64,000 bases of DNA from Neoroseomonas alkaliterrae (GTDB taxonomy: Bacteria > Pseudomonadota > Alphaproteobacteria > Acetobacterales > Acetobacteraceae): positions 496,001 through 560,000 of the forward strand of contig NZ_JACIJE010000001.1 in the NCBI RefSeq assembly GCF_014199195.1. The letters run 5' to 3'. Below, piece after piece: positions 1-64,000 of this stretch. The translations under genes were made by a program, and so were the position numbers. The notes under the pieces are model-generated. The model was not told where the DNA came from. It did not search any database and saw only the letters and a program-made list of their open reading frames with translations. The stretch's first letter is position 1, and each line of letters starts with the position of its first letter.

Positions 1-2
1 TT

Positions 3-680
3 TCGGCCGGCACGCGCGTGACCGACCTGCCCGGCTTCGCCGAGGGACGCTTCTGGGTGCAGGACGCCGCCGCCGCCCTGCCGGCCCTGCTGCTGGCGCC
101 GCGGCCGGGCGAGCGCATCGCCGACCTCTGCGCCGCGCCCGGCGGCAAGACGGCGCAGCTCGCCGCCGCCGGCGCCGAGGTCACGGCGGTCGAGCGCGAC
201 GCGCGGCGGCTCGACCGCCTGCGGGAGAACCTCGCGCGGCTGCGCCTTCGCGCCACCATCGTGCAGGCCGATGCCGCCGCCTGGACGCCGGATGCGCCCT
301 TCGACGCCATCCTGCTCGACGCGCCCTGCACCGCGACGGGGACCATCCGCCGCCACCCCGATGTCGCCCATGCCAAGCGCCCGCGCGACGTTCCCGCGGC
401 GGCGGAGGCGCAGGCGCGGCTGCTCGCCGCCGCGGCGCGGATGCTCAGGCCCGGCGGGCGGCTGGTCTTCGCCACCTGCTCGCTGCAGCCGGAGGAGGGC
501 GAGGCGCATCTCCCGCGCGCCGCCGCGCTCGGCCTGGTGCACAAGCCCTTCTTGCCGGCCGAGCTGCCCGGGCTGCCGGAGGCGATCACGCCTGCGGGCT
601 GCCTGCGCACGCGGCCGGATTTCTGGGCGGGGCGGGGCGGGATGGACGGGTTCTTCGCGGCGCGGTTCCGGCGCCCCTGA
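3..680 (+). CDS. rsmB: 16S rRNA cytosine-C5 methyltransferase, RsmB/Sun family (5' partial)
   Basis: This is the C-terminal part of a SAM-dependent rRNA (cytosine-C5)-methyltransferase; the family modifies C967 of E. coli 16S rRNA. The frame is open through the left window edge, so the true start and the NusB-like N-terminal domain lie outside. About 225 residues are visible. They carry the SAM loop DLCAAPGGKTAQL, the DAPCTATGTIRRHPD motif and ATCSLQPEEGE; the last two hold the two cysteines used by this family. The assignment to RsmB rather than another Nol1/Nop2/Sun paralogue rests on these motifs and could shift with the missing N-terminus. It converges on the next gene with only 32 bases between the stop codons. 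Confidence 0.88.
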   Translation, partial: SAGTRVTDLPGFAEGRFWVQDAAAALPALLLAPRPGERIADLCAAPGGKTAQLAAAGAEVTAVERDARRLDRLRENLARLRLRATIVQADAAAWTPDAPFDAILLDAPCTATGTIRRHPDVAHAKRPRDVPAAAEAQARLLAAAARMLRPGGRLVFATCSLQPEEGEAHLPRAAALGLVHKPFLPAELPGLPEAITPAGCLRTRPDFWAGRGGMDGFFAARFRRP

Positions 681-712
681 GCCGGGCCGCCGCCCGCCGT
701 CACCCAGCGGGC

Positions 713-1879
713 CTAGTAGGATTTCGGCAGGCCCAGCACCCGCTCGGCGATGTGGCTCAGGATCAGTTCCCGGCTCACCGGCGCGATGCGCGGGATCAGG
801 CTTTCGCGCAGGTAGCGCTCGACATGGTATTCCTGCGCATAGCCCATGCCGCCATGCGTCATCACGGCGGTCTCGGCGGCGGAGAAGCCGGCCTCGGCGG
901 CGAGATACTTTGCCGCGTTGGATTCCGCCCCGCAGTCGCGCCCGGCATCGTAGAGCGCCGCCGCCTTCAGGACCATCAGCTCGGCGGCCTCGAGATGCGC
1001 CCAGCAGCGCGCGAGCGGATGTTGGATGCCCTGGTTCTGCCCGATGGCGCGGCCGAAGACGCGGCGTTCCCGCGCGTAGTCGGCCGCCTTGCGCAGCGCC
1101 GCGCGGCCGATGCCCACGGCCTCGGCGGCGATCAGGATGCGCTCGGGGTTCATGCCGTGCAGGATGTAGTGGAAGCCCTTGCCTTCCTCGCCGATGCGGT
1201 CCTCGACCGGCACCTCGAGGCCGTCGAAGAACACCATGTTCGAATCGACCGCATGGCGGCCCATCTTCTCGATCAGGCGGATCTCCACCCGCGCGCGGTC
1301 GATGTCGGTGTAGAAGAGCGACAGGCCGTCGGTCTTGCGCTTCACCGCCTCGAGCGGCGTGGTGCGCGCGAGCAGCAGCATCTTGTTCGCCACCTGCGCG
1401 GTGCTGATCCACATCTTCTGGCCGCGCACCACGTAGCGATCCCCCTGCCGCTCCGCGCGCGTCTTGAGCTGGGTGGTGTTGAGCCCGACATCGGGCTCGG
1501 TCACCGCGAAGCAGGGCTTGTCGCGCCCGGCGATGAGCGGCGGCAGGGCGCGCCGCTTCTGCTCCTCGGTGCCGAAGACGACGACCGGGTTCAGGCCGAA
1601 GATGTTCATGTGGATGGCCGAGGCGCCGCTCATGCAGGCGCCGCTCTCGGCGACCGCCTGCATCATCACCGCCGCCTCGGTGATGCCGAGCCCGCCGCCG
1701 CCATAGGCCTCCGGCATGGCGATGCCGAGCCAGCCGCCCGCGGCCATGGCGGCGTGGAACTCCTCGGGGAAGGTGCCTTCGCGGTCCTTGCGCAGCCAGT
1801 ATTCGTCGCCGAAGGCGGCGCAGAGCCTGAGGACCTGCTCGCGGATCTCGGCCTGCTCGGCCGTCAGTTCGAAGGCCAT
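713..1879 (-). CDS. Acyl-CoA dehydrogenase family protein
   Basis: A 388-residue FAD flavoenzyme of the acyl-CoA dehydrogenase family, expected to introduce a trans-2 double bond into an acyl-CoA and pass electrons to ETF. Family landmarks are FAVTEPDVGLNTT in the middle domain and the C-terminal stretch MTHGGMGYAQEYHVERYLRE. Two ATGs lie six bases apart. I use the inner one at 1879 because a GGAGG sits about eight bases upstream of it and is too close to the outer ATG at 1885. The gene is divergent from an IclR regulator, which suggests that regulator controls it. The substrate is unknown. The long open frame continuing upstream of the start is a GC artefact. Confidence 0.9.
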   Translation of the reverse strand: MAFELTAEQAEIREQVLRLCAAFGDEYWLRKDREGTFPEEFHAAMAAGGWLGIAMPEAYGGGGLGITEAAVMMQAVAESGACMSGASAIHMNIFGLNPVVVFGTEEQKRRALPPLIAGRDKPCFAVTEPDVGLNTTQLKTRAERQGDRYVVRGQKMWISTAQVANKMLLLARTTPLEAVKRKTDGLSLFYTDIDRARVEIRLIEKMGRHAVDSNMVFFDGLEVPVEDRIGEEGKGFHYILHGMNPERILIAAEAVGIGRAALRKAADYARERRVFGRAIGQNQGIQHPLARCWAHLEAAELMVLKAAALYDAGRDCGAESNAAKYLAAEAGFSAAETAVMTHGGMGYAQEYHVERYLRESLIPRIAPVSRELILSHIAERVLGLPKSY

Positions 1880-1927
1880 GGCCATCCCCTCCGGTGCCGG
1901 GCGAAGGGGCCAGATGCGCGCGGGGCT

Positions 1928-1944
1928 GTCAATGCGGCATTGAC
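1928..1944. promoter_or_regulatory. Perfect inverted repeat in the acyl-CoA dehydrogenase / IclR divergent region
   Basis: GTCAATGC and GCATTGAC face each other around a single G, a perfect 8+1+8 inverted repeat centred on 1936. It lies in the 133-bp divergent region, 49 bases from the acyl-CoA dehydrogenase start. It could be an operator of the adjacent IclR protein or of another regulator. The symmetry is seen directly; the role is inferred. Confidence 0.5.
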
Positions 1945-1970
1945 GCGCGCGTTCGCGGAATCCACCCTGC

Positions 1971-1986
1971 GTTCGGATATCCGAAC
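1971..1986. promoter_or_regulatory. Perfect 16-bp palindrome, likely IclR-type operator
   Basis: GTTCGGATATCCGAAC is a perfect palindrome 27 bases upstream of the IclR start codon. Several IclR-family activators of aromatic catabolism bind imperfect palindromes with TTCG and CGAA half-sites, so the fit is good. Its centre is about 42 bp, four helical turns, from the second palindrome in the same gap. Autoregulation by the IclR protein plus control of the divergent dehydrogenase is the simplest reading. Confidence 0.6.
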
Positions 1987-2012
1987 ACGGGAGAAGGGGC
2001 GGACGGGAACCC

Positions 2013-2861
2013 ATGGCCTCACGCGACAGCGGCGCGGCAGGGCGGCGAGCGCGCCCGGCCGCCGCGCCCCCCGCGGCGGCGGGCCCGCGCTCGGTCGGGC
2101 GCGTCCTGCGGCTGCTCGACTGCCTCGCGGCGGCGCCGCAGGGCGCGTCGCTGGCCGCGCTCGCCGCGGCCATGGGCGCGCCCAAGACGACGCTGCTCGG
2201 CCTGCTGCGCGGCCTCGCCGCGGCCGGCTGCGCGGTGCAGGCCGAAGGCACCTGGCGGCTGGGGCCCGAGGCCTTCGGCCTCGCCCGCGCCATCCTCGCC
2301 GGTGAGGGCGAAGGCTTCGGCCAGGCGGGGCGCGCGGCGCTGCAGACGCTCGCCGAGGACACCGGGGAGACGGCGATGCTCGCCGTGCTCGCGCCCGATC
2401 GCCGCGCGATGGTCTATACGGACAAGGTCGAGAGTCGCACCGCGCTGCGCTTCGCCGCGACGGTGGGGGACCGCCGGCCCATCCACTGCACGGCCTCGGG
2501 CCGCGTCATGCTCGCCTTCCTGCCGCCGCCCTGGCCCGAGGCCTATCTGCGCGGGGCGCGCCTGGCCGCGCTCACGCGCAGCAGCGTCACCGACCGCCGC
2601 GCCCTGCGCCGCATCCTCGCCGAGGTGCGCGAGCAGGGCCATGCCGTGACCCTGGGCGAGGCGACCGAGGGCGTGGCCGGCATCGCCGCCCCGGTCTTCG
2701 CGGCGAGCGGCGAGGTGGTGGCGGCGATCGTCCTGGCCGGGCCGCTGGCGCGCGTGCAGCCGAGGCTGGCCGGCCTCGCGCGCCGCGTCAGGCAGGCCGG
2801 GCGCGACCTCTCGCGGCGGCTCGGGCACCGGCCCGGCGAGGCCCGCGGGGCGGGCGCGTAA
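2013..2861 (+). CDS. IclR family transcriptional regulator
   Basis: A 282-residue regulator. Residues about 28-90 form the winged helix-turn-helix (SVGRVLRLLDCLAAAPQGAS, then a recognition helix with MGAPKTTLLGLLRGL). The remainder is the IclR effector-binding domain, with GDRRPIHCTASGRVMLAF and GVAGIAAPVFA, typical of ligand pockets for small organic acids. The first 27 residues are Ala/Arg/Pro-rich and probably disordered. It is transcribed away from an acyl-CoA dehydrogenase, with two palindromes in the shared region, so it is probably that gene's local regulator. The effector cannot be told from sequence. Confidence 0.92.
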   Translation: MASRDSGAAGRRARPAAAPPAAAGPRSVGRVLRLLDCLAAAPQGASLAALAAAMGAPKTTLLGLLRGLAAAGCAVQAEGTWRLGPEAFGLARAILAGEGEGFGQAGRAALQTLAEDTGETAMLAVLAPDRRAMVYTDKVESRTALRFAATVGDRRPIHCTASGRVMLAFLPPPWPEAYLRGARLAALTRSSVTDRRALRRILAEVREQGHAVTLGEATEGVAGIAAPVFAASGEVVAAIVLAGPLARVQPRLAGLARRVRQAGRDLSRRLGHRPGEARGAGA

Positions 2862-2866
2862 GGGGG

Positions 2867-2896
2867 GAGGCCGCGGTCGGCGGGCAGCGCGGCCTC
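2867..2896 (+). terminator. GC stem-loop after the IclR gene
   Basis: Perfect 9-bp arms GAGGCCGCG / CGCGGCCTC with a 12-nt loop start six bases after the IclR TAA. There is no U-tract. It probably acts as a terminator or 3' stabiliser. Confidence 0.45.
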
Positions 2897-2929
2897 ACGC
2901 GGAAGGCCCCGCGGCCGGCCGGCCGCCGG

Positions 2930-3048
2930 CATCATGCCCTGCGGACGCTTGTCCTCAGGGTGTCAGGATCCGGTTCCACGCGCGGCCGCCCCACCAGCCC
3001 CGCGCGCCTTGCCCGCGGGCGACAGGTCATACCATTCACCCGCCGGCA
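2930..3048 (-). repeat. Dispersed intergenic repeat, copy A (minus orientation)
   Basis: One of three related copies in this window (others at 31011-31101 and 52681-52806). Read on the minus strand it has a variable stem region, then exactly 44 bases from the stem start to the invariant core GGGGCTGGTGGGGCGGCCGC, then GGAACCGGATCCTGA, shared with copy C. The stem region can still form 12 of 15 pairs. It fills the gap between the convergent ends of the IclR and GNAT genes and stops at the GNAT stop codon. Confidence 0.7.
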
Positions 3049-3639
3049 TCACTGCGCCTCCATCGCCGCGGTGAGCGGCGGCGCGGGCTGCGCGGCGGGG
3101 CGCGGCAGTTCGAACCACAGGCAGGCTTCCTCCTGCCCGCGCGCGGGGCACCAGATGCGCCCCTCGCCGAGCGGCGTCATGCCCAGCCGCCGCGCCACCG
3201 CGAGCGAGGGCGCGTTGTCCGCCTGCACCGCCGCGCGCACGCGCTGCACGTCCATCAGCGCGAAGGCGTGGGCGATGGCGGCCGGCGCGGCCTCGCGCAT
3301 GTAGCCCTCGCCCTGGAAGGCCTCGCCCAGCCAGTAGGTGATCAGCGCCGTCCGGTCGTCCCCCGGCGCGCGGGAGATGCTGATCCAGCCGAGCACCGCC
3401 CCATCCGCCCGCCGCTCGATCACCAGCGGCAGGGAGCGCAGGGCCGCCGCGGCCATCCGCACCCCGGCGATGCGGTCGGCCGCCATCAGCGGCGTGTAGG
3501 GCACCGGCCAGGAGGCGAGGCGGGCGCTGATCGCCTCGCTCATCAGCGCGGCGAGGGCCTCGGCGTCGCGGGGTTCGGCGCAGCGCAGCCGCAGGCGTTC
3601 TGTATCTACAGGCGGAATTCCCGGCGCCATGGCAACCAT
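3049..3639 (-). CDS. GNAT family N-acetyltransferase (RimJ/RimL-like)
   Basis: A 196-residue acetyl-CoA-dependent N-acetyltransferase of the Acetyltransf_3 type. It opens with PPVDTERLRLRCAEPRDAEA, the usual start of this group, and has an acetyl-CoA-binding region ITYWLGEAFQGEGYMREA followed by RVRAAVQADNAPSLAVARRLG. Members acetylate ribosomal protein N-termini, antibiotics or small amines; the substrate here is unknown. An alternative start lies three codons inside. The stop codon abuts dispersed repeat copy A. Only 24 bases separate its start from the aldehyde dehydrogenase stop, so it could be the last gene of the carotenoid transcript, though its function does not obviously fit. Confidence 0.85.
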   Translation of the reverse strand: MVAMAPGIPPVDTERLRLRCAEPRDAEALAALMSEAISARLASWPVPYTPLMAADRIAGVRMAAAALRSLPLVIERRADGAVLGWISISRAPGDDRTALITYWLGEAFQGEGYMREAAPAAIAHAFALMDVQRVRAAVQADNAPSLAVARRLGMTPLGEGRIWCPARGQEEACLWFELPRPAAQPAPPLTAAMEAQ

Positions 3640-3663
3640 TGCGAGAGAATGGACCGGTCTAGG

Positions 3664-5004
3664 CTATCGCACCAGCCTCTTAACGATCCTTTCCGCCATT
3701 CCGCTCCGGGGCGGATCAAACATTCGCGCGAGGGCGAAGCGCCCGTGCCGGACCCGCGCGCGCAGGTTGGAGAAGGAGCGAAAGCCTTCCTCCCCATGCA
3801 TGCGCCCATGGCCCGAGCCGCCGACCCCGCCGAAGGCCAGCGCGGAGAAGCCGACATGCTCCACGCAGCGGCCGGAAACCAGCGCGCCGGAGCGGGTTCC
3901 GGCGGCGATCTGCGCCTCCTCCGCCGGGCTCGCGCCAAAGATGTAGATGGCCAGCGGCGCCGGCCGCGCGGCGACCCAGGCGATGGCGGCGGCGAGGTCG
4001 GGCCGCTCCAGCACCGGCAGGATGGGCCCGAACACTTCCTCGTGAAGCAGCGGGTGGTCCTCCGGCGCCTCGGCCAGCGCGAGGGCGCGGCGGCGGCCCG
4101 GCCCATCCGGCCCGAGCGGCGTCAGCCGCGCCCCGGCGGCCAGCCGGTCGAGCCGCGCGGCGGCGGCCTCGTCCACCAGCGCGGTCTCGGGCGCGGGGAT
4201 GCCGGCGGCGCGGCAGGCGGCCTCGAAGGCGGCGCGGCCATGGCCGACCAGCAGCACCGTGTCGGGCGCGACGCAGGTCTGGCCGGCATTGAGCGCCTTG
4301 CCGACCAGGATGGCGCGCGCCGCCGCCCCAAGTTCCGCGCCCGGCAGGATGATCGCGGGGCATTTGCCGCCCAGTTCCAGCGTCAGCGGCACCAGGTTCG
4401 GCGCCGCCGCGGCGGCCACCTTCCGGCCGGTCGCGGTGCCGCCGGTGAAGGCGAGGTGGTCCCAGGGCTGGGCCGCGAAATCCGCCGCGACGGCGGCATC
4501 GCCGGTCACGCAGCGCGCGATGCGCGGGCCGAGCGCGGCCTCCAGCACCTCGCCCACCAGCGCCGCGCAGCGCGGCGTGCGCTCCGAGGGCTTCACGGCG
4601 ATGCGGTTGCCCGCCGCGATGGCGTCCACCGCCGGGGCGAGGGCGAGCTGGAACGGGTAGTTCCACGGCGCGAGGATGCCGACGATGCCCTTGGGCACCG
4701 GTTCGAGCCGCGCCCGCGCCGGCCAGAACGGGTAGGGCACGCCGACGCGCCGCGGGCGCGCCCAGCGGCGCAGGTGGCGGCGGGCATGCAGCGCGAAATC
4801 GGCCACCAGCAGCGCATCGGCGAGCAGCGTCTCGATGCGCGAGCGGGCGCCGAAATCGGCGGCGGCGGCGGCGGCGATGTCCTCGGCGCGGCGCTTGGTC
4901 TCGGCGGCGAGGCGGGCGAGCAGCTCGCGCCGCGCCGCGAGGTCCGGCGCGCCGTCCGTCGCCTCGGCGGCGCGCAGGGCGGCCAGGGCCTCGGCGGGGC
5001 TCAT
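3664..5004 (-). CDS. Aldehyde dehydrogenase (coniferyl-aldehyde/class-3-like), probable apocarotenal oxidase
   Basis: A 446-residue NAD(P)-dependent aldehyde dehydrogenase. Catalytic residues are visible: Asn115 in APWNYPF, Glu210 in LELGGK and the nucleophile Cys244 in NAGQTCVAP. The short length and the missing N-terminal extension match the membrane-associated coniferyl/fatty aldehyde dehydrogenase group. It lies 61 bases downstream of hpnE at the distal end of a C30 carotenoid-type cluster. In staphyloxanthin synthesis AldH oxidises diaponeurosporenal to the acid, and methanotroph C30 pathways use a similar enzyme. I infer the same role here, oxidising a terminal carotenoid aldehyde; the sequence does not exclude a general aldehyde scavenger. 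Confidence 0.82.
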   Translation of the reverse strand: MSPAEALAALRAAEATDGAPDLAARRELLARLAAETKRRAEDIAAAAAADFGARSRIETLLADALLVADFALHARRHLRRWARPRRVGVPYPFWPARARLEPVPKGIVGILAPWNYPFQLALAPAVDAIAAGNRIAVKPSERTPRCAALVGEVLEAALGPRIARCVTGDAAVAADFAAQPWDHLAFTGGTATGRKVAAAAAPNLVPLTLELGGKCPAIILPGAELGAAARAILVGKALNAGQTCVAPDTVLLVGHGRAAFEAACRAAGIPAPETALVDEAAAARLDRLAAGARLTPLGPDGPGRRRALALAEAPEDHPLLHEEVFGPILPVLERPDLAAAIAWVAARPAPLAIYIFGASPAEEAQIAAGTRSGALVSGRCVEHVGFSALAFGGVGGSGHGRMHGEEGFRSFSNLRARVRHGRFALARMFDPPRSGMAERIVKRLVR

Positions 5005-5065
5005 GCGGCGCGCACCGGGGTTGCGCCGCCTCCGCCATGCGTCCGCTGCGGGTGTTCGCGCGGCG

Positions 5066-6352
5066 TCACGCGGCCTCCCGGCGCGGCAGGCGGGGCAGCA
5101 GGGCCCTGGCCGCGGCCTCGCCCGAGCGGGCGGCGGCCTCGATGGTCGCGGGCAGGCCGGGCCAGGTCCAGTCCCCGGCCAAGGCGAGGTTGTGCATGGG
5201 CCGCCGCGGCGCGTGCGGGGCGATGCCGACGCCATGGCGCGGCGTGGCGCGGCGCTCCTTCACCGCGCGGCAGGGGGGCGGCGCCTCCGGCCAGTCGCCG
5301 GGCAGGGCGAAGGCCTGCGCGGCGCGGCGGATCTCGGCCCAGGCGCGCGGGGCGAGGCTCGCGGCCGCCTCCTCGGTTTCCGCATCGGCCGCGCTGACCG
5401 TCACGCTGATCCCGGCGGGCCGCAGCAGGATCCATTGGGTCAGCCCGCCCAGGATGCCGATGAAGCGCACCGGCCCCGGCGTGGATTGCGCGAAATGGAG
5501 GTTGAGGATGGGCGCATGGCGCTCGGGCACCTTCAGCCCGGGGATCAGCCGCGCCGTCTCCCAGGGCGGCAGGGCCAGGATCACGGCGTCGCGCTCGCCG
5601 AGCGGCAGGCTCTCCTCGCCGAGATGGAGCGCGGTGACGCGGCCATCGGCCTGGGTCATGGCGCGCAGCCGGCTGCCGAGGCGCAGCGTGGCGCCGGCGG
5701 CCTCCAGCGCGGCGAGGGCGGGCGCGACGAGATCGGGCCCCAGCCCCTCGCGCGCCACCAGCAGCCGCGCCGCCCCGGCGCTGCCGAGCCGCCGCAGCAC
5801 CTGCCCGAGCCGCGCGGAGGAGGCCTCCTGCACCGGGGTGTTCAGCGCGGCGACGGTCAGTGGCTCCACGAAGCCGCGCAGCAGGGCGGGGTGCCGCGCC
5901 AGCGCCTCGGCCACCGGACGGTCGGTGAGCGGCAGCGCCATGCCGAGCAGGGCCAGCAGGCCCCCGGCGCTCAGCCCCGGCGGCCGCCGGGCCGGATCCC
6001 GCCAGGCGAGCGGCGCGGCGGCGATGCGGCGCGCGCTGCCATCGGCGAGGTCGAGCAGCGGCAGCCCCTCGGGTTCCGGCTCGATCCAGCGCTCGCGGGC
6101 GCTGATCGCCTCGAGGAAGCGCAGCGCGGCATGGTTCGCCCCCATCAGCGCGTGGGTGCCGTTGTCGGTGCCGTCGGGCAGCGCGCGGCAGCGCCCGCCG
6201 GCGAGCATCGTCGCCTCATGCAGCGTCACGGCATGGCCGGCGCGGGCGAGGACGAGCGCGGCGACCATCCCGGCCATGCCGGCGCCGACGACATGCACGC
6301 GCGCCGCGCCCTGCGGGCCGAAGGGGCAGGGGCCGGGAGCGGCGATCCTCAT
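5066..6352 (-). CDS. hpnE: HpnE-type FAD-dependent squalene-forming oxidoreductase
   Basis: A 428-residue flavoprotein of the amine oxidase/phytoene desaturase superfamily. The dinucleotide fold is at residues 18-50 (HVVGAGMAGMVAAL, then LHEATMLAGGRCR), followed by DNGTHALMGANHAALRFLEAI, characteristic of HpnE. HpnE reduces hydroxysqualene to squalene as the third step of the HpnCDE route from farnesyl diphosphate. Its ATG overlaps the stop of the HpnC-HpnD fusion by four bases (ATGA), so the two are translationally coupled. No squalene-hopene cyclase or other hpn gene is present here, so the squalene probably feeds the neighbouring desaturases. Confidence 0.88.
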   Translation of the reverse strand: MRIAAPGPCPFGPQGAARVHVVGAGMAGMVAALVLARAGHAVTLHEATMLAGGRCRALPDGTDNGTHALMGANHAALRFLEAISARERWIEPEPEGLPLLDLADGSARRIAAAPLAWRDPARRPPGLSAGGLLALLGMALPLTDRPVAEALARHPALLRGFVEPLTVAALNTPVQEASSARLGQVLRRLGSAGAARLLVAREGLGPDLVAPALAALEAAGATLRLGSRLRAMTQADGRVTALHLGEESLPLGERDAVILALPPWETARLIPGLKVPERHAPILNLHFAQSTPGPVRFIGILGGLTQWILLRPAGISVTVSAADAETEEAAASLAPRAWAEIRRAAQAFALPGDWPEAPPPCRAVKERRATPRHGVGIAPHAPRRPMHNLALAGDWTWPGLPATIEAAARSGEAAARALLPRLPRREAA

Positions 6353-7986
6353 CGCGCGGCGACGGGGGCGAGGCGCAGCGCGAAGGCGGCCATGCGCGCC
6401 TTCTCACCCGCCGTCAGGCGCGGGCGCGCGCGCGGCGCGCCGAAGCCGCGGGCGAGCAGGCGGTCGAACAGGCGCCGGTAGCCCCACATCATGATGCGCG
6501 CGGGCAGCAGGGCGCGGGTGTCGAGGTGCCGCAGCTCGGCCTCGGCGCGGGCGAAGCCGGCTTCGGCCTCGGCGGCGAGCGCGCGGGCGGCGGCGGCGAT
6601 GCCGGGCGCGGCGATGATGCGCGCCGCCGGCCCCTCTGGCACGCCATGCGCGGCGAGCAGGTCGGCGGGCAGATAGACGCGATCGCGCGCCGCGTCCTCG
6701 TCCATGTCGCGCAGGATGTTGACGAGCTGCAGCGTGCGCCCGAGCGCGAGGCCGAACGGCGCCGCCTCGGGCGCGCCGAAGATGCGCACCGCCATCGCGC
6801 CGACGCTGCCCGCGACACGGCGGCAATAGAGGTCGAGCGCGGCGGCGTCGGGGATCCGCACCGCGGGCGCGGCGTCGGTCTCCATGCCCGCGATCATCGC
6901 CTCGCATTCCGCAATGGGCAGGCCGTAGCGCTCGCGCGCGCGGGCGAGCTCGCGCGAGAGGGCGCAGTCGGGCCGCGCCAGCTTCGCCCGCCAGTCGTCG
7001 AGGAAGCGGCGCTTCTCGGTCTCGGGCATGGCGCCGTCGGCGATGTCGTCCACCGCGCGGCAGAAGGCATAGACGGCCCAGAGGGCGCGGCGGCGATCCC
7101 CGCGCAGCGCCGCCATGCCGCGCGCGAAGGAGGAGCCCGCGCGCGCGACGCGGGCGCGCACCAGCGCGGCGTCCGAGGGCCCTCCGAAGGGCGCGGCGAG
7201 GAAGGCGCGGGCGAAATCCGCCCTGCCCAGCGCGACGCGCTGGCGGACCGGGTCCTCCGCGCGCAGCCGCGCGAGCAGGCGCCGCGCGAGCGCGAGCGTC
7301 ACGGCGGCTTCCATCGCGAGGCGCCGCGCGCCGATCAGGCGCGGCAGGCAAGCCGCGGCGTCGAGGCGTTCCTCCACCCGGTCCAGCGCGGCGTCGAGCA
7401 CGGCGCGGCGGCGCTCCGCGTTCTCCGGGGCGAAGAAGGCCTCCTCCCCCCCGGCCAGCGCCATCCAGGGCCCGGGCAGGTAGATGCGGTCGAGCGCCTC
7501 GCGGTCCCTGGCGAGGTCCTGGATGTGGTTGAGCACCTGCAGCGCGGTGCAGAGGGCATCGGCGGCGGCCTCGGCCCCGGGTGCGGCTGCGCCGTGCAGG
7601 CGCAGCAGCATCCGCCCCACGGGATTGGCCGAGGCGGCGCAATAGGCCTCGAGCCCCGCCCAGTCCGCGTAGCGGCCCTGCGTCGCGTCCTGGCGGAAGG
7701 CGGCGAGCATGGCGCGCGCCTCCGCCGTGCCGCAGCCGCTGTCATGGAGCGGCCGCGCGGCGGGCTCGGCGGTGGCGGGGTCGTCCAGCGCGCGTTCCAG
7801 CGCGTCGAGCCGCGCGAGCTTCTCGGCCGCCGGCAGGTCCGGGCTGTCGGCGATGTCGTCCGCCGTGCGCACGAAGCGGTAGAAGCCGAGCACCTTCGGG
7901 CGCACCGCGCGCGCGAGCAGCGCCGAGGCGACCGGGAAGTTCTCGGCATCATGGGTGCGGCTGGGCGGTCCGGCGGCGACGGTCAT
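6349..7986 (-). CDS. hpnCD: Fused HpnC-HpnD squalene synthase (presqualene diphosphate synthase + hydroxysqualene synthase)
   Basis: One uninterrupted 545-residue frame holds two complete trans-isoprenyl-diphosphate synthase domains. Residues 1 to about 270 are HpnC-like (ENFPVAS, FYRFVRTADDIAD at 35-47, second acidic motif NHIQDLARD at 153-161). Residues from about 276 to 545 are HpnD-like (GSSFARGMAAL, AFCRAVDDIAD ending at 317, NILRDMDEDAARDRVYLP at 423-440). HpnD condenses two farnesyl diphosphates to presqualene diphosphate; HpnC converts that to hydroxysqualene. They are normally separate adjacent genes. There is almost no linker. An in-frame GTG at codon 276 could start a free HpnD, but no well-placed Shine-Dalgarno precedes it. 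The start at 7986 (MTVAAGPP) was chosen over 7995 by family N-termini. Confidence 0.88.
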   Translation of the reverse strand: MTVAAGPPSRTHDAENFPVASALLARAVRPKVLGFYRFVRTADDIADSPDLPAAEKLARLDALERALDDPATAEPAARPLHDSGCGTAEARAMLAAFRQDATQGRYADWAGLEAYCAASANPVGRMLLRLHGAAAPGAEAAADALCTALQVLNHIQDLARDREALDRIYLPGPWMALAGGEEAFFAPENAERRRAVLDAALDRVEERLDAAACLPRLIGARRLAMEAAVTLALARRLLARLRAEDPVRQRVALGRADFARAFLAAPFGGPSDAALVRARVARAGSSFARGMAALRGDRRRALWAVYAFCRAVDDIADGAMPETEKRRFLDDWRAKLARPDCALSRELARARERYGLPIAECEAMIAGMETDAAPAVRIPDAAALDLYCRRVAGSVGAMAVRIFGAPEAAPFGLALGRTLQLVNILRDMDEDAARDRVYLPADLLAAHGVPEGPAARIIAAPGIAAAARALAAEAEAGFARAEAELRHLDTRALLPARIMMWGYRRLFDRLLARGFGAPRARPRLTAGEKARMAAFALRLAPVAAR

Positions 7987-8110
7987 CGGCCGCATGGTGG
8001 CACGGGAGCGCCCGCCTTGTCCGCGCCGTGGCCCGCGGTGCGCCGTGCGGCGGGGGCGCGCGTGCCGCCCGTCTCCGGCGCGGGGCGATGCGCCGGCGCC
8101 GGCCTGCCGC

Positions 8111-9214
8111 TCACGGCGCCTCGGGCGCGGCGTAGTCGCGCCCCTTCCAGCCCTCCTTGCGGCCGAGCAGGGCGCGGGCGAGCGCCGTCCACTGGATCGC
8201 GAGCGCCACCACCACGGCGAGGGGATGCAGCGCGACGGTCCAGTAGGGCTCACCCACGCGCCGCGTGACCGCCGCGCGCAGGGCGAAGACGAGGGCGAGC
8301 GCGAGCCACGCCTGGAAGGCCGGCAGCAGGAAGAAGGGCCAGAGATGCGCGCCCGCGAGCACCACCGTCCAGACCGGCAGGCCGAGCGGCGTCGCCATGC
8401 CTTCCCGCGCGTTCTTGAGGAAGCCGCGCCACGCCTCGCCGAAGCCGCGATACATGCGGCAGGTGGCCAGCCGCGCGCCCTCCACGATCTCGGTGCGATG
8501 GCCGGCGGCGCGCATCAGGCGGGGGAAGTTCAGCCCGTCATGCAGCGTGGCGCGCAGCGCGCCATGGCCGCCGACGGCCTCGTAGGCGCGGCGCTCGAAC
8601 AGCATCATCTGGCCGCAGCCCGCCGCGAAGCCCGGCAGGCGCGTGAAGGCGCGGCCGCCGCCCGGCAGGTAGCCGGTCAGCAGCAGGTTGATCATCGGCA
8701 CGGTCAGCCCCTCGCCGATGGTCTCGATGCGCTGGCGCGGCACGCCGCTGACCAGCGCGATGCCGTGCCGCGCGGCATGGGCGGCGAGCCCCGCGGCGGC
8801 ACCGGGGGCGAGGCGCACATCGGCATCGAGGAACAGCAGATGGGTGCCGCGCGCCGCCTCGGACAGCCGCGCGCAGGCATGCATCTTGCCCGACCAGCCG
8901 GGCGGCAGGGCGGGGGCGGAGACGAGCCTCAGCCGCGCGTCGCGCGCGGCCAGGGCGCGGACGATGTCGGGCGTGCCGTCGGTCGAGCCGTCATCCATCA
9001 CCACCACCTCGATCGCCACGCCCTGCTGCGCCAGCGCGGCCTCGATGCAGGGGCCGATATTCGCCGCCTCGTCGCGCGCGGGGATGAGGATGGAGACGAG
9101 CGTGCCCTCCGGCGGCCGGCCCTCCGGCGCGCGCAGGAGGAACAGGTTGACGAGGCCGGTCGCGGCGGGAAACACCGCGAGCACCAGCGCGATCCAGGCG
9201 GGGTCGAAGGTCAT
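8111..9214 (-). CDS. Family 2 glycosyltransferase, CrtQ/CruC-like (probable carotenoid glycosyltransferase)
   Basis: A 367-residue membrane-associated GT-A glycosyltransferase. It has an N-terminal membrane helix, the nucleotide-sugar motif VVMDDGSTDGTPD (DD at 74-75), a DAD metal motif at 130-132, the acceptor-side GCGQMMLFERRAYEAVGG and about three C-terminal hydrophobic segments. Length and layout match CrtQ (glucosyl esterification of diaponeurosporenoate) and CruC (hydroxychlorobactene glucosylation). Its start overlaps the acyltransferase stop by four bases, mirroring the paired GT and acyltransferase of those pathways. A 124-base gap separates it from hpnCD. The acceptor is inferred from context. 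Confidence 0.85.
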   Translation of the reverse strand: MTFDPAWIALVLAVFPAATGLVNLFLLRAPEGRPPEGTLVSILIPARDEAANIGPCIEAALAQQGVAIEVVVMDDGSTDGTPDIVRALAARDARLRLVSAPALPPGWSGKMHACARLSEAARGTHLLFLDADVRLAPGAAAGLAAHAARHGIALVSGVPRQRIETIGEGLTVPMINLLLTGYLPGGGRAFTRLPGFAAGCGQMMLFERRAYEAVGGHGALRATLHDGLNFPRLMRAAGHRTEIVEGARLATCRMYRGFGEAWRGFLKNAREGMATPLGLPVWTVVLAGAHLWPFFLLPAFQAWLALALVFALRAAVTRRVGEPYWTVALHPLAVVVALAIQWTALARALLGRKEGWKGRDYAAPEAP

Positions 9215-10026
9215 GGCGCGCGCTCCGGCCTGGTGTCGTGGCGCGGGTCGAATCGCTGCCCGCGCAGCAGCGCGCCGAGCCGGCGCCAGGTCTGATAGAC
9301 GCCGCCCATGCCTTCGCGGCCATGCACCAGCGTCTCGAACCGATCGGGGTCGCGGCTGATCGCGTCCTCGGTGAGCCGGTCGGCGGTGGCGGCGAGCGCG
9401 GCGGCGAGATGCGGCGCGCGCGCCTCGCGCTCCATCGCGAGCAGCGTGGCGGCGGGGATGGGCGGGCCGAAGGCGGCGAGCATCTCCGCCTTGCGTTCCC
9501 CCCAGAACGGGTAGTCGAGCGCGAGCGGGATGAACTGCGCCTCCGGCGCCATCTCGGGCAGGCGGATCATGCCCGGCGCGATCGGGATCGGCCTCTCGCG
9601 CGGGTCGGCGAAGCGGCCGGGCGCGTTGATCCAGAGCATGTGGGCGGGATCGCGCAGCACATGCTGGGCGGTGCGCAGGAAGGCGACCGATCCGCGCGCC
9701 GTGCCGGTCTCGATCCCGAACACGCCGAGGCGCCGCATGAAGGCGTATTTGTCGAGCGCCCAGGAGGCCATGGGCGTGAAGAGCGGCCGGTCGCGCAGCA
9801 GCGTGCGGTTGAGCAGCATGAAGGCGACGCCGTCCCACCACGAGGGGTGGTTGGCGAAGACCACCGCCGGCACGCCGGGCGCGGCCTGCGGCCGGCCCCA
9901 GCGCGCGAGGCGCAGAGCGCGCATGTGCTTGCCGAAGAACCGGGTGAAGGCGAACTCGAAGAAGGCGAGGTGGCGCTCGGAGCGCAGCGCCACCGGGTCG
10001 GGGGCCTGCACGGCCGCCCCGCTCAT
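9211..10026 (-). CDS. PlsC-like acyltransferase, CruD/CrtO-like role
   Basis: A 271-residue 1-acyl-glycerol-phosphate acyltransferase-fold protein. The catalytic HX4D is NHPSWWDG (His60, Asp65), and a GR-containing substrate motif follows in NAPGRFADPRERP. No signal peptide or strong membrane helix is seen. It sits between a carotene desaturase-like gene and a glycosyltransferase, overlapping each by four bases, so all are made together. In staphyloxanthin and chlorobactene-ester pathways an acyltransferase attaches a fatty acid to the sugar of a glycosylated carotenoid, and I infer that role here. A phospholipid acyltransferase role cannot be excluded from motifs alone. Confidence 0.85.
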   Translation of the reverse strand: MSGAAVQAPDPVALRSERHLAFFEFAFTRFFGKHMRALRLARWGRPQAAPGVPAVVFANHPSWWDGVAFMLLNRTLLRDRPLFTPMASWALDKYAFMRRLGVFGIETGTARGSVAFLRTAQHVLRDPAHMLWINAPGRFADPRERPIPIAPGMIRLPEMAPEAQFIPLALDYPFWGERKAEMLAAFGPPIPAATLLAMEREARAPHLAAALAATADRLTEDAISRDPDRFETLVHGREGMGGVYQTWRRLGALLRGQRFDPRHDTRPERAP

Positions 10027-11603
10027 TCGGCCGCGAGCAGCGCGTCCCTCAGGCCGGCGCGTTCGGCCTCGGGGGACATGCCGCGTCCGCCCTGGTCGCG
10101 ATCCATCGCATCCGCCGCGATCCAGCCCGACATCATCACCATCGGCATGCCCGGGCCAGGATGCGCCGCGCCGCCGCAGAGGTAGAGGCCGCGGATCGCC
10201 TTGGGCCGGTTGGACGGCTTGAAGGCCCCGAAATAGGCGCCGTGCGAGGCAAGGCCGTAGATCGCCCCGTCCAGCACCTTGTAGCGCTCGTGGATATCCT
10301 GCGGCGTCAGCGCGCGCTCGACGACGATGCGGCTCTCGATATCCTCCATCCCCGCGGTGCGCTTGAGCTTGTCGAGGATGCGCTGGCGGTAGGGCGCGAA
10401 CATCTTCGACCAGTCGTGTCCCGGTCGCAGGTGCGGGGTGTGCACGAGGACGTAGAGCGCCTCCCCGCCCGCGGGCGCGACCGTGTCGTCGCTCATCGAG
10501 GGGGCGCAGAGATAGGCCGTCGGGTCGGGCGCGGGCTCGCCCTTGACGTAGATGCTCTCGAACTCCTCCTCGGCGTCGCGCGAGAACACGAAGCAGTGGT
10601 GCGCGAGGTGGTCGTAGCGCTTGCGCAGGCCGAGATAGAGCACCACGCCCGAGCAGGCCGGCTGGTAGCCCTTGCGCTCGATGCGCCGCGCCTGCCCGCC
10701 GCCCACGAGCTCGGTGTAGGTGCGCACCGCATCCATGTTGGAGATCACCGCGTCGCAGGCGATACGATCGCCGTTCGCCGTCACGCTGCGGACGGCGCCG
10801 CGCTCGATCTCGATCTCCGTGACCTCGGCATCGGTGCGCAGATCGGCGCCGAGCTCGCGCGCGAGCTTCGCGAGGCCTTCGGCGACCGCGCGCGTGCCGC
10901 CGACCGGATACCAGACGCCCTCATTGGCCTGCATGTCGCCGATGCCGCAGAGCACGGCCGGCGCCATGTAGGGGTTGGAGCCGACATACTGGGTGAAGTG
11001 GTCGAGCATCTGCGCGAGGCGCTCGTCCGGCACATGGCCGCGGATGACCTTGGCGACGGTCTGGCCCATGCGCAGCGCCATGATGTCGCGCAGCACCTCG
11101 GGCTTGAAGTTGTCTGTGAAGGAGAGCGTGTCGCCGATGCCCTCGACCGGCTTCCAGAAGAAGAACTTCTCGCTGACCTCGTGCAGGTGCCGCGAGACCT
11201 CCTGGAACTTCCGGTAGCCCGCGCCCATGCCCTTGCCAGGGACGAAGGCGTCCATGGCCTGCGCCATGGCGCCGACATCCTCCACCAAGTCGATGCGCGT
11301 GTTGTCGTCGAAGAAGCAGCGCCATTGCGGGTCGAGGCGGATCAGCGGCAGCTCGTCGGCCTGGTTGCGCTTCGCCTCGGCGTAGATCCGGCGCAGCACG
11401 CGCGGCACGGTCAGGATGGTCGGGCCCATGTCGAAGCGGAAGCGGCCCTCGCCCTCCGGGTTGTCGAGGTGCAGCACCGCGGCCTTGCCGCCGAGCCAGG
11501 GATTGCGCTCGAGCAGCGTGACGCGGTGCCCGCGCGCCTGCGCGACGACCGCCGCGGCGAGCCCGCCGAGACCGCTGCCGATGATGACCACCTTCGCGCC
11601 CAT
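10023..11603 (-). CDS. CrtI/CrtN/CrtP-family carotenoid desaturase or oxidase (paralogue 1)
   Basis: A 526-residue FAD-dependent phytoene-desaturase-family protein. The Rossmann motif IIGSGLGGLAAAV is at residues 7-19, the second FAD strand is LLERNPWLGGKA, and the diagnostic C-terminus is GLYLCGGAAHPGPGMP. The start at 11603 is fixed by a GGAGG about eight bases upstream; the longer frame has none. It lies 19 bases after the second paralogue, and its stop overlaps the acyltransferase start. With squalene as precursor, one of the two paralogues should be the CrtN-like desaturase making a C30 polyene and the other a CrtP-like terminal oxidase. Which is which cannot be decided by eye. Confidence 0.86.
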   Translation of the reverse strand: MGAKVVIIGSGLGGLAAAVVAQARGHRVTLLERNPWLGGKAAVLHLDNPEGEGRFRFDMGPTILTVPRVLRRIYAEAKRNQADELPLIRLDPQWRCFFDDNTRIDLVEDVGAMAQAMDAFVPGKGMGAGYRKFQEVSRHLHEVSEKFFFWKPVEGIGDTLSFTDNFKPEVLRDIMALRMGQTVAKVIRGHVPDERLAQMLDHFTQYVGSNPYMAPAVLCGIGDMQANEGVWYPVGGTRAVAEGLAKLARELGADLRTDAEVTEIEIERGAVRSVTANGDRIACDAVISNMDAVRTYTELVGGGQARRIERKGYQPACSGVVLYLGLRKRYDHLAHHCFVFSRDAEEEFESIYVKGEPAPDPTAYLCAPSMSDDTVAPAGGEALYVLVHTPHLRPGHDWSKMFAPYRQRILDKLKRTAGMEDIESRIVVERALTPQDIHERYKVLDGAIYGLASHGAYFGAFKPSNRPKAIRGLYLCGGAAHPGPGMPMVMMSGWIAADAMDRDQGGRGMSPEAERAGLRDALLAAE

Positions 11604-11622
11604 GCGCCTGCCCTCCCGTCGC

Positions 11623-13197
11623 TCAGTCGCCCATCGCGGGCTGGGCGATGCCGATGCGCGCACCCCGGTCGGCCTGCGGCCGCATGCCGAGATCCTGCAT
11701 CAGCAGTTTCGCGCTGATCCGCGCGCCCTCGTAGATCACCGGCAGGCCGCTGCCCGGATGCGTCCCGCCGCCCACGAGATACACGCCCTCCGCCTTGCCG
11801 AAGCGGTTCTGCGGGCGGAAATGCATCATCTGGCGGACATTGTGCGCCAGGTTGAAGGTCGCGCCGTAGCCCACCGCGTATTCGTCGCGCCAGTCCTGCG
11901 GCGTGACGATGCGCTCGTAGCGGATGCGCGATTCGAGGTCGTGCAGGCCAAGGGCCTTGAGCCTCTCGATGGCGAGGCGGCGATAGCGCGGCGCCTCCGC
12001 CGCCCAGTCCTGCCCGCCGCGCAGGTTTGGCACCGGCACCAGCACATAGAGCGTGGAATGGCCCGCCGGCGCGAGCGAGGGGTCGGTGCCCGCCGCCGCC
12101 TGCACGTAGAGGGATGGGTTGTCCGGGATCACGCCGGACTCGATCTGGTTCAGGTTGCGCTCGTAGTCCTCGGCGAGCAGCACGCTGTGGTGCGCCATCT
12201 GCGGCAGCGTGCCCTCGATGCCGAGGTAGAGCATGAAGGTCGAGCAGGAATAGCGCGCCTGGGCGATCTTCGCGTCCGGCCATTGCGGGCGCAGCGCCTC
12301 GGGCATCAGCGTGGGGATGGCGTGGGCGAAATCCGCGTTCACCACCACCGCATCGGCGGCATGGCGCACGCCGCGCACCTCCACGCCCGCGGCGCGGCGC
12401 CCCTCGAAGGCGATGCGCTCCACCGGCTCGTTCAGGCGGATCTCGACGCCGAGGCGCTCCGCCACGCGCGCCATCGCCTCGCTCACCGCGCCGCAGCCGC
12501 CGACCGGGTGGAAGATGCCGTGCTCGTATTCCAGGAAGGAGAGGATCGAGAACATGCTCGGGCAGCGGAAGGGGCTCATCCCGAGGTATTTCGACTGGAA
12601 GGTGAAGGCGAGCCGCGTGCGCGGGTCGCTGAAGTGGCGCTTGAGGTCCTGGTCGAGCGAGGCCCAGGGGCGCAGGTAGCGCAGGCCCTTCATCACCTCG
12701 GGCGCGAGGTAGGTCATCAGCCCGTGGAAGGGGCGCTCGAGAACGGGCCGGAAGGCCTCGAGCTTCACGCGGTTGTCCGCCAGGAAGGAGCGCAGGCCCT
12801 TGGCATCGGCCGGGTTCAGCTTGGCGATCTCGGCCTCCATCCGCGCGATGTCGGGGGAGGCGTCGATCGTGACCGGGCGCGCGCCCTCGAACACCAGGCG
12901 GTATTGCGGGTCGAGGCGGATGAGCTCGACCTCGCGCTCGAGGTCGGCGCCGCAACTGGCGAAGATCTCGCGCAGGATGCGCGGATAGAGGAAGAAGGTC
13001 GGCCCGATGTCGAAGCGGTAGCCGCCCGGCGCCGTCACCGTGCGGGTGCGGCCGCCGACGACGCTGTCACGCTCGAAGACGGTGACGCGCGCGCCGCTCG
13101 CCGCGAGCAGCAGCGCGGCGGCGAGGCCGCCGGGGCCTGCGCCCACGATGGCGACGCGCGGACGGGTTCGGGCAAGGGCTGGCAGGGACGCGTTCAT
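11623..13197 (-). CDS. CrtI/CrtN/CrtP-family carotenoid desaturase or oxidase (paralogue 2)
   Basis: A 524-residue flavoprotein with the N-terminal FAD fold IVGAGPGGLAAALLL / FERDSVVGGRTRT, DIGPTFFLYPRILREIF, and the family C-terminus GVYLVGGGTHPGSGLP. It is clearly diverged from paralogue 1, so this is an old duplication or independent recruitment. It is the first gene of the run on the minus strand, 70 bases after an acyl-CoA dehydrogenase stop. That gap shows no convincing promoter, so read-through from upstream is possible. The start (MNASLPALART) has only a weak Shine-Dalgarno. Expected substrates are squalene or its dehydrogenated C30 products. Confidence 0.86.
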   Translation of the reverse strand: MNASLPALARTRPRVAIVGAGPGGLAAALLLAASGARVTVFERDSVVGGRTRTVTAPGGYRFDIGPTFFLYPRILREIFASCGADLEREVELIRLDPQYRLVFEGARPVTIDASPDIARMEAEIAKLNPADAKGLRSFLADNRVKLEAFRPVLERPFHGLMTYLAPEVMKGLRYLRPWASLDQDLKRHFSDPRTRLAFTFQSKYLGMSPFRCPSMFSILSFLEYEHGIFHPVGGCGAVSEAMARVAERLGVEIRLNEPVERIAFEGRRAAGVEVRGVRHAADAVVVNADFAHAIPTLMPEALRPQWPDAKIAQARYSCSTFMLYLGIEGTLPQMAHHSVLLAEDYERNLNQIESGVIPDNPSLYVQAAAGTDPSLAPAGHSTLYVLVPVPNLRGGQDWAAEAPRYRRLAIERLKALGLHDLESRIRYERIVTPQDWRDEYAVGYGATFNLAHNVRQMMHFRPQNRFGKAEGVYLVGGGTHPGSGLPVIYEGARISAKLLMQDLGMRPQADRGARIGIAQPAMGD

Positions 13198-13267
13198 GGT
13201 ATCCGGCGGGGTCACGGGCAACCCCACGCAGATTGCCCCGGCCGGCGTGTCCGCAAGGGGCCTGTCC

Positions 13268-14878
13268 TCATGCCGCGAGAGCGCCCTCGATCTCGGCCGC
13301 GCGGGCGGCGGCGCGCGGCAGCAGCCGGCGCAGGTAGAACTCCGCCGTCGCGCCATGGGCCGACGGATCCTCGGCGGCGGCGCGCGCCAGCATCCAGCCG
13401 CCGAGCAGCCATCCCGCCGCGTCGAGATAGGCCACCGCGACCGACTGCGCGGCTTCCGCGTCGCGCCCCTGCACCTCGAGCATGCGCCCGGTGACCGCGC
13501 CGAAGGCCTCCGCGGCGGCGCGCAGCCGCGCATCGGGCGAGCGGCCGACCTCGGCGAGCAGCGCGCGCATCTCCGCCCCGCCGTCCTTCGCGACCTTGCG
13601 CACCAGCAGGTCGATCGCCTGGATGCCGTTGGTGCCTTCGTAGATCGGGGCGATGCGCGCATCGCGCAGCACCTGCGCCGCGCCCGCATCCTCGACGAAG
13701 CCCATGCCGCCATGCACCTGGATGCCGGTGGAGGCGGTCTCGACCCCGCGGTCGGTGCACCAGGCCTTGAGGATGGGCGTGAGCAGCGCGAGCCGGTTCT
13801 GCGCCGCCGCGTCGCCGAGCAGCGCGTGGCGGTCCACGCAGAGCGCCGTCTCGAGCGCGAGCAGCCGCGCCGCGAGGGTGATGCTGCGCATCTCCATCAG
13901 CATGCGCGCGACATCGGGGTGCTCCGCGATGGGCCGGCCGCCCTGGATGCGCTGCGCGGCATAGGCCTCGGCGAGCCGCAGCGCGGCCGCGCCATGCGCG
14001 ACACCCTGCGTGCCGACGCCGAGGCGGGCGTTGTTCATCATCGCGAACATCGCCGGCAGGCCGCGATGGGGTTCGCCCACCATCTCGGCCTCCGCGCCCT
14101 CGAACAGCATGATGCAGGTCGGGCTCGCATGGATGCCCATCTTGCGCTCGATGCCGCCGCAGCGGATCGCGTTGCGGCTGCCATCCTCCTTCACCTTGGT
14201 GCAGGCGAAGAGGCTGATGCCCTTCGAGCCCGGCGGCGCATCGGGCAGCCGCGCCAGCACCAGATAGACGATGTTCTCCGTGCAGTCGTGCTCGCCCCAG
14301 GTGATGAAGATCTTCTGCCCGGTGAGCGCATAGCGCCCGTTGCCGAGCGGCTCGGCCCGGGTGCGCAGCACGCCGAGGTCGCTGCCGGCATGGGGTTCGG
14401 TCAGGCACATCGCGCCGGTCCATTCGCCGCTGACCATGCGCGGCAGCCAGCGCGCGGCCTGCTCGGGCGTGGCGTGGTGCGTCAGGCAGTCGATCGCGCC
14501 CGCGGTCAGCAGCGGCCCCAGCATGAAGGAGGTGTCGGCCGCCATGCCGAGCTCGGTCATCGCCGTCCAGAGCGAGGCCGGCAGGCCCTGCCCGCCATGC
14601 TCGGCCGGCGCGGCGAGGGACTGCCAGCCCCCCTCGATCCATTTCGCGTAGGTCTCGCGGTAGGGCGTGGTGACGACGCCATTCGCATAGACGGCGCCGG
14701 CGCGGTCGGCGGCCTGCGCGCCGGGCATCAGCACCTCGGTGCAGAAGCGGTCGGCCTCGGTGACGATCTGGGCGATGTCCTCGGCCGAGAGCGGCGCGCC
14801 GGCGGCCTCGGTCAGCGCGGGCAGGCCGACCACGCGGGTCAGGCCGAAGATCAGGTCGGCGGCGGCGGTGGAGGTCAT
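13268..14878 (-). CDS. Acyl-CoA dehydrogenase, DmdC-like with C-terminal extension
   Basis: A 536-residue acyl-CoA dehydrogenase of the long subfamily that includes 3-methylmercaptopropionyl-CoA dehydrogenase DmdC. Features are AMCLTEPHAGSDLG, IHASPTCIMLFEGAEAE, GGMGFVEDAGAAQVLRDARI and PIYEGTNGIQAIDLLVRK, then the extra helical C-terminal domain of this subfamily. Most relatives are 570-600 residues; this one begins slightly later. The family acts on varied CoA thioesters, and DMSP metabolism should not be assumed. The ATG overlaps the stop of the flavoenzyme upstream by four bases, so the two genes form a coupled pair. Confidence 0.88.
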   Translation of the reverse strand: MTSTAAADLIFGLTRVVGLPALTEAAGAPLSAEDIAQIVTEADRFCTEVLMPGAQAADRAGAVYANGVVTTPYRETYAKWIEGGWQSLAAPAEHGGQGLPASLWTAMTELGMAADTSFMLGPLLTAGAIDCLTHHATPEQAARWLPRMVSGEWTGAMCLTEPHAGSDLGVLRTRAEPLGNGRYALTGQKIFITWGEHDCTENIVYLVLARLPDAPPGSKGISLFACTKVKEDGSRNAIRCGGIERKMGIHASPTCIMLFEGAEAEMVGEPHRGLPAMFAMMNNARLGVGTQGVAHGAAALRLAEAYAAQRIQGGRPIAEHPDVARMLMEMRSITLAARLLALETALCVDRHALLGDAAAQNRLALLTPILKAWCTDRGVETASTGIQVHGGMGFVEDAGAAQVLRDARIAPIYEGTNGIQAIDLLVRKVAKDGGAEMRALLAEVGRSPDARLRAAAEAFGAVTGRMLEVQGRDAEAAQSVAVAYLDAAGWLLGGWMLARAAAEDPSAHGATAEFYLRRLLPRAAARAAEIEGALAA

Positions 14879-16038
14879 GCGGTCACACCTTCGAGGGCGG
14901 CGAGCAGGCCGGGGGCGGGCGGCGCCTCGCCCGCCGCCCAGCCGGGCAGCGCCGCGAGCAGGGAGGCATCCGCCGCGGCCGCCGCGAGGGCGAGGCCGAG
15001 CACCGGCCCGAACTTGAAGCCGTGGCCGGAGAAGCCCGACATCACGAGGCAGCGCGGCGCGAGCGGCTCGACGACGAACCGCTCCCCCTCCTCGACATCG
15101 TAGTAGCAGGCGCGCGCATCGAGGACGCGATACGCCGCCGCATCGCGCAGGCGGGGGCGGGCGAAGGCGAGGATCTCCTCCGCCTCCGCGGCGGTCGCGG
15201 CGCGCGGGTCGGCCTCGGCGTCGCCCTGGCGGGAGAAGCGGTGGTCGCCGATCTTGAGCGGCGTGCCGGCCACCGGCGGCACGGCGTAGAACCCGCCATC
15301 CTCGGCGAGGTCGAGCAGCATCGGCGCCGCCTCCCAGGCGGCGCGGTGCTGCGGCGGCGGCTCCAGCAGCACGAGGATCTGCCGCGAGGCGACGACGCGC
15401 GGGGCCAGCGCCGCGGGCAGCAGCCGCGGCGCCCAGGGCCCGGCCGCGACCACCAGCAGGTCGGCCGCGCGGGCGGTGCCGTCGGCGAGGCGCACGAGGC
15501 CGCGGTCCGGCTCGATGCCGGTCGCGCGGGCGCGCTCGATGGTCACGCCGCGGGTCGCGAGGTGCCGCGCCATGCCGGCGACGATGCGCTCGGCGAGGAG
15601 CACGCCGCCCTGGCGCATGTGGAAGGCGGCGCCGATCCCGGCCTCGGTGAGCATCGGGAAGCGCGCGGCGACCCCGGCGGCGGTCAGGTCCTCGAAGGCA
15701 TGGCCATCGGCGGCGAGGCTCGCCCGGCTTTCCCCGAGCCAGCCGGCGGCGCCGTTCGAGACGGCGAGCACGCCGGTCGGGATGTGCAGGACCTCCCCGA
15801 TGTCGCGCCAGACCATGTCCCAGGCGGCATAGGCCGGGTCCACCATGCGCATGTAGCCGGCCTGGGCGCCGTAGGCGTGGCGGATCAGCCGGTGGTGGTC
15901 CACCGAGGCGCCGCGCGGGTTGGGGACATCGTCCTGGTCCAGGATGCGGACCGAGACGCCTTGCCGGGCGAGCCCCCAGGCGGCGGAGAGGCCCATGATG
16001 CCGGCGCCGAGGACAAGGGCGGTATGCGGGGGGGACAT
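14875..16038 (-). CDS. FAD-dependent oxidoreductase, monomeric sarcosine oxidase / N-methyl amino acid oxidase type
   Basis: A 387-residue D-amino-acid-oxidase-superfamily protein. The FAD fold VLGAGIMGLSAAWGLARQG is at residues 9-27. ACYYDVEEGERFVVEP and SGFSGHGFKFGPVLG match the segments of monomeric sarcosine oxidase and N-methyltryptophan oxidase that hold the covalent flavin cysteine and substrate-carboxylate contacts. The cysteine in ACYY is in the expected place, so covalent FAD is likely. It would oxidatively demethylate an N-methyl amino acid, releasing formaldehyde and hydrogen peroxide. It is coupled to the downstream acyl-CoA dehydrogenase; the metabolic link between the two is not clear. 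Confidence 0.86.
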   Translation of the reverse strand: MSPPHTALVLGAGIMGLSAAWGLARQGVSVRILDQDDVPNPRGASVDHHRLIRHAYGAQAGYMRMVDPAYAAWDMVWRDIGEVLHIPTGVLAVSNGAAGWLGESRASLAADGHAFEDLTAAGVAARFPMLTEAGIGAAFHMRQGGVLLAERIVAGMARHLATRGVTIERARATGIEPDRGLVRLADGTARAADLLVVAAGPWAPRLLPAALAPRVVASRQILVLLEPPPQHRAAWEAAPMLLDLAEDGGFYAVPPVAGTPLKIGDHRFSRQGDAEADPRAATAAEAEEILAFARPRLRDAAAYRVLDARACYYDVEEGERFVVEPLAPRCLVMSGFSGHGFKFGPVLGLALAAAAADASLLAALPGWAAGEAPPAPGLLAALEGVTA

Positions 16039-16059
16039 GCCCCCATCCTATGCCCGCGC

Positions 16060-16905
16060 CTAGGCCGGCTGTGAACACTCCATCGCCAGCCGGATGCGCC
16101 CGGTCAAGATTTCCCCCGGCGCGAGTTCCCGCATCGGGCCGAGCGGCTCGAGGTCCGGCCGGTTCGGCGCGTCGGGCAGGTGGGAGCAGGGCTCGACACA
16201 GAGCACCGGCGGCGATCGGGGGGCATAGACCTGCAGATGGGTGGAAAGCGCCCCCGCGGCCGTCATGGTCAGCACGCGGCCGGGCCAGGCGATGCGCGCC
16301 AGCCCGTCCCAGCCCGGGAAATGGGTGTCGAGGCCGAGGAAGGCTTCCTCCCCGCCCTCCAGCCCGCGGTCGAAGGCGGCGGCGATGGGCAGGGTGCGCG
16401 CGTCATGCGTGCAGCGATGCGTGGCGCGGAAGGCGAGGCGCGTGCCCGGCGGCCGGACGAACCACGGATGCCAGCCGGCGCCGAAGGGCATCGGTGCCTC
16501 CCCCGTGTTCACCACCGCGAGGTCGAGGAGCAGCCCCTCAGGCCCGAGCGTGGTGGCGAGGCGCGCGGCGTAGCGGTAGGGCCCGGCGGAAACCTCCTGC
16601 GCCAGGGTCGCGGCATCGGCGGCCAGCGCCGCCACATGCCAGGGCCGGTCGCGCGAGAGGCCGTGGATCGCCGTGCCGTCCTGCGGCCGGTTCACCGGCA
16701 GGCGGTGCGGGCCGAGCCGTCCGCCGTCCAGCCGGTTCGCCCAGGGGATCATCCAGAAGGCGCCGAAGGGGCCGCCGAGCGGCTCGCCCTCGGGTGCCGG
16801 AACCAGCACGTCCCGGCCGAGGAAGCGCAGGGCGCGCATGCCCCCGCCCTCCGCGGGCGCGATCTCCGCCTCCCAGCCGCCGCCCGACAGGCCGAGAGGC
16901 GGCAT
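16060..16905 (-). CDS. Aldose 1-epimerase family protein (galactose-mutarotase fold)
   Basis: A 281-residue galactose-mutarotase-like protein. FWMIPWANRLDGGRL carries the conserved NR, AIHGLSRDRPW the first catalytic-type His, and PFGAGWHPWF the second His. Mutarotases interconvert sugar anomers; related proteins in uronate clusters act before or after uronate dehydrogenase. It lies seven bases downstream of the uronate dehydrogenase gene, in the same direction as the TRAP transporter, so it belongs to the sugar-acid operon. Whether it acts on the uronic acid or on another sugar is not visible. Confidence 0.86.
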   Translation of the reverse strand: MPPLGLSGGGWEAEIAPAEGGGMRALRFLGRDVLVPAPEGEPLGGPFGAFWMIPWANRLDGGRLGPHRLPVNRPQDGTAIHGLSRDRPWHVAALAADAATLAQEVSAGPYRYAARLATTLGPEGLLLDLAVVNTGEAPMPFGAGWHPWFVRPPGTRLAFRATHRCTHDARTLPIAAAFDRGLEGGEEAFLGLDTHFPGWDGLARIAWPGRVLTMTAAGALSTHLQVYAPRSPPVLCVEPCSHLPDAPNRPDLEPLGPMRELAPGEILTGRIRLAMECSQPA

Positions 16906-16912
16906 GGCGGGC

Positions 16913-17755
16913 TCAGTCCTCGAGCGCGAAGGGGTCGCGCGGGGAGGGGCAGGCGCGGGAATACTCGATCGCGGTGTAGCTGCCGCCCTGGTAGCGCTCG
17001 GTCACCGGATCGGCGGTGATGCCGCCCACCTCGGGCCGCCAGGGCTCGGCCGAATCCTGGGGCGCCCAGCCGATCCGCTCCCGGTGGTCCCGGCCCCAGT
17101 AGGAGGCGGGATTGTCCGAGCAGGCCCAGATGACGGCATGGCCGGCGCGCTCGGCGAGCACGCAGCGTTCGACGAGCCGCGTGAGGTCGGCATAGGAGAG
17201 CCAGGTGGAGAGCATCCGCCGGTCCACCGGCTTGGGGAAGCAGGAGCCGATGCGCAGGTTGACGTTCTCGACCCCGTGCTTGTCCCAGTACATCCGGCCC
17301 ATGAGTTCGCCATAGGCCTTGGACAGGCCGTAATAGCCGTCGGGGCGGAAGGCGCAGTCGTAGTCCAGGCGTTCCGCATTGCCGCTCGGGCGCTCGTGGA
17401 AGCCGATCGAGTGGTTGGAACTGGCGAAGACCACGCGCGCGCCCTCGCGCCGGGCGGCCTCGTAGACGTGGTAGAGGCCGCGGATGTTGGGGCCGAGCAC
17501 CTCCTCGAAGGGGCGCTCCACCGAGACGCCGCCGAAATGCAGGATGGCGCCGCAGCCCTCGGCCTGGCGCAGCAGCGCGACCCCGTCGTTGAGGTCGGCC
17601 TTCACGAAGGCCGCGCCGGCGGGCAGCGGGTCCGGGAAGGGCGCGATGTCGGTCAGGCGCAGCCGCCAGCCCCGCGCGGCGAGTTCCTTCGCCAGATGCC
17701 GGCCGAGATTGCCGGAGGCGCCGGTGAGCAGGACGGGCTTGGCGGGTGGGCTCAT
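16913..17755 (-). CDS. udh: NAD-dependent uronate dehydrogenase-like epimerase/dehydratase family protein
   Basis: A 280-residue extended short-chain dehydrogenase. The NAD loop is TGASGNLGR (residues 11-19); the active-site Ser lies in VVFASSNHSIGFH and the YxxxK pair is Tyr142/Lys146. HFGGVSVERPFEEVL and ASSNHSIGFH are typical of uronate dehydrogenase, which oxidises D-galacturonate or D-glucuronate to the aldaro-lactone. The next gene upstream is the TRAP large subunit, four bases away, and udh genes next to TRAP systems are common in Agrobacterium-like bacteria. The family assignment is good; substrate preference is inferred from context. Confidence 0.85.
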   Translation of the reverse strand: MSPPAKPVLLTGASGNLGRHLAKELAARGWRLRLTDIAPFPDPLPAGAAFVKADLNDGVALLRQAEGCGAILHFGGVSVERPFEEVLGPNIRGLYHVYEAARREGARVVFASSNHSIGFHERPSGNAERLDYDCAFRPDGYYGLSKAYGELMGRMYWDKHGVENVNLRIGSCFPKPVDRRMLSTWLSYADLTRLVERCVLAERAGHAVIWACSDNPASYWGRDHRERIGWAPQDSAEPWRPEVGGITADPVTERYQGGSYTAIEYSRACPSPRDPFALED

Positions 17756-17759
17756 GCGG

Positions 17760-19058
17760 TCAGGCTCCGTAGCCGAGCAGCAGGCGCGGCAGGGTGAGGG
17801 ACACCGCCGGCCAGTAGGTGGTCAGAAGCAGCGCCACCAGTATGGCCCCCCAGAAGGGCCAGATCGAGCGCATCACCTGCTCCATGCGGATGCGCCCGAT
17901 GGCGCAGCCGACGAAGAGCACCGCGCCCACCGGCGGCGTGGTCAGGCCGAGGCCGAGATTCATCATCATGACCATGCCGAACTGCACCGGATCCACGCCG
18001 ATGGCGGTGACCACCGGCAGGAAGATGGGCGTGGTGATGAGGATCAGCGCCGCCATGTCCATCACCGCGCCGAGCAGAAGCAGGCAGAGATTGATCATCA
18101 GCAGGATGACGATCGGGTTGCTGCTGACGGCGAGCATCCCTTCGGTCAGGATCTCCGGCAGGCGGTACATGGCCAGCAGCCAGGCGAAGGCGGTGGCGGT
18201 GCCGACCAGCAGGAACACCACCGCGGTGGTGCGCACCGAGGCGCGCACCGCGGTCACGAAGGCTTCCCAGCTCAGGGCGCGATAGACCAGCACCGTGACC
18301 AGCAGCGCCCAGATCGTGCCGAAGGCCGCGCTCTCGGTCACGGTGAAGATGCCCGAGAGCACGCCGCCGAGGATGATCACCGCCGTCAGCAGGCCGGGCA
18401 GCGCGTCCACGAAGCACCAGGCGAGGTGGCGCAAGCCCTGCCAGGATTCCGCCGGGTAGCCGCGCCGCACCGCCATGACATAGGCGGTGATGGCGAGGAA
18501 AAGGCACATCATCGCCCCGGGCACGATGCCCGCGATGAACAGCGCGCTGACCGAGATGCCGCCGCCGGCCGCCAGCGAATAGAGGATCATGTTGTGGCTT
18601 GGCGGGATGAGGATGCCGGCGATGGAGCTCGTCACCGTCAGCCCCACCGCATAGTCCGCCCCGTAGCCCTTCTGCTGCATGGACGGGATCAGCATGGTCC
18701 CGAGCGCCGAGGTGTCGGCCACCGCCGAGCCCGAGATGCCGCCGAACAGCATCGAGGAGCCGACATTGACCTGCGCGAGCCCCCCGCGCATGTGCCCCAC
18801 CACCGCCGAGGCCAACGCGATCAGCCGCCGCGCGATGCCGCCATGCAGCATCAGCTCGCCCGCGAAGATGAAGAAGGGGATGGCGAGCAGCGAGAAGATG
18901 CTCATCCCGCTCGCCATCTGCTGGAAGGCGACGGCCGGGTTCAGCCCTTCCCAGATGAAGCCGGCCACGGCGGCGATGCCGAGGCAGAAGGCGACCGGCA
19001 CGCCGGCGAGGATGCCGGCGGCGAAGATTCCGAAGATCAGGAACAGCCCCGGTTCCAC
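17760..19058 (-). CDS. dctM: TRAP transporter large permease, DctM-type
   Basis: A 432-residue integral membrane protein with about a dozen hydrophobic segments, the ion-coupled translocation subunit of a tripartite ATP-independent periplasmic transporter. GISGSAVADTSALGTMLIPSM and GILIPPSHNMILYSLAAGGG are the DctM signatures. It works with the small permease just upstream and the binding protein beyond it. The gene order binding protein - small - large - uronate dehydrogenase suggests uptake of uronic acids or related sugar acids driven by a sodium or proton gradient. Confidence 0.93.
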   Translation of the reverse strand: MEPGLFLIFGIFAAGILAGVPVAFCLGIAAVAGFIWEGLNPAVAFQQMASGMSIFSLLAIPFFIFAGELMLHGGIARRLIALASAVVGHMRGGLAQVNVGSSMLFGGISGSAVADTSALGTMLIPSMQQKGYGADYAVGLTVTSSIAGILIPPSHNMILYSLAAGGGISVSALFIAGIVPGAMMCLFLAITAYVMAVRRGYPAESWQGLRHLAWCFVDALPGLLTAVIILGGVLSGIFTVTESAAFGTIWALLVTVLVYRALSWEAFVTAVRASVRTTAVVFLLVGTATAFAWLLAMYRLPEILTEGMLAVSSNPIVILLMINLCLLLLGAVMDMAALILITTPIFLPVVTAIGVDPVQFGMVMMMNLGLGLTTPPVGAVLFVGCAIGRIRMEQVMRSIWPFWGAILVALLLTTYWPAVSLTLPRLLLGYGA

Positions 19059-19065
19059 GCGCGCG

Positions 19066-19626
19066 CTACTCCAGCATGGCGGCGGAGGCGCCGCGCTTCC
19101 CGGGCGCGGCGCCGAAGATGTCGTGCAGCACCTGCTCGATGGCGTAGAGCACCATCAGCGCGCCGCCGAGGACCATCGGCGCATAGGTCCAGCCCTGGCT
19201 GATGCCGAGCAGCGGGATCTTGAAGGCCGCGACGGTGCCGACGAGCTCCCAGGACCACCAGGCCATGCCCGCGCCGAAGGCGCCCATCAGCACGTCGCAG
19301 GCGAGCGCCACCCATCGCTGCGCCGCCGGCGGCAGCGCCTCCCGCACGCCGAGCACGGCGAGGTGGAACCGCTCCCGCACACCCACCGCCGCGACCGGCA
19401 TGGCGATGGAGAGGATGGCGAGCGTGGCGGCGCGCTCGATCCAGGTCGGCGTGTCGTTGAGCACGTAGCGGCCGAAGACGAGCCAGCCCATCATCGCCAC
19501 CAGCCCGACCAGCGCCACGCCCGCCACCGCGATGGTGGCGGCCGAGAGCCAGCCGAGCGCGGCGGAGAAGGCGCGCAGCGCCGCGGGCTCATGCGCCCGC
19601 GGCGCATCCGGGGCAGAGGCGGTCAC
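19066..19626 (-). CDS. dctQ: TRAP transporter small permease, DctQ-type (GTG start)
   Basis: A 186-residue protein with four hydrophobic helices in the DctQ pattern (TM1 about residues 28-52, conserved FGRYVLNDTPTWIERAA after it). The N-terminal 18 residues are polar and cytosolic. The start is GTG and overlaps the TGA of the binding-protein gene as GTGA, so translation is coupled. DctQ packs against DctM and is needed for transport. Confidence 0.9.
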   Translation of the reverse strand: MTASAPDAPRAHEPAALRAFSAALGWLSAATIAVAGVALVGLVAMMGWLVFGRYVLNDTPTWIERAATLAILSIAMPVAAVGVRERFHLAVLGVREALPPAAQRWVALACDVLMGAFGAGMAWWSWELVGTVAAFKIPLLGISQGWTYAPMVLGGALMVLYAIEQVLHDIFGAAPGKRGASAAMLE

Positions 19627-20624
19627 TGCATCTCGCGGATCGTGCGGACCAGCGCGGCGAGGCGCGCATCGGCCGCATATTTCGCATAGACCGGCTCCAT
19701 CAGGGCGGCCCAGGGCGCGCGGTCGGTGATCTCGATGACGGTCACGCCGGCGGCGACAACGCGCTCGCGGGAGACGCGCTCGCGCTCGGCCCAGGCGCGG
19801 CGCTGGATGGCGGCGGATTCGCGCGCGGCGTCGCGCAGGATGGCGCGCTCCTGCTCGTTCAGCCGGCGCCAGCGCTGGGCGGAGACGGCCAGCACCTCGG
19901 GCACGTTGGAATGCTCGGTGGTGGTGTAGAAGCGCGCGACCTCGAAATGGCGCGTCGATTCATAGGACGGCCAGTTGTTCTCCGCCCCGTCGATCACGCC
20001 CGACTGCAGCGAGGTGAAGACCTCCCCGAAGGGCAGCGGCGTCGGATTGGCGCCGAGCGCGCGCATCAGGTCGATCCAGAGGTCGGAGGTCTGGACGCGG
20101 ATCTTCAGGCCGCGCAGGTCGGCCGGCGTGCGCACGGGCTGGCGCGTGTAGAGGCTGCGCGCCCCCGCGTCATACCAGGACAGCGCGATGATGCCGATGC
20201 GCTCGAGGTCGGCGGCGATCGCCTCGCCCGCCGGGCCGTCAATGGCGCGCTGCATGTGGCCGACGTCGCGGAACAGGAAGGGCAGCGTCACGACATTCGT
20301 CGTCGGCGCGAGGTTGTTGAACGGCGAGAGGTTGAAATTGGCGAAGTCGATGGTGCCGAGGCGCATCTGCTGGATCGCCTCGTCCTGCTGGCCGAGCTGC
20401 GCCGAATGGAAGGTGCGCATGCGGATGCGGTTGTTCGTCCGCTCGGCGACCATGCGCGTGAAGGCATCCATGCCGATGCCGTTCGGGTAGTCGGCCGCGT
20501 GGATGTTCCAGCCGCGCCATTCCTGGGCGGCCGCCGGCGCGGCGGCGAGGCCGAGCGCGCCGAAGGCGGCGGCCGCCACCGCGGCGAGGAGAGTGCGGCG
20601 GGGCCGCTTGCGGGGCTCGTTCAT
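19623..20624 (-). CDS. dctP: TRAP transporter substrate-binding protein, DctP-type
   Basis: A 333-residue periplasmic binding protein. Residues 1-34 are a signal peptide with an Arg-rich start and cleavage near AAPAAAQ-EW. LGQQDEAIQQMRLGTIDFA, LKIRVQTSDLWIDLMRALGA (with the Arg that pairs with the ligand carboxylate) and LQSGVIDGAENNWPSY are DctP hallmarks. The conserved Arg implies an organic acid ligand; neighbouring udh and dehydratase genes point to a uronate or aldonate. An AGGAG lies seven bases before the ATG. A GntR-type operator and a GC stem-loop occupy the leader, so this operon is probably repressed without its inducer. Confidence 0.92.
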   Translation of the reverse strand: MNEPRKRPRRTLLAAVAAAAFGALGLAAAPAAAQEWRGWNIHAADYPNGIGMDAFTRMVAERTNNRIRMRTFHSAQLGQQDEAIQQMRLGTIDFANFNLSPFNNLAPTTNVVTLPFLFRDVGHMQRAIDGPAGEAIAADLERIGIIALSWYDAGARSLYTRQPVRTPADLRGLKIRVQTSDLWIDLMRALGANPTPLPFGEVFTSLQSGVIDGAENNWPSYESTRHFEVARFYTTTEHSNVPEVLAVSAQRWRRLNEQERAILRDAARESAAIQRRAWAERERVSRERVVAAGVTVIEITDRAPWAALMEPVYAKYAADARLAALVRTIREMQ

Positions 20625-20644
20625 GGACGTCTCCTGCTGGATCG

Positions 20645-20663
20645 GGGGCGGTGGCTCCGCCCC
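20645..20663 (-). promoter_or_regulatory. Stem-loop in the dctP leader
   Basis: Perfect 7-bp arms GGGGCGG / CCGCCCC with a 5-nt loop lie between the putative operator and the dctP ribosome-binding site. It may protect the mRNA 5' end or modulate translation. No U-tract follows. Confidence 0.3.
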
Positions 20664-20674
20664 TCGGGGTGCTG

Positions 20675-20692
20675 CAACTGCAATAGCAGATG
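20675..20692. promoter_or_regulatory. GntR-type operator upstream of dctP
   Basis: CAACTGCAATAGCAGATG, a 7+4+7 inverted repeat with one mismatch, lies about 50 bases upstream of the dctP start. It matches the perfect site at 21460-21477 at 16 of 18 positions. Sharing between the TRAP promoter and the regulator's own promoter makes it a strong candidate operator for the GntR protein encoded between them. Confidence 0.65.
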
Positions 20693-20742
20693 GCAGTCTG
20701 GCGCGGCGCCTCGGCGGCCGTCAATCGCGGCGGCGCGCGGGA

Positions 20743-21456
20743 TCATCGGGCGGGCCTCCGGCGCGGCGGCGGCGGCAGCACCCCGTTGGTGACGAGCGAG
20801 CGCAGGATGTGCCCGCGCATCCGCGCCTCGGCCAGCGCGGGGTCGCGCCGGCGCAGCGCCGCGACGATCGCGCGGTGCTCGCGCAGGGCCTTGGGCAGGT
20901 CGCGCGGCTGGCTGCCGATGGCGCGGTGCCGGCCGAGATTGTCGTAGGCGCGCAGCGAGCCGAGGGAGCGGATCAGGAACAGGTTGCCCGTGGCGCGATG
21001 GATGAGCGCGTGGAACTCCTCGTTCGCCTCGTCCAGCGCGTCGTGGTCGGCCGCCTCGGTGCCCGATTTCATGCGCGCGAGGATGGCGGCGAGGCGCGAA
21101 AGGCCGGCGGCATCCATCCGTTCCGCGGCCAGCGCGGCGGCCACACCCTCGAGCGCGGCGCGGATGCGGCCGAGCTCGGCGAGCTGCGCCGGGCCCATCT
21201 CCGCCACCACGGTCCCGCGGCGCGGAAGCGTCACCACCATCCCGTCCTGCTCGAGGCGGCGCAGCGCCTCGCGCACCGGCTGGGCGGAGATGCCGAGCTG
21301 CGTGGCGAGGCTGCGTTCGGAAACCTTCCGCCCGGCCGGCAGCACGCCCTGGACGATGCATTCGCGCAGCCGCCGGTAGGCCCTTTCGCCGAGGGAGAGC
21401 GTGTCCTCCTCGGCCAGCGGCGCGATCCTCCCCAGGGCCGTCTTCGCAGCGGGCAT
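20743..21456 (-). CDS. GntR family regulator, FadR subfamily (FCD domain)
   Basis: A 237-residue regulator. Residues about 18-85 are the winged helix (ERAYRRLRECIVQGVLPAG, then LATQLGISAQPVREALRRLE), and the rest is an all-helical FCD ligand domain with the usual metal/acid-binding pattern (LDEANEEFHALIHRATGN). FCD regulators respond to organic acids and sugar acids. I use the ATG at 21456, where homology begins; it has no Shine-Dalgarno and lies four bases from a perfect operator, so the mRNA may be nearly leaderless and autorepressed. It lies between the TRAP operon and the divergent dehydratase and probably controls both. Confidence 0.9.
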   Translation of the reverse strand: MPAAKTALGRIAPLAEEDTLSLGERAYRRLRECIVQGVLPAGRKVSERSLATQLGISAQPVREALRRLEQDGMVVTLPRRGTVVAEMGPAQLAELGRIRAALEGVAAALAAERMDAAGLSRLAAILARMKSGTEAADHDALDEANEEFHALIHRATGNLFLIRSLGSLRAYDNLGRHRAIGSQPRDLPKALREHRAIVAALRRRDPALAEARMRGHILRSLVTNGVLPPPPRRRPAR

Positions 21457-21459
21457 GGA

Positions 21460-21477
21460 CAACTGCCATAGCAGTTG
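21460..21477. promoter_or_regulatory. Perfect GntR-type operator between the regulator and dehydratase genes
   Basis: CAACTGCCATAGCAGTTG has perfect 7-bp arms around CATA. It lies in the 55-bp divergent region and would overlap a weak -10 element (CATAGC at 21467-21472) for the dehydratase. Occupancy could repress both the regulator and the dehydratase-amidase genes. A close variant precedes dctP. Confidence 0.7.
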
Positions 21478-21511
21478 GCAGCGTGGCATGGAAGCACGAG
21501 GAGGAGGCCGC

Positions 21512-23239
21512 ATGCACCGCAAACGCCCCGAGGAATTGCGCAGCCACCGCTGGTTCGGCGTGGAGGACCTGCGCGCCTTCGGCCATCGCAGCCGGATGCT
21601 GCAGGCCGGCTATTCCGAGAGCGATTTCCGCGGCAAGCCGGTGATCGGCATCATCAACACCTGGTCGGAACTCTCGCCCTGCCACTTCCACTTCCGCACC
21701 CGCGCGGAGGAGGTGAAGCGCGGCGTCTGGCAGGCGGGGGGATTCCCGGTTGAACTGCCCGCCCATCCGGTCACGGAGCAGTACCAGAAGCCGACCTCGA
21801 TGCTCTATCGCAACCTGCTCGCGATGGAGACCGAGGAACTCGCGCGCAGCCATCCCTGCGACGGCCTCGTGCTGCTCGGCGGCTGCGACAAGACGCCGCC
21901 CGGGCTGATGATGGGCGCGATCAGCGCCGGCCTGCCCTGCATCTTCGTCCCCGCCGGGCCGATGCTGCGCGGCAACTGGCGGGGCAAGACGCTGGGTTCC
22001 GGCTCCGACGTCTGGAAATACCACGCCGAACTGCGCGCGGGGAACATCACGCCCGCGCAGTGGAAGGACATGGAGGGCGGCATCGCGCGCTCCTTCGGCA
22101 CCTGCATGACCGCGGGCACGGCGGCGACGATGATGCTCGCGGTCGAGGCGCTGGGCTTCACCCTGCCCGGCGCCTCCTCCATCCCCGCGGCCGATTCCGC
22201 CCATCCGCGCATGGCGACCGAGGCCGGCCGGCGCATCGTCGAGATGGTGTGGGAGGACCTCACGCCGCAGGCGCTGATCACCGAGGGCAGCGTGGACAAT
22301 GCGGTGACCGCGGCCATGGCCTTCGGCGGCTCGACCAACGCCATCCCGCACCTCATCGCCATGGCGCGGCGCGCGGGCGTGATGCTGGACCTCGAGCGAT
22401 TCGACGCGCTGTCGCGCCGCGTGCCGCTGGTGGCGAACCTCCGCCCGAATGCCGGCGAATACCTGATGGAGGATTTCTTCTACGCCGGCGGCGCGCGCGC
22501 CTTCCTCAACCGCATCCGCGACTACCTCGACCTCTCCGCGCGCACCGTCACGGGCCGCACGATCGGCGAGAACATCGAGGGCGCCGAGGTCTTCGACGAG
22601 ACGGTGATCCTGCCGCTCGACAAGCCGCTGCAGAAGGAAGGCGGGCTTGCGGTGCTGAAGGGCTCGCTCGCCCCGAATGGTGCGGTGATCAAGACCTCGG
22701 CCTCCGAGCAGCGGCTGCTGCAGCACACCGGCCCCGCCGTGGTGTTCGAGGATTACGCCGACCTCAAGAAGCGGCTGGACGATCCGGACCTGCCGGTGAC
22801 CGCGGACAGCGTGCTCGTGCTCAAGCAGGCCGGGCCGCAGGGCGGGCCGGGGATGCCGGAATGGGGCATGCTGCCGCTGCCGCAGAAGCTGCTGAAGCAG
22901 GGCGTGCGCGACATGGTGCGCATCAGCGACGCGCGCATGTCCGGCACCTCCTACGGCACCTGCGTGCTGCATGTGGCGCCGGAAAGCCATGTTGGCGGGC
23001 CGCTCGCCTTCGTGAAGGACGGCGACCTGATCCGCCTCGATGTCCCGAACCGCCGGCTCGACCTGCTGGTGGACGAGGCCGAGATGGCCCGCCGCCGCGC
23101 CGCCTGGACGCCGCCCAAGCGCCGCTACGGGCGCGGCTGGACCTCGCTCTATCTGGACAACGTGACCCAGGCGGATGAGGGTTGCGACCTGCGCTTCCTC
23201 GAAGGCACGCTGCCCACGCCCGAGCCGGACATCTACTGA
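21512..23239 (+). CDS. IlvD/Edd family dehydratase, sugar-acid (arabinonate/xylonate) type
   Basis: A 575-residue Fe-S dehydratase. Three cysteines spaced as in the [2Fe-2S] sugar-acid dehydratases are visible: Cys57 (SELSPC), Cys125 (LLGGCDKTPPG) and Cys198 (SFGTCMTAGTA). Such enzymes convert aldonates such as L-arabinonate, D-xylonate or D-gluconate to 2-keto-3-deoxy acids. The start at 21512 follows a strong GAGGAGGA and leaves the operator outside the coding region. Dihydroxy-acid dehydratase IlvD is less likely given the N-terminal HRWFGVEDLRAFGHRSRM, typical of the sugar-acid subgroup. The TRAP transporter and uronate dehydrogenase nearby support sugar-acid breakdown. Confidence 0.9.
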   Translation: MHRKRPEELRSHRWFGVEDLRAFGHRSRMLQAGYSESDFRGKPVIGIINTWSELSPCHFHFRTRAEEVKRGVWQAGGFPVELPAHPVTEQYQKPTSMLYRNLLAMETEELARSHPCDGLVLLGGCDKTPPGLMMGAISAGLPCIFVPAGPMLRGNWRGKTLGSGSDVWKYHAELRAGNITPAQWKDMEGGIARSFGTCMTAGTAATMMLAVEALGFTLPGASSIPAADSAHPRMATEAGRRIVEMVWEDLTPQALITEGSVDNAVTAAMAFGGSTNAIPHLIAMARRAGVMLDLERFDALSRRVPLVANLRPNAGEYLMEDFFYAGGARAFLNRIRDYLDLSARTVTGRTIGENIEGAEVFDETVILPLDKPLQKEGGLAVLKGSLAPNGAVIKTSASEQRLLQHTGPAVVFEDYADLKKRLDDPDLPVTADSVLVLKQAGPQGGPGMPEWGMLPLPQKLLKQGVRDMVRISDARMSGTSYGTCVLHVAPESHVGGPLAFVKDGDLIRLDVPNRRLDLLVDEAEMARRRAAWTPPKRRYGRGWTSLYLDNVTQADEGCDLRFLEGTLPTPEPDIY

Positions 23240-24588
23240 TGCCGAGGACCGTCACCGAGGCCGCTGCGGCGCTCGCCGCCGGCCACACCACCGCCGCCGC
23301 GCTGACCGAGGCCGCGCTCGCCCGCATCGCCGACCCGCAGGGCGAGGGCGCGCGCGCCTTCATCACCGTCCATGCCGGAACCGCGTGCGCGGCCGCGGCG
23401 GCGATGGACGCGCTGCGCGCCGCGGGCCGCGCGCCCAGCGCCTATGCGGGCATCCCGATCAGCATCAAGGACCTCTACGACGAGGCCGGCGTGACGACGC
23501 GATCGGGCTCCGTCGCGCTGAAGGGCGCGCCCGCCGCCAAGGCCAATGCGCCCACGGTGCAGCGGCTGATCCGCGCGGGCTTCGTCATCCTCGGCCGCAC
23601 CAACCAGGTCGAGTTCGCCTTCTCCGGCCTTGGCGTGAACCCGCATTACGGCACGCCGCTCAGCCCCTGGGACCGGGCGGGCGCGCGGCTGCCGGGCGGT
23701 TCCTCCTCCGGTGCCGGCGTCGCGGTCGCCGACGGGATGGGCTTCGCCGCGCTCGGCACTGATACGGGCGGTTCCTGCCGCATCCCGGCCGCACTCTGCG
23801 GCGTGGTGGGGTGGAAGCCGACGGCGCGGCGCGTGAGCATCGAGGGCATCCTGCCCCTCGCGCCATCGCTCGATTCCGCCGGCCCGCTCGCGCGCAGCGT
23901 CGCCGATTGCGCCATCCTCGACGGCTTCATGGCGGGCGAGGAGAATCCGTCGGTGCCGAAGCCGCGGCCGCTCAAGGGCCTGCGCCTTGGCCTGCCGCGC
24001 GGCACCTTCCTCACCGACGGCATGGACGGCACCGTCGCCGCCGTCTTCGGGCGCACGCTGACGCGCCTCTCGGCCGCCGGGGCGCATGTGATCGAGTTCG
24101 ACCTGCCCGAACTCGCCGAGATCCCGGCAGTCAACGCCGCCGGCGGCTTCGCCGCCAGCGAGGCCTGGGCCTGGCATCACCGCCTGATCGCCGAGAAGGC
24201 CGACGCCTACGACCCGCGCATCCTCAAGCGCATCCGCCGCGGCGAGCGGATGTCCGCCGCCGACTATGTCGAGCTCGTCAACGCCCGCGCGCGCATCATC
24301 GCCGCCGTCGCGCCGCGCACCGCGCCCTTCGACGCGGTGATCTGCCCGACCTGCCCGCTGGTGCCGCCGCGCCTCGCCGAGGTGGAGGACGAGACGGAAT
24401 ACAACCGCATCAACATGCTGCTGCTGCGCAACACCAGCATCGGCAACTTCCTCGACCGCTGCTCGATCAGCATCCCCTGCCACGCGGAGGGCGAGGCGCC
24501 CGTCGGCCTGATGCTGACCGGCGAGCACATGGGCGATGCGGCGCTGTTCCAGGTCGCCGCCTCGGTGGAGGCGGCGCTCGCCGCCTGA
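23239..24588 (+). CDS. Amidase signature family protein
   Basis: A 449-residue amidase. The Ser-cisSer-Lys triad is visible as Lys77 (PISIKDLYD), Ser155 (GGSSSGAG) and Ser179 (DTGGSC). Its ATG overlaps the dehydratase TGA (TGATG), so it is co-translated. The family hydrolyses amides ranging from malonamate and urea derivatives to Gln-tRNA precursors; the absence of GatB/C partners and the operon position argue against GatA. A role in releasing a carboxylate or ammonia within the sugar-acid locus is possible, but the substrate is unknown. It converges head-on with the next gene with zero bases between stop codons. Confidence 0.88.
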   Translation: MPRTVTEAAAALAAGHTTAAALTEAALARIADPQGEGARAFITVHAGTACAAAAAMDALRAAGRAPSAYAGIPISIKDLYDEAGVTTRSGSVALKGAPAAKANAPTVQRLIRAGFVILGRTNQVEFAFSGLGVNPHYGTPLSPWDRAGARLPGGSSSGAGVAVADGMGFAALGTDTGGSCRIPAALCGVVGWKPTARRVSIEGILPLAPSLDSAGPLARSVADCAILDGFMAGEENPSVPKPRPLKGLRLGLPRGTFLTDGMDGTVAAVFGRTLTRLSAAGAHVIEFDLPELAEIPAVNAAGGFAASEAWAWHHRLIAEKADAYDPRILKRIRRGERMSAADYVELVNARARIIAAVAPRTAPFDAVICPTCPLVPPRLAEVEDETEYNRINMLLLRNTSIGNFLDRCSISIPCHAEGEAPVGLMLTGEHMGDAALFQVAASVEAALAA

Positions 24589-25479
24589 TCACTCGCCCGG
24601 CAGCTTGATGCCGGTCATGGCCTGCCAGACGCGGATGACGAAGCCGTCGTCCTTGCCGCCCTGGCCCATGGCGCGCGCGGCGGTGAACAATTGCTGCGCC
24701 TGGGACGCCAGCGGCACCGGGAAATCGAGCGCCCGCGCCATCTCGGTGACCAGCCCGAGATCCTTGACGAAGATGTCCACCGCCGAGCGCGGCGCGTCGT
24801 CGCCTTCGAGCACGCGCGCCATGCGGTTCTCGAACATCCAGGAATTGCCGGCGGCACTCGTCACCACGTCGTAGAGCTGGCGCGGATCGGCCCCGGCGCG
24901 GATGCCGAGCGCCATCGCCTCGGCCGCCACCGCGATGTGCACGCCGGCAAGGAGCTGGTGCACCACCTTCACCGTCGCGCCGATGCCCGGCTCCTCGCCG
25001 AGCGCCCATACCTTCGCCGCCATCGCGTCGAACACCGGCCGCGCCTTGTCGAAGGCTGCGGCGGAGCCCGAGGCCATCACCGTCATCGCCCCCTCCCGCG
25101 CCTTCGCCGCACCGCCCGAGACCGGCGCGTCGAGGAACAGGAGCTGCCTCTCGCGCGCCTTCGCGGCCAGCGCGCGCGCGGCATCGGGCGCCATGGTGGC
25201 GGAACTCACAATGACCGCGCCGGGGGCGAGGCGGGATGCCGCGCCGCCCTCGCCGAACAGCGCGGCCTCGGTCTGCGCGGCATTGACGACCAGCACGACC
25301 ACCGCCTCGGTGCCCTCGGCCAGCGCGTCGGCGCGCGCCGCGACCGCGCCGCCGGCGGCGGCGAACTCGGCCCGCGCGGCCTCGCGCATGTCGCAGCCCG
25401 TCACCTCGTGCCCGGCGCGCAGCAGGCTCAGCGCCGCGCCCATGCCCATGCTGCCCAGACCGATGACGCCGACCTTCAT
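24589..25479 (-). CDS. ltnD: L-threonate dehydrogenase-like NAD-dependent 3-hydroxyacid dehydrogenase
   Basis: A 296-residue member of the 3-hydroxyisobutyrate/6-phosphogluconate dehydrogenase family. Residues 1-20 hold the NAD loop (VIGLGSMGMGAA), FLDAPVSGGAAKA is the substrate-binding motif, and the catalytic Lys is in VKVVHQLLAGVH. FENRMARVLEGDDAPRSAVDIFVKDLGLV is characteristic of LtnD, which oxidises threonate or erythronate for four-carbon acid sugar breakdown. No OtnK kinase or OtnC decarboxylase is nearby, so the precise substrate remains open. It converges on the amidase gene. Confidence 0.82.
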   Translation of the reverse strand: MKVGVIGLGSMGMGAALSLLRAGHEVTGCDMREAARAEFAAAGGAVAARADALAEGTEAVVVLVVNAAQTEAALFGEGGAASRLAPGAVIVSSATMAPDAARALAAKARERQLLFLDAPVSGGAAKAREGAMTVMASGSAAAFDKARPVFDAMAAKVWALGEEPGIGATVKVVHQLLAGVHIAVAAEAMALGIRAGADPRQLYDVVTSAAGNSWMFENRMARVLEGDDAPRSAVDIFVKDLGLVTEMARALDFPVPLASQAQQLFTAARAMGQGGKDDGFVIRVWQAMTGIKLPGE

Positions 25480-25532
25480 GCGCGATCTTCCTCCTGCCAT
25501 GCGCCGGACACTGTCCGCGCGCGGGCAGGGCG

Positions 25533-25622
25533 TCAATTCGCGATGGCGACCACCACCTGCACCACGGCGAAGACCACGAGCAGCACAAGCACGATGCGCT
25601 GCAGGACATGGATGGGCGGCAC
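25533..25622 (-). CDS. Possible 29-residue single-pass membrane peptide downstream of the MarR gene
   Basis: A GTG-initiated frame begins six bases after the MarR stop codon and encodes a short polar start followed by one continuous hydrophobic helix (RIVLVLLVVFAVVQVVVAIA) ending in Asn. Such a pure Val/Leu/Ala helix is unusual for a random frame in this GC-rich DNA. No Shine-Dalgarno is obvious, so it would depend on coupling to MarR. It may not be a gene. Confidence 0.3.
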   Translation of the reverse strand: MPPIHVLQRIVLVLLVVFAVVQVVVAIAN

Positions 25623-25628
25623 GGGCGT

Positions 25629-26087
25629 TCAGACGCCCCGGCTGCGCTGCTTCTGGCGCTGCCGCGCGATGAGCGCGCGCAGGAGGTCCTTGATGGCGGC
25701 GGCGTCCGGGTGGCGCGCCACCACCTCGGCCTCGTGCGCGCGGGCGGCGGCGAGCAGGTCGCCCACCATGGATTCGCCGCGCGGCGTCAGGCTCACGCGC
25801 ACCAGGCGGCGGTCGCGCGCATCCTGCTGGCGGCGCACCAGCCCATCGCGCTCCATGCGGTCGAGCACCTTGGTCATGGTCGGCTGCTGCAGCAGGCAGG
25901 CATCGGCGAGCGCCGTCACCGTCTCCGCCCCGCCCGAGAGCGTGGCGAGCACGCGCCACACCGGCACCGAGACGCCGCGCGCGCGCAGGCGTTCGTGGAA
26001 CTCCGAGGAAACGACATGGGAGGCGCGCGCGAGCAGCGACAACAGATAGTCGTCGACGAAGCGTGGCGCGGCTTGGTGTGTATCCAT
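25629..26087 (-). CDS. MarR family transcriptional regulator
   Basis: A 152-residue winged helix protein. The DNA-binding part spans about residues 40-110 (VWRVLATLSGGAETVTALA, then QPTMTKVLDRMERDGLV and the basic wing RRQQDARDRRLVRVSLTPRG). MarR proteins are dimeric repressors of efflux or catabolic genes released by phenolic ligands. The start at 26087 (MDTHQAAPRF) is preferred over a GTG nine codons upstream. The neighbours on either side do not identify a clear target; the MacA/MacB operon 1.1 kb away is one candidate. Confidence 0.88.
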   Translation of the reverse strand: MDTHQAAPRFVDDYLLSLLARASHVVSSEFHERLRARGVSVPVWRVLATLSGGAETVTALADACLLQQPTMTKVLDRMERDGLVRRQQDARDRRLVRVSLTPRGESMVGDLLAAARAHEAEVVARHPDAAAIKDLLRALIARQRQKQRSRGV

Positions 26088-26197
26088 GGGCGGCCACCCC
26101 GGCGTGAACACCACACCCTACAGGCGCGCGGGGGCCGATGTCTTGCATCGCGTGCGCCGCGGCGGTGGCCGATGCGACGGCATGTTGCGCCGCGGAA

Positions 26198-27139
26198 TCA
26201 GCCCTTCGGAAGGCGCCCCGCCGCACGGCGCTCCGCATAGGCGCGCGCGTGCAGCAGCGCCGCCTCGTGCAATTCGTCCGCGATGCCGGCCTCGCGCACC
26301 GCGCCGAGCAGCCAGCCGAGGATGTGATCCGCCTCGATCCTGCCGCCGGCCTCGAGGTCGCGCAGCATCGAGGTGGCGTAGGCGCTCGCCGGGTCGGAGA
26401 AGAGGGCGCGGAACTCGGCCATGAACGCCTCGCGCATCGGGAAGCCGCGCGCGGCCGCGACCGCCGCGTTGCGGTCGAGCAGCCGGTGCAGCAGCCCCGC
26501 GCCGCCGGCGCGCACGATCTCGCCGACATTGGCGCGCATCAGCACCGTGCCGGCGGCCGCGGTGCCGAGATGGACGAGCTTCTCCCACATCCGCGCGGCG
26601 ATGTCCGTCACCGCCTGCGCCTCCACGCCGCGGGCCGGGGCGAAGGCAGCGGCGATGGCGCGCACGCGTTCGCTGATCGTCCCGTCGCGCTCCCCGAAGG
26701 TCAGCCACCGCCAGTCGTTGAGCTGGCGCACCGTGCCGTCCGGGGCGAGCGTCGCCTGGATCCGCGCGAGCCCGCCGAGCACGCGCTCGCGCCCGAAGGC
26801 GGCGTCGAGCGAATCGAGATGCGCGATGCCGTTCAGCACCGGCAGGATCGCGCTGCGCGCATCCACCGCCGGCCGGATCGCGGCGATCGCCTCGTCGAGG
26901 TCGTAGGCCTTGCAGGCGAGCAGCACGACATCCCAGCCGGGCCGCACCTCGCCCGCCGTCAGCGTCGCGACGCGGCCCTGCCAGGCGCCGAAGGGGCTCT
27001 CGATGCGCAGCCCGTCGCGCGCCAGCGCCGCGGCGCGCGCGGGGCGCACGAGGAAGGCGACCTCGGCCGTGCCCGCCTCGGCCAGCCGCCCGCCGAAATA
27101 CGCGCCGAGCGCCCCCGCCCCCAGCACCAGCACGCGCAT
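26198..27139 (-). CDS. Ketopantoate reductase (PanE/ApbA) family protein
   Basis: A 313-residue NADPH-dependent reductase-fold protein. The N-terminus RVLVLGAGALGAYFGGRLAEAG is the PanE/ApbA nucleotide loop, and the C-terminal helical domain contains ARMWEKLVHLGTAAAGTVL, with the Lys and Asn region of this family. PanE makes pantoate for coenzyme A, but many paralogues reduce other 2-keto acids. The ATG at 27139 follows GGAGG at proper spacing, which rules out the ATG six codons upstream. It is divergent from the MacA-like gene. Confidence 0.82.
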   Translation of the reverse strand: MRVLVLGAGALGAYFGGRLAEAGTAEVAFLVRPARAAALARDGLRIESPFGAWQGRVATLTAGEVRPGWDVVLLACKAYDLDEAIAAIRPAVDARSAILPVLNGIAHLDSLDAAFGRERVLGGLARIQATLAPDGTVRQLNDWRWLTFGERDGTISERVRAIAAAFAPARGVEAQAVTDIAARMWEKLVHLGTAAAGTVLMRANVGEIVRAGGAGLLHRLLDRNAAVAAARGFPMREAFMAEFRALFSDPASAYATSMLRDLEAGGRIEADHILGWLLGAVREAGIADELHEAALLHARAYAERRAAGRLPKG

Positions 27140-27166
27140 TCCGCCCTCCGCGACCATCCGGGCGCG

Positions 27167-27194
27167 ACCCTAATCCGCCCACCCCCTTCGTCAA
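27167..27194 (-). promoter_or_regulatory. Possible promoter for the PanE-like gene
   Basis: TTGACG (minus strand, 27194-27189) and TAGGGT (27172-27167) are separated by 16 bases, about 30 bases upstream of the start codon. The -35 is good and the -10 weak, so this is tentative. On the plus strand TAGAAT at 27227-27232 could be the -10 of the MacA-like gene, but I see no matching -35. Confidence 0.25.
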
Positions 27195-27240
27195 ACTCGG
27201 ATACATGCGTGTTGCGAGAACCGGGCTAGAATGGCTTTTC

Positions 27241-28869
27241 ATGCGCAAGACCCTTCTCGCCGCCGGCCTTCTCGCCGCCCTCGGCGGCGGCTGGTGGTGG
27301 GCCGGCATGCCGGGGCTCTCCCTCCTGCCCGGCGGCACCGGGGCCAGCGCATCGATGCCGCGCCTGCGCACCGCGCAGGCCGACCGTGGCACCATCACCG
27401 CCGTCGTCGCCGCCACCGGCACGGTCAACCCGGTCACGCTCGTGCAGGTCGGCAGCCAGCTCTCGGGGCAGATCCGCGAGCTCTTCGCCGACTTCAACAC
27501 GCGCGTGACGGAAGGGATGCCGATCGCGCGGCTCGACACCGCCACCATCGAGGCGCGCCGCGCGGCGGCGGAGGCCGACATGCTCGCCTCCGCCGCGCAG
27601 GTCGCGGTCGCCCGCGCCCAGGCCGAGCGCAGCCTGGCCGACCAGGCGCAGGCCCGCGCCCAGGTCGAGGCCGCGCGCGCGGCCATCCTCGCCGCCGAGG
27701 CCACGGCCCGCGATGCGGATGCCGAGGCCTCCCGCACCGCCGAGCTCCGCGCCCGCGGCGTGGGCGCCGAGCGCGACGCGCTGCGCGCCCGCTTCACCGC
27801 CGAGCGCAGCGCCGCCGCCGTGGCCCAGGCGCGGGCCGACCTGCTGCGCGCCGAGGCCGCGGCCCTGTCCGCCGCCGCCGCCGCGCGCACCGCCGCCGCC
27901 CAGGTCGAGGCCGCCGAGGCCGCGCGCGCGCAGAAGGAGGCGCAGCTGCGCCAGGTCGAGGTGGACCTCACCAACGCCACCATCCGCTCCCCGATCGACG
28001 GCGTGGTGGTCTCGCGCAACATCGACATCGGCCAGACGGTGGCCGCCTCCTTCCAGGCGCCGGTGCTGTTCCAGATCGCGGCGAGCCTCGACGAGATGGA
28101 GGTCTGGGCGACGGTGGACGAGGCCGATATCGGCCGGGTGCGGCCGGGCCAGGATGTCACCTTCACCGTCGCCGCCTTCCCGTCCGAGACGATGCGCGGG
28201 CGGGTGAAGGACATCCGCCTCGCGGCGACCACGGTGCAGAACGTGGTGACCTACACGGTCGTGGTGACGACGCCGAATGCCTCGGGCCGCCTCCTGCCCG
28301 GCATGACGGCGACGCTGCGCATCGTCACCGACGAACGCGCCCAGGCTCTGCGCGTGCCGAACGCCGCCCTGCGCTGGCGGCCGCCCGGCACCGCGGCGGG
28401 CGGCCAGCAGGCCGAGACGGCCGCGCCAGGCCAGGCGCAGCTCGACCAGGCGCTCGCCACGCTCACCGACCTGACGCCCGCCCAGCGCGCCGAGATCGAG
28501 GCGGCACGCGCCGAGATGCGCCAGCGCATGCAGTCGCTGCCGGCCGACGCGGATGCCCGGCGCCAGCAGGCGCAGGCGGCGCGGCAGCGGCTGGTCTCGC
28601 GCCTCAATGCCACGCTGAACCCGGACCAGCGCGCCCGCCTCGCGGCCATGCGCGGCGGCGGCGCGCGCAGCGAGGGCACGCCCGGCACCGTCTGGGTGCT
28701 GGACGGGGACGGCGCGCCGCGCAGCGTCGCGGTGCGGACCGGCATCACCGACGGCACGATGACCGAGATCCTCTCGGGCGCGCTCGAGCCCGGCGCGACG
28801 GTGGTGATCGGCCAGGACCGGGCGGGCGCCGCGACGCCCGCCGCCCCGGCCGCCCGCCGGCTGTTCTGA
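27241..28869 (+). CDS. macA: MacA-like periplasmic adaptor subunit with an inserted LTxxQ segment
   Basis: A 542-residue membrane-fusion protein, the periplasmic link of a tripartite ABC efflux pump. Residues 1-40 are a signal anchor. A lipoyl half (TGTVNPVTLVQVGSQLSGQI) leads into a long alanine-rich coiled-coil hairpin (about 95-245), then the second lipoyl half, beta-barrel (VEVDLTNATIRSPIDGVVVS onward) and membrane-proximal domains. Between the barrel and the last domain, about residues 385-475 are extra and helical, with LTPAQ (411-415) and LNPDQ (459-463), the paired motif of Spy/CpxP chaperones. Typical MacA is about 370-400 residues. It precedes its ATPase by two bases. Confidence 0.88.
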   Translation: MRKTLLAAGLLAALGGGWWWAGMPGLSLLPGGTGASASMPRLRTAQADRGTITAVVAATGTVNPVTLVQVGSQLSGQIRELFADFNTRVTEGMPIARLDTATIEARRAAAEADMLASAAQVAVARAQAERSLADQAQARAQVEAARAAILAAEATARDADAEASRTAELRARGVGAERDALRARFTAERSAAAVAQARADLLRAEAAALSAAAAARTAAAQVEAAEAARAQKEAQLRQVEVDLTNATIRSPIDGVVVSRNIDIGQTVAASFQAPVLFQIAASLDEMEVWATVDEADIGRVRPGQDVTFTVAAFPSETMRGRVKDIRLAATTVQNVVTYTVVVTTPNASGRLLPGMTATLRIVTDERAQALRVPNAALRWRPPGTAAGGQQAETAAPGQAQLDQALATLTDLTPAQRAEIEAARAEMRQRMQSLPADADARRQQAQAARQRLVSRLNATLNPDQRARLAAMRGGGARSEGTPGTVWVLDGDGAPRSVAVRTGITDGTMTEILSGALEPGATVVIGQDRAGAATPAAPAARRLF

Positions 28870-28871
28870 GC

Positions 28872-29608
28872 ATGGCCGCGCTGATCGAGACCGAGGGCCT
28901 GACCCGCCACTTCCCCGCCGGGGAGGAGGTGGTGAAGGCGCTCTCGGAGGTGACGGTCTCGATCGCGCCAGGCGAGTTCGTCGCGGCGATGGGGCCGTCC
29001 GGCTCGGGCAAGTCCACCTTCCTCAACCTGATCGGCTGCCTCGACCGCCCGACCAGCGGGCGCTACCGGCTGATGGGGGAGGAGGTGGAGGGCCTGTCGC
29101 ATGACCGGCTGGCGGAACTGCGCAGCCGGCGCATCGGCTTCATCTTCCAGTCCTTCAACCTGCTGCCGCGCACCGATGCGCTGGGCAATGTGGAACTGCC
29201 GCTGATCTATCGCGGCCTGCGCCGGCGCGCGCGGCGGGAACGCGCGGCGATGGCGCTCGCCGCGGTCGGCCTCGCGGACCGCATGGGGCACCGGCCCTCG
29301 CAGCTCTCGGGCGGGCAGCAGCAGCGCGTCGCCATCGCGCGCGCCATCGTCGGCAGCCCGGACCTGCTGCTGGCCGACGAGCCGACCGGTGCGCTCGACA
29401 CCCGCACGGGGCTGTCCATCGCCGCGCTGTTCCAGGCGCTCAACCGCGGCGGCGTCGGCGTCCTGATGGTGACGCACGATCCCGAGGTGGCGCGCTTCGC
29501 CTCCCGCGTGCTGCGCTTCCGCGACGGGCGGCTGGTCGGCGACGCGCGGCAGGAACCGGCCGATGCCGCGGCGCTGCTTGCCGCCCTGCCGCCGATGGAC
29601 CAGGCGGC

Positions 29609-29612
<4 letters not shown>
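28872..29612 (+). CDS. MacB-type ABC transporter ATP-binding protein
   Basis: A 246-residue ATPase of the LolD/MacB group. Walker A is GPSGSGKST, the signature LSGGQQQRVAIARAI, Walker B LLLADEPTGALD, and MVTHD carries the switch His. In E. coli MacB the ATPase and permease are fused; here they are separate, as in many alphaproteobacteria. Its TGA overlaps the permease GTG. It powers export of a macrolide, peptide, siderophore or lipid-like substrate through the adaptor encoded upstream. No outer-membrane channel gene is in the operon. Confidence 0.93.
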
Positions 29613-30931
<1,319 letters not shown>

Positions 30932-31010
30932 TGGCCGGCTGACCGAGGCCCGGCATGGCCGTGCGGGCGGCCGGACCGCGCTTCGCGCGCAGCCGACCGG
31001 GATGGTGCGG

Positions 31011-31101
31011 CGCCAAGCAGCGGGCGGGGCCGTGTCCTGCCAGCGCGCGATTGATACCAGCGGGGCTGGTGGGGCGGCCGCGCGCGGCGCCAGACAGGGC
31101 G
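31011..31101 (+). repeat. Dispersed intergenic repeat, copy B
   Basis: It shares the invariant core GGGGCTGGTGGGGCGGCCGC (31062-31081) and the exact 44-base distance from CAGCGGGCGG (31018) with copies A and C. Its stem has decayed to about half paired, and the sequence after the core has diverged. It fills the convergent gap between the MacB-type permease and the lipoprotein gene and ends at the lipoprotein stop. Confidence 0.65.
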
Positions 31102-32181
31102 TCAGCGCGGCGCTTCCTCCGCGGGAGCGGCCGGGGATTCGGGCCGGGGCGGCGGCAGGGCGCCGGGGTCCGCCGGCAGGCTCAGGCCCTGGCCGCGCGG
31201 TGCCGCGGCCTCGCGCGGCGGTGCATTGGGGTCGGGCGGGAAGCCGCCGGCATTGGCCACCACGGTGCGCACGCCGCCCGCGGCCTCGTTCGCCGCGGCG
31301 AAGGCGACATCGCCCCAGAACCGTTCGAGGACGCCCATCGGCACCTCGTTCAACTGCAGCACCCGGCCGAGGTCGAACCCGTCCACGCGCGAGACGGTCC
31401 AGAGGATCTCGACGCGCTGGGTCCGGGTCGCCGGCTGGTCCACCACATTCACCTGGCCGGTCACCGCGAAGCGGGCGCCCTGGGCGATGTCCTGCACCAC
31501 CATCCCCTGGGCGCCGAGTGCCTCGCGCAGCCTGGCGGTGAGCGCGGCATTGCCGTCCCCCGGCGCGCCGCGCACGGCGGGGACGAAGATGCGCGGCGGC
31601 CCGGCGGCGGCCAGCGCCGCGGGGTCCATGCCCTTGCGCGCGGCCTCGGCGCGCAGCAGCAGGTCGGCGATGCGCGGCGCGGCGTCGCGCGCCACCCGGC
31701 GCAGCAGGTCGGGCCGCGCCTCGGACCATTCGCGGGCGGGCACGCGGGCGCCCTCGGCGGTGCCCTGGTCGCGCCCGTCGGGGTCGGTGAGCTGGTAGCG
31801 CGGCGTGACGGTGCTGCCCTCCAGCACCGCATCCACGGTCAGCAGCCAGTCGAGCGGCAGCGGCGTGGCGGTGGCCGAGGCCGGCACCTCGGCGCCGAGC
31901 AGCGCCTCGGACAGGGCCTCGGAGAAGGCGCGGGAGGCTTCGGCCGGCAGGAGTGCGCCGGAGGGGTCCGGGATCGCCAGCCGATAGGCCGGCGGCGCGG
32001 CGAGCATCCCGGCCTGGCCGCCCGGATTGCCCCGGAAGGGCTGCGGCAGGTCGCCGCAGGCGCCGAGAAACGGCAGCAGCAGCAGCGCCAGCAGCCCGGC
32101 CGCGCGGGCGCGGAACCGGATGGCAGGCGCGCCGCGCGTCAGACCATCGCCACGCAGGTGGCGAGCAGCGTCAGCAGGCAC
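31102..32181 (-). CDS. Putative outer-envelope lipoprotein (start uncertain)
   Basis: A protein of roughly 350 residues with a lipoprotein signal (hydrophobic LLALLLLPF, lipobox LGAC) and a Pro/Glu-rich tail. No conserved catalytic motif is recognised; the body alternates beta-like and helical parts (LDWLLTVDAVLEGSTVTPRY, ARFAVTGQVNVVDQ), reminiscent of conserved alphaproteobacterial lipoproteins found beside lgt and pgeF. Three starts are possible: ATG 32226 and GTG 32181, both giving an overlong N-region, or a non-standard CTG at 32142 giving an ideal signal peptide. I give the GTG as a compromise. The gene overlaps a 23-codon frame upstream. Confidence 0.7.
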   Translation of the reverse strand: MPADAARHLRGDGLTRGAPAIRFRARAAGLLALLLLPFLGACGDLPQPFRGNPGGQAGMLAAPPAYRLAIPDPSGALLPAEASRAFSEALSEALLGAEVPASATATPLPLDWLLTVDAVLEGSTVTPRYQLTDPDGRDQGTAEGARVPAREWSEARPDLLRRVARDAAPRIADLLLRAEAARKGMDPAALAAAGPPRIFVPAVRGAPGDGNAALTARLREALGAQGMVVQDIAQGARFAVTGQVNVVDQPATRTQRVEILWTVSRVDGFDLGRVLQLNEVPMGVLERFWGDVAFAAANEAAGGVRTVVANAGGFPPDPNAPPREAAAPRGQGLSLPADPGALPPPRPESPAAPAEEAPR

Positions 32182-32210
32182 AAGAGGCCCATCATCACGA
32201 TGTAGGGCAT
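32139..32210 (-). CDS. Possible 23-residue hydrophobic leader/small membrane peptide
   Basis: ATG-initiated frame encoding MPYIVMMGLLCLLTLLATC and four more residues, a single hydrophobic helix. Its TGA overlaps a CTG of the lipoprotein frame as CTGA, the same geometry as the ATGA junctions used elsewhere in this window. It could be a small membrane protein, a coupling leader, or chance. The Shine-Dalgarno is weak. Confidence 0.3.
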   Translation of the reverse strand: MPYIVMMGLLCLLTLLATCVAMV

Positions 32211-32252
32211 GGCCCTGTTCTGGCATGGCGCGCCGATCCTGCAAGGGGTGGC

Positions 32253-33026
32253 TCATGCCGTGAGGGCGATGGCCGAGAGCTGATGCCCGATCGGCCCGCC
32301 GCCGGCCAGGGTGTTGCGCCGGTGGCTGAAGAAATCCTCGGCCAGGGCGAGCGTGTCGTGCGGCGTCACCTCCGCCGCCACGCCGGCGCCGGCCAGCCTC
32401 GCGGCGCAGTATCCGGCGAGGTCGAACTGCCAGCGCCCCTCCCGCCGGCCGGCGGCGAAGAAGCGCGCATCGGCGGGATCGCGCGCCAGCACCGCGTCGC
32501 GCAGGTCGGCCGCGACCTCGTAGGAGGGCTGGCGGATGCAGGGGCCGATGGCGGCGAGGATGCGGCCGCGCTCGGCGCCGATCGCGACCATCGCCTCGAC
32601 GGTCGCCTCCAGCACGCCGGCCAGCGCCCCGCGCCAGCCGGCATGGGCGGCGCCGATCACGCCGGCGGCGGGGTCGGCGAGGAGCACCGGCGCGCAATCG
32701 GCGGTGACCACGCCGAGCGCGATCCCGGGCCGCCGCGTCACCAGCGCGTCGGCCTCGGGGCGGCGATCCTCGGGCCAGGGCTGCTCCAGCACCGCCACCG
32801 CCGCGCCATGCACCTGCGTCAGCCCGGCCACCGCGGGGCGGGCGAGGCCGAGCGCCTCGGCCGCGCGGCGGCGGTTCTCGCGCACCGCCTCCGGCGCGTC
32901 GCGGCCCGAGAGGGAGCAGTTCAGCGAGGCGAAGGCCCCGGAGGAGACCCCGCCGCGCCGGGTGAAGAAGCCGTGCGCGAGCCCGGCATGGCGCGCCAGC
33001 GTGCCGGCGGTGACAAAGACCGCCAT
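32253..33026 (-). CDS. pgeF: PgeF/YfiH family polyphenol oxidase (laccase-domain, peptidoglycan editing factor)
   Basis: A 257-residue YfiH-type protein. The motifs are LTQVHGA, VTADCAPVLLADPAAGVIG, AAHAGWRGALAGV and AIGPCIRQPSYEV, carrying the His/Cys metal-ligand set of this family (Cys in TADC, His in AHAGW). In E. coli PgeF removes mis-incorporated serine from peptidoglycan precursors; older annotation calls it a multicopper polyphenol oxidase. Its ATG overlaps the TGA of the MidA-like gene by one base (TGATG). The order lgt, MidA-like, pgeF, lipoprotein is one transcript by spacing. Confidence 0.9.
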   Translation of the reverse strand: MAVFVTAGTLARHAGLAHGFFTRRGGVSSGAFASLNCSLSGRDAPEAVRENRRRAAEALGLARPAVAGLTQVHGAAVAVLEQPWPEDRRPEADALVTRRPGIALGVVTADCAPVLLADPAAGVIGAAHAGWRGALAGVLEATVEAMVAIGAERGRILAAIGPCIRQPSYEVAADLRDAVLARDPADARFFAAGRREGRWQFDLAGYCAARLAGAGVAAEVTPHDTLALAEDFFSHRRNTLAGGGPIGHQLSAIALTA

Positions 33027-34081
33027 CAGGGATCCTCGAAGCCGGGCAGGGGCGGCAGGCCCGGGTGGCAGAGGCAGAGCGCCTTGAACAGCCGGCCCAT
33101 GTGCTCCGGCGCGGCGAGGCGCTGCGCGGCGGCGAGGTGCCGCCCCGCCCCGGCGGGGTCCATGCGGGCGAGCATCGCCGCGCGGGTGAACAGCCCGAGC
33201 CGGGCGAGGAACACCCCCTGCGGCAGCGGGCCGAGCACGGTGGTGCCCGCCCCGGACGCGACCGAGGCGAGGGCGGCGAAATCCACATGGGCGGTGACGT
33301 CCGCCGCGCCGGGCTCGCCGAGCGGGTCGGCGCTGCCCTGCCGCGTCATCGCCTGCAGGCTGTCCCCGAGCCCGCCCTTCTCCGGCCCGTAGTCGAGGAA
33401 CAGCGCGACGCCGCCCTGCGCGGCGATTCGCCCGGCGAGCGCGCCGACCACGGCGCGGGCCGGCTCGTTCACCTCCTGGATCGCGCCCTCCTCCGCCGCT
33501 GCCGGCAGGGGCGGGGCGTCCGTGGCGGGGCGTTCCTCGAAATGGCCCTCGGTGACGAAGCGCTCCATCCACGCCCCGCCGCGGCGGACGAACTGGCGGA
33601 TCGGCAGCGCGTCGAGGAACTCGTTGGCGAGCACGATGGCGGGCCCCGCGGGCAGGGTGGCGATGTCGTCGTGCCAGGCCGCGACCGCGGTGCCGAGCCG
33701 GTCCGCCTGCGCCTGGCGCAGCCGCGGGGAGGTCTCGACCAGATGGACGCGCAGCGCGGCGCGGAAGCCCGGCGCCATCTCCGCGATGGCGCGCAGCGCA
33801 TCGGCCATCAGCGTGCCGCGCCCGGGGCCGAGCTCGACCAGCAGCACCGGGTCGGGCCGGCCCATCCCCTGCCAGGCGATCGCGGCCCAGAGGCCGAGGC
33901 ATTCGCCGAAGGCCTGGGTCATCTCGGGCGCGGTGATGAAGTCGCCGCCCGCGCCGAAGGGCTCGCGCCCGGCGTAGTAGGCGCGCGCCGCCCGCGCCAT
34001 GAAGCGGTCGAGCCGCTCGGGCGCCTCGGCGGTGCTGCTGTCCGGCCCCTCGGGGGCGCTGGTGTCGCGTCGTTCAGCCAT
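33026..34081 (-). CDS. SAM-dependent methyltransferase, MidA/NDUFAF7 family
   Basis: A 351-residue class I methyltransferase-like protein. FGAGGDFITAPEMTQAFGECL is the family signature, and the SAM site is VELGPGRGTLMADALR. The mitochondrial relative NDUFAF7 methylates an arginine of complex I subunit NDUFS2; the bacterial function is assumed to be similar but is less well shown. It overlaps lgt by eight bases and pgeF by one. The region after residue 170 is Glu/Ala-rich and more variable. Confidence 0.9.
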   Translation of the reverse strand: MAERRDTSAPEGPDSSTAEAPERLDRFMARAARAYYAGREPFGAGGDFITAPEMTQAFGECLGLWAAIAWQGMGRPDPVLLVELGPGRGTLMADALRAIAEMAPGFRAALRVHLVETSPRLRQAQADRLGTAVAAWHDDIATLPAGPAIVLANEFLDALPIRQFVRRGGAWMERFVTEGHFEERPATDAPPLPAAAEEGAIQEVNEPARAVVGALAGRIAAQGGVALFLDYGPEKGGLGDSLQAMTRQGSADPLGEPGAADVTAHVDFAALASVASGAGTTVLGPLPQGVFLARLGLFTRAAMLARMDPAGAGRHLAAAQRLAAPEHMGRLFKALCLCHPGLPPLPGFEDP

Positions 34082-34871
34082 GGCGCTCCTTCGCGCGCAG
34101 GATCAGCCAGGCGCCGGCGAGGATCATCGGCACCGAGAGCAACTGCCCCATCGTCGCCCCGGCGACGAGGAAGCCGAGATGCGCGTCGGGCTGGCGGAAG
34201 ACCTCGCCGATGCTGCGCGCGACCCCATAGCCCGCCAGGAAGGCGCCGGACAGCACCCCCGGCCGCGCGCGGATGCGCTCGCTGCGCGCGAGCCACATCA
34301 GCAGCGCGAAGAGGCACAGGCCCTCGAAGAAGGCCTGGTAGAGCTGCGAGGGATGGCGCGGCTCCGGCCCGCCGGTCGGGAAGACCATCGCCCAGGGCAC
34401 GTCGGTCACGCGGCCCCACAGCTCGCCGTTGATGAAGTTGGCGATGCGCCCGAAGAAGAGGCCGATCGGCACCACGCACACCACGCGGTCGGCGAAGGCC
34501 ACCCAGTCGAGCCGGTTGCGCCGGCCGAACAGCCAGGTCGCGATGATCACGCCGAGCGCCCCGCCATGGAAGGACATCCCGCCATGCCAGAGGTAGAGCG
34601 CCTCCCACGGCGCGGTGACGTAGTAGCCGGGCCGGTAGAACAGCACGTAGCCGAGCCGCCCGCCGGCGATGATGCCGAGCGTCACCCAGGTCACGTAGTC
34701 GTCCATCTGCTCGGGTGTCGCGACCTTGGGCGCCCATTGCACGAGGCGGCGGGCGAGCCGCCAGCCGATCACGATGCCCGCGATGTAGGCGAGCGCGTAC
34801 CAGCGGATGGCGAAGGGGCCGATCTCGACCAGCACGGGGTCGATGACGGGGAAGGCGATGACCGGGAGCAT
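34074..34871 (-). CDS. lgt: Prolipoprotein diacylglyceryl transferase
   Basis: A 265-residue inner-membrane enzyme with about seven hydrophobic segments. It transfers diacylglycerol from phosphatidylglycerol to the lipobox cysteine of prolipoproteins. The Lgt signature GRIANFINGELWGRVTD is present, with the essential Arg and Asn, as are GMSFHGGALGV and the C-terminal GEVFRQPDAHLGF. It overlaps hldD upstream by one base and the MidA-like gene downstream by eight. Several lipoproteins in this window (31102, 42639, 62347) would be its clients. Confidence 0.96.
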   Translation of the reverse strand: MLPVIAFPVIDPVLVEIGPFAIRWYALAYIAGIVIGWRLARRLVQWAPKVATPEQMDDYVTWVTLGIIAGGRLGYVLFYRPGYYVTAPWEALYLWHGGMSFHGGALGVIIATWLFGRRNRLDWVAFADRVVCVVPIGLFFGRIANFINGELWGRVTDVPWAMVFPTGGPEPRHPSQLYQAFFEGLCLFALLMWLARSERIRARPGVLSGAFLAGYGVARSIGEVFRQPDAHLGFLVAGATMGQLLSVPMILAGAWLILRAKERHG

Positions 34872-35854
34872 CAGGCGAAGGGATCCTCGGCGTTCAGCAG
34901 CACCTCGCGCACATAGGCGCGCACGCCCTCCTCGAGCGGGGTGGGCGGATGGGCGAAGCCCGCCCCGCGCAGCCGGTCCATCCGCGCCTCGGTGAAGTAC
35001 TGGTAGCGGCCCTTGAGGTCCTCGGGCATCGGGACGAAGCGGATCTCGGCATTGCGGCCGAGCGCGGCATAGAGGGCGCGCACGAGGTCGAGGAAGGACC
35101 GCGCCTGCCCCGTGCCGATGTTGTAGAGCCCCGAGGCCTGGGGGTTGGCCTCGAGCCAGAGCATCGCCGCCACGCAGTCGCGCACATGCACGAAGTCGCG
35201 CTTCTGCTCGCCGTCGGCGACGCCCTCGCGGTCGGAGGCGAAGAGCGTCGCCGCCTCCCCGCGCATGATCTGGTTGAACTTGTGCAGCACGACCGAGGCC
35301 ATGCGGCCCTTGTGGTGCTCGTTCGGGCCATAGACGTTGAAGAAGCGCAGGCCCGCCCAGTGCGGCGGCCGCGGCCGGCCGAGGGCGAGCATCTGCGCCA
35401 CCCGCCGGTCGAAGGCCAGTTTCGACCAGCCGTAGAGGTTGAGCGGGCGCAGCCGCGCCAGCGCCTCGGGGCGGAGGTCGTCCTCGAAGCCCTGGGCGCC
35501 GTCGCCGTAGGTCGCGGCGGAGGAGGCGTAGATGAAGGGCACGCCGGCCTCCGCGCACCAGTCCCACAGCATCTGCGGGAGCGCGATGTTGACCCGTGCC
35601 ACGAGGTCGCCATCCGTCTCGGTGGTGGCGCTGACCGCGCCCATGTGGAACAGCGCCCGGACGGGCGGGCGGCGGGCGAGGAAGGCGGGCAGGTCCTCGG
35701 GCGGGACGATGCCCGCGATGGGGTGTTTCGCGAGGTTGCGCCACTTCACGCCCTGGCGCAGGCGGTCCACCACCACCACTTCCTCCCCGCGGGCGCAGAG
35801 GGCGGCGACCAGGTTGGAGCCGATGAACCCGGCCCCGCCGGTGACGATGTGCAT
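34871..35854 (-). CDS. hldD: ADP-L-glycero-D-manno-heptose 6-epimerase
   Basis: A 327-residue extended short-chain dehydrogenase. HIVTGGAGFIGSNLVAAL opens the NADP fold; DRLRQGVKWRNLAKHPIAG is typical of HldD. YASSAATYGDG and NLYGWSKLAFDRRV give the catalytic Ser and YxxxK. It makes the heptose nucleotide for the lipopolysaccharide inner core, so the organism probably has a heptose-containing LPS. The ATG has a 99-base gap to the divergent ubiK gene. It is the first gene of the lgt run. Confidence 0.92.
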   Translation of the reverse strand: MHIVTGGAGFIGSNLVAALCARGEEVVVVDRLRQGVKWRNLAKHPIAGIVPPEDLPAFLARRPPVRALFHMGAVSATTETDGDLVARVNIALPQMLWDWCAEAGVPFIYASSAATYGDGAQGFEDDLRPEALARLRPLNLYGWSKLAFDRRVAQMLALGRPRPPHWAGLRFFNVYGPNEHHKGRMASVVLHKFNQIMRGEAATLFASDREGVADGEQKRDFVHVRDCVAAMLWLEANPQASGLYNIGTGQARSFLDLVRALYAALGRNAEIRFVPMPEDLKGRYQYFTEARMDRLRGAGFAHPPTPLEEGVRAYVREVLLNAEDPFA

Positions 35855-35953
35855 GTTCCGCAGAATCCCGAGGCGGGCCTTGAGGCCGGGGCGAGGGCGG
35901 TATAGGCCCCCGGCGGACGGCCCGGCAAGGCGAGCGGCCCCAAGGAGGCGAAG

Positions 35954-36244
35954 ATGGCAGGCGAGAGCGGCCGCGCGAAGTTCATGGACGACCTGGCCGG
36001 CATGGCCGGGGGCGCCTTCTCGGTGCTCGCGGGCCTCAGGACCGAGGCCGAGCAGATGGCGAAATCCCAGGCCGAGGCCATGGTCCGCCGGCTCGACCTC
36101 GTGAAGCGGGAGGAGCTGGACGCGGCGATGGAGGTCGCCCGCCGCGCCCGCGAGCAGGCCGAGGCGCTGGCCGAGCGGGTGGCGGCGCTGGAGGCCAGGG
36201 TTGCGGCACTTGAGGCTGGCAGCGAATCCTCACCCGAGGACTGA
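35954..36244 (+). CDS. ubiK: Ubiquinone biosynthesis accessory factor UbiK (BMFP/YqiC family)
   Basis: A 96-residue protein. Residues 8-55 are an amphipathic membrane-fusogenic helix region (KFMDDLAGMAGGAFSVLAGL), followed by a coiled coil (REELDAAMEVARRAREQAEA, LEARVAALEA) that trimerises in relatives. UbiK helps the UbiJ/UbiK lipid-binding complex in aerobic ubiquinone synthesis. A strong AAGGAGG precedes the ATG. It stands alone, with 135 bases before the YbjN gene. Confidence 0.9.
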   Translation: MAGESGRAKFMDDLAGMAGGAFSVLAGLRTEAEQMAKSQAEAMVRRLDLVKREELDAAMEVARRAREQAEALAERVAALEARVAALEAGSESSPED

Positions 36245-36327
36245 AGAGTCGATTGCAACCTGGGCGGGCTTGCGGCGCGATTCCGCGTCTGCGTAGTCTG
36301 CCGATTGTCGTCAGCCGCCCGATTCGC

Positions 36328-36346
36328 CCACCACATCTTGTGGTGG
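36328..36346. promoter_or_regulatory. Perfect 8-bp inverted repeat upstream of the YbjN gene
   Basis: CCACCACATCTTGTGGTGG has perfect 8-bp arms with a TCT centre, 33 bases before the YbjN start. It could be an operator or a small terminator for ubiK; no U-tract follows, which favours an operator or mRNA leader hairpin. Confidence 0.4.
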
Positions 36347-36379
36347 TTGCGGGCGCCGCCCCGGGCAAGGAGGTGCCGC

Positions 36380-36883
36380 ATGTCCGCCTCTCTCCAGTTG
36401 GACCGCGACCGTTCCTCGAACCCCCTGGACATCCTCGAACAGATCATCGCCGCCAATGAATGGGCCTTCGAGCGCCGTTCGGACGGGGAGATGGCCGCCG
36501 AGGCGCCGGGGAAGTGGTGCGATTACGGGCTGCACTTCTCCTGGTCGCACGAGATCAGCGCCATGGCCTTCACCTGCGCCTTCGACATGAAGGTGCCGGC
36601 CGAGAGGCGCGAGAAGCTCTACGAGCTGCTCGCGCTCGCCAATGACCGGCTCTGGATCGGCCATTTCGGCATCGAGGCCGAGGAGGGCGTGCCGGTCTTT
36701 CGCCATTCCGTGCTGCTGCGCGGGGCCTCGGGCGCCTCGGCCGAGAGCCTCGAGGACATGGTGGACATCGCCATCACCGAATGCGAGCGGTTCTTCCCCG
36801 CCTTCCAGTTCGTGCTGTGGGGCGGGAAGTCGCCCGCCGAGGCGCTGGCCGCCTCCATGCTGGACTGCGTGGGCGAGGCGTAG
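36380..36883 (+). CDS. YbjN domain-containing protein
   Basis: A 167-residue cytosolic protein of the YbjN/T3SS-chaperone-like fold. Landmarks are NPLDILEQIIAANEWAFERR at the start and VLWGGKSPAEALAASMLDC near the end, typical of the alphaproteobacterial group found next to ubiK or proC. E. coli YbjN affects motility and stress responses, but no biochemical activity is established. The start at 36380 follows AAGGAGGTGCCGC, an excellent Shine-Dalgarno. Its stop is followed by a two-stem module. Confidence 0.9.
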   Translation: MSASLQLDRDRSSNPLDILEQIIAANEWAFERRSDGEMAAEAPGKWCDYGLHFSWSHEISAMAFTCAFDMKVPAERREKLYELLALANDRLWIGHFGIEAEEGVPVFRHSVLLRGASGASAESLEDMVDIAITECERFFPAFQFVLWGGKSPAEALAASMLDCVGEA

Positions 36884-36891
36884 CGCCGCAG

Positions 36892-36939
36892 CCGCGGTTC
36901 CCGAAGGGGCTTCCGCGGGGGGCGTGGGCGGCGCCCCCC
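36892..36939 (-). terminator. Two-stem 3' module, copy 1
   Basis: On the minus strand, just after the stop at 36941, lie GGGGGGCG / CGCCCCCC (36917-36939) and then CCGCGG / CCGCGG (36892-36918); the stems overlap by two bases. It fills the tail-to-tail gap with the YbjN gene, so it can fold in both transcripts. The architecture matches copies at 42586, 55745 and 56355. Confidence 0.5.
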
Positions 36940-36940
36940 C

Positions 36941-37389
36941 TCACACCCCCCGCGCGCAGTGCAGCAGCGTCACCGGGCGGCCCGGCGTGATGTGCAGGTC
37001 GATCTCGTCCGGCCGGTTCCAGCCATAGGTCTCGGTGCCGGTGGAAGGGTCCGTCCCGCGTTCCTGGGGCGGCCCGAACTGGCGTTCCAGCCGCGCCCGC
37101 AGCGCATCCGCCTGCTCGGGCTCGCCCTGGGCGGAGACGCAGAGCAGCCCGCCATTGCGGAGATCGAAGGCGAAGGCGACCGACAGGCGCATCGTGCCGG
37201 AGCGGAACTCGCCCGCGGCGCGGTATTCCATGCGGGCGGCGGGTACCAGGCGCCGTTCCTCGCGCGGCAGGCTGCGCGCGCCGCGCAGGGCGCGCAGCAC
37301 CTGCGCCTCGCTCATGCCCCAGCGCGTGTTCTCCCAATGCGCCGCGGCCGGCGTTGCGGCGGTGGCCAGCGCCAGCGCCGCCGCCGCGC

Positions 37390-37408
<19 letters not shown>
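36941..37408 (-). CDS. Hypothetical secreted protein with WGMS motif (GTG start)
   Basis: A 155-residue protein, probably exported: a signal peptide ([18 protein letters not shown]) precedes [15 protein letters not shown], a motif seen in several small periplasmic proteins of unknown function. A single long beta-rich domain follows ([36 protein letters not shown]). No catalytic residues are recognised. The best start is a GTG at 37408 inside the last codons of secA, an 18-19 base overlap; a CTG nearer the signal peptide is an alternative. Its stop is followed immediately by a two-stem terminator module. Confidence 0.7.
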
Positions 37409-40131
<2,723 letters not shown>

Positions 40132-40338
40132 CGGGGGCGTCGGTCTCCGGCGGGGCGCCCGGGCGGTGCGGGGGCGCAAACGGATCGCGCCGCGCCCGGC
40201 CGGACCGTTGCGGTCGGATCGGGTCGCGGCGCGGCCCCGGCAGAGATAGGCGGCGGGGCCCGGCCGGTCAACGCCGCCCGCCTTGTGGGCGCGTGACGCT
40301 TCGGCCATGTTCCGCACCTTCCCGGACCCGAGACCCCG

Positions 40339-41271
40339 ATGCCCCAGCGCCGCCGCCCCGCCCACCCGTTCTGCGCGGGCCTCGCCCTGGCGCTGGCGCT
40401 CGCCGCCGCGCCGCCGGCCCTGGCCCAGGCGCCCACGCCCGCCACGCCGCCGGGCGATCCCGTGGTCGCCCGGGTGGACGGGGAGCCCATCCTGCTCTCC
40501 GACGTCGCCGCCGCGGCGCGCGACCTGCCCGAGGAGCTGCGCGGCGCGCCGCCGCAGATGCTCTACCCCCTGCTGCTCGACCAGATGATCGCCGGGCGCG
40601 CCATCACCGCCGCCGCCCGCCGCGCCGGCCTCGACCGCGAGGAGGAGGTGCGCGCGCGCATCCGCCGCGCCGAGGAGCTGGAACTCCAGCAGGCCTGGCT
40701 GACGCGCGAGATCGGCAGCCGCGTCACCGACGAGGCGGTGCGCGCCCGCTACGACCGCGAGATCGCGAGCCGCCCCGCCGAGGAGGAGGTCCGCGCCCGC
40801 CACATCCTGGTGCCGACCGAATCGGAGGCCCGCGCCGCGCTGGCCGAGATCCGCGGCGGCGCGGACTTCACCGCCGTGGCGCAGCGGCGCTCGACCGGGC
40901 CAGGCGCGCGGGAGGGCGGCGACCTCGGCTTCTTCCGCCGCGGCGACATGGTGCCCGAATTCGCCAATGCCGCCTTCGCCCTGCAGGCCGGCCAGGTGAG
41001 CGAGAACCCGGTCCGCTCGCCCTTCGGCTGGCATGTCATCAAGGTCGAGGAACGCCGCCAGGCGGCCCCGCCGCCCTTCGAGGAGGTGGCGCAGGCGATC
41101 CGCCAGCAACTGCTCGAGGCCGAGGTGCAGGCCGCGGTGGAGCGCGCGCGCGCCGCGGCGCGGATCGAGCGCTTCAACCTCGACGGCTCGGCCCCGCGCC
41201 CGACCGACGGGGCCGAGCCCCCCGCCCCCGCCGCCCCGGCGGCGCGCCCCGGAACCCCGCTCCGCCGCTGA
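40339..41271 (+). CDS. Periplasmic peptidyl-prolyl cis-trans isomerase, parvulin type
   Basis: A 310-residue exported foldase. Residues 1-29 are a signal peptide ending ALAQA. A SurA/PrsA-like N-terminal helical part contains [20 protein letters not shown]. The parvulin domain covers about residues 150-240 ([50 protein letters not shown]). The tail is Ala/Pro-rich. It helps outer-membrane or periplasmic protein folding. The neighbourhood secA - parvulin - argJ is conserved in alphaproteobacteria. It lies 35 bases before argJ. Confidence 0.92.
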
Positions 41272-41306
41272 ACCACCAACCGGAAAGCCAGCAAGAGGAA
41301 CCGCCC

Positions 41307-42545
41307 ATGGCCGGCCAGGCCCATCCCGTCTCCCCCCTCGCCCTGCCACTGCCGGAAATGCCGCCCGTGCCGGGCGTGCGCGTGGCCACCGGCATGGCCG
41401 AGATCCGCTACCGGGCGCGCGAGGACGTGATGGCCATGGCCTTCCCGGCGGGCACCACGGTGGCCGGCGTGTTCACGAAGAACCGCTGCCCGGGCGCGCC
41501 GGTCGAATGGTCCCGCGCCGCGCTGAAGGGCGGCAAGGCGCGCGGCCTCGTCGTGACCTCGGGCAATTCCAACGTCTTCACCGGCCGCGCCGGGCGCGAG
41601 ACCTGCGCCCGCACGGCCGAGGAGGCCGCGCGCATCCTCGGCTGCAAGCCGCGCGAGATCTTCCTCGCCTCCACCGGCGTGATCGGGGAGCGCCTGCCGA
41701 CCGAGAAGCTCGTCGGCGCGCTGCCCAAGGTGTTCGCGGCGGTGGCCGAGACCGGCTTCGAGGCCGCCGCGCGCGCCATCATGACCACCGACACCTTCCC
41801 GAAAGGCGCGGTCCGCACCGCGACCATCGGCGGCACGACGGTGACGATCGCGGGCATCGCCAAGGGCTCGGGCATGATCGCCCCGGACATGGCGACGATG
41901 CTCTCCTTCCTCGCCACCGACGCGAAGATCCCGGCCCCCGCGTTGCAGGCGTTGCTGAAGAAGGGCTGCGACCGGTCCTTCAACTGCATCACCGTGGATT
42001 CGGACACGTCCACCTCCGACACGGTGATGCTGTTCGCCACCGGGGCGGCGAAGCACCCGCGCGTGCCGGCCGAGGGCGGCGCCATCCTCAAGGACTTCGC
42101 CCGCGCGCTGAACGAGGTGCTGATGGACCTCGCGCTCATGGTCGCCCGCGACGGGGAGGGTGCGCAGAAGCTGATCCGCATCGAGGTGACGGGCGCGGTC
42201 ACGGCGCGCTCGGCGCACCGCATCGCGATGTCCATCGCGAACTCGCCGCTGGTCAAGACCGCCATCGCGGGCGAGGACGCGAACTGGGGCCGCATCGTCA
42301 TGGCCGTCGGCAAGGCGGGCGAGCCGGCCGACCGCGACCGTCTCTCCATCGCCGTGGGCGGCGTGTGGATGGCGCGCGAGGGCGGCGTGGTGGACGGCTA
42401 CGACGAGACGCCGGTGGTCGCGCACATGAAGGGGCGCGAGGTCGAGATCACGGTGGATATCGGCCTCGGCCGCGGCAAGGCGACGGTGTGGACCTGCGAC
42501 CTGACGCACGGATACATCGACATCAACGGGTCCTACCGGTCGTGA
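41307..42545 (+). CDS. argJ: Bifunctional ornithine acetyltransferase / N-acetylglutamate synthase
   Basis: A 412-residue self-cleaving enzyme of arginine synthesis. The autocleavage region [18 protein letters not shown] is present; cleavage before the Thr of ATML gives alpha and beta chains, with the Thr as nucleophile. [14 protein letters not shown] forms the oxyanion-hole region, and the C-terminus ends [10 protein letters not shown], as usual. It recycles the acetyl group from N-acetylornithine to glutamate. AAGAGGAA precedes the ATG. It converges on a lipoprotein gene across a two-stem module. Confidence 0.97.
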
Positions 42546-42585
42546 GGCGCGGCATCTGATCCGGCGCGGGCGCGGGGCCGGCGCT

Positions 42586-42630
42586 CCGCTTGCCGGAAGC
42601 GGGGCATGGCCGGAGGCGCCGCCCCCGGCC
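42586..42630 (-). terminator. Two-stem 3' module, copy 2
   Basis: On the minus strand, eight bases after the stop at 42639, lies a stem with perfect outer GGCCGG / CCGGCC arms (42608-42630). Five bases on is CCGCTT / AAGCGG (42586-42602). It separates argJ from a convergent lipoprotein gene and has the same layout as the modules at 36892, 55745 and 56355. Confidence 0.45.
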
Positions 42631-42638
42631 CCCTGGCC

Positions 42639-43244
42639 TCAGAGCGGCGGCACCGCCGATGACGGATCGGCAAGGCGCTGCTGCGCCACGATCACCTCGC
42701 GCTCGATGGTGCGGCGGTTCTCGATCGCCTCGATGCGCGCGATGCAGGCCTCGGCGCTCTGGCGCGCGCAACCGCGGCGCGCCGCGAGCAGTTGCGCCTC
42801 CGTCCGGCGCTCGACGGCCGCGATGCGGCCGGCCGGCGTTGTCGTATCCGCCGCGAAGTCCTGGAAACGGGGCCGCATGCGGATCCGCACGGAGCGCGGA
42901 TACTCGTTCCACGCGCCCGTCGAGGCGTCCACCGTGAGGCCGATGAGCCCGCCGATCAGCATGTTCCCGAGAGTCGTGTCGTCAAACCGGCGCTCGACCA
43001 CGGCCGCGCCGGGATAATATCCCGGCCGTGTGCATTCGATCGCGATGTCGTAGGGCGACTTGCGGACGGCGACGGTTCCCGGCGTCTGCTCGATGGTGCC
43101 GATGACGACGCCGCGCCGCTTCACCTCGCACCGCGCGCCGGGCGGGTCGGTCGCGACCAGGATGGCCTGGCTGGGTCCCGCGGTGATGGTGGAACAGGCA
43201 GGCAAGCCCAAGGCGGCAAGGGCGACGACCAGCAGGCGTTTCAT
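42639..43244 (-). CDS. PEGA-like lipoprotein of unknown function
   Basis: A 201-residue lipoprotein. The signal KRLLVVALAALGLPAC carries a lipobox with Cys17. ILVATDPPGARCEVKRRGVVIG followed by TPGTVAVRKSPYDIAIECTRPGY resembles a PEGA beta-domain (surface-exposed in many lipoproteins). A glycine-rich hydrophobic patch (TTLGNMLIGGLIGLTVDAST) could insert into a membrane. The C-terminal third is a charged helix. Function unknown. It is divergent from the next glycosyltransferase with 156 bases between. Confidence 0.8.
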   Translation of the reverse strand: MKRLLVVALAALGLPACSTITAGPSQAILVATDPPGARCEVKRRGVVIGTIEQTPGTVAVRKSPYDIAIECTRPGYYPGAAVVERRFDDTTLGNMLIGGLIGLTVDASTGAWNEYPRSVRIRMRPRFQDFAADTTTPAGRIAAVERRTEAQLLAARRGCARQSAEACIARIEAIENRRTIEREVIVAQQRLADPSSAVPPL

Positions 43245-43400
43245 GGATTTTCCTCGTCTCCGGCGGCGAACGGGTTTGAAACCTTGGGATCGAAGCATGC
43301 GGTCCGGGGGTGGGCAAGGATCGTGTGCGCAACGGCCTCTCCCGGGCGCGATGCCCGCCATGCTGTGCCCTGCCCGCCACACGCCGCAGCCGAGCCCTCC

Positions 43401-44573
43401 ATGACCGCCACGCTCGGCATCCTCGCGCTGCTCGCATCCCTCGCCTGGCTCGCCGGCATCGCCTGGTTCCTGTGGTTCTTCCGCCCGCCCGCCGTCGCCG
43501 CCGAGGGGCGGGTGACGCTGCTGCTGGCCGTGACCGGCCGCACCGCGGGCCTGCCGCCGCTGCTCGCCGCGCTGGCGCGCCAGACGCTGCGGCCCCGCCG
43601 CCTGCTGGTGGCGGTCGAGGCCGAGGACGACCCCGCCTTCGCCCAGCTCCGCGAACTGGAATACCTTCTCCCCTTCCCGGCCGAGATCGTCGTCGCGGGC
43701 CGCGACGACACGCGCAGCCAGAAGGCGACCAACATGATCGCCGCGCTGGCGCGCGTGGATGCCGATGACGACGCGCTGGTGCTGCTCGATGCCGACATCC
43801 TGCCGCAGGATCACTGGCTGTCCTGGCTCGCCACCCCCGCGCTGAACGGCGCGGCGGATGTCGTCACCGGCTATCGCTGGCATGCGCTGGACGGGGCGGG
43901 GCCGGGGCGGCACCTCGTCGCCTGGCTCGACCGGGCGCTGGCCCTCGGCCCGCGCGCCCTCGCCTCGGGGCTGGTCTGGGGCGGCTCGGTGGCGATCGGG
44001 CGCGAGGCGCTGGCGCGCATGGACCTGCCCGCGACGCTCGCGCGCACCTTCTCGACCGATGGCGCGATCAGCCGCCGTGCGCGTGCCCTCGGCCTGCGCG
44101 TGCTGACGCGCCGCGCGGTGCTGCTGCCCACGCCGCCCGAGGGCGGGGACCGCGAGGCGCTCGCCTTCAAGCGCCGCCAGTTGCAGATCGTGCATCTCTA
44201 CGTGCCGCGGCTGTGGCTGGCGCTGGGCATCGCCCTGCATGCCGAGGCGCTGGCCCTGCCGCTCGCGCTGCTGGCGCTGGCGGGCGATGCGCTCGCGGCC
44301 GGGTTCGTCGCCGCCATCGCGGCGGTGGGCGCGCTGCGCGCCGCGCTGCACGACCGCGTCACGCGCGCCGTGGGCATCGAGGAGGGCCTCGCGGCGCGGG
44401 CCGCGCAGTTCGCGCTCGGCCTGCTCGCGCCACTGACCGCGCCGGCGGCGGCGGCGCTGTTCTGGACCAGCGCGCGGACGCGCCGCATCCGCTGGCGCCA
44501 TGTGGAATACCAGGTCGCGGGGCCGGAGCAGGTCCGCGTGATCCGCCGCCACCGCCCCGGGGCCGCGGCGTGA
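43401..44573 (+). CDS. Membrane glycosyltransferase, family 2/21 (ceramide glucosyltransferase/HpnI-like)
   Basis: A 390-residue glycosyltransferase with one N-terminal transmembrane helix, a cytosolic catalytic domain (AVEAEDDPAFAQL; LLDADILPQDHWLS as the DxD motif; GGSVAIGREALARMD as the acceptor loop) and about three C-terminal helices. The layout matches GT21 ceramide glucosyltransferases and the hopanoid enzyme HpnI. The acceptor is unknown; a sphingolipid or hopanoid is plausible in this lineage. The stop overlaps the methyltransferase GTG (GTGA), so the two act as a pair. Confidence 0.82.
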   Translation: MTATLGILALLASLAWLAGIAWFLWFFRPPAVAAEGRVTLLLAVTGRTAGLPPLLAALARQTLRPRRLLVAVEAEDDPAFAQLRELEYLLPFPAEIVVAGRDDTRSQKATNMIAALARVDADDDALVLLDADILPQDHWLSWLATPALNGAADVVTGYRWHALDGAGPGRHLVAWLDRALALGPRALASGLVWGGSVAIGREALARMDLPATLARTFSTDGAISRRARALGLRVLTRRAVLLPTPPEGGDREALAFKRRQLQIVHLYVPRLWLALGIALHAEALALPLALLALAGDALAAGFVAAIAAVGALRAALHDRVTRAVGIEEGLAARAAQFALGLLAPLTAPAAAALFWTSARTRRIRWRHVEYQVAGPEQVRVIRRHRPGAAA

Positions 44574-45481
44574 CGCCGGGCCTCTGCCCCATCACCGGCG
44601 AGGCGGCGGCGCTGGTTCAGGAGGTCTCGCCCGCCCTGCTGCGGGGGCTGTGGCGCCGGACCTTCGGCGTGGAGCCGACGCCCCTGCCCGCCACGCGCAT
44701 CGGCATCTGGCGCGCGCCCTGCGGCCTCGTGTTCTTCGCCCCGGCGATGGAAGGAGACGCGGCGTTCTATGCGGCGCTCTACCGCCGGCTGGACCGGGGC
44801 GGGCGCCTGCGCCGCGCGGGGCGGGACCGGGCCGAGTATCCGCACGCCGCCGCGCGCATCGCGCCGGGCGATTCGGTGCTGGAGGTCGGAGCCGGCGCCG
44901 GCGCCTTCGCCCGGCTGATCCCGCAGGCGCGCTATCTCGGCCTCGATCCCAACGCCGCCGTATACGCCGCGCCGGAAGGCGCCGTCAGCGCCGAGCCGAT
45001 CGCCGCGCACCGGGGCGTGCATGACGTCGCCTGCGCCTTCCAGGTCATAGAGCATGTCGCCGACCCGCTCGGCTTCGCGCGGGAGATGCTGCGCTGCCTC
45101 AGGCCGGGCGGGCTGCTGATGCTCGGCGCGCCGCTCTGGCCCTCGGCCATGACGGCGATCCCGGACTTCGCCTTCAACGCGCCGCCGCACCACCTCTCCT
45201 GGTGGAGCGAGCCCGCGATGCGCGCACTCGCGGCCCGGCTCGGCCTCACGGTGGAGGAGATCCGCCTGCTGCCGCCCGTGCCCGCCCAGCCGCTGATCCA
45301 CTGGATGGGGCGCCTCGCGCCCATCAAGGCCGCGCCCGGAGGGCCGTGGTTCGCCGCGCGGCGCGCCTGGTATGCTTCCCTCGCCGCGGCCTACGGGCTG
45401 GGGCGGGCCGCCGCCGCGCTCCTGCCGCTGCCGCGCGACGCCGCGCCGATGTTCGTCTTCATGGTCGCGCGCAAGCCTTGA
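44570..45481 (+). CDS. Class I SAM-dependent methyltransferase (GTG start)
   Basis: A 303-residue methyltransferase. The SAM site is SVLEVGAGAGAFARLIP, followed by LGLDPNAAVY; AFQVIEHVADPLGFAREMLR and LRPGGLLMLGAPLWPS match post-I and post-III motifs of the UbiE/methyltransf_23 group. The first 80 residues (LCPITGEAAALVQEVSPALL) form an N-terminal region often seen in sugar- or lipid-acting methyltransferases. It is coupled to the upstream glycosyltransferase. The substrate is unknown. Confidence 0.85.
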   Translation: MTPGLCPITGEAAALVQEVSPALLRGLWRRTFGVEPTPLPATRIGIWRAPCGLVFFAPAMEGDAAFYAALYRRLDRGGRLRRAGRDRAEYPHAAARIAPGDSVLEVGAGAGAFARLIPQARYLGLDPNAAVYAAPEGAVSAEPIAAHRGVHDVACAFQVIEHVADPLGFAREMLRCLRPGGLLMLGAPLWPSAMTAIPDFAFNAPPHHLSWWSEPAMRALAARLGLTVEEIRLLPPVPAQPLIHWMGRLAPIKAAPGGPWFAARRAWYASLAAAYGLGRAAAALLPLPRDAAPMFVFMVARKP

Positions 45482-45515
45482 CGGGCGGCTCCGGCGCGCC
45501 GTTCCTGTCGCACGG

Positions 45516-46517
45516 ATGCCCGATTCCCTTCCCGCCTTCACGCCGCTCGAGACCGAGCGCTTCCGCCTGCGCCCGCTGCGCCCGGCGGACGCGGCCGAGA
45601 TGCACCGCCTGGTCAACGACTGGGAGGTGGCGAAGACGCTGGCGCGCGTGCCCTTCCCCTATCCGCGCGACCTCGCGGACGAGTGGATCGCCTCGACCGC
45701 CGAGCGCATCGCCGCGGGCGAGGCCTATCACCTCGCCATCGCCCGGCGGGAGGACGACGTGCTGGTCGGCTGCGCGGGGCTGACGCTGGACCGCGAGGCG
45801 CGCACGGCGGAGCTCGGCTACTGGGTCGGGCGCCGCCACTGGGGCCAGGGCATCGCGCCCGAGGTCGCCGGGCGGCTCGCGCGCTGGGCGCTCGCCAATC
45901 TCGACCTCGACCGCATCACCGCGAGCGCGCTGACCGACAATGCGCGCTCGGCCGCCGTGCTGCGGCGCATCGGCTTCCGCGAGACGGGCGAGGGCATGCA
46001 GGACTTCCTCTCGCGCGGCGGCGCGATGCCGGTCCGGCGGTTCGAGGCGGTGCGCGCCGACCTCTCCCCGCTCGCCGCGGCGCCCGCCCCGGCGGCGCCG
46101 GAGGTGGCGGCGCAGGGCAAGCCGATCCTGCTGGTGGCCGCGGTCGGGCTGATCGACCCCGAGGGCCGGGTGCTGCTGGCGCGCCGGCCGGAGGGCAAGC
46201 CGCTCGCGGGCCTCTGGGAGTTCCCCGGCGGCAAGGTGCGGCCGGGCGAGACGCCCGAGGCGGCGCTGATCCGCGAACTGCGCGAGGAACTCGGCATCGA
46301 CGTGGCCGAGGCCTGCCTCGCGCCCTTCGCCTTCGCCTCGCATGGCTACGAGGCCTTCCACCTGCTGATGCCGCTCTATCTCTGCCGCCGCTGGGAGGGC
46401 CAGGTGACGGCGCTGGAAGGCCAGGCGCTGGCCTGGGTGCGGCCGCAGCGGCTCGGCGACTACGCCATGCCGCCGGCGGACAAGCCGCTCGTCGCGCTGC
46501 TGCGGGACTTCCTGTAG
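45516..46517 (+). CDS. Fused GNAT N-acetyltransferase - MutT/NUDIX pyrophosphohydrolase
   Basis: A 333-residue fusion. Residues 1-183 are a RimJ-like acetyltransferase (TPLETERFRLRPLRPADAAE; acetyl-CoA loop GRRHWGQGIAPEVA at 105-118). A Pro/Ala linker occupies about 184-201. Residues 202-333 are a MutT-type NUDIX domain with a complete NUDIX box (GGKVRPGETPEAALIREL onward, Glu257/Glu258). MutT removes 8-oxo-dGTP from the nucleotide pool. The two are separate neighbours near argJ in many alphaproteobacteria, and bifunctional fusions are annotated in some. The acetyl acceptor is unknown. Confidence 0.9.
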   Translation: MPDSLPAFTPLETERFRLRPLRPADAAEMHRLVNDWEVAKTLARVPFPYPRDLADEWIASTAERIAAGEAYHLAIARREDDVLVGCAGLTLDREARTAELGYWVGRRHWGQGIAPEVAGRLARWALANLDLDRITASALTDNARSAAVLRRIGFRETGEGMQDFLSRGGAMPVRRFEAVRADLSPLAAAPAPAAPEVAAQGKPILLVAAVGLIDPEGRVLLARRPEGKPLAGLWEFPGGKVRPGETPEAALIRELREELGIDVAEACLAPFAFASHGYEAFHLLMPLYLCRRWEGQVTALEGQALAWVRPQRLGDYAMPPADKPLVALLRDFL

Positions 46518-46519
46518 GG

Positions 46520-46538
46520 CCGCGCCGCTCCGGCGCGG
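46520..46538 (+). terminator. GC stem-loop after the GNAT-MutT gene
   Basis: Perfect 8-bp arms CCGCGCCG / CGGCGCGG with a CTC loop begin three bases after the TAG stop. No U-tract. Probably a terminator or 3'-end stabiliser. Confidence 0.45.
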
Positions 46539-46627
46539 ATGCGCGCGCGGGCCGCGTGCCCGAACCCCCGCCGCGCGCCATTGGTGCGCGCCGCGCCCGC
46601 GCCTATCCTGGCCACGGAGGACGCGCC

Positions 46628-47392
46628 ATGACCAACCCCACCGCCTGCCTGCTCATCATCGGCAACGAGGTGCTGTCCGGGCGCACCCAGGACGCCAACC
46701 TGAAATACATCGCGACGCGCCTCGGCGAGATCGGCATCCCGCTGCGCGAGGCGCGGGTCATCCCCGACGTGCGCGAGACCATCGTCGCCACGATCAACGA
46801 GGTGCGGGCGAAGTTCGACCACGTCTTCACCACCGGCGGCATCGGGCCGACCCATGACGACATCACCAGCGAATGCGTCGCCGAGGCCTTCGGCGTGCCG
46901 TGGGAGCCGCATCCCGAGGCCTGGAGCCGCCTCGAAGCCCACTATGCGCGGCAGACCCCGCCCGGCGACTTCAACGCCGCGCGCCAGCGCATGGCGACCA
47001 TGCCGCGCGGCGCGGTGCTGATCGACAACATCGTCTCCATCGCGCCCGGCTTCACCATGGGCAACGTGCATGTGCTCGCCGGCGTGCCGCGCATCATGCA
47101 GGCGATGTTCGAGGCGCTGGCGCCCACGCTCAAGGGCGGGGCGCCGGTGGTCTCGGCCACCGTGCACGCGAACGGGCTGATGGAGGGGCGCATCGCCGAG
47201 GGGCTGGCGGCGATCCAGGCGCGCTACGGGGATGTCGAGATCGGCTCCTACCCCTACTACCGGCCGGGCGGCGGCGGCGTCGCGGTGGTGGCCAAGGGCA
47301 CGGATGCGGATGCGGTGAAGCAGGCCGCGCATGACGTGCTGGTGTTCCTGCGCGCCTGCGGCGCCATGCCCGTCGAGGGCGAGCCGGCCTGA
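46628..47392 (+). CDS. CinA-type competence/damage-inducible protein, molybdopterin-binding domain only
   Basis: A 254-residue protein equal to the N-terminal MoCF-like half of CinA. IIGNEVLSGRTQDANLKYIA and TTGGIGPTHDDITSE are its signatures. The C-terminal nicotinamide-nucleotide amidase domain is absent, as in the stand-alone group that includes FAD- or ADP-ribose-pyrophosphatase-like proteins. A role in damaged-cofactor hydrolysis is likely but unproven here. CGGAGGA precedes the ATG. It converges on the phytase-like gene with ten bases between. Confidence 0.87.
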   Translation: MTNPTACLLIIGNEVLSGRTQDANLKYIATRLGEIGIPLREARVIPDVRETIVATINEVRAKFDHVFTTGGIGPTHDDITSECVAEAFGVPWEPHPEAWSRLEAHYARQTPPGDFNAARQRMATMPRGAVLIDNIVSIAPGFTMGNVHVLAGVPRIMQAMFEALAPTLKGGAPVVSATVHANGLMEGRIAEGLAAIQARYGDVEIGSYPYYRPGGGGVAVVAKGTDADAVKQAAHDVLVFLRACGAMPVEGEPA

Positions 47393-47402
47393 CCCGCCCC
47401 GG

Positions 47403-48428
47403 TCAGCCGCGGAGCTCGAACAGCAGCATCAGCGAGCGCTGCAGCGCGCTCCCGTTGTCGTCGCTCACGAGCGCGACGAGAACGCGCCCCTCGTGCCGCG
47501 TCACGGCCACGCCCTCCCAGTTCTCGGCCGGGAGCGCGCGGCCGTCGAGGCGCAGGATCTCCTCGCCTTCCAGCACGCCCTCGCGCCCCAGCGCGGCGAT
47601 GGCGGCGGGCGCGACGCGCAGCAGCCGGGCCGCGAAGCCGCCGAGCAGGCTGAAGCGCCGCTCCAGCACCAGCGCCCCGCCATCGGGCAGCCCGGCCGCG
47701 TCCACCGGCTCGAAGGGCGGCGCACCGCGCCAGGCGATGGGCAGCCAGGCGCCGGGGCGGCCGATCCAGCCCCGCCGCAGCCCGGGCCGGGCCGGCGGCG
47801 CGAGCCCCTCGGTGATGGCGAGAAGCCGGCCATCGGCCAGCAGCGCGAGGGATTCCAGCCCGGCATTCGGGGGCGCGGCCTCGAGCCCTGGCGGCGCGGC
47901 GACATAGCGCCCGGGTCCGTCGAGCCGCGCATGGGCGCGGATGCGGTGCCACCGCTCGTAGGCCACGAGCCAGGTGCCGTCCGGCAGGCGCGCGATGGCC
48001 TCGGCATCGGAGGCATAGCCGCGCGGCAAGGGCCGGCCGGCGCCGTCGCGCAGCGGGCCCGAGCGGAGCGGCAGCAGCCGGTGCGCGAGGCCGTCGCGCA
48101 GCAGGATGCGCGCCTGCGCCCAGCGCCCGCGGTCATCCACCATGGTCGCGATCAGGGTCTCGTCGAGATGGATGCCCGAGAGATTCGCCGCGCCGAGCCG
48201 CTGCGGGCTGATCTCGAAGCCGCCGAGGCTCGCGAGCGGCCCCTCGAGCGGCACGGGGGGCAGCGCGACGCCGGCGCTGCCCTCGGGCGGCGTGGCCCGG
48301 GCGCCGAGGCAGCCCGAGCCGGCCAGCGCGAGCGCGAGCAGTCCGCGACGGCGGACCCGCCCTGTCCCTTCCGCTTGCGGGGCAGGGCCGGCCGACCGGC
48401 CGCGCGCGCCCGTCCGCGTGCCGGCCAT
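47403..48428 (-). CDS. Esterase-like activity of phytase family protein (exported)
   Basis: A 341-residue protein. An Arg-rich N-terminus leads into a signal with a possible lipobox (LALALAGSGC), so it may be a lipoprotein or Tat-like exported protein. The body is beta-propeller-like, with SDAEAIARLPDGTWLVAYER, NAGLESLALLADGRLLAITEG and ENWEGVAVTRHEGRVLVALV typical of the phytase-like family. The true substrate is unknown. The start could lie some 25 codons inside, nearer the signal peptide. Confidence 0.82.
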   Translation of the reverse strand: MAGTRTGARGRSAGPAPQAEGTGRVRRRGLLALALAGSGCLGARATPPEGSAGVALPPVPLEGPLASLGGFEISPQRLGAANLSGIHLDETLIATMVDDRGRWAQARILLRDGLAHRLLPLRSGPLRDGAGRPLPRGYASDAEAIARLPDGTWLVAYERWHRIRAHARLDGPGRYVAAPPGLEAAPPNAGLESLALLADGRLLAITEGLAPPARPGLRRGWIGRPGAWLPIAWRGAPPFEPVDAAGLPDGGALVLERRFSLLGGFAARLLRVAPAAIAALGREGVLEGEEILRLDGRALPAENWEGVAVTRHEGRVLVALVSDDNGSALQRSLMLLFELRG

Positions 48429-48474
48429 GGCGCCTTGCGGGCGCGCGCTCAGCCGCGCCGCGCGCCGGGGCGCA

Positions 48475-50349
48475 TCAGACGAGCACCGGCCCGCGTTCCG
48501 CCGCGGCGCGCTGCCAGGCCTCGGCGGCGTCCTCGTCGAACAGTTCGGCGAGCTTCTTCATCATGGTGCCGCCGAGCTCCTCGGCATCCACGATGGTGAC
48601 GGCGCGGCGGTAGTAGCGCGTCACGTCGTGGCCTATGCCGATGGCGATGAGTTCCACCTGGTGGCGGCTCTCGATCTCGTGGATCACCTTGCGCAGGTGG
48701 CGCTCGAGGTAGTTGCCCGGGTTCACCGACAGCGTGCTGTCATCCACCGGCGCGCCGTCGCTGATGACCATCAGGATGCGGCGGTGCTCGGGCCGCGGCA
48801 GGAGGCGGCGATAGGCCCATTCCAGCGCCTCGCCGTCGATGTTCTCCTTGAGCAGCCCCTCGCGCAGCATCAGGCCGAGGTTCTTGCGCGCGCGGCGCCA
48901 GGGCGCGTCGGCCGCCTTGTAGATGACATGGCGCAGGTCGTTGAGGCGCCCGGGGTTGCGCGGCTTGCCCTCCTGCACCCACTTCTCGCGGCTCTGCCCA
49001 CCCTTCCAGGCGCGCGTCGTGAAGCCGAGGATCTCGACCTTCACGGAGCAGCGTTCGAGCGTGCGCGCGAGGATGTCGCAGCACATCGCCGCCACCGTGA
49101 TCGGCCGCCCGCGCATCGAGCCGGAGTTGTCGATCAGCAGCGAGACGACGGTGTCGCGGAAATCGGTGTCGCGCTCGTGCTTGTAGGAGAGCGCGTGCAT
49201 CGGGTTGGTGATGACGCGCGTCAGCCGCGCCGCATCGAGGATGCCTTCCTCGAGGTCGAAATCCCAGGCGCGCTGCTGCTGCGCGAGCAGCCGGCGCTGC
49301 AGCCGGTTCGCGAGCTTGGAGACGACGCCCTGCAGGTGGCTGAGCTGCTGGTCGAGCTGCTGGCGCAGCCGCGTCAGCTCGTCCGGGTCGCAGAGATCCT
49401 CGGCGGCGACGATCTCGTCGAACTGCGTCGTGAAGGCGTGGTAGCGCGTGGTGTCGTCCACCTGCGGCACCTCGCGCCGCTGCTGCGGGCCGCCGGGCTT
49501 GTCGTCGCCGTCGGCGGCGGCGGCGTCCTCCTCGGCCTCCTCGCCTTCCTCGTCGGAGGCCTCGCCCTGCATCTGCTCGGGGCTCGCGCCGAGCATCTGG
49601 TCCTCCTGCTCGGAGGAGGACTGGCCCTCGCCGGACTGGTCCTGCTGGGGCGTGCTCTCGCCGCCTTCCTCGCCTTCCTCGTCCTGCTGCTCGGATTCCG
49701 CCTCCACCTCGGCCTCGGCGAGGTCGAGCGCGGTCAGCAGCTTGCGCGCGGCGCGGGCGAAGGCGGCCTGGTCCTCCGTGGCCTCGGCCATTTCGGCGAG
49801 CGCGGCCTCGGCCTCGGGGCCGAGCGTGTCGCGCCAGAGGTCGAGCACGCGATGGGCGACCTCGGGCGCGGGCTCCCCGGTCAGCCGCTCGCGCGCGATC
49901 AGGCCCAGCGCCGCGGGCAGCGGCAGCTGGTCCTTGCGCGTCATGCGGTCGTAGCCCTCGGCCTCGCATTCCTCGGCCAGCCGCGCGCGCAGATTGGCCG
50001 CGACGCCGGCCATGTGCTTCGAGCCGACCGTCTCGACGCGCACCTGCTCGAGCGCGTCGAACACCTCGCGCGCCTCGCGCCGCAGGGGCACGCGCTGGGC
50101 GTGCAGCGCCTCGTCGTGATGGCGCAGGCGGAGTGCTGCGGCATCCGCCGCGCCGCGCAGCTTGGCCATCTCGGCCGGCGGCAGGGCGCGCGTGGGCAGC
50201 GGCAGGCGCACGCGCTTGCCCGCGACACCCGAGGGGCCGGGCTGGAAGGCGACCTGCACTTCGGGGTCGGCATGCGCAATGGCGCGCAGCGCGCCGGCGG
50301 TGGCGCGCTTGAATTCTTCCTGGCGGGTCAGGTCCTGCTTGCCGGACAT
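48475..50349 (-). CDS. cobT: Cobaltochelatase subunit CobT
   Basis: A 624-residue subunit of the aerobic cobaltochelatase, which with CobS and CobN inserts cobalt into hydrogenobyrinic acid diamide. Residues about 210-285 are a highly acidic Glu/Asp/Gln/Ser segment. The C-terminal von Willebrand A domain carries the MIDAS motif DNSGSM (407-412). The start at 50349 is taken from MSGKQDL, the usual CobT beginning; an upstream in-frame ATG is not supported. CobN is not in this window. A strong stem-loop lies in the 144-base gap after cobS. Confidence 0.95.
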
Positions 50350-50463
50350 GGGTTTGGCCTCCGCTTCGCTCCGGCGGGGCCGGCCCGGTTCAGACTTCGC
50401 GCCCTGCACCGGCGGTGCTGCGGGGCTTCGTCACCGGGACGGCCGTCTGCGTCACTGCGTGGT

Positions 50464-50487
50464 CGCGGGCGGGATGTCCCGCCCGCG
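50464..50487 (-). terminator. Strong stem-loop between cobS and cobT
   Basis: Perfect 11-bp arms CGCGGGCGGGA / TCCCGCCCGCG around a TG centre begin six bases after the cobS TGA. No U-tract. It may terminate part of the cobS transcripts or set the CobS:CobT ratio by blocking 3' decay. Confidence 0.55.
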
Positions 50488-50493
50488 GTTGCA

Positions 50494-51498
50494 TCACCCC
50501 GCCTTGCGCAGCAGCCCCGTCGAGACCTCCTCGTTGAAGCAGCGCTGGTAGTACTCGGCGACCGTCGCGCGCTCCGCCTCGTCGCACTTGTTGAGGAAGG
50601 TGAGGCGGAAGGCGAAGCCGACATCGCCGAAGATGCGCGCGTTCTCGGCCCAGGTGATGACGGTGCGCGGCGACATCACGGTGGAGATGTCGCCCGCGAT
50701 GAAGCCGGCGCGGGTGAGGTCCGCGAGCGCGACCATCGCCTCCACCTGCTTGCGCATCTTCGGGTCGTTCTCCGCGCCGAGCTTCGCGAGCACGATGTCC
50801 GTCTCCTGCTTGTGCGGCAGGTAGTTCAGCGTCGCGACGATGGACCAGCGGTCCATCTGGCCCTGGTTGATCTGCTGCGTGCCGTGATAGAGCCCGGTGG
50901 TGTCGCCCAGGCCCACCGTGTTGGCGGTCGCGAAGAGGCGGAACCACGGGTTCGGCCTGATCACCTTGTTCTGGTCGAGCAGCGTCAGCTTGCCCTCGAC
51001 CTCGAGCACGCGCTGGATGACGAACATCACGTCCGGGCGGCCGGCGTCGTATTCGTCGAACACCAGCGCGCAGGGGTGCTGCAGCGCCCAGGGCAGGATG
51101 CCCTCGCGGAACTCGGTGACCTGCTTGCCGTCCTTGATGACGATCGCGTCCTTGCCGATCAGGTCGATGCGGCTGATGTGGCTGTCGAGGTTGACGCGGA
51201 TGCAGGGCCAGTTCAGCCGCGCCGCCACCTGCTCGATATGCGTGGACTTGCCGGTGCCGTGGTAGCCCTGGATCATCACGCGGCGGTTGAAGGCGAAGCC
51301 GGCGAGGATCGCCAGCGTCGTCTCCCGGTCGAAGCGGTAGGTGTGGTCGATCTCGGGCACATGCTCGGTGCGCACCGAGAAGGCGGGCACGTCGAGGTCC
51401 ACATCCACCCCGAAGGTCTCGCGCGCCTTCACGGTGATGTCCGGCGCCTCGATGGCCGAGGTCGGGCGGATGTCGGAAATCTGGGCAACCTTGTTCAT
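50494..51498 (-). CDS. cobS: Cobaltochelatase subunit CobS (AAA+ ATPase)
   Basis: A 334-residue AAA+ ATPase. Walker A is GYHGTGKST (78-86), Walker [11 protein letters not shown], and sensor-1 FATANT. It forms a ring with CobT to drive cobalt insertion by CobN. The ATG at 51498 ([10 protein letters not shown]) is chosen because family members start there; another ATG ten codons upstream lacks a ribosome site. J-domain protein, cobS and cobT in this order is common in alphaproteobacteria. Confidence 0.95.
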
Positions 51499-51554
51499 CG
51501 AGTGTCCGGTTCCGTCTCTGTCCTGCATAGTCTAGGCCTGCCGGGGCGATCCGG

Positions 51555-52160
51555 CTACCCGGCGGGGGCCGTTTCGGCCTCGGCCCTCAGCCGCGCCGGC
51601 ACGCGGCGCCGGAGCAGGCTGTAGGCCCGGTTGATGTCCTTGAGCTTCTCCTCGGCGCTGCGGTCCCCGCCCGTGGCGTCGGGATGGTGGCGCTTCGCGA
51701 GGTCCTTGTAGCGGGCGCGCAGCATGGCCTGGTCGAGCGGCCAGGGCAGGCCGAGCAGGTCGAGCGCGGCGCGCAGTTCGGGCGGCGCTGCCTCGGCCTC
51801 CCGCGCGCGGCGGCGCTTCGTCGGCGCCTCCTGGCCCAGCACGCTGAGCGGGTCACGCAGCAGCTCGGGGTTGAAGCGCGTCGCCCCGCCGAGCCGGCCG
51901 AGCGGCCAGGAGGGACGCTGCCAGGAGGCATCGGCGCGCAGCGCCGCCTCGATCTCCGTGGGGCCCATGCCCTTGTAGAAATCCCAGGATGCGTTGTAGG
52001 CGCGCACATGGGGAAGGCAGAACCACAGGAAGTCGCGCAGGGTGCGGTCGCGCGGGGCGCGGAACAGGCCGGCCTCGGCGCAGCCCGGGTGATCGCAGCG
52101 GCGCGGTGGCGCGCCGTCGTCCTCCGGCTCCGGCGCTGGGCTTCCGCCTGATCTGCGCAT
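51555..52160 (-). CDS. J-domain (DnaJ-like) protein with N-terminal Cys/His motif
   Basis: A 201-residue protein whose J domain is at the C-terminus (about 136-190, HPD at 159-161). Residues 22-51 contain CDHPGC and FCLPH, which together could bind zinc. The middle (FYKGMGPTEIEAALR, WQRPSWPLGR) is conserved in this alphaproteobacterial family. J proteins stimulate Hsp70 ATPase. Its place next to cobS is conserved, but a link to cobaltochelatase assembly is only inference. Confidence 0.88.
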   Translation of the reverse strand: MRRSGGSPAPEPEDDGAPPRRCDHPGCAEAGLFRAPRDRTLRDFLWFCLPHVRAYNASWDFYKGMGPTEIEAALRADASWQRPSWPLGRLGGATRFNPELLRDPLSVLGQEAPTKRRRAREAEAAPPELRAALDLLGLPWPLDQAMLRARYKDLAKRHHPDATGGDRSAEEKLKDINRAYSLLRRRVPARLRAEAETAPAG

Positions 52161-52246
52161 CCATTCCTTATGGTCAGGTCATGAGCGTCCCGCAAGGATG
52201 CGCCGGTGCTTGCCGGCGCAGGGCAAGGGCGCGAAATGTGCACATC

Positions 52247-52528
52247 ATGACGAACCGCGCCGAGCGCATCCGCGCCGCCCTCGAATCCGCCTTCGCACCT
52301 GCCCGGGTGAGCGTGACGGACGACAGCGCCCGCCACGCCGGCCATGCCGGAGCGCGGCCCGGCGGGCAGACGCATTACAGCGTCGAGGTGGTCTCGCCGG
52401 CCTTCGCCGGGCTTTCGCGCGTCGCGCGTTCGCGCGCGGTGCACGAGGCGCTGGCGGCGGAGTTCGCCGATGGCCTGCACGCCCTCGCCCTGCGCCTGCG
52501 CACCCCCGAGGAGGCGGCGGGCGGCTGA
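52247..52528 (+). CDS. bolA: BolA family protein
   Basis: A 93-residue BolA protein (RAERIRAALESAFAPARVSV; GGQTHYSVEVVSPAFAGLS; RSRAVHEALAAEFADGLHAL). The His in THYSV and the SRXXRHRAV-like helix are the glutaredoxin/[2Fe-2S] interaction features. BolA proteins act with monothiol glutaredoxins in iron-sulfur trafficking and morphology control. It is divergent from the J-domain gene with 86 bases between, and its 3' side is followed by dispersed repeat copy C. Confidence 0.93.
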   Translation: MTNRAERIRAALESAFAPARVSVTDDSARHAGHAGARPGGQTHYSVEVVSPAFAGLSRVARSRAVHEALAAEFADGLHALALRLRTPEEAAGG

Positions 52529-52680
52529 GGCCGCCTGGACGGGGCGACGGACCAACCCCGGCCCGCCGGGCACCACCCCTCGGTTCGGCGCGCGGCCGGG
52601 GCCAAGCGGCTCACCTTGTGCCTGCCTCCGCGGGCCCGCGATGCCGGCAGGCCCGGGCCTGGACCCCTAACGCGTCCGTA

Positions 52681-52806
52681 TCATCCAGCGGGCGGAAGGT
52701 TTGGCCTTTCGCCCGCTGGCATGGCGCGCGGGGCTGGTGGGGCGGCCGCGCGCGGAACCGGATCCTGAACCCTGCGGGCAAAGGTCGAACCCGTGTCCGC
52801 CGGGCA
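52681..52806 (+). repeat. Dispersed intergenic repeat, copy C, with long hairpin
   Basis: The best-preserved copy. It opens with a hairpin of 15-bp arms (CCAGCGGGCGGAAGG / CCTTTCGCCCGCTGG, one G-U pair) around a TTTGG loop at 52685-52719. The invariant core GGGGCTGGTGGGGCGGCCGC starts at 52730, followed by GGAACCGGATCCTGA. It fills the tail-to-tail gap between bolA and the secreted-protein gene and ends at the latter's stop. Bases 52529-52680 before it hold nothing I recognise. Confidence 0.75.
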
Positions 52807-53181
52807 TCAGTAGGCGAAGGGCACGCGCAGCCGCGCGCCGGGTGCGGGCGTGCGCAGCAGGCGGTCCTCGCGCGCCTGCAGGCTCGACCGGTCGCCGATG
52901 GCGCCGATGCGCGGCTCGTCGGGGTCGATCAGGGCCGGGTTCACGCGGGGCGCGGGGCCGGCCTCGCCGCGGGGGCGCGGCGCTTCGAGGTCGCGGTTCG
53001 GCACCGGGGCGGGTTCGCCGCGCGCGGCCGCGGGCGGCGGGGCCGGCTGCCGCGCGGGGGCCTCCCGCCGGGCGCGGCGCGCGCGAGGACGGGGCCGCCG
53101 CGGCCCGGCGGCCTGCTGCGCCTCGGCCGCGCCGGGCAGCACGGCCAGCAGGGCGGCGAGCAGGGCGCGGCGCGGGCTCAT
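52807..53181 (-). CDS. Small secreted Pro/Arg-rich protein of unknown function
   Basis: A 124-residue protein with a clear signal peptide (LLAALLAVLPGAAEAQQ, cleavage near residue 22). Residues 26-80 are Pro/Arg/Ala-rich low complexity. The C-terminal part (NPALIDPDEPRIGAIGDRSS, ending LRVPFAY) looks conserved enough to be a real domain. The ATG overlaps the NUDIX stop (ATGA), so it is co-translated. No function recognised. Confidence 0.7.
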   Translation of the reverse strand: MSPRRALLAALLAVLPGAAEAQQAAGPRRPRPRARRARREAPARQPAPPPAAARGEPAPVPNRDLEAPRPRGEAGPAPRVNPALIDPDEPRIGAIGDRSSLQAREDRLLRTPAPGARLRVPFAY

Positions 53182-53711
53182 CGGCCGGCGGGCAGGGCCC
53201 GGGTGCCGCGCGCATCCTCGGGCGGGTTGGTGGCGACCACGCCCGGCACGCCTTCGCGCCAGGCCTGCAGCGCCCAGCGGACCGAGGGGAAGGCGATCTC
53301 CTCCCATGGGATCTCGGCCCAGGCGAAGCGGCGCACCTCGAGGCTCTCCGGCCCCGGTTCGAAGCCGGGCTCCTCCAGGCGGGCGCGGAAGATGACCTGG
53401 ACCTGCCCGATGCGGGCGATGGAATAGACCGCGAGGACGCCTTCGATGGCGATGCGGGCGCGCGCCTCCTCCCATGCCTCGCGGCGGGCGCCTTCCTCGA
53501 CGGTCTCGCCGAGTTCCATGTAGCCGGCCGGGATGGTCCAGTAGCCCGAGCGCGGCTCGATGGCGCGGCGGCAGAGCAGGACGGTGTCGCCCTCGGCCAC
53601 AACGGAGCCGACGACGACCTTGGGGTTCTCGTAGGCGACATGCCCACAGTCGGGGCACATCAGCCTTTCGCGGTCGTCGCCTTCGGGGATGCGCCGGACG
53701 AAACGGGACAT
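53178..53711 (-). CDS. NUDIX hydrolase with N-terminal CPDC motif
   Basis: A 177-residue NUDIX hydrolase. CPDCGHVAYENPKVVVG is the half zinc-ribbon start seen in NADH-pyrophosphatase-like and COG1051 proteins. The NUDIX box is AGYMELGETVEEGARREAWE followed by EA. It probably cleaves a nucleoside diphosphate derivative such as ADP-ribose or NADH. Start at 53711 (MSRFVRRIPEG) by homology; a start 12 codons upstream is less likely. Confidence 0.9.
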   Translation of the reverse strand: MSRFVRRIPEGDDRERLMCPDCGHVAYENPKVVVGSVVAEGDTVLLCRRAIEPRSGYWTIPAGYMELGETVEEGARREAWEEARARIAIEGVLAVYSIARIGQVQVIFRARLEEPGFEPGPESLEVRRFAWAEIPWEEIAFPSVRWALQAWREGVPGVVATNPPEDARGTRALPAGR

Positions 53712-53760
53712 GCGGGAATCATGGTCCCGCCCCCCGCCGCGCCGCAAGCGGTGGTTGCGG

Positions 53761-53979
53761 TCAGACCCGGAGGTCGAGCAGCGAGCCGCGCGGCAGCGCC
53801 GGCCCCGAGGGCAGCGCCCCGGCGGGCGGGGCCGATTGCAGCACGCGCTGGGGCGGCGCCGCCGCGGCCTGCGTGAACTCCGAAGGCCGGTCCGGCCCGC
53901 GCTGCGCCTGGATGCCCGCGCTGCGGGTCACTTCCTGCGTGAAGGCGGCGAGGGAATTGAGGCTGAGCATGCGGAGCAT
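53761..53979 (-). CDS. Small hypothetical protein
   Basis: A 72-residue protein with a hydrophobic/neutral N-terminus (MLRMLSLNSLAAFTQEV) and an Ala/Pro-rich remainder ending in RGSLLDLRV. No signal peptide, domain or motif is recognised. A start three codons later is possible. It lies 147 bases downstream of pgk on the same strand, after a stem-loop. Coding potential is moderate. Confidence 0.45.
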   Translation of the reverse strand: MLRMLSLNSLAAFTQEVTRSAGIQAQRGPDRPSEFTQAAAAPPQRVLQSAPPAGALPSGPALPRGSLLDLRV

Positions 53980-54102
53980 TGTCCAGCCCAGGCGTGAAGA
54001 ATGGCTTAAGAAAGGCCGGCGGACACGACGGGCAGGACCGATGCGCATGGCCCGAGCCTGCGCCCGGGCGCCGTTAACCTTCCAGCAACCAATGGCTGCA
54101 TC

Positions 54103-54120
54103 GCCGGGCGCCCGCCCGGC
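54103..54120 (-). terminator. Stem-loop after pgk
   Basis: Perfect 8-bp arms GCCGGGCG / CGCCCGGC with a CC loop begin six bases after the pgk stop. No U-tract follows. Confidence 0.45.
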
Positions 54121-54126
54121 GGCGCA

Positions 54127-55320
54127 TCACGATGCGGAGAGCGCGGCCACCCCCGGCAGCGTCTTGCCCTCGAGCCATTCCAGGAAGGCGCCGCCGGCGG
54201 TCGAGACATAGGTCAGCCGGTCCGCCACCCCGGCATGGCGCAGCGCGGCCACCGTGTCCCCGCCGCCGCCGATGGATTTCAGCGCCCCCGATTGCGTCAG
54301 CGCCGCCACCACCTCGGCGACCGCGACGGTGGCGGCGTCGAAGGGCGGTGTCTCGAAGGCCCCGAGCGGGCCGTTCCACACCAGCGTGGAGGCGGAGCGC
54401 AGGCGCTGCTCGATCGCCTGCTCGGTCTTCGGCCCGACATCGAGGGCCATGGACTCCGGCGGCACCGCGCCCACGCCGACCGTGCGGGTGGGGGCGTTGG
54501 CCTCGAACCGCTCGGCCACCACGAGGTCCACCGGCAGCAGGATCTCGCAGGCGCCGGCCTTGGCCTCCGCGAGGATGGCGCGCGCCGTCTCGTGCATCTC
54601 CGCCTCCTGCAGCGACTTGCCGACATCGTGGCCCTGCGCGGCGAGGAAGGTGTTCGCCATGGCCCCGCCGATGACGAGCACGTCCACCTTCTTCGCGAGG
54701 TTGCCGAGCAGGTCGAGCTTGGTCGAGACCTTGGCGCCGCCGACGATCGCCACCACCGGCCGCGCCGGATTGCCGAGCGCGGCATCGAGCGCCTTCAGCT
54801 CGGCCTCCATCAGCCGCCCCGCATAGGAGGGCAGCAGATGCGCCACCCCCTCGGTGCTGGCATGGGCGCGATGCGCGGCCGAGAAGGCGTCGTTCACATA
54901 GGCGTCGGCGAGCCGCGCCAGCGCCGCCGCCATCTCCGGGTCGTTCCTCTCCTCCCCGGCGTGGAAGCGGGTGTTCTCGAGCAGCAGGATCTCGCCGTCC
55001 TTGAGCGCGGCGACGGCGGCCTCGGCCTCCGGCCCGATGCAGTCATCGGCCCAGGCCACGGGACGCTTCAGCGCGGCGGAGAGCGCCTCGACCAGCGGCC
55101 TGAGCGACATCTCGGGCACGCGCTTGCCCTTGGGGCGGTCGAAATGGCTGCAGATCACGACGCGCGCGCCGTCATTCGCCAGTTCCGCGATCGTGGGGCA
55201 GAGCCGCTCGATGCGCGTGCGGTCGGTGATGCGCCCGTCCTTCACCGGCACGTTGAGGTCGGCGCGCAGCAGCACGCGCTTGCCCTTGGCGTCCAGCGCG
55301 TCGATGGTTCGGTAGGTCAT
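54127..55320 (-). CDS. pgk: Phosphoglycerate kinase
   Basis: A 397-residue monomeric kinase that interconverts 1,3-bisphosphoglycerate + ADP and 3-phosphoglycerate + ATP. N-terminal [20 protein letters not shown] is the PGK signature; [25 protein letters not shown] and the C-terminal nucleotide loop [12 protein letters not shown] are intact. It serves glycolysis, gluconeogenesis or the Calvin cycle together with gap and tkt nearby. The ATG is only 30 bases from the divergent DUF6636 start. Confidence 0.97.
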
Positions 55321-55350
55321 CGCGTCGAATGTCCTGGCACGGAGGATGGC

Positions 55351-55737
55351 ATGGTCCGGTGGGCCGCGGCCCTGATCTTGTTTCCGGTCCTAGCATCGGC
55401 GCAGGACGCCTTCCAGTTGCCCTCTGGCAACATCCACTGCGCGGTGCAGGAGGGGACGCTGCGCTGCGACGTGCTGAACTTCACCTATGCGCGTCCGCCA
55501 CGGCCGCCCGGCTGCGCGCTCGATTGGGGCGGGGCGGTGGAACTCGGCGGCAAGGGGGCGGCGGCGCTGCTGTGCCACGGCGACACGGTGGCGGACCCGC
55601 GCCATCCCGTCCTGGGCTATGGCCGCGCCTGGCAGGGCCCGGGCATGGCCTGCACGGCGGCGCAGACCGGCCTGCGCTGCACCAATGCGGACGGGCGGGG
55701 CTTCGAGATGGCGCGGGCACGGCTCAGGCTGTTCTGA
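55351..55737 (+). CDS. DUF6636-like small secreted protein
   Basis: A 128-residue exported protein. Signal peptide about 1-18 ([11 protein letters not shown]). Then [20 protein letters not shown], an [14 protein letters not shown] segment and [19 protein letters not shown], with six cysteines positioned for disulfides, as in DUF6636 proteins. Function unknown. GGAGGATGGC precedes the ATG. It is divergent from pgk and followed by a two-stem module. Confidence 0.82.
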
Positions 55738-55744
55738 CGGGGGT

Positions 55745-55799
55745 GAGAGGGGCGCCGCCCCTCTCGCGTTCTCCCCGCCAGAGGCCGGAAGGCCTCTGG
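55745..55799 (+). terminator. Two-stem 3' module, copy 3
   Basis: Eight bases after the DUF6636 stop: GAGAGGGGCG / CGCCCCTCTC around one C (55745-55765), then 12 bases, then CCAGAGGCC / GGCCTCTGG with a GGAA loop (55778-55799). Both stems are perfect. It separates convergent genes, and an inverted near-copy lies at 56355-56406. Confidence 0.6.
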
Positions 55800-55813
55800 A
55801 AACCGATGCGGGG

Positions 55814-56413
55814 TCAGGCCTTGCCCGAGGGCAGCCTGATCGTCCGGCCATCCACCGCGAACTTTCCCCAGCCCTGGTGGTGGACCATCCTCGCGTCGCG
55901 CCGCTCGGGGTCGATCCAGGCCTGGACGACCTCGAGGATGAACATGCAGTAGGCGTTGACCATCCGCGTGTCGATCACGCGGCATTCCAGGTTGGCGAAG
56001 CAGTCCGGCAGCAGCGGCGCGGCGACGTGGCGCGCCGGCTTCCTGGCGATGCCGAGGCTTTCGAACTTGTCGGTGTCCGCACCCGAGCAGTTGCCGATCG
56101 CGACCACCGTCTCCAGGAACTCCGCCGGCGGAATGCCGATGACGCATTCCTTCGTGCGGCGCAGCGCCTCGAAGGAATGGTTGCGGTTGCTGACGATGCA
56201 GGCGATCTGCGGCGGCGTGAACTCGACCATCATGTGCCAGGACATGGCCATGACGTTCGGAATGCCGCGCCGGCTGGTGGCCAGAAGCACCACCGGCCCC
56301 GGTTCGATCAACCGGTAGGCCCGTGCCAGCGGGAACGAGCGCAGGCGATGGGATCCAAGGGCCTTTCGGCCCTTGGCGGGGTGGTCCGGAGGGGCGGCGC
56401 CCCTCCGCGCCAT
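55814..56413 (-). CDS. Flavin reductase family protein (start uncertain)
   Basis: A flavin reductase-like FMN-binding split-barrel protein: YRLIEPGPVVLLATSRRG, MAMSWHMMVEFTPPQIACIV, NHSFEALRRTKECVIGIP and GNCSGADTDKFESLG are family landmarks. It would reduce FMN with NAD(P)H or act as a pyridoxamine-oxidase-like oxidoreductase. The only ATG (56413) overlaps the gap stop as TGATG and gives 199 residues, but its first ~27 codons run through the stems of a terminator-like module. A later non-ATG start near residue 28 would fit relatives better. Confidence 0.8.
   Translation of the reverse strand: MARRGAAPPDHPAKGRKALGSHRLRSFPLARAYRLIEPGPVVLLATSRRGIPNVMAMSWHMMVEFTPPQIACIVSNRNHSFEALRRTKECVIGIPPAEFLETVVAIGNCSGADTDKFESLGIARKPARHVAAPLLPDCFANLECRVIDTRMVNAYCMFILEVVQAWIDPERRDARMVHHQGWGKFAVDGRTIRLPSGKA
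56355..56406 (-). terminator. Two-stem 3' module, copy 4, downstream of gap
   Basis: On the minus strand, six bases after the gap stop: GGAGGGGCG / CGCCCCTCC around one base (56388-56406), then CCAAGGGCC / GGCCCTTGG with a GAAA loop (56355-56376). Both stems are perfect. It is the inverted counterpart of copy 3; the pair brackets the flavin reductase gene. Confidence 0.6.
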
Positions 56414-57432
56414 CACAGGCTGCCGAACAGCGCCGCCGTGTCGCTCATGCGGTTCGAGAAGCCCCACTCGTTGTCGTACCACGACATCACGCGCACGAGC
56501 CCGCCATCCACCACCTGCGTCTGCGTCGCATCGAAGGTCGAGGACATCGGGTTGTGGTTGAAGTCGATGGAGACCAGCGGCTCCGTGCTGTAGCCGAGGA
56601 TGCCCTTGAGCGGGCCGGATTCGCTCGCCGCCTTCATCGCGGCGTTCACCGCCTCCTTCGTCACGCCTTCCTTCGCCGGCACGAAGTCGAGCGAGACGAG
56701 GGAGACGTTCGGCGTCGGGATGCGGATGGCGGTGCCGTCCAGCTTGCCCTTCAGCTCCGGCATCACGAGCCCCACCGCCTTGGCCGCGCCGGTGCTGGTC
56801 GGGATGGCGGAGACCGCCGCCGCGCGCGCGCGGTGCAGGTCCTTGTGCAGCGTGTCCACGGTGTTCTGGTCGCCGGTATAGGCGTGGATCGTCACCATGT
56901 AGCCGCGCAGGATGCCGAAATTCTCGTGCAGCACCTTGGCGATGGGCGCCAGGCAGTTCGTGGTGCAGGAGGCGTTGGAGATGACCGTCATCTCCTTCGT
57001 CAGCGTCTGGTGGTTGACGCCATAGACGATGGTCGCATCCGCATTGTCGCCGGGGGCGGAGATGATGACCTTGCGCGCGCCGGCGGCGAGCAGGGCCGAG
57101 GCCTTCTCCTTGCTCGTGAAGATGCCGGTGCATTCCATGGCCACGTCCACGCCCTGGAAGGGCACCTTGGTCGGGTCGCGCTCGGCGCTCACGGTGATCG
57201 GCGCATAGGTGCGGCCGTTCGCGGTGATGATCAGACGGTTGCCGTCCACCGCCACCTCGCCGGGGAAACGGCCATGCACGCTGTCGTAGCGGAAGAGATG
57301 GGCGTTCGCCTCGACCGAGCCGAGGTCGTTGATGGCGACGCATTCGACGTCGCGCCGCCCGCTCTCGATCATCGCGCGCAGCACCAGGCGGCCGATGCGT
57401 CCGAACCCGTTGATGGCAACCTTCACGGCCAT
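56413..57432 (-). CDS. gap: Glyceraldehyde-3-phosphate dehydrogenase, type I
   Basis: A 339-residue NAD-dependent GAPDH. The cofactor loop is INGFGRIGR, with Asp36 in NDLGS indicating NAD preference. The catalytic region is [12 protein letters not shown] with Cys156, and the C-terminus [13 protein letters not shown] is complete. It makes 1,3-bisphosphoglycerate, the substrate of Pgk. It lies 34 bases downstream of tkt on the same strand, so the two form an operon. Confidence 0.97.
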
Positions 57433-57466
57433 TGGCGTGTCTTCCTTCCCGTTGCGTGGGTGATGG

Positions 57467-59509
57467 TCAGGCGAGGCGCTTCTTCACCGCCGCCGCCACG
57501 GCATCGGGCGTGATCCCGAAATGCCGGAACAGATCCTCGGCCGGCGCGGAGGCGCCGAAGCCGCCCATGCCGATGAACAGCCCGTCGGCGCCGAGCCAGC
57601 GGTCCCAGCCGAAGCCCACCGCCGCCTCGATGCCGACGCGCAGGCCGGTGCCGAGCACCTGCTCGCGCCAGGACGCATCCTGGGCGGCGAAGATCTCCCA
57701 GCAGGGCAGGGAGACGACGGCGGTCGGGATGCCCTCGGCCTCCAGCGCCTCGCGCGCGGCGAGCGCGACATGCACCTCCGAACCCGTCGCGATCAGCGTC
57801 GCCTTGCGCGCGGCGCTCGCCTCGGCCAGCACGTAGCCGCCGCGGGCGCAGCGGTTCTCCCCGGCATCGGTCCGCAGCGCCGGCAGGTTCTGGCGCGAGA
57901 GCGCGAGCAGCGAGGGGCCGTCGGCGCGCTTGACCGCGAGTTCCCAGCACTCGGCCGTCTCCATCGCATCCGCCGGGCGGAAGACGAAGACATTGGGCAT
58001 GGCGCGGAAGGAGGCGAGGTGCTCGACCGGCTGATGCGTGGGCCCGTCCTCGCCCAGGCCGATGGAATCATGCGTCAGCACGTGGATGACGCGCTGGCGC
58101 ATCAGCGCGGCAAGGCGGATCGAGGGCCGCATGTAGTCGCTGAACACCAGGAAGGTGCCCGAATAGGGGATGATGCCGCCATGCAGCGCCATGCCGTTCA
58201 TCGCCGCGGCCATGCCGTGCTCGCGCACGCCCCAATGGACGAAGCGGCCGCCGAAGCTGCCCGGCGCGATCGCCGGGATGCCCTTCACATTGGTGTTGTT
58301 CGACCCGGTGAGGTCGGCCGAGCCGCCGACCATCTCCGGCACCGAGGGGACCAGCGCCTCCAGAGCGCGCTGGGAGGCGACGCGCGTGGCGATCTTCGGC
58401 TTCTCCTCCGCGTGGCGCGCGCGCAGCGCGGCGAGCGCGTCGCGCCAGGTCTCGGGCAGGCGGCCGGCCATGGCGCGGTCGAACTCGGCCTGCTGCGGAT
58501 GCTTCGCGAGGCGCTTGAGCCAGGAGCGGCGGGTGCCCGCGCCGCGGCGGCCGGCGGCCTCCCAGGCGGCCTTGATGTCCTCGGGCACGGTGAAGGGCGG
58601 CGCGGTCCAGCCGAGCAGCTCCTTCGCCGCCGCCGCCTCCGCCGCGCCGAGTGGGGAGCCGTGCGAGCCCGCCGTGCCCGCCTTGGTCGGCGCGCCGAGG
58701 CCGATGATGGTGCGGCAGGCGATCAGCGTCGGCTTGCGGTTCCGCGTGGCCCAGGCCATCGCGGCGGCCAGCGCCTCATGGTCATGGCCGTCCACCCGGC
58801 GCACCGCCCAGCCATAGGCCTGGAAGCGCTTCAGCACGTCCTCGGTGAAGGACAGCGCGGTGTCGCCGTCGATCGAGATGTGGTTGTCGTCCCACAGCAC
58901 GCAGAGCTTCGACAGGCCGAGATGCCCCGCGAGCGAGGCGGCCTCGTGGGAGACGCCCTCCTGCAGGTCGCCGTCCGAGGCGATGACCCAGGTGCGGTGA
59001 TCCACGAGGGAGGCGCCGAAGCGCGCGGCCAGCATGCGCTCGGCCAGCGCCATGCCGACCGCGGTGGCGATGCCCTGGCCGAGCGGGCCGGTGGTGGTCT
59101 CGATGCCCGGATGCTCGCCGAACTCGGGATGCCCGGCGGCGGGGGAATGGAGCTGGCGGAAGCGCTTCAGCTCCTCGATGCCCATCCCCGCATGCCCCGT
59201 CAGGTGCAGCAGGGCATAGAGCAGCATTGAGCCGTGGCCCGCGCTGAGCACGAAACGGTCGCGGTCGGCCCAGCGCGGGTCGGCGGCGTCGAACTTCAGG
59301 AACCGCGTGAACAGCACGGTCGCGACATCGGCCATGCCCATCGGCATGCCGGGATGGCCGGATTTCGCGGCCTCGACGCCGTCGATCGCCAGCGCGCGGA
59401 TGGCATCGGCGAGGCGCCGCGCCTCGCTCGCCGGCCGGGCGAGGATCTCGGCCTGCGTGGCGAGCGCGGGGTTCTGCGCGGGATCGGCGGCGGGGGCGAT
59501 GCTGGCCAC
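57467..59509 (-). CDS. tkt: Transketolase
   Basis: A 680-residue thiamine-diphosphate enzyme of the pentose phosphate and Calvin pathways. [17 protein letters not shown] opens the N-terminal domain, the ThDP motif begins at [14 protein letters not shown] (here SDGDLQEG), and [19 protein letters not shown] and the C-terminal ligand region are intact. First gene of the tkt-gap operon, with a promoter candidate at 59551-59579. Confidence 0.97.
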
Positions 59510-59550
59510 GTTTCGTTCTGCTCCGGGGGGTCGGCCTGACGGACGCGGGG

Positions 59551-59579
59551 GCTATACGGCGCGGCCCCGCCGGGGGCAA
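59551..59579 (-). promoter_or_regulatory. Candidate promoter for tkt-gap, overlapping a chaA 3' stem
   Basis: Minus strand TTGCCC (59579-59574), 17-base spacer, TATAGC (59556-59551), 42 bases before the tkt start; four of six bases match consensus in each box. The -35 lies in a stem (GGGGGC / GCCCCC, 59572-59589) directly after the chaA stop, so upstream termination and tkt initiation share DNA. Confidence 0.4.
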
Positions 59580-59590
59580 CCGCGCCCCCC

Positions 59591-60667
59591 TCAGGGCGCG
59601 AAGATGTAGAAGACGTAGGCCGCGAGCAGCACGAGGTGGACGATGCCCGAGAGGAGGTTCGTCCGCCCCGTGCCGTAGGTGATGATCGCGACCAGGAAGC
59701 CGAGCAGCATCAGCACCGTGCCGCCCGGGGCGATGCCGAGTTCCAGCGGCTGGTCGAGCCACCAGGAGACGGCGGCCACAGTCGGCACCGTCAGCCCGAT
59801 GCAGGCCACCGCCGAGCCGAGCGCGAGGTTGATGGCGGACTGCATCCGGTTGGCCGCCGCCGCGCGGAGCGCCGCGCCGCTTTCCGGCATCAGCACGATG
59901 GCCGCGACGATGACGCCGACCAGCGCCACCGGCGCGCCGGCCGCGCGCACCCCCTCGAGCACCGCCGGGGAGAGCGCCTTGGCAAGCGTGACGACGGAGA
60001 GCAGCGCGAGCGTCATCAGCCCGAGCGAGGCCAGCGCGATGCGGCCGCTGGGCGGGGCGATCGGCGCGCTGTCGCCGCCGGCGGGCAGGAAGAAGTCCCG
60101 GTGCCAGCCGGTCTGGATGAAAATGAAGGCGCCGTAGAGCGCGAGGCAGGCCAGCGAGACGAAGCCCAGCTGGAGCGGCGAGTAGAACGGCCCCGGCACC
60201 GAGACCACGAAGTTCGGCACCACCAGCACCAGGGTGGCGAGCGGGATCAGCACGGCGAGGAAGGCATTGGCACCCTCCACCCGGAACTCGGCCTGGCGGT
60301 GGCGGATCGCCGCGACCACGATGCAGAGGCCAGCGAGCCCGTGCACCACCAGCATCACCGCCGCATGCACCGAATCGCGCATCAGCGACGGGTTGGGATC
60401 CCCGGTCAGCATCAGCGCGACGATCATGCCGACCTCCATCACCGTCACCGCGAGGGCGAGGATGATGGTGCCGTAGGGCTCGCCCACGCGGCGCGCGACC
60501 ACCTCCGCGTGATGCACGGCGGCGAGCACGTTGCCGAGCAGGATGGCCGCGAGGAGCAGCGCCAGCGGCTCGAGCCCGGCCTGGCCGAAAGCCAGCCAGG
60601 CCGCCACGCCGGCCGGCGGCAGCAGGGCGGTGTGGAGGGGGATCCGGCTGGTCGGGGCGCGCGCCAT
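59591..60667 (-). CDS. chaA: ChaA-type calcium/proton (sodium/proton) antiporter
   Basis: A 358-residue CaCA-superfamily exchanger with about eleven hydrophobic segments. AAVHHAEVVARRVGEPYGT and ALAVTVMEVGMI form the first alpha repeat, and VIVAAIVLMPESGAALRAAA with NLALGSAVACIGLTVP the second; the acidic residues in VMEV and MPES are the ion-binding glutamates. It exports Ca2+ or Na+/K+ in exchange for protons. No signal peptide. The M20 hydrolase gene upstream is 35 bases away. Confidence 0.9.
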   Translation of the reverse strand: MARAPTSRIPLHTALLPPAGVAAWLAFGQAGLEPLALLLAAILLGNVLAAVHHAEVVARRVGEPYGTIILALAVTVMEVGMIVALMLTGDPNPSLMRDSVHAAVMLVVHGLAGLCIVVAAIRHRQAEFRVEGANAFLAVLIPLATLVLVVPNFVVSVPGPFYSPLQLGFVSLACLALYGAFIFIQTGWHRDFFLPAGGDSAPIAPPSGRIALASLGLMTLALLSVVTLAKALSPAVLEGVRAAGAPVALVGVIVAAIVLMPESGAALRAAAANRMQSAINLALGSAVACIGLTVPTVAAVSWWLDQPLELGIAPGGTVLMLLGFLVAIITYGTGRTNLLSGIVHLVLLAAYVFYIFAP

Positions 60668-60702
60668 GGCGTCCGGGCCGCGGCTCGCCTGCGCGGCCGG
60701 CG

Positions 60703-61947
60703 CTAGGCCGGCCGGTTGGCGCGCGCGACCACCGCCTCGAACAGCACCTGGCAGCCGGCCTCGGCCTCCTCGGGCAGGATGCTCTCGGCCTCGTTGTGGG
60801 AAAGCCCGTCCTTGCAGGGGGTGAAGATCATCGCGGTCGGCACCGAGCGCGCGACATAGACCGCGTCATGCCCCGCGCCGGAGATGATCTCCCGCGCCGA
60901 GAAGCCGAGCCGCTGCGCCGCCTGGCGGACGAGGTCGACGCAGGCGGGGTCGAAGGGCTGGGCGGGGATGACGAAGAGTTCCGTCAGGTCCAGCCTGCAG
61001 CCGGTGGCCTCGACCAGCTTGCGCGCCTGCTCGGGGAAGGTCGCGGCGAGGGTCCGGATCTCGGCATCCTCGGGGTGGCGGAACTCGACGCTGAAGCGGA
61101 CCTCGCCGGGCACCACATTGCGGCTCGGCTGCGGGATCTGCAGGAAGCCCACCGTGCCGCGGCCATCCTCCCCGCGCGCGCGCATCAGCTCGTCCACCAG
61201 CGTGACGACCCGCGCGGCGGCGACCAGCGCATCGCGGCGCATCGAGGGCGGGGTGGTGCCGGCATGGCTCTCGCGGCCGGTGATGACGGCATCGTACCAG
61301 ACCTGCGCCTGCGCGCCGGTGACGATGCCGACCTGCCTGCCCTCGCGCTCGAGGATCGGGCCCTGCTCGATGTGCAGCTCGAAATAGGCGTCGGCCGGGA
61401 AGGGCCTCGCCGGATGCTCGCCCTTGTAGCCGATGCTCTCGAGCGCCTCGGAGACCGAGACCCCGTCCACGTCCTTCAGGCCGTAGGCCTTCTCCAGCGT
61501 ATAGACCCCGGCCCAGACGCCCGAGCCCATCAGCGAATGGCCGAAGCGCGAGCCTTCCTCGTCCGTCCAGTTGACCAACTCGATCGGCGCCTCGGTGACG
61601 ATGTTGAGGTCGTTGAGGGTGCGCATCACCTCGAGGCCCGCGATGACGCCGAGCGCGCCGTCGAACTTGCCGCCTGTCGGCTGGCTGTCGAGGTGGCTGC
61701 CCATCAGCACCGGCAGGCGCTTGGGGTCGCGGCCCTCGCGGCGGGCGAACATGTTGCCGATGGCGTCCACCCGCACCGTCAGGCCGAGGGCCTCGCACCA
61801 GCCCTTGAAGGTGTCGCGGCCCTTCTTGTCCACGTCCGAGAGGGTCAGGCGCTTCACGCCGCCCTTGGGCGTGGCGCCGATCTCGGCCATGGCCATCAGG
61901 CTGTCCCAAAGCCGCTTGCCGTCGATCCGCTGGTTGGTGCCGCTCAT
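60703..61947 (-). CDS. M20 family Zn-dependent amidohydrolase (N-carbamoyl-L-amino acid hydrolase / ureidoacid type)
   Basis: A 414-residue dinuclear zinc hydrolase of the allantoate amidohydrolase / beta-ureidopropionase group. GSHLDSQPTGGKFDGALGV carries the first metal ligands (His, Asp) and the base region, LVNWTDEEGSRF the catalytic Glu pair, ELHIEQGPILE a further His, and ISGAGHDAVYVA the last. It hydrolyses N-carbamoyl amino acids or ureido-acids from pyrimidine or purine breakdown. Start at 61947 (MSGTNQRI) after GAGGGA; the longer frame is not supported. Confidence 0.9.
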   Translation of the reverse strand: MSGTNQRIDGKRLWDSLMAMAEIGATPKGGVKRLTLSDVDKKGRDTFKGWCEALGLTVRVDAIGNMFARREGRDPKRLPVLMGSHLDSQPTGGKFDGALGVIAGLEVMRTLNDLNIVTEAPIELVNWTDEEGSRFGHSLMGSGVWAGVYTLEKAYGLKDVDGVSVSEALESIGYKGEHPARPFPADAYFELHIEQGPILEREGRQVGIVTGAQAQVWYDAVITGRESHAGTTPPSMRRDALVAAARVVTLVDELMRARGEDGRGTVGFLQIPQPSRNVVPGEVRFSVEFRHPEDAEIRTLAATFPEQARKLVEATGCRLDLTELFVIPAQPFDPACVDLVRQAAQRLGFSAREIISGAGHDAVYVARSVPTAMIFTPCKDGLSHNEAESILPEEAEAGCQVLFEAVVARANRPA

Positions 61948-62346
61948 GGCGCGTCGGGTCCCTCTTGCTGGCAGGGGTCCGGAGTAGGCCGCCCCGCCCC
62001 GCCTGTCCACGCCCCGGCCCGCCCGCCCGCCGGCTTCGGGCGGTCCGCGAATACAGTTGTCATGGCGCCGAATTCAATCATGCATGGGACAAGTCATAAT
62101 AGAAATCGTGCCCCCATACTTGCCGAATAAAGGCCCGGCGCGCCAGTCACGCCCCAGTCGTGCCGTGCTCCGTGCCGAGGCTGTGCCGGGGTGGAGTTGC
62201 ATCCCGCCCCATTCTGCTGCATGGAGCAGCCGCCGGCAGCCTCCGTGCTGCCACAATCACTTGCCCAGCATTGGCCGGGCGGATCGCGCCATCGGCGCAT
62301 CCTTTCCGTCCACCTCGTGCAGACCGAACCGCCCAGGAGTGTCCCC
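61948..62346. other. 399-bp intergenic region between the M20 hydrolase and rlpA
   Basis: A divergent gap, the longest without a confident gene. Bases 62050-62130 are distinctly less GC-rich than the rest of the window and probably hold the promoters. TTGTCA at 62057 and CATAAT at 62095 are promoter-like but wrongly spaced for each other. I see no tRNA, convincing small ORF or strong hairpin. Confidence 0.5.
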
Positions 62347-62856
62347 ATGGGGTTCCCCCGCCACGCCTGCCGCCGTTCCGAGGCGCCCGCGCCGCGCCCG
62401 GCCCGGCGCGCGCCCCGTGCCGCCGCGGGCGGCGCGCTGATCGCCGTCTGCCTGCTCGCCACCGCCTGCGCCCAGCCGGCCGAGGAGGCCGCCGCCGCGC
62501 CGCCCGCCGCCGCGCCCGCCGCCTCGGCCCTGCGGCCCGCCGGCGGCGTGCAGACCGGCATCGCCTCCTTCTACGGGCCGCGCTTCACCGGCCGGCGCAT
62601 GGCCAATGGCCAACCCTTCGACCCGCATTCGGACACCATCGCCCATCGCAACCTGCCCTTCGGGACGGTGGTGCGGGTGACCAACCTCGAGAACGGCCGC
62701 AGCGCGACCGCCCGGGTGCTCGACCGCGGGCCCTGGATCCGCGGCCGCATCGTGGATGTCAGCCCGCGCATCGCGCGCGACCTCGACATGGTCCGCAGCG
62801 GCATCGCTCGGGTGGAGGTGGTGCCGCTGGTCGAGGTGGCCGAGGCGGCCGACTGA
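62347..62856 (+). CDS. rlpA: RlpA-like lipoprotein (septal ring / lytic transglycosylase fold)
   Basis: A 169-residue protein. An Arg-rich N-terminus leads to a lipoprotein signal (ALIAVCLLATAC, lipobox Cys near residue 41). The double-psi beta-barrel holds TGIASFYGPRFTGRRMANGQ, LPFGTVVRVTNLENGRSATA and VLDRGPWIRGRIVDVS, including the DRGP catalytic Asp of RlpA. The C-terminal SPOR domain of E. coli RlpA is absent. RlpA proteins cleave denuded glycan strands at septa. AGGAG lies eight bases upstream of the ATG. Confidence 0.9.
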   Translation: MGFPRHACRRSEAPAPRPARRAPRAAAGGALIAVCLLATACAQPAEEAAAAPPAAAPAASALRPAGGVQTGIASFYGPRFTGRRMANGQPFDPHSDTIAHRNLPFGTVVRVTNLENGRSATARVLDRGPWIRGRIVDVSPRIARDLDMVRSGIARVEVVPLVEVAEAAD

Positions 62857-62997
62857 CGGGCGGCAGCCGTCCGCTCCTGGCGAGGATCGGGCTTCGGTTC
62901 CGCGCCCCTCGCCCCGCGAGGCCGGCGGCCCCGTTCGGCGAGGCCCCGGGCGAAGCCGCGGCGCGCCGGGATGACGCCCCGCCGCGCGGCCGGCGCC

Positions 62998-63738
62998 CTA
63001 CTCCCTGTCCTCGGGCCCGAGCACCTCGGCGACCGGGCCGTCGGCGGTGATGCGCCCGCCCTCGAGCCGGATCGCCCGCGTGCACCATTTGCGCACCACG
63101 GCCATGTCGTGCGTCGCGATCAGCAGGATCTGCGCCCCGGTCACGAGCTGCGCCAGGCGTTCCGAGGCGCGTGCCATGAACTCGGCGTCCCCGGCGAGGA
63201 ACCATTCGTCCATCAGCAGGATCTCGGGCGTCATCGCCGTCGCCATGGCGAAGGACAGCCGCACGTTCATCCCCGCCGAATAGCCGCGGATCGGCACGTC
63301 GAGGAAATCCCCGAGCCCCGCGAAGCCCGCCACCTCCTCGGCCAGCGCGCGGCCCTCGGCCTCGGTCATGCCGCGATAGAGGGCGCGCAGCACCACATTC
63401 TCGCGCCCCGTCAGCAGCGGGTCCATCCCGGCCGCGGGGTCGATCAGGGAGCCGATCTCCCCCTCCACGCGCAGCCGCCCGGCCACGGGCTCATAGACCC
63501 CGGCGACGGTGCGCAGCAGGGTCGTCTTTCCCGCCCCGTTCGGCCCGACCAGCGCGACGCGCTCCCCGTCGCGGATGGAGAAGGTGAGCTCGCGCAGCGC
63601 CGCGACGACGACGCGGTTGTCGGTGTCGGTCTTCAGCCGCAGCCCCGAGGAGGCGAGGATGCGCTGCTTCAGCGAGCGCGCATTGTGGTGGTAGAGCGGG
63701 AACTCGATGGCGAGTCCCGCCGCCTCGATCAGCGCCAT
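62998..63738 (-). CDS. ABC transporter ATP-binding protein, polysaccharide/O-antigen export type
   Basis: A 246-residue ATPase of the Wzt/KpsT/TagH group. An N-terminal gate-helix-like segment (FPLYHHNARSLKQRIL) precedes Walker A GPNGAGKT (65-72), which is typical for O-antigen and teichoic acid exporters. Signature GYSAGMNVRLSFAMA, Walker B ILLMDEWFLAGD and the switch His in ATHDMAVV are intact. No C-terminal carbohydrate-binding domain is present. The permease gene lies four bases upstream. Confidence 0.92.
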   Translation of the reverse strand: MALIEAAGLAIEFPLYHHNARSLKQRILASSGLRLKTDTDNRVVVAALRELTFSIRDGERVALVGPNGAGKTTLLRTVAGVYEPVAGRLRVEGEIGSLIDPAAGMDPLLTGRENVVLRALYRGMTEAEGRALAEEVAGFAGLGDFLDVPIRGYSAGMNVRLSFAMATAMTPEILLMDEWFLAGDAEFMARASERLAQLVTGAQILLIATHDMAVVRKWCTRAIRLEGGRITADGPVAEVLGPEDRE

Positions 63739-63742
63739 CGCC

Positions 63743-64000
63743 CTAGACCCAGAAGGCGATGCGCCCGCGGAAGCGGACGAAGAAGGCCCAGGCCGCGGCC
63801 ACCAGAAGCCCGGTCCAGGCGAGGGCGGCGAGCCAGACGGCGAGCCCGCCGGTCTTGCCCATGATCGGGGCGCGCACCGCCTCCATGACCGCGAAGAACG
63901 GGTTGAGCGGCAGGAACGGCTCCCAGTGCCCGACCATGTCGGGCTTCCAGATCACCGCCGAGACGAAGAAGGCCACCTGCATCAGCGAGCCGACGATGGG
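63743..64000 (-). CDS. ABC-2 type polysaccharide export permease (5' partial at window edge)
   Basis: The visible 85 residues are the C-terminal end of an integral membrane permease: a hydrophobic segment (MQVAFFVSAVIWKPDMV), a periplasmic loop FLPLNPFFAVMEAVRAPI, typical of Wzm/KpsM proteins, and one final helix. The frame is open through the right edge, so the N-terminus and remaining helices lie outside. Paired with the ATPase downstream. Confidence 0.88.
   Translation of the reverse strand, partial: PIVGSLMQVAFFVSAVIWKPDMVGHWEPFLPLNPFFAVMEAVRAPIMGKTGGLAVWLAALAWTGLLVAAAWAFFVRFRGRIAFWV

Follow-up and report, generated by a model that had tools for sequence, protein, structure and literature searches.

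The nearest studied systems to the locus described here are those of Azospirillum brasilense and Methylobacterium extorquens. In A. brasilense Sp7 deletion of crtNPOQ abolished the carotenoid and led to the accumulation of squalene, and deletion of hpnCDE abolished the carotenoid with squalene undetected, as stated in excerpts of the report (PMC13274349). In M. extorquens AM1 deletion of the glycosyltransferase and acyltransferase genes left a dioic acid and its glucoside, and the glycosyltransferase deletion gave the aglycone C30H36O4, a di-acid (PMC10448405). Two aldehyde dehydrogenase candidates of this strain were also deleted and the product was still formed (PMC10448405), so that a gene of the AldH type may be dispensable. 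For Roseococcus thiosulfatophilus a review describes a C30 carotenedioate and its diglucosyl ester and names no acyl group (PMC12654162), so that acylation may not be general.

The window, a stretch of 64,000 nucleotides of Neoroseomonas alkaliterrae DNA, comes from a bacterium with photosynthesis genes and contains seven genes in one operon-like array. Open reading frame analysis placed all seven on the minus strand between positions 3664 and 13197, exactly the outer limits given in an earlier note on this DNA for seven co-directional genes. The note had also mentioned many 4-bp overlaps. Such overlaps exist, but only at three of the six junctions, namely CrtP/acyltransferase, acyltransferase/glycosyltransferase and HpnCD/HpnE, the last being an ATGA overlap. 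At the other three junctions the genes are separated by 19, 115 and 61 bp, given the gene starts listed below. We propose that the seven genes very likely form one operon, which directs the synthesis of a C30 carotenoid by the squalene route. The most likely end product is a mono- or diglucosyl ester of 4,4'-diapolycopene-4,4'-dioic acid, which is probably fatty-acylated.

The survey of gene order in relatives that had been suggested as a check was carried out with 80 named relatives, the best of at least 479 relatives found with CrtP, a sample biased to close kin. All seven genes occurred in the same order in 49 of these 80 relatives, with the aldehyde dehydrogenase gene as the final one, and the first four genes (CrtN-CrtP-acyltransferase-glycosyltransferase) were in order in 76. 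This conserved order speaks against chance clustering. Such clusters may already appear in earlier phylogenomic work on the squalene route (PNAS 2022). Five named relatives among the 80 carried the C30 genes and an aldehyde dehydrogenase gene, but no HpnCDE genes at the same locus. In Roseomonas sp. HF4 no HpnCDE genes were found beside the C30 genes, and eight downstream open reading frames contained no squalene synthase. The genome matched to this strain (G163) carries HpnCD-HpnE-aldehyde dehydrogenase on a different contig from the C30 genes, which indicates that the operon of HF4 is split. In another genome of the genus (G156) HpnCD and HpnE were present and no CrtN was found within the stretch examined.

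The fifth gene (7995-6349, alternatively starting at 7986; 548 aa) encodes a fused HpnC-HpnD, a single chain that would combine the activities of presqualene diphosphate synthase and hydroxysqualene synthase. The whole protein scored 336 bits for HpnC (cut-off 250) and 314 bits for HpnD (cut-off 279), values which add up both halves; the HpnC half on its own reached 230.5 bits, which is below the cut-off of 250. Each half contains two Asp-rich motifs. The sixth gene (6352-5066, 428 aa) encodes a full-length HpnE, the predicted hydroxysqualene dehydroxylase, whose match to TIGR03467 spans nearly the whole model and scored 254 bits, below the cut-off of 283. Two of the four SQS_PSY matches in the genome are HpnC and HpnD. 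The third is a CrtB-like protein of the photosynthesis region, which matched CrtB best, though under the cut-off of that family, and the fourth is a protein that lacks DxxxD motifs. CrtM was not found among these four matches, and the fourth protein was rejected as a hidden CrtM on account of the missing DxxxD motif. The genome thus combines HpnC, HpnD and HpnE with no CrtM, the gene content of the squalene route, with HpnE and the lone HpnC half scoring below their cut-offs. This supports the earlier proposal of C30 chemistry built on squalene with HpnCD and HpnE substituting for CrtM, and we are highly confident that the predicted pigment is a squalene-derived C30 carotenoid.

The earlier note had seen no squalene-hopene cyclase linked to the cluster. 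A search of the whole genome revealed none at any other place either, and the cyclase was found in 0 of 35 genomes of the genus; the search controls gave matches in B. subtilis and M. acetivorans. HpnCD was matched in one frame in 31 of the 35 genus genomes, and four (G150, G154, G160 and G161) gave no HpnCD match at E 1e-40. Since the cyclase was found in none of the 35 genomes while HpnCD is kept in 31 of them, squalene is probably made for the pigment here. The synthesis of hopanoids as membrane lipids, the other usual fate of squalene, seems to have been lost, and a hopanoid role for HpnCDE was rejected because no cyclase was found in this genome or in the 35 genus genomes. Among 26 genomes with fused HpnCD a cyclase was found in 20; in 17 of these it lies on a different contig, and in the other 3 at a distance of at least about 299 kb. 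HpnC, HpnD and HpnE occur together without CrtN and CrtP in many genomes of the family. An excerpt of a genome survey states that all Acetobacteraceae type strains carry hopanoid synthesis genes (PMC8776678). In contrast, the cyclase was found in none of the 35 genus genomes, a warning that squalene synthase genes are no marker of hopanoids. Such cyclase gaps are already visible in print: Table 2 of a 2025 survey gives 33 GyrB versus 24 Shc sequences for Roseomonas (PMC12583986).

The first gene (13197-11623, 524 aa) encodes the putative CrtN-type C30 desaturase and the second (11603-10023, 526 aa) the putative CrtP-type C30 terminal oxidase. Both matched TIGR02734 (crtI_fam, cut-off 238), CrtN with 523 bits, scored on a longer version of the frame, and CrtP with 387 bits. 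The earlier note had called for a phylogeny of the two flavoproteins against CrtN and CrtP and had named a grouping with the C40 enzymes CrtI and CrtD as evidence against its proposal. In a tree of 31 proteins neither grouped with C40 enzymes, and the C40 CrtI and CrtD of the same genome fell outside their clades. CrtP clusters with CrtP of S. xylosus (support 99/96). CrtN lies within a clade of 12 proteins (100/100) which includes CrtN of Azospirillum, Microvirga and Gluconobacter; CrtN of S. xylosus joins this clade at 95/73, and C40 CrtI is the sister of the CrtN group. The staphylococcal CrtN and CrtP branches are both long in this tree. CrtN is 60% identical to its counterpart in A. brasilense Sp7, and CrtP is 77% identical to that of Roseococcus thiosulfatophilus RB-3 and 62% to that of A. 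brasilense Sp7. The best 60 of 203 plasmid records with a match to CrtN comprised many C40 CrtI proteins and none from Staphylococcus. On the strength of the tree a C40 origin of the two desaturases was rejected, and their assignment as CrtN- and CrtP-type rather than CrtI/CrtD enzymes can be considered firm for CrtP and moderately strong for CrtN, where the support is 95/73.

The third gene (10026-9211, 271 aa) encodes a PlsC-like acyltransferase of the lysophospholipid type, probably the carotenoid-glucoside acyltransferase. Its match to PF01553 was just under the cut-off (22 versus 23 bits), the HPSWWD (Hx4D) motif is retained, and the protein is 36-47% identical to its counterparts in CrtN/CrtP clusters of five other genera. 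Comparison with the short annotated CrtO of S. xylosus gave no meaningful match (best E 4.8, 18 residues); judged by these comparisons, the enzyme is PlsC-like and not CrtO-like. The fourth gene (9214-8111, 367 aa) encodes a GT2 glycosyltransferase with a match to PF00535, the probable carotenoate glucosyltransferase. It is 47-55% identical to the glycosyltransferases of five other CrtN/CrtP clusters, which agrees with the glucosyl ester tailoring suggested before, versus 28-36% to the glycosyltransferase adjoining HpnC in the unfused loci of the family; on these values an enzyme of the hopanoid-locus type was rejected. Glycosyltransferase and lysophospholipid-type acyltransferase adjoin CrtP in the order CrtP-PlsC-glycosyltransferase, as the Methylobacterium set for acyl-glucosyl diapolycopenedioate requires. 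The last gene (5004-3664, 446 aa) encodes an aldehyde dehydrogenase (PF00171, Aldedh, 200 bits) with ELGG and GQTC motifs, which probably oxidizes diapolycopene-dial to the dioic acid. In M. bullatum plasmid 1, the one Methylobacterium record compared, two short CrtP matches were found, and its best aldehyde dehydrogenases are 27-34% identical to that of the window.

On the basis of homologous enzymes the following pathway can be proposed. The HpnD half would convert two molecules of farnesyl diphosphate to presqualene diphosphate, the HpnC half would form hydroxysqualene from it, and HpnE would reduce hydroxysqualene to squalene. CrtN would then desaturate squalene towards 4,4'-diapolycopene, CrtP would oxidize the terminal methyl groups to aldehydes and the aldehyde dehydrogenase would oxidize these to carboxyl groups. 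Finally, the GT2 enzyme would add glucose, which the PlsC-like enzyme would acylate. We consider a di-acid the likely product rather than a mono-acid, and somewhat favor its occurrence as an acylated glucosyl ester. The pigment would serve as a polar photoprotectant of the membrane, made alongside the C40 pigment of the photosystem.

The genome contains PufLM and a second, C40, carotenoid pathway. Genes of the CrtB, CrtI, CrtD and CrtC type adjoin the photosynthesis genes with PufLM on another contig than the operon, the CrtB- and CrtC-like proteins scoring below their cut-offs. The operon genes are distinct from this spirilloxanthin-type set and do not show the linkage of that pathway. It is conceivable, albeit rather unlikely, that the C30 pigment harvests light as a functional part of the photosystem and is not a free membrane photoprotectant. 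A review places the C30 dioate and diglucosyl ester of R. thiosulfatophilus in light transfer (PMC12654162), strain RB-3 has the same operon, and in a family sample from which kinship was not removed PufLM was found in 27 of 49 C30-type genomes versus 25 of 101 others. However, the other 22 C30-type genomes of this sample showed no PufLM match above the cut-off, so that the C30 pathway needs no photosystem. Furthermore, operon and photosynthesis genes lie on different contigs, no PpsR-like box was found in the 400 bp upstream of the operon, and the title of a primary paper describes most of the polar carotenoid of RB3 as unbound to photosynthetic complexes. Among 91 upstream regions an EcfG-type pattern occurred in 0 and an ECF-type pattern in 1, not above shuffled sequences. 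The free membrane photoprotectant is the preferred reading. A wider scenario, which we put forward as speculative, is that the whole genus dropped hopanoids, that a fused HpnCD passing on presqualene diphosphate joined the pigment operon, and that the C30 dioate glucosyl ester might have gained membrane-ordering and light-harvesting roles.

The cluster had originally been called staphyloxanthin-like. A true staphyloxanthin-type product, in which one end is oxidized to give an acylated glucosyl ester of the mono-acid diaponeurosporenoic acid, would be compatible with the clustering of CrtP with staphylococcal CrtP and with the presence of a single glycosyltransferase and a single acyltransferase, as in staphyloxanthin synthesis. 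We nevertheless regard it as improbable, because the nearest chemically studied relatives, AM1 (PMC10448405) and R. thiosulfatophilus (PMC12654162), make di-acids. In addition, CrtM was not found among the SQS_PSY matches and the acyltransferase of the operon does not resemble the S. xylosus CrtO, so that the label has to be corrected. A reading in which HpnCDE supply hopanoids or free squalene, the desaturases act on C40 pigments and the clustering is incidental can practically be dismissed: HpnC, HpnD and HpnE are indeed grouped without CrtN and CrtP in many family genomes, a C40 pathway exists and C40 CrtI is the sister of the CrtN group, but no cyclase was found in this or the 35 genus genomes, a separate CrtI and CrtD are encoded in the C40 region and fall outside the clades of the operon proteins, and the cyclases of the 20 fused-HpnCD genomes lie on other contigs or far away.

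With this operon the C30 carotene-dioates that have been reported from Roseococcus thiosulfatophilus can be linked to a set of genes, and pigments of the same class are predicted for many Roseomonas-like bacteria. The operon also offers a candidate enzyme type for the aldehyde dehydrogenase step which was not found in M. extorquens AM1 (PMC10448405).

The locus of R. thiosulfatophilus RB-3 has the identical order of seven genes, a fused HpnCD and 61-77% identity; in contrast to the strain studied here, its genome, tied to the locus by identical CrtP DNA, has kept a squalene-hopene cyclase on another contig. The Microvirga ossetica plasmid cluster (NZ_CP016619) shares CrtN, CrtP, acyltransferase, glycosyltransferase, a one-frame HpnCD, HpnE and a divergent aldehyde dehydrogenase that is 49-50% identical to that of the window. 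It differs in its location on a plasmid, in a methyltransferase gene between CrtN and CrtP, in ispH after HpnE and in the position of the aldehyde dehydrogenase gene on the opposite strand. The staphylococcal genes of the S. xylosus plasmid include homologues of CrtN and CrtP, a glycosyltransferase and an acylation step, but HpnCD and HpnE are replaced by a single squalene/phytoene synthase, which from its place we take to be CrtM, and CrtO cannot be meaningfully matched to the PlsC-like acyltransferase. A. brasilense Sp7 has CrtN-CrtP-acyltransferase-glycosyltransferase in the same order with an adjoining aldehyde dehydrogenase gene, and squalene is an intermediate by deletion analysis, according to excerpts of PMC13274349; identities are 51-62% for CrtN, CrtP and the glycosyltransferase and 47% for the acyltransferase. 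Unlike here, its hpnCDE genes form a separate locus, again according to those excerpts, HpnCD was matched as two pieces, and its aldehyde dehydrogenase is of another lineage (34%). M. extorquens AM1, likened by its published description, has scattered genes, separate hpnC and hpnD beside the cyclase gene and no identified aldehyde dehydrogenase, but likewise uses HpnCDE-derived squalene, CrtN, CrtP, a glycosyltransferase and a lysophospholipid-type acyltransferase, the roles of the latter two being established by deletion (PMC10448405). The pathway is already known; judged by the open-access literature, what is distinctive here is the HpnCD fusion, the operon for the whole pathway and the genus-wide absence of the cyclase.

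The span 3664-13197 is filled by seven genes, as the earlier note had observed, all on the minus strand, which encode CrtN, CrtP, a PlsC-like acyltransferase, a GT2 glycosyltransferase (GT), an HpnC-HpnD fusion (HpnCD), HpnE and an aldehyde dehydrogenase (ALDH). A 4-bp ATGA overlap occurs at three of the six gene junctions. The flanking genes, for an acyl-CoA dehydrogenase upstream and a GNAT acetyltransferase downstream, do not look like members of the pathway. Three family assignments were soft in the profile search: HpnE scored 254 bits, under the cut-off of 283, the acyltransferase 22 bits, just under its cut-off of 23, and the HpnC half by itself 230.5 bits (cut-off 250.45); the entire fused protein adds up to 336. 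The acyltransferase retains the Hx4D motif and is 36–47% identical to those of five other CrtN/CrtP clusters.

Each half of HpnCD retains two aspartate-rich motifs. Since HpnD and HpnC catalyze consecutive steps, the fused protein could pass presqualene diphosphate on. The fusion extends beyond this family, because HpnCD is likewise encoded in one frame in a plasmid cluster of Microvirga ossetica. Among the titles listed by a literature search, none concerned an HpnC-HpnD fusion.

Four CrtI-family proteins of the N. alkaliterrae genome scored over the cut-off, namely the two of the operon and CrtI and CrtD adjoining PufLM on another contig. In a maximum-likelihood tree of 31 proteins CrtP of the operon grouped with Staphylococcus xylosus CrtP (support 99/96). 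CrtN fell within a clade of 12 proteins (100/100) comprising CrtN of Azospirillum brasilense, Microvirga, Gluconobacter, Limimaricola and others, which S. xylosus CrtN joined at 95/73; the S. xylosus branches are long in this tree. The sister of the CrtN group was C40 CrtI of N. alkaliterrae, Pantoea and Roseobacter, and C40 CrtD was separate. The S. xylosus proteins were named from an operon with annotated CrtO and squalene/phytoene synthase and from the gene order crtOPQMN. Among plasmid records, the best 60 of 203 CrtN matches contained many C40 CrtI and no Staphylococcus protein; plain similarity thus gives CrtN no leaning to Staphylococcus. For CrtP, an S. xylosus record (E 5e-65) was ahead of the Pantoea records (best 1e-46) among the matches listed. 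The assignment of CrtP as C30-type is therefore firm; CrtN is assigned chiefly by the clade it shares with the Azospirillum gene and by its constant linkage to CrtP. The CrtN/CrtP tree, HpnCDE and the homologous systems bear out the pathway class proposed earlier, a C30 carotenoid from squalene.

Conservation was followed in 80 named loci, the best 80 of at least 479 relatives by CrtP alignment. All seven genes, with order and strand conserved, were present in 49 of these, some of the incomplete loci being truncated by contig ends, and CrtN-CrtP-acyltransferase-GT in 76. Both HpnC and HpnD were recognised (at least 45% identity) in 65 loci, of which 63 read through as a single open frame and two are broken by one stop. 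Five loci, from Roseomonas mucosa and four others (L128, L133, L136, L143, L145), carry the first four genes followed by ALDH, HpnCDE being absent at the locus; seven further loci keep HpnCD with no HpnE match. From the 31 genomes of the window's genus with an HpnCD match 20 loci were fetched, of which 17 had all seven genes, 18 the first four and 20 the fusion. The corresponding numbers for 25 loci of a family draw of 150 genomes, picked because the HpnC frame was long and the HpnC score low, were 14, 20 and 25; the three locus sets share organisms. In Roseomonas sp. HF4 (L081, L199) the operon is broken between GT and HpnCD, with the halves on different contigs.

Squalene-hopene cyclase (SHC) was found neither in the N. 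alkaliterrae genome nor in any of 35 genus genomes (28 of high quality). HpnCD matched in 31 of those 35, each in one frame, with at least 490 of 548 residues covered in 30. SHC was present in 133 of the 150 family-draw genomes. It also occurred in 20 of 26 genomes with fused HpnCD (25 fetched plus N. alkaliterrae; more may be hidden in fragmentary genomes), on another contig in 17 and at about 299 kb or more on the same contig in three. CrtN of at least 53% identity was detected in 24 of these 26 genomes versus 25 of the remaining 124. Across the family, C30 genes were found in 8 of 17 genomes lacking SHC versus 41 of 133 possessing it, which is not significant (Fisher p 0.18). Therefore, the HpnCD fusion associates with the pigment genes, and SHC loss is an additional, lineage-specific step. 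Two genomes, G047 (L066) and G127 (L058), contain fused HpnCD, HpnE and, elsewhere, SHC, without CrtN of at least 53% identity; there the fusion may serve hopanoids, perhaps following pigment loss.

The photosynthesis region of N. alkaliterrae (contig C5, about 25–62 kb; L013, L014) carries PufLM, CrtI and CrtD, and also CrtB-, CrtC- and prenyl-synthase-like proteins, each under its own model's cut-off. Because of these genes, the C30 and C40 pathways share one genome. A fourth squalene/phytoene synthase-like protein (C5, 104082-104804; L015) is without the DxxxD motif and is probably not a synthase. In the family draw PufLM was found in 27 of 49 C30-type genomes versus 25 of the 101 remaining genomes (Fisher p 0.0004, kinship not removed). 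Since the other 22 C30-type genomes gave no PufLM match, the pigment is not bound to photosynthesis. The photosynthesis region contains four PpsR-like boxes, including TGTCAGTCATTCTTGACA and TGTCAATTTACATTGACA. None was found within 400 bp upstream of the window operon, the nearest lying at 14032 within the acyl-CoA dehydrogenase gene. In relatives, PpsR-like TGT-N12-ACA occurred in 15 of 88 distinct 250-bp regions upstream of CrtN (e.g. L208, L209, L217, L137, L138, L156, L139), whereas dinucleotide shuffles averaged 0.59; within operons 46 of 2621 tiles carried the pattern, and other spacings were seen in at most two regions. Judged by sequence, these boxes trace to about three lineages; none lies in the corresponding 250 bp of the window. 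In some relatives photosynthesis control may extend to the C30 operon.

The window ALDH shares 49–50% identity with its counterparts next to the Microvirga and Limimaricola clusters, but only 34% and 29% with those next to the Azospirillum and Gluconobacter clusters, which share 45–47% with each other. Two ALDH lineages therefore adjoin the CrtN/CrtP cassette, which suggests, judged by pairwise identities, separate recruitment. DUF2141 genes lie beside or near the cassette in Gluconobacter (L161), Azospirillum (L077) and Microvirga (L075), and the Microvirga cluster ends with ispH; both are possible accessory genes.

In A. brasilense Sp7, whose crt locus is L077, deletion of crtNPOQ is reported to abolish the pigment with build-up of squalene, and deletion of hpnCDE to abolish the pigment with squalene undetected (PMC13274349). 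The product reported for Methylobacterium extorquens AM1 is an octadecenoyl-glucosyl diapolycopenedioic acid; without GT the C30H36O4 di-acid remains, without the acyltransferase its glucoside, and no ALDH is identified for the pathway (PMC10448405). Roseococcus thiosulfatophilus RB-3 (L110) possesses the complete operon with 61–77% identity to the window, and a review lists a C30 carotenedioate and its diglucosyl ester for this species (PMC12654162); strain RB3 is named in the titles of the primary papers. Because of the AM1 product and this chemotype, we predict a di-acid as product of the window operon in place of a staphyloxanthin-like mono-acid. The staphyloxanthin label of the earlier note is not supported, since no CrtM was found and the operon's acyltransferase is of the PlsC-like kind. 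The squalene-route C30 pathway as such is already known. As far as checked, novelty lies in the single operon of seven genes with fused HpnCD that recurs across the group labelled Roseomonadaceae, in its pairing, throughout the genus sample, with a missing hopanoid cyclase, and in the connection of these genes with the chemotype of R. thiosulfatophilus.
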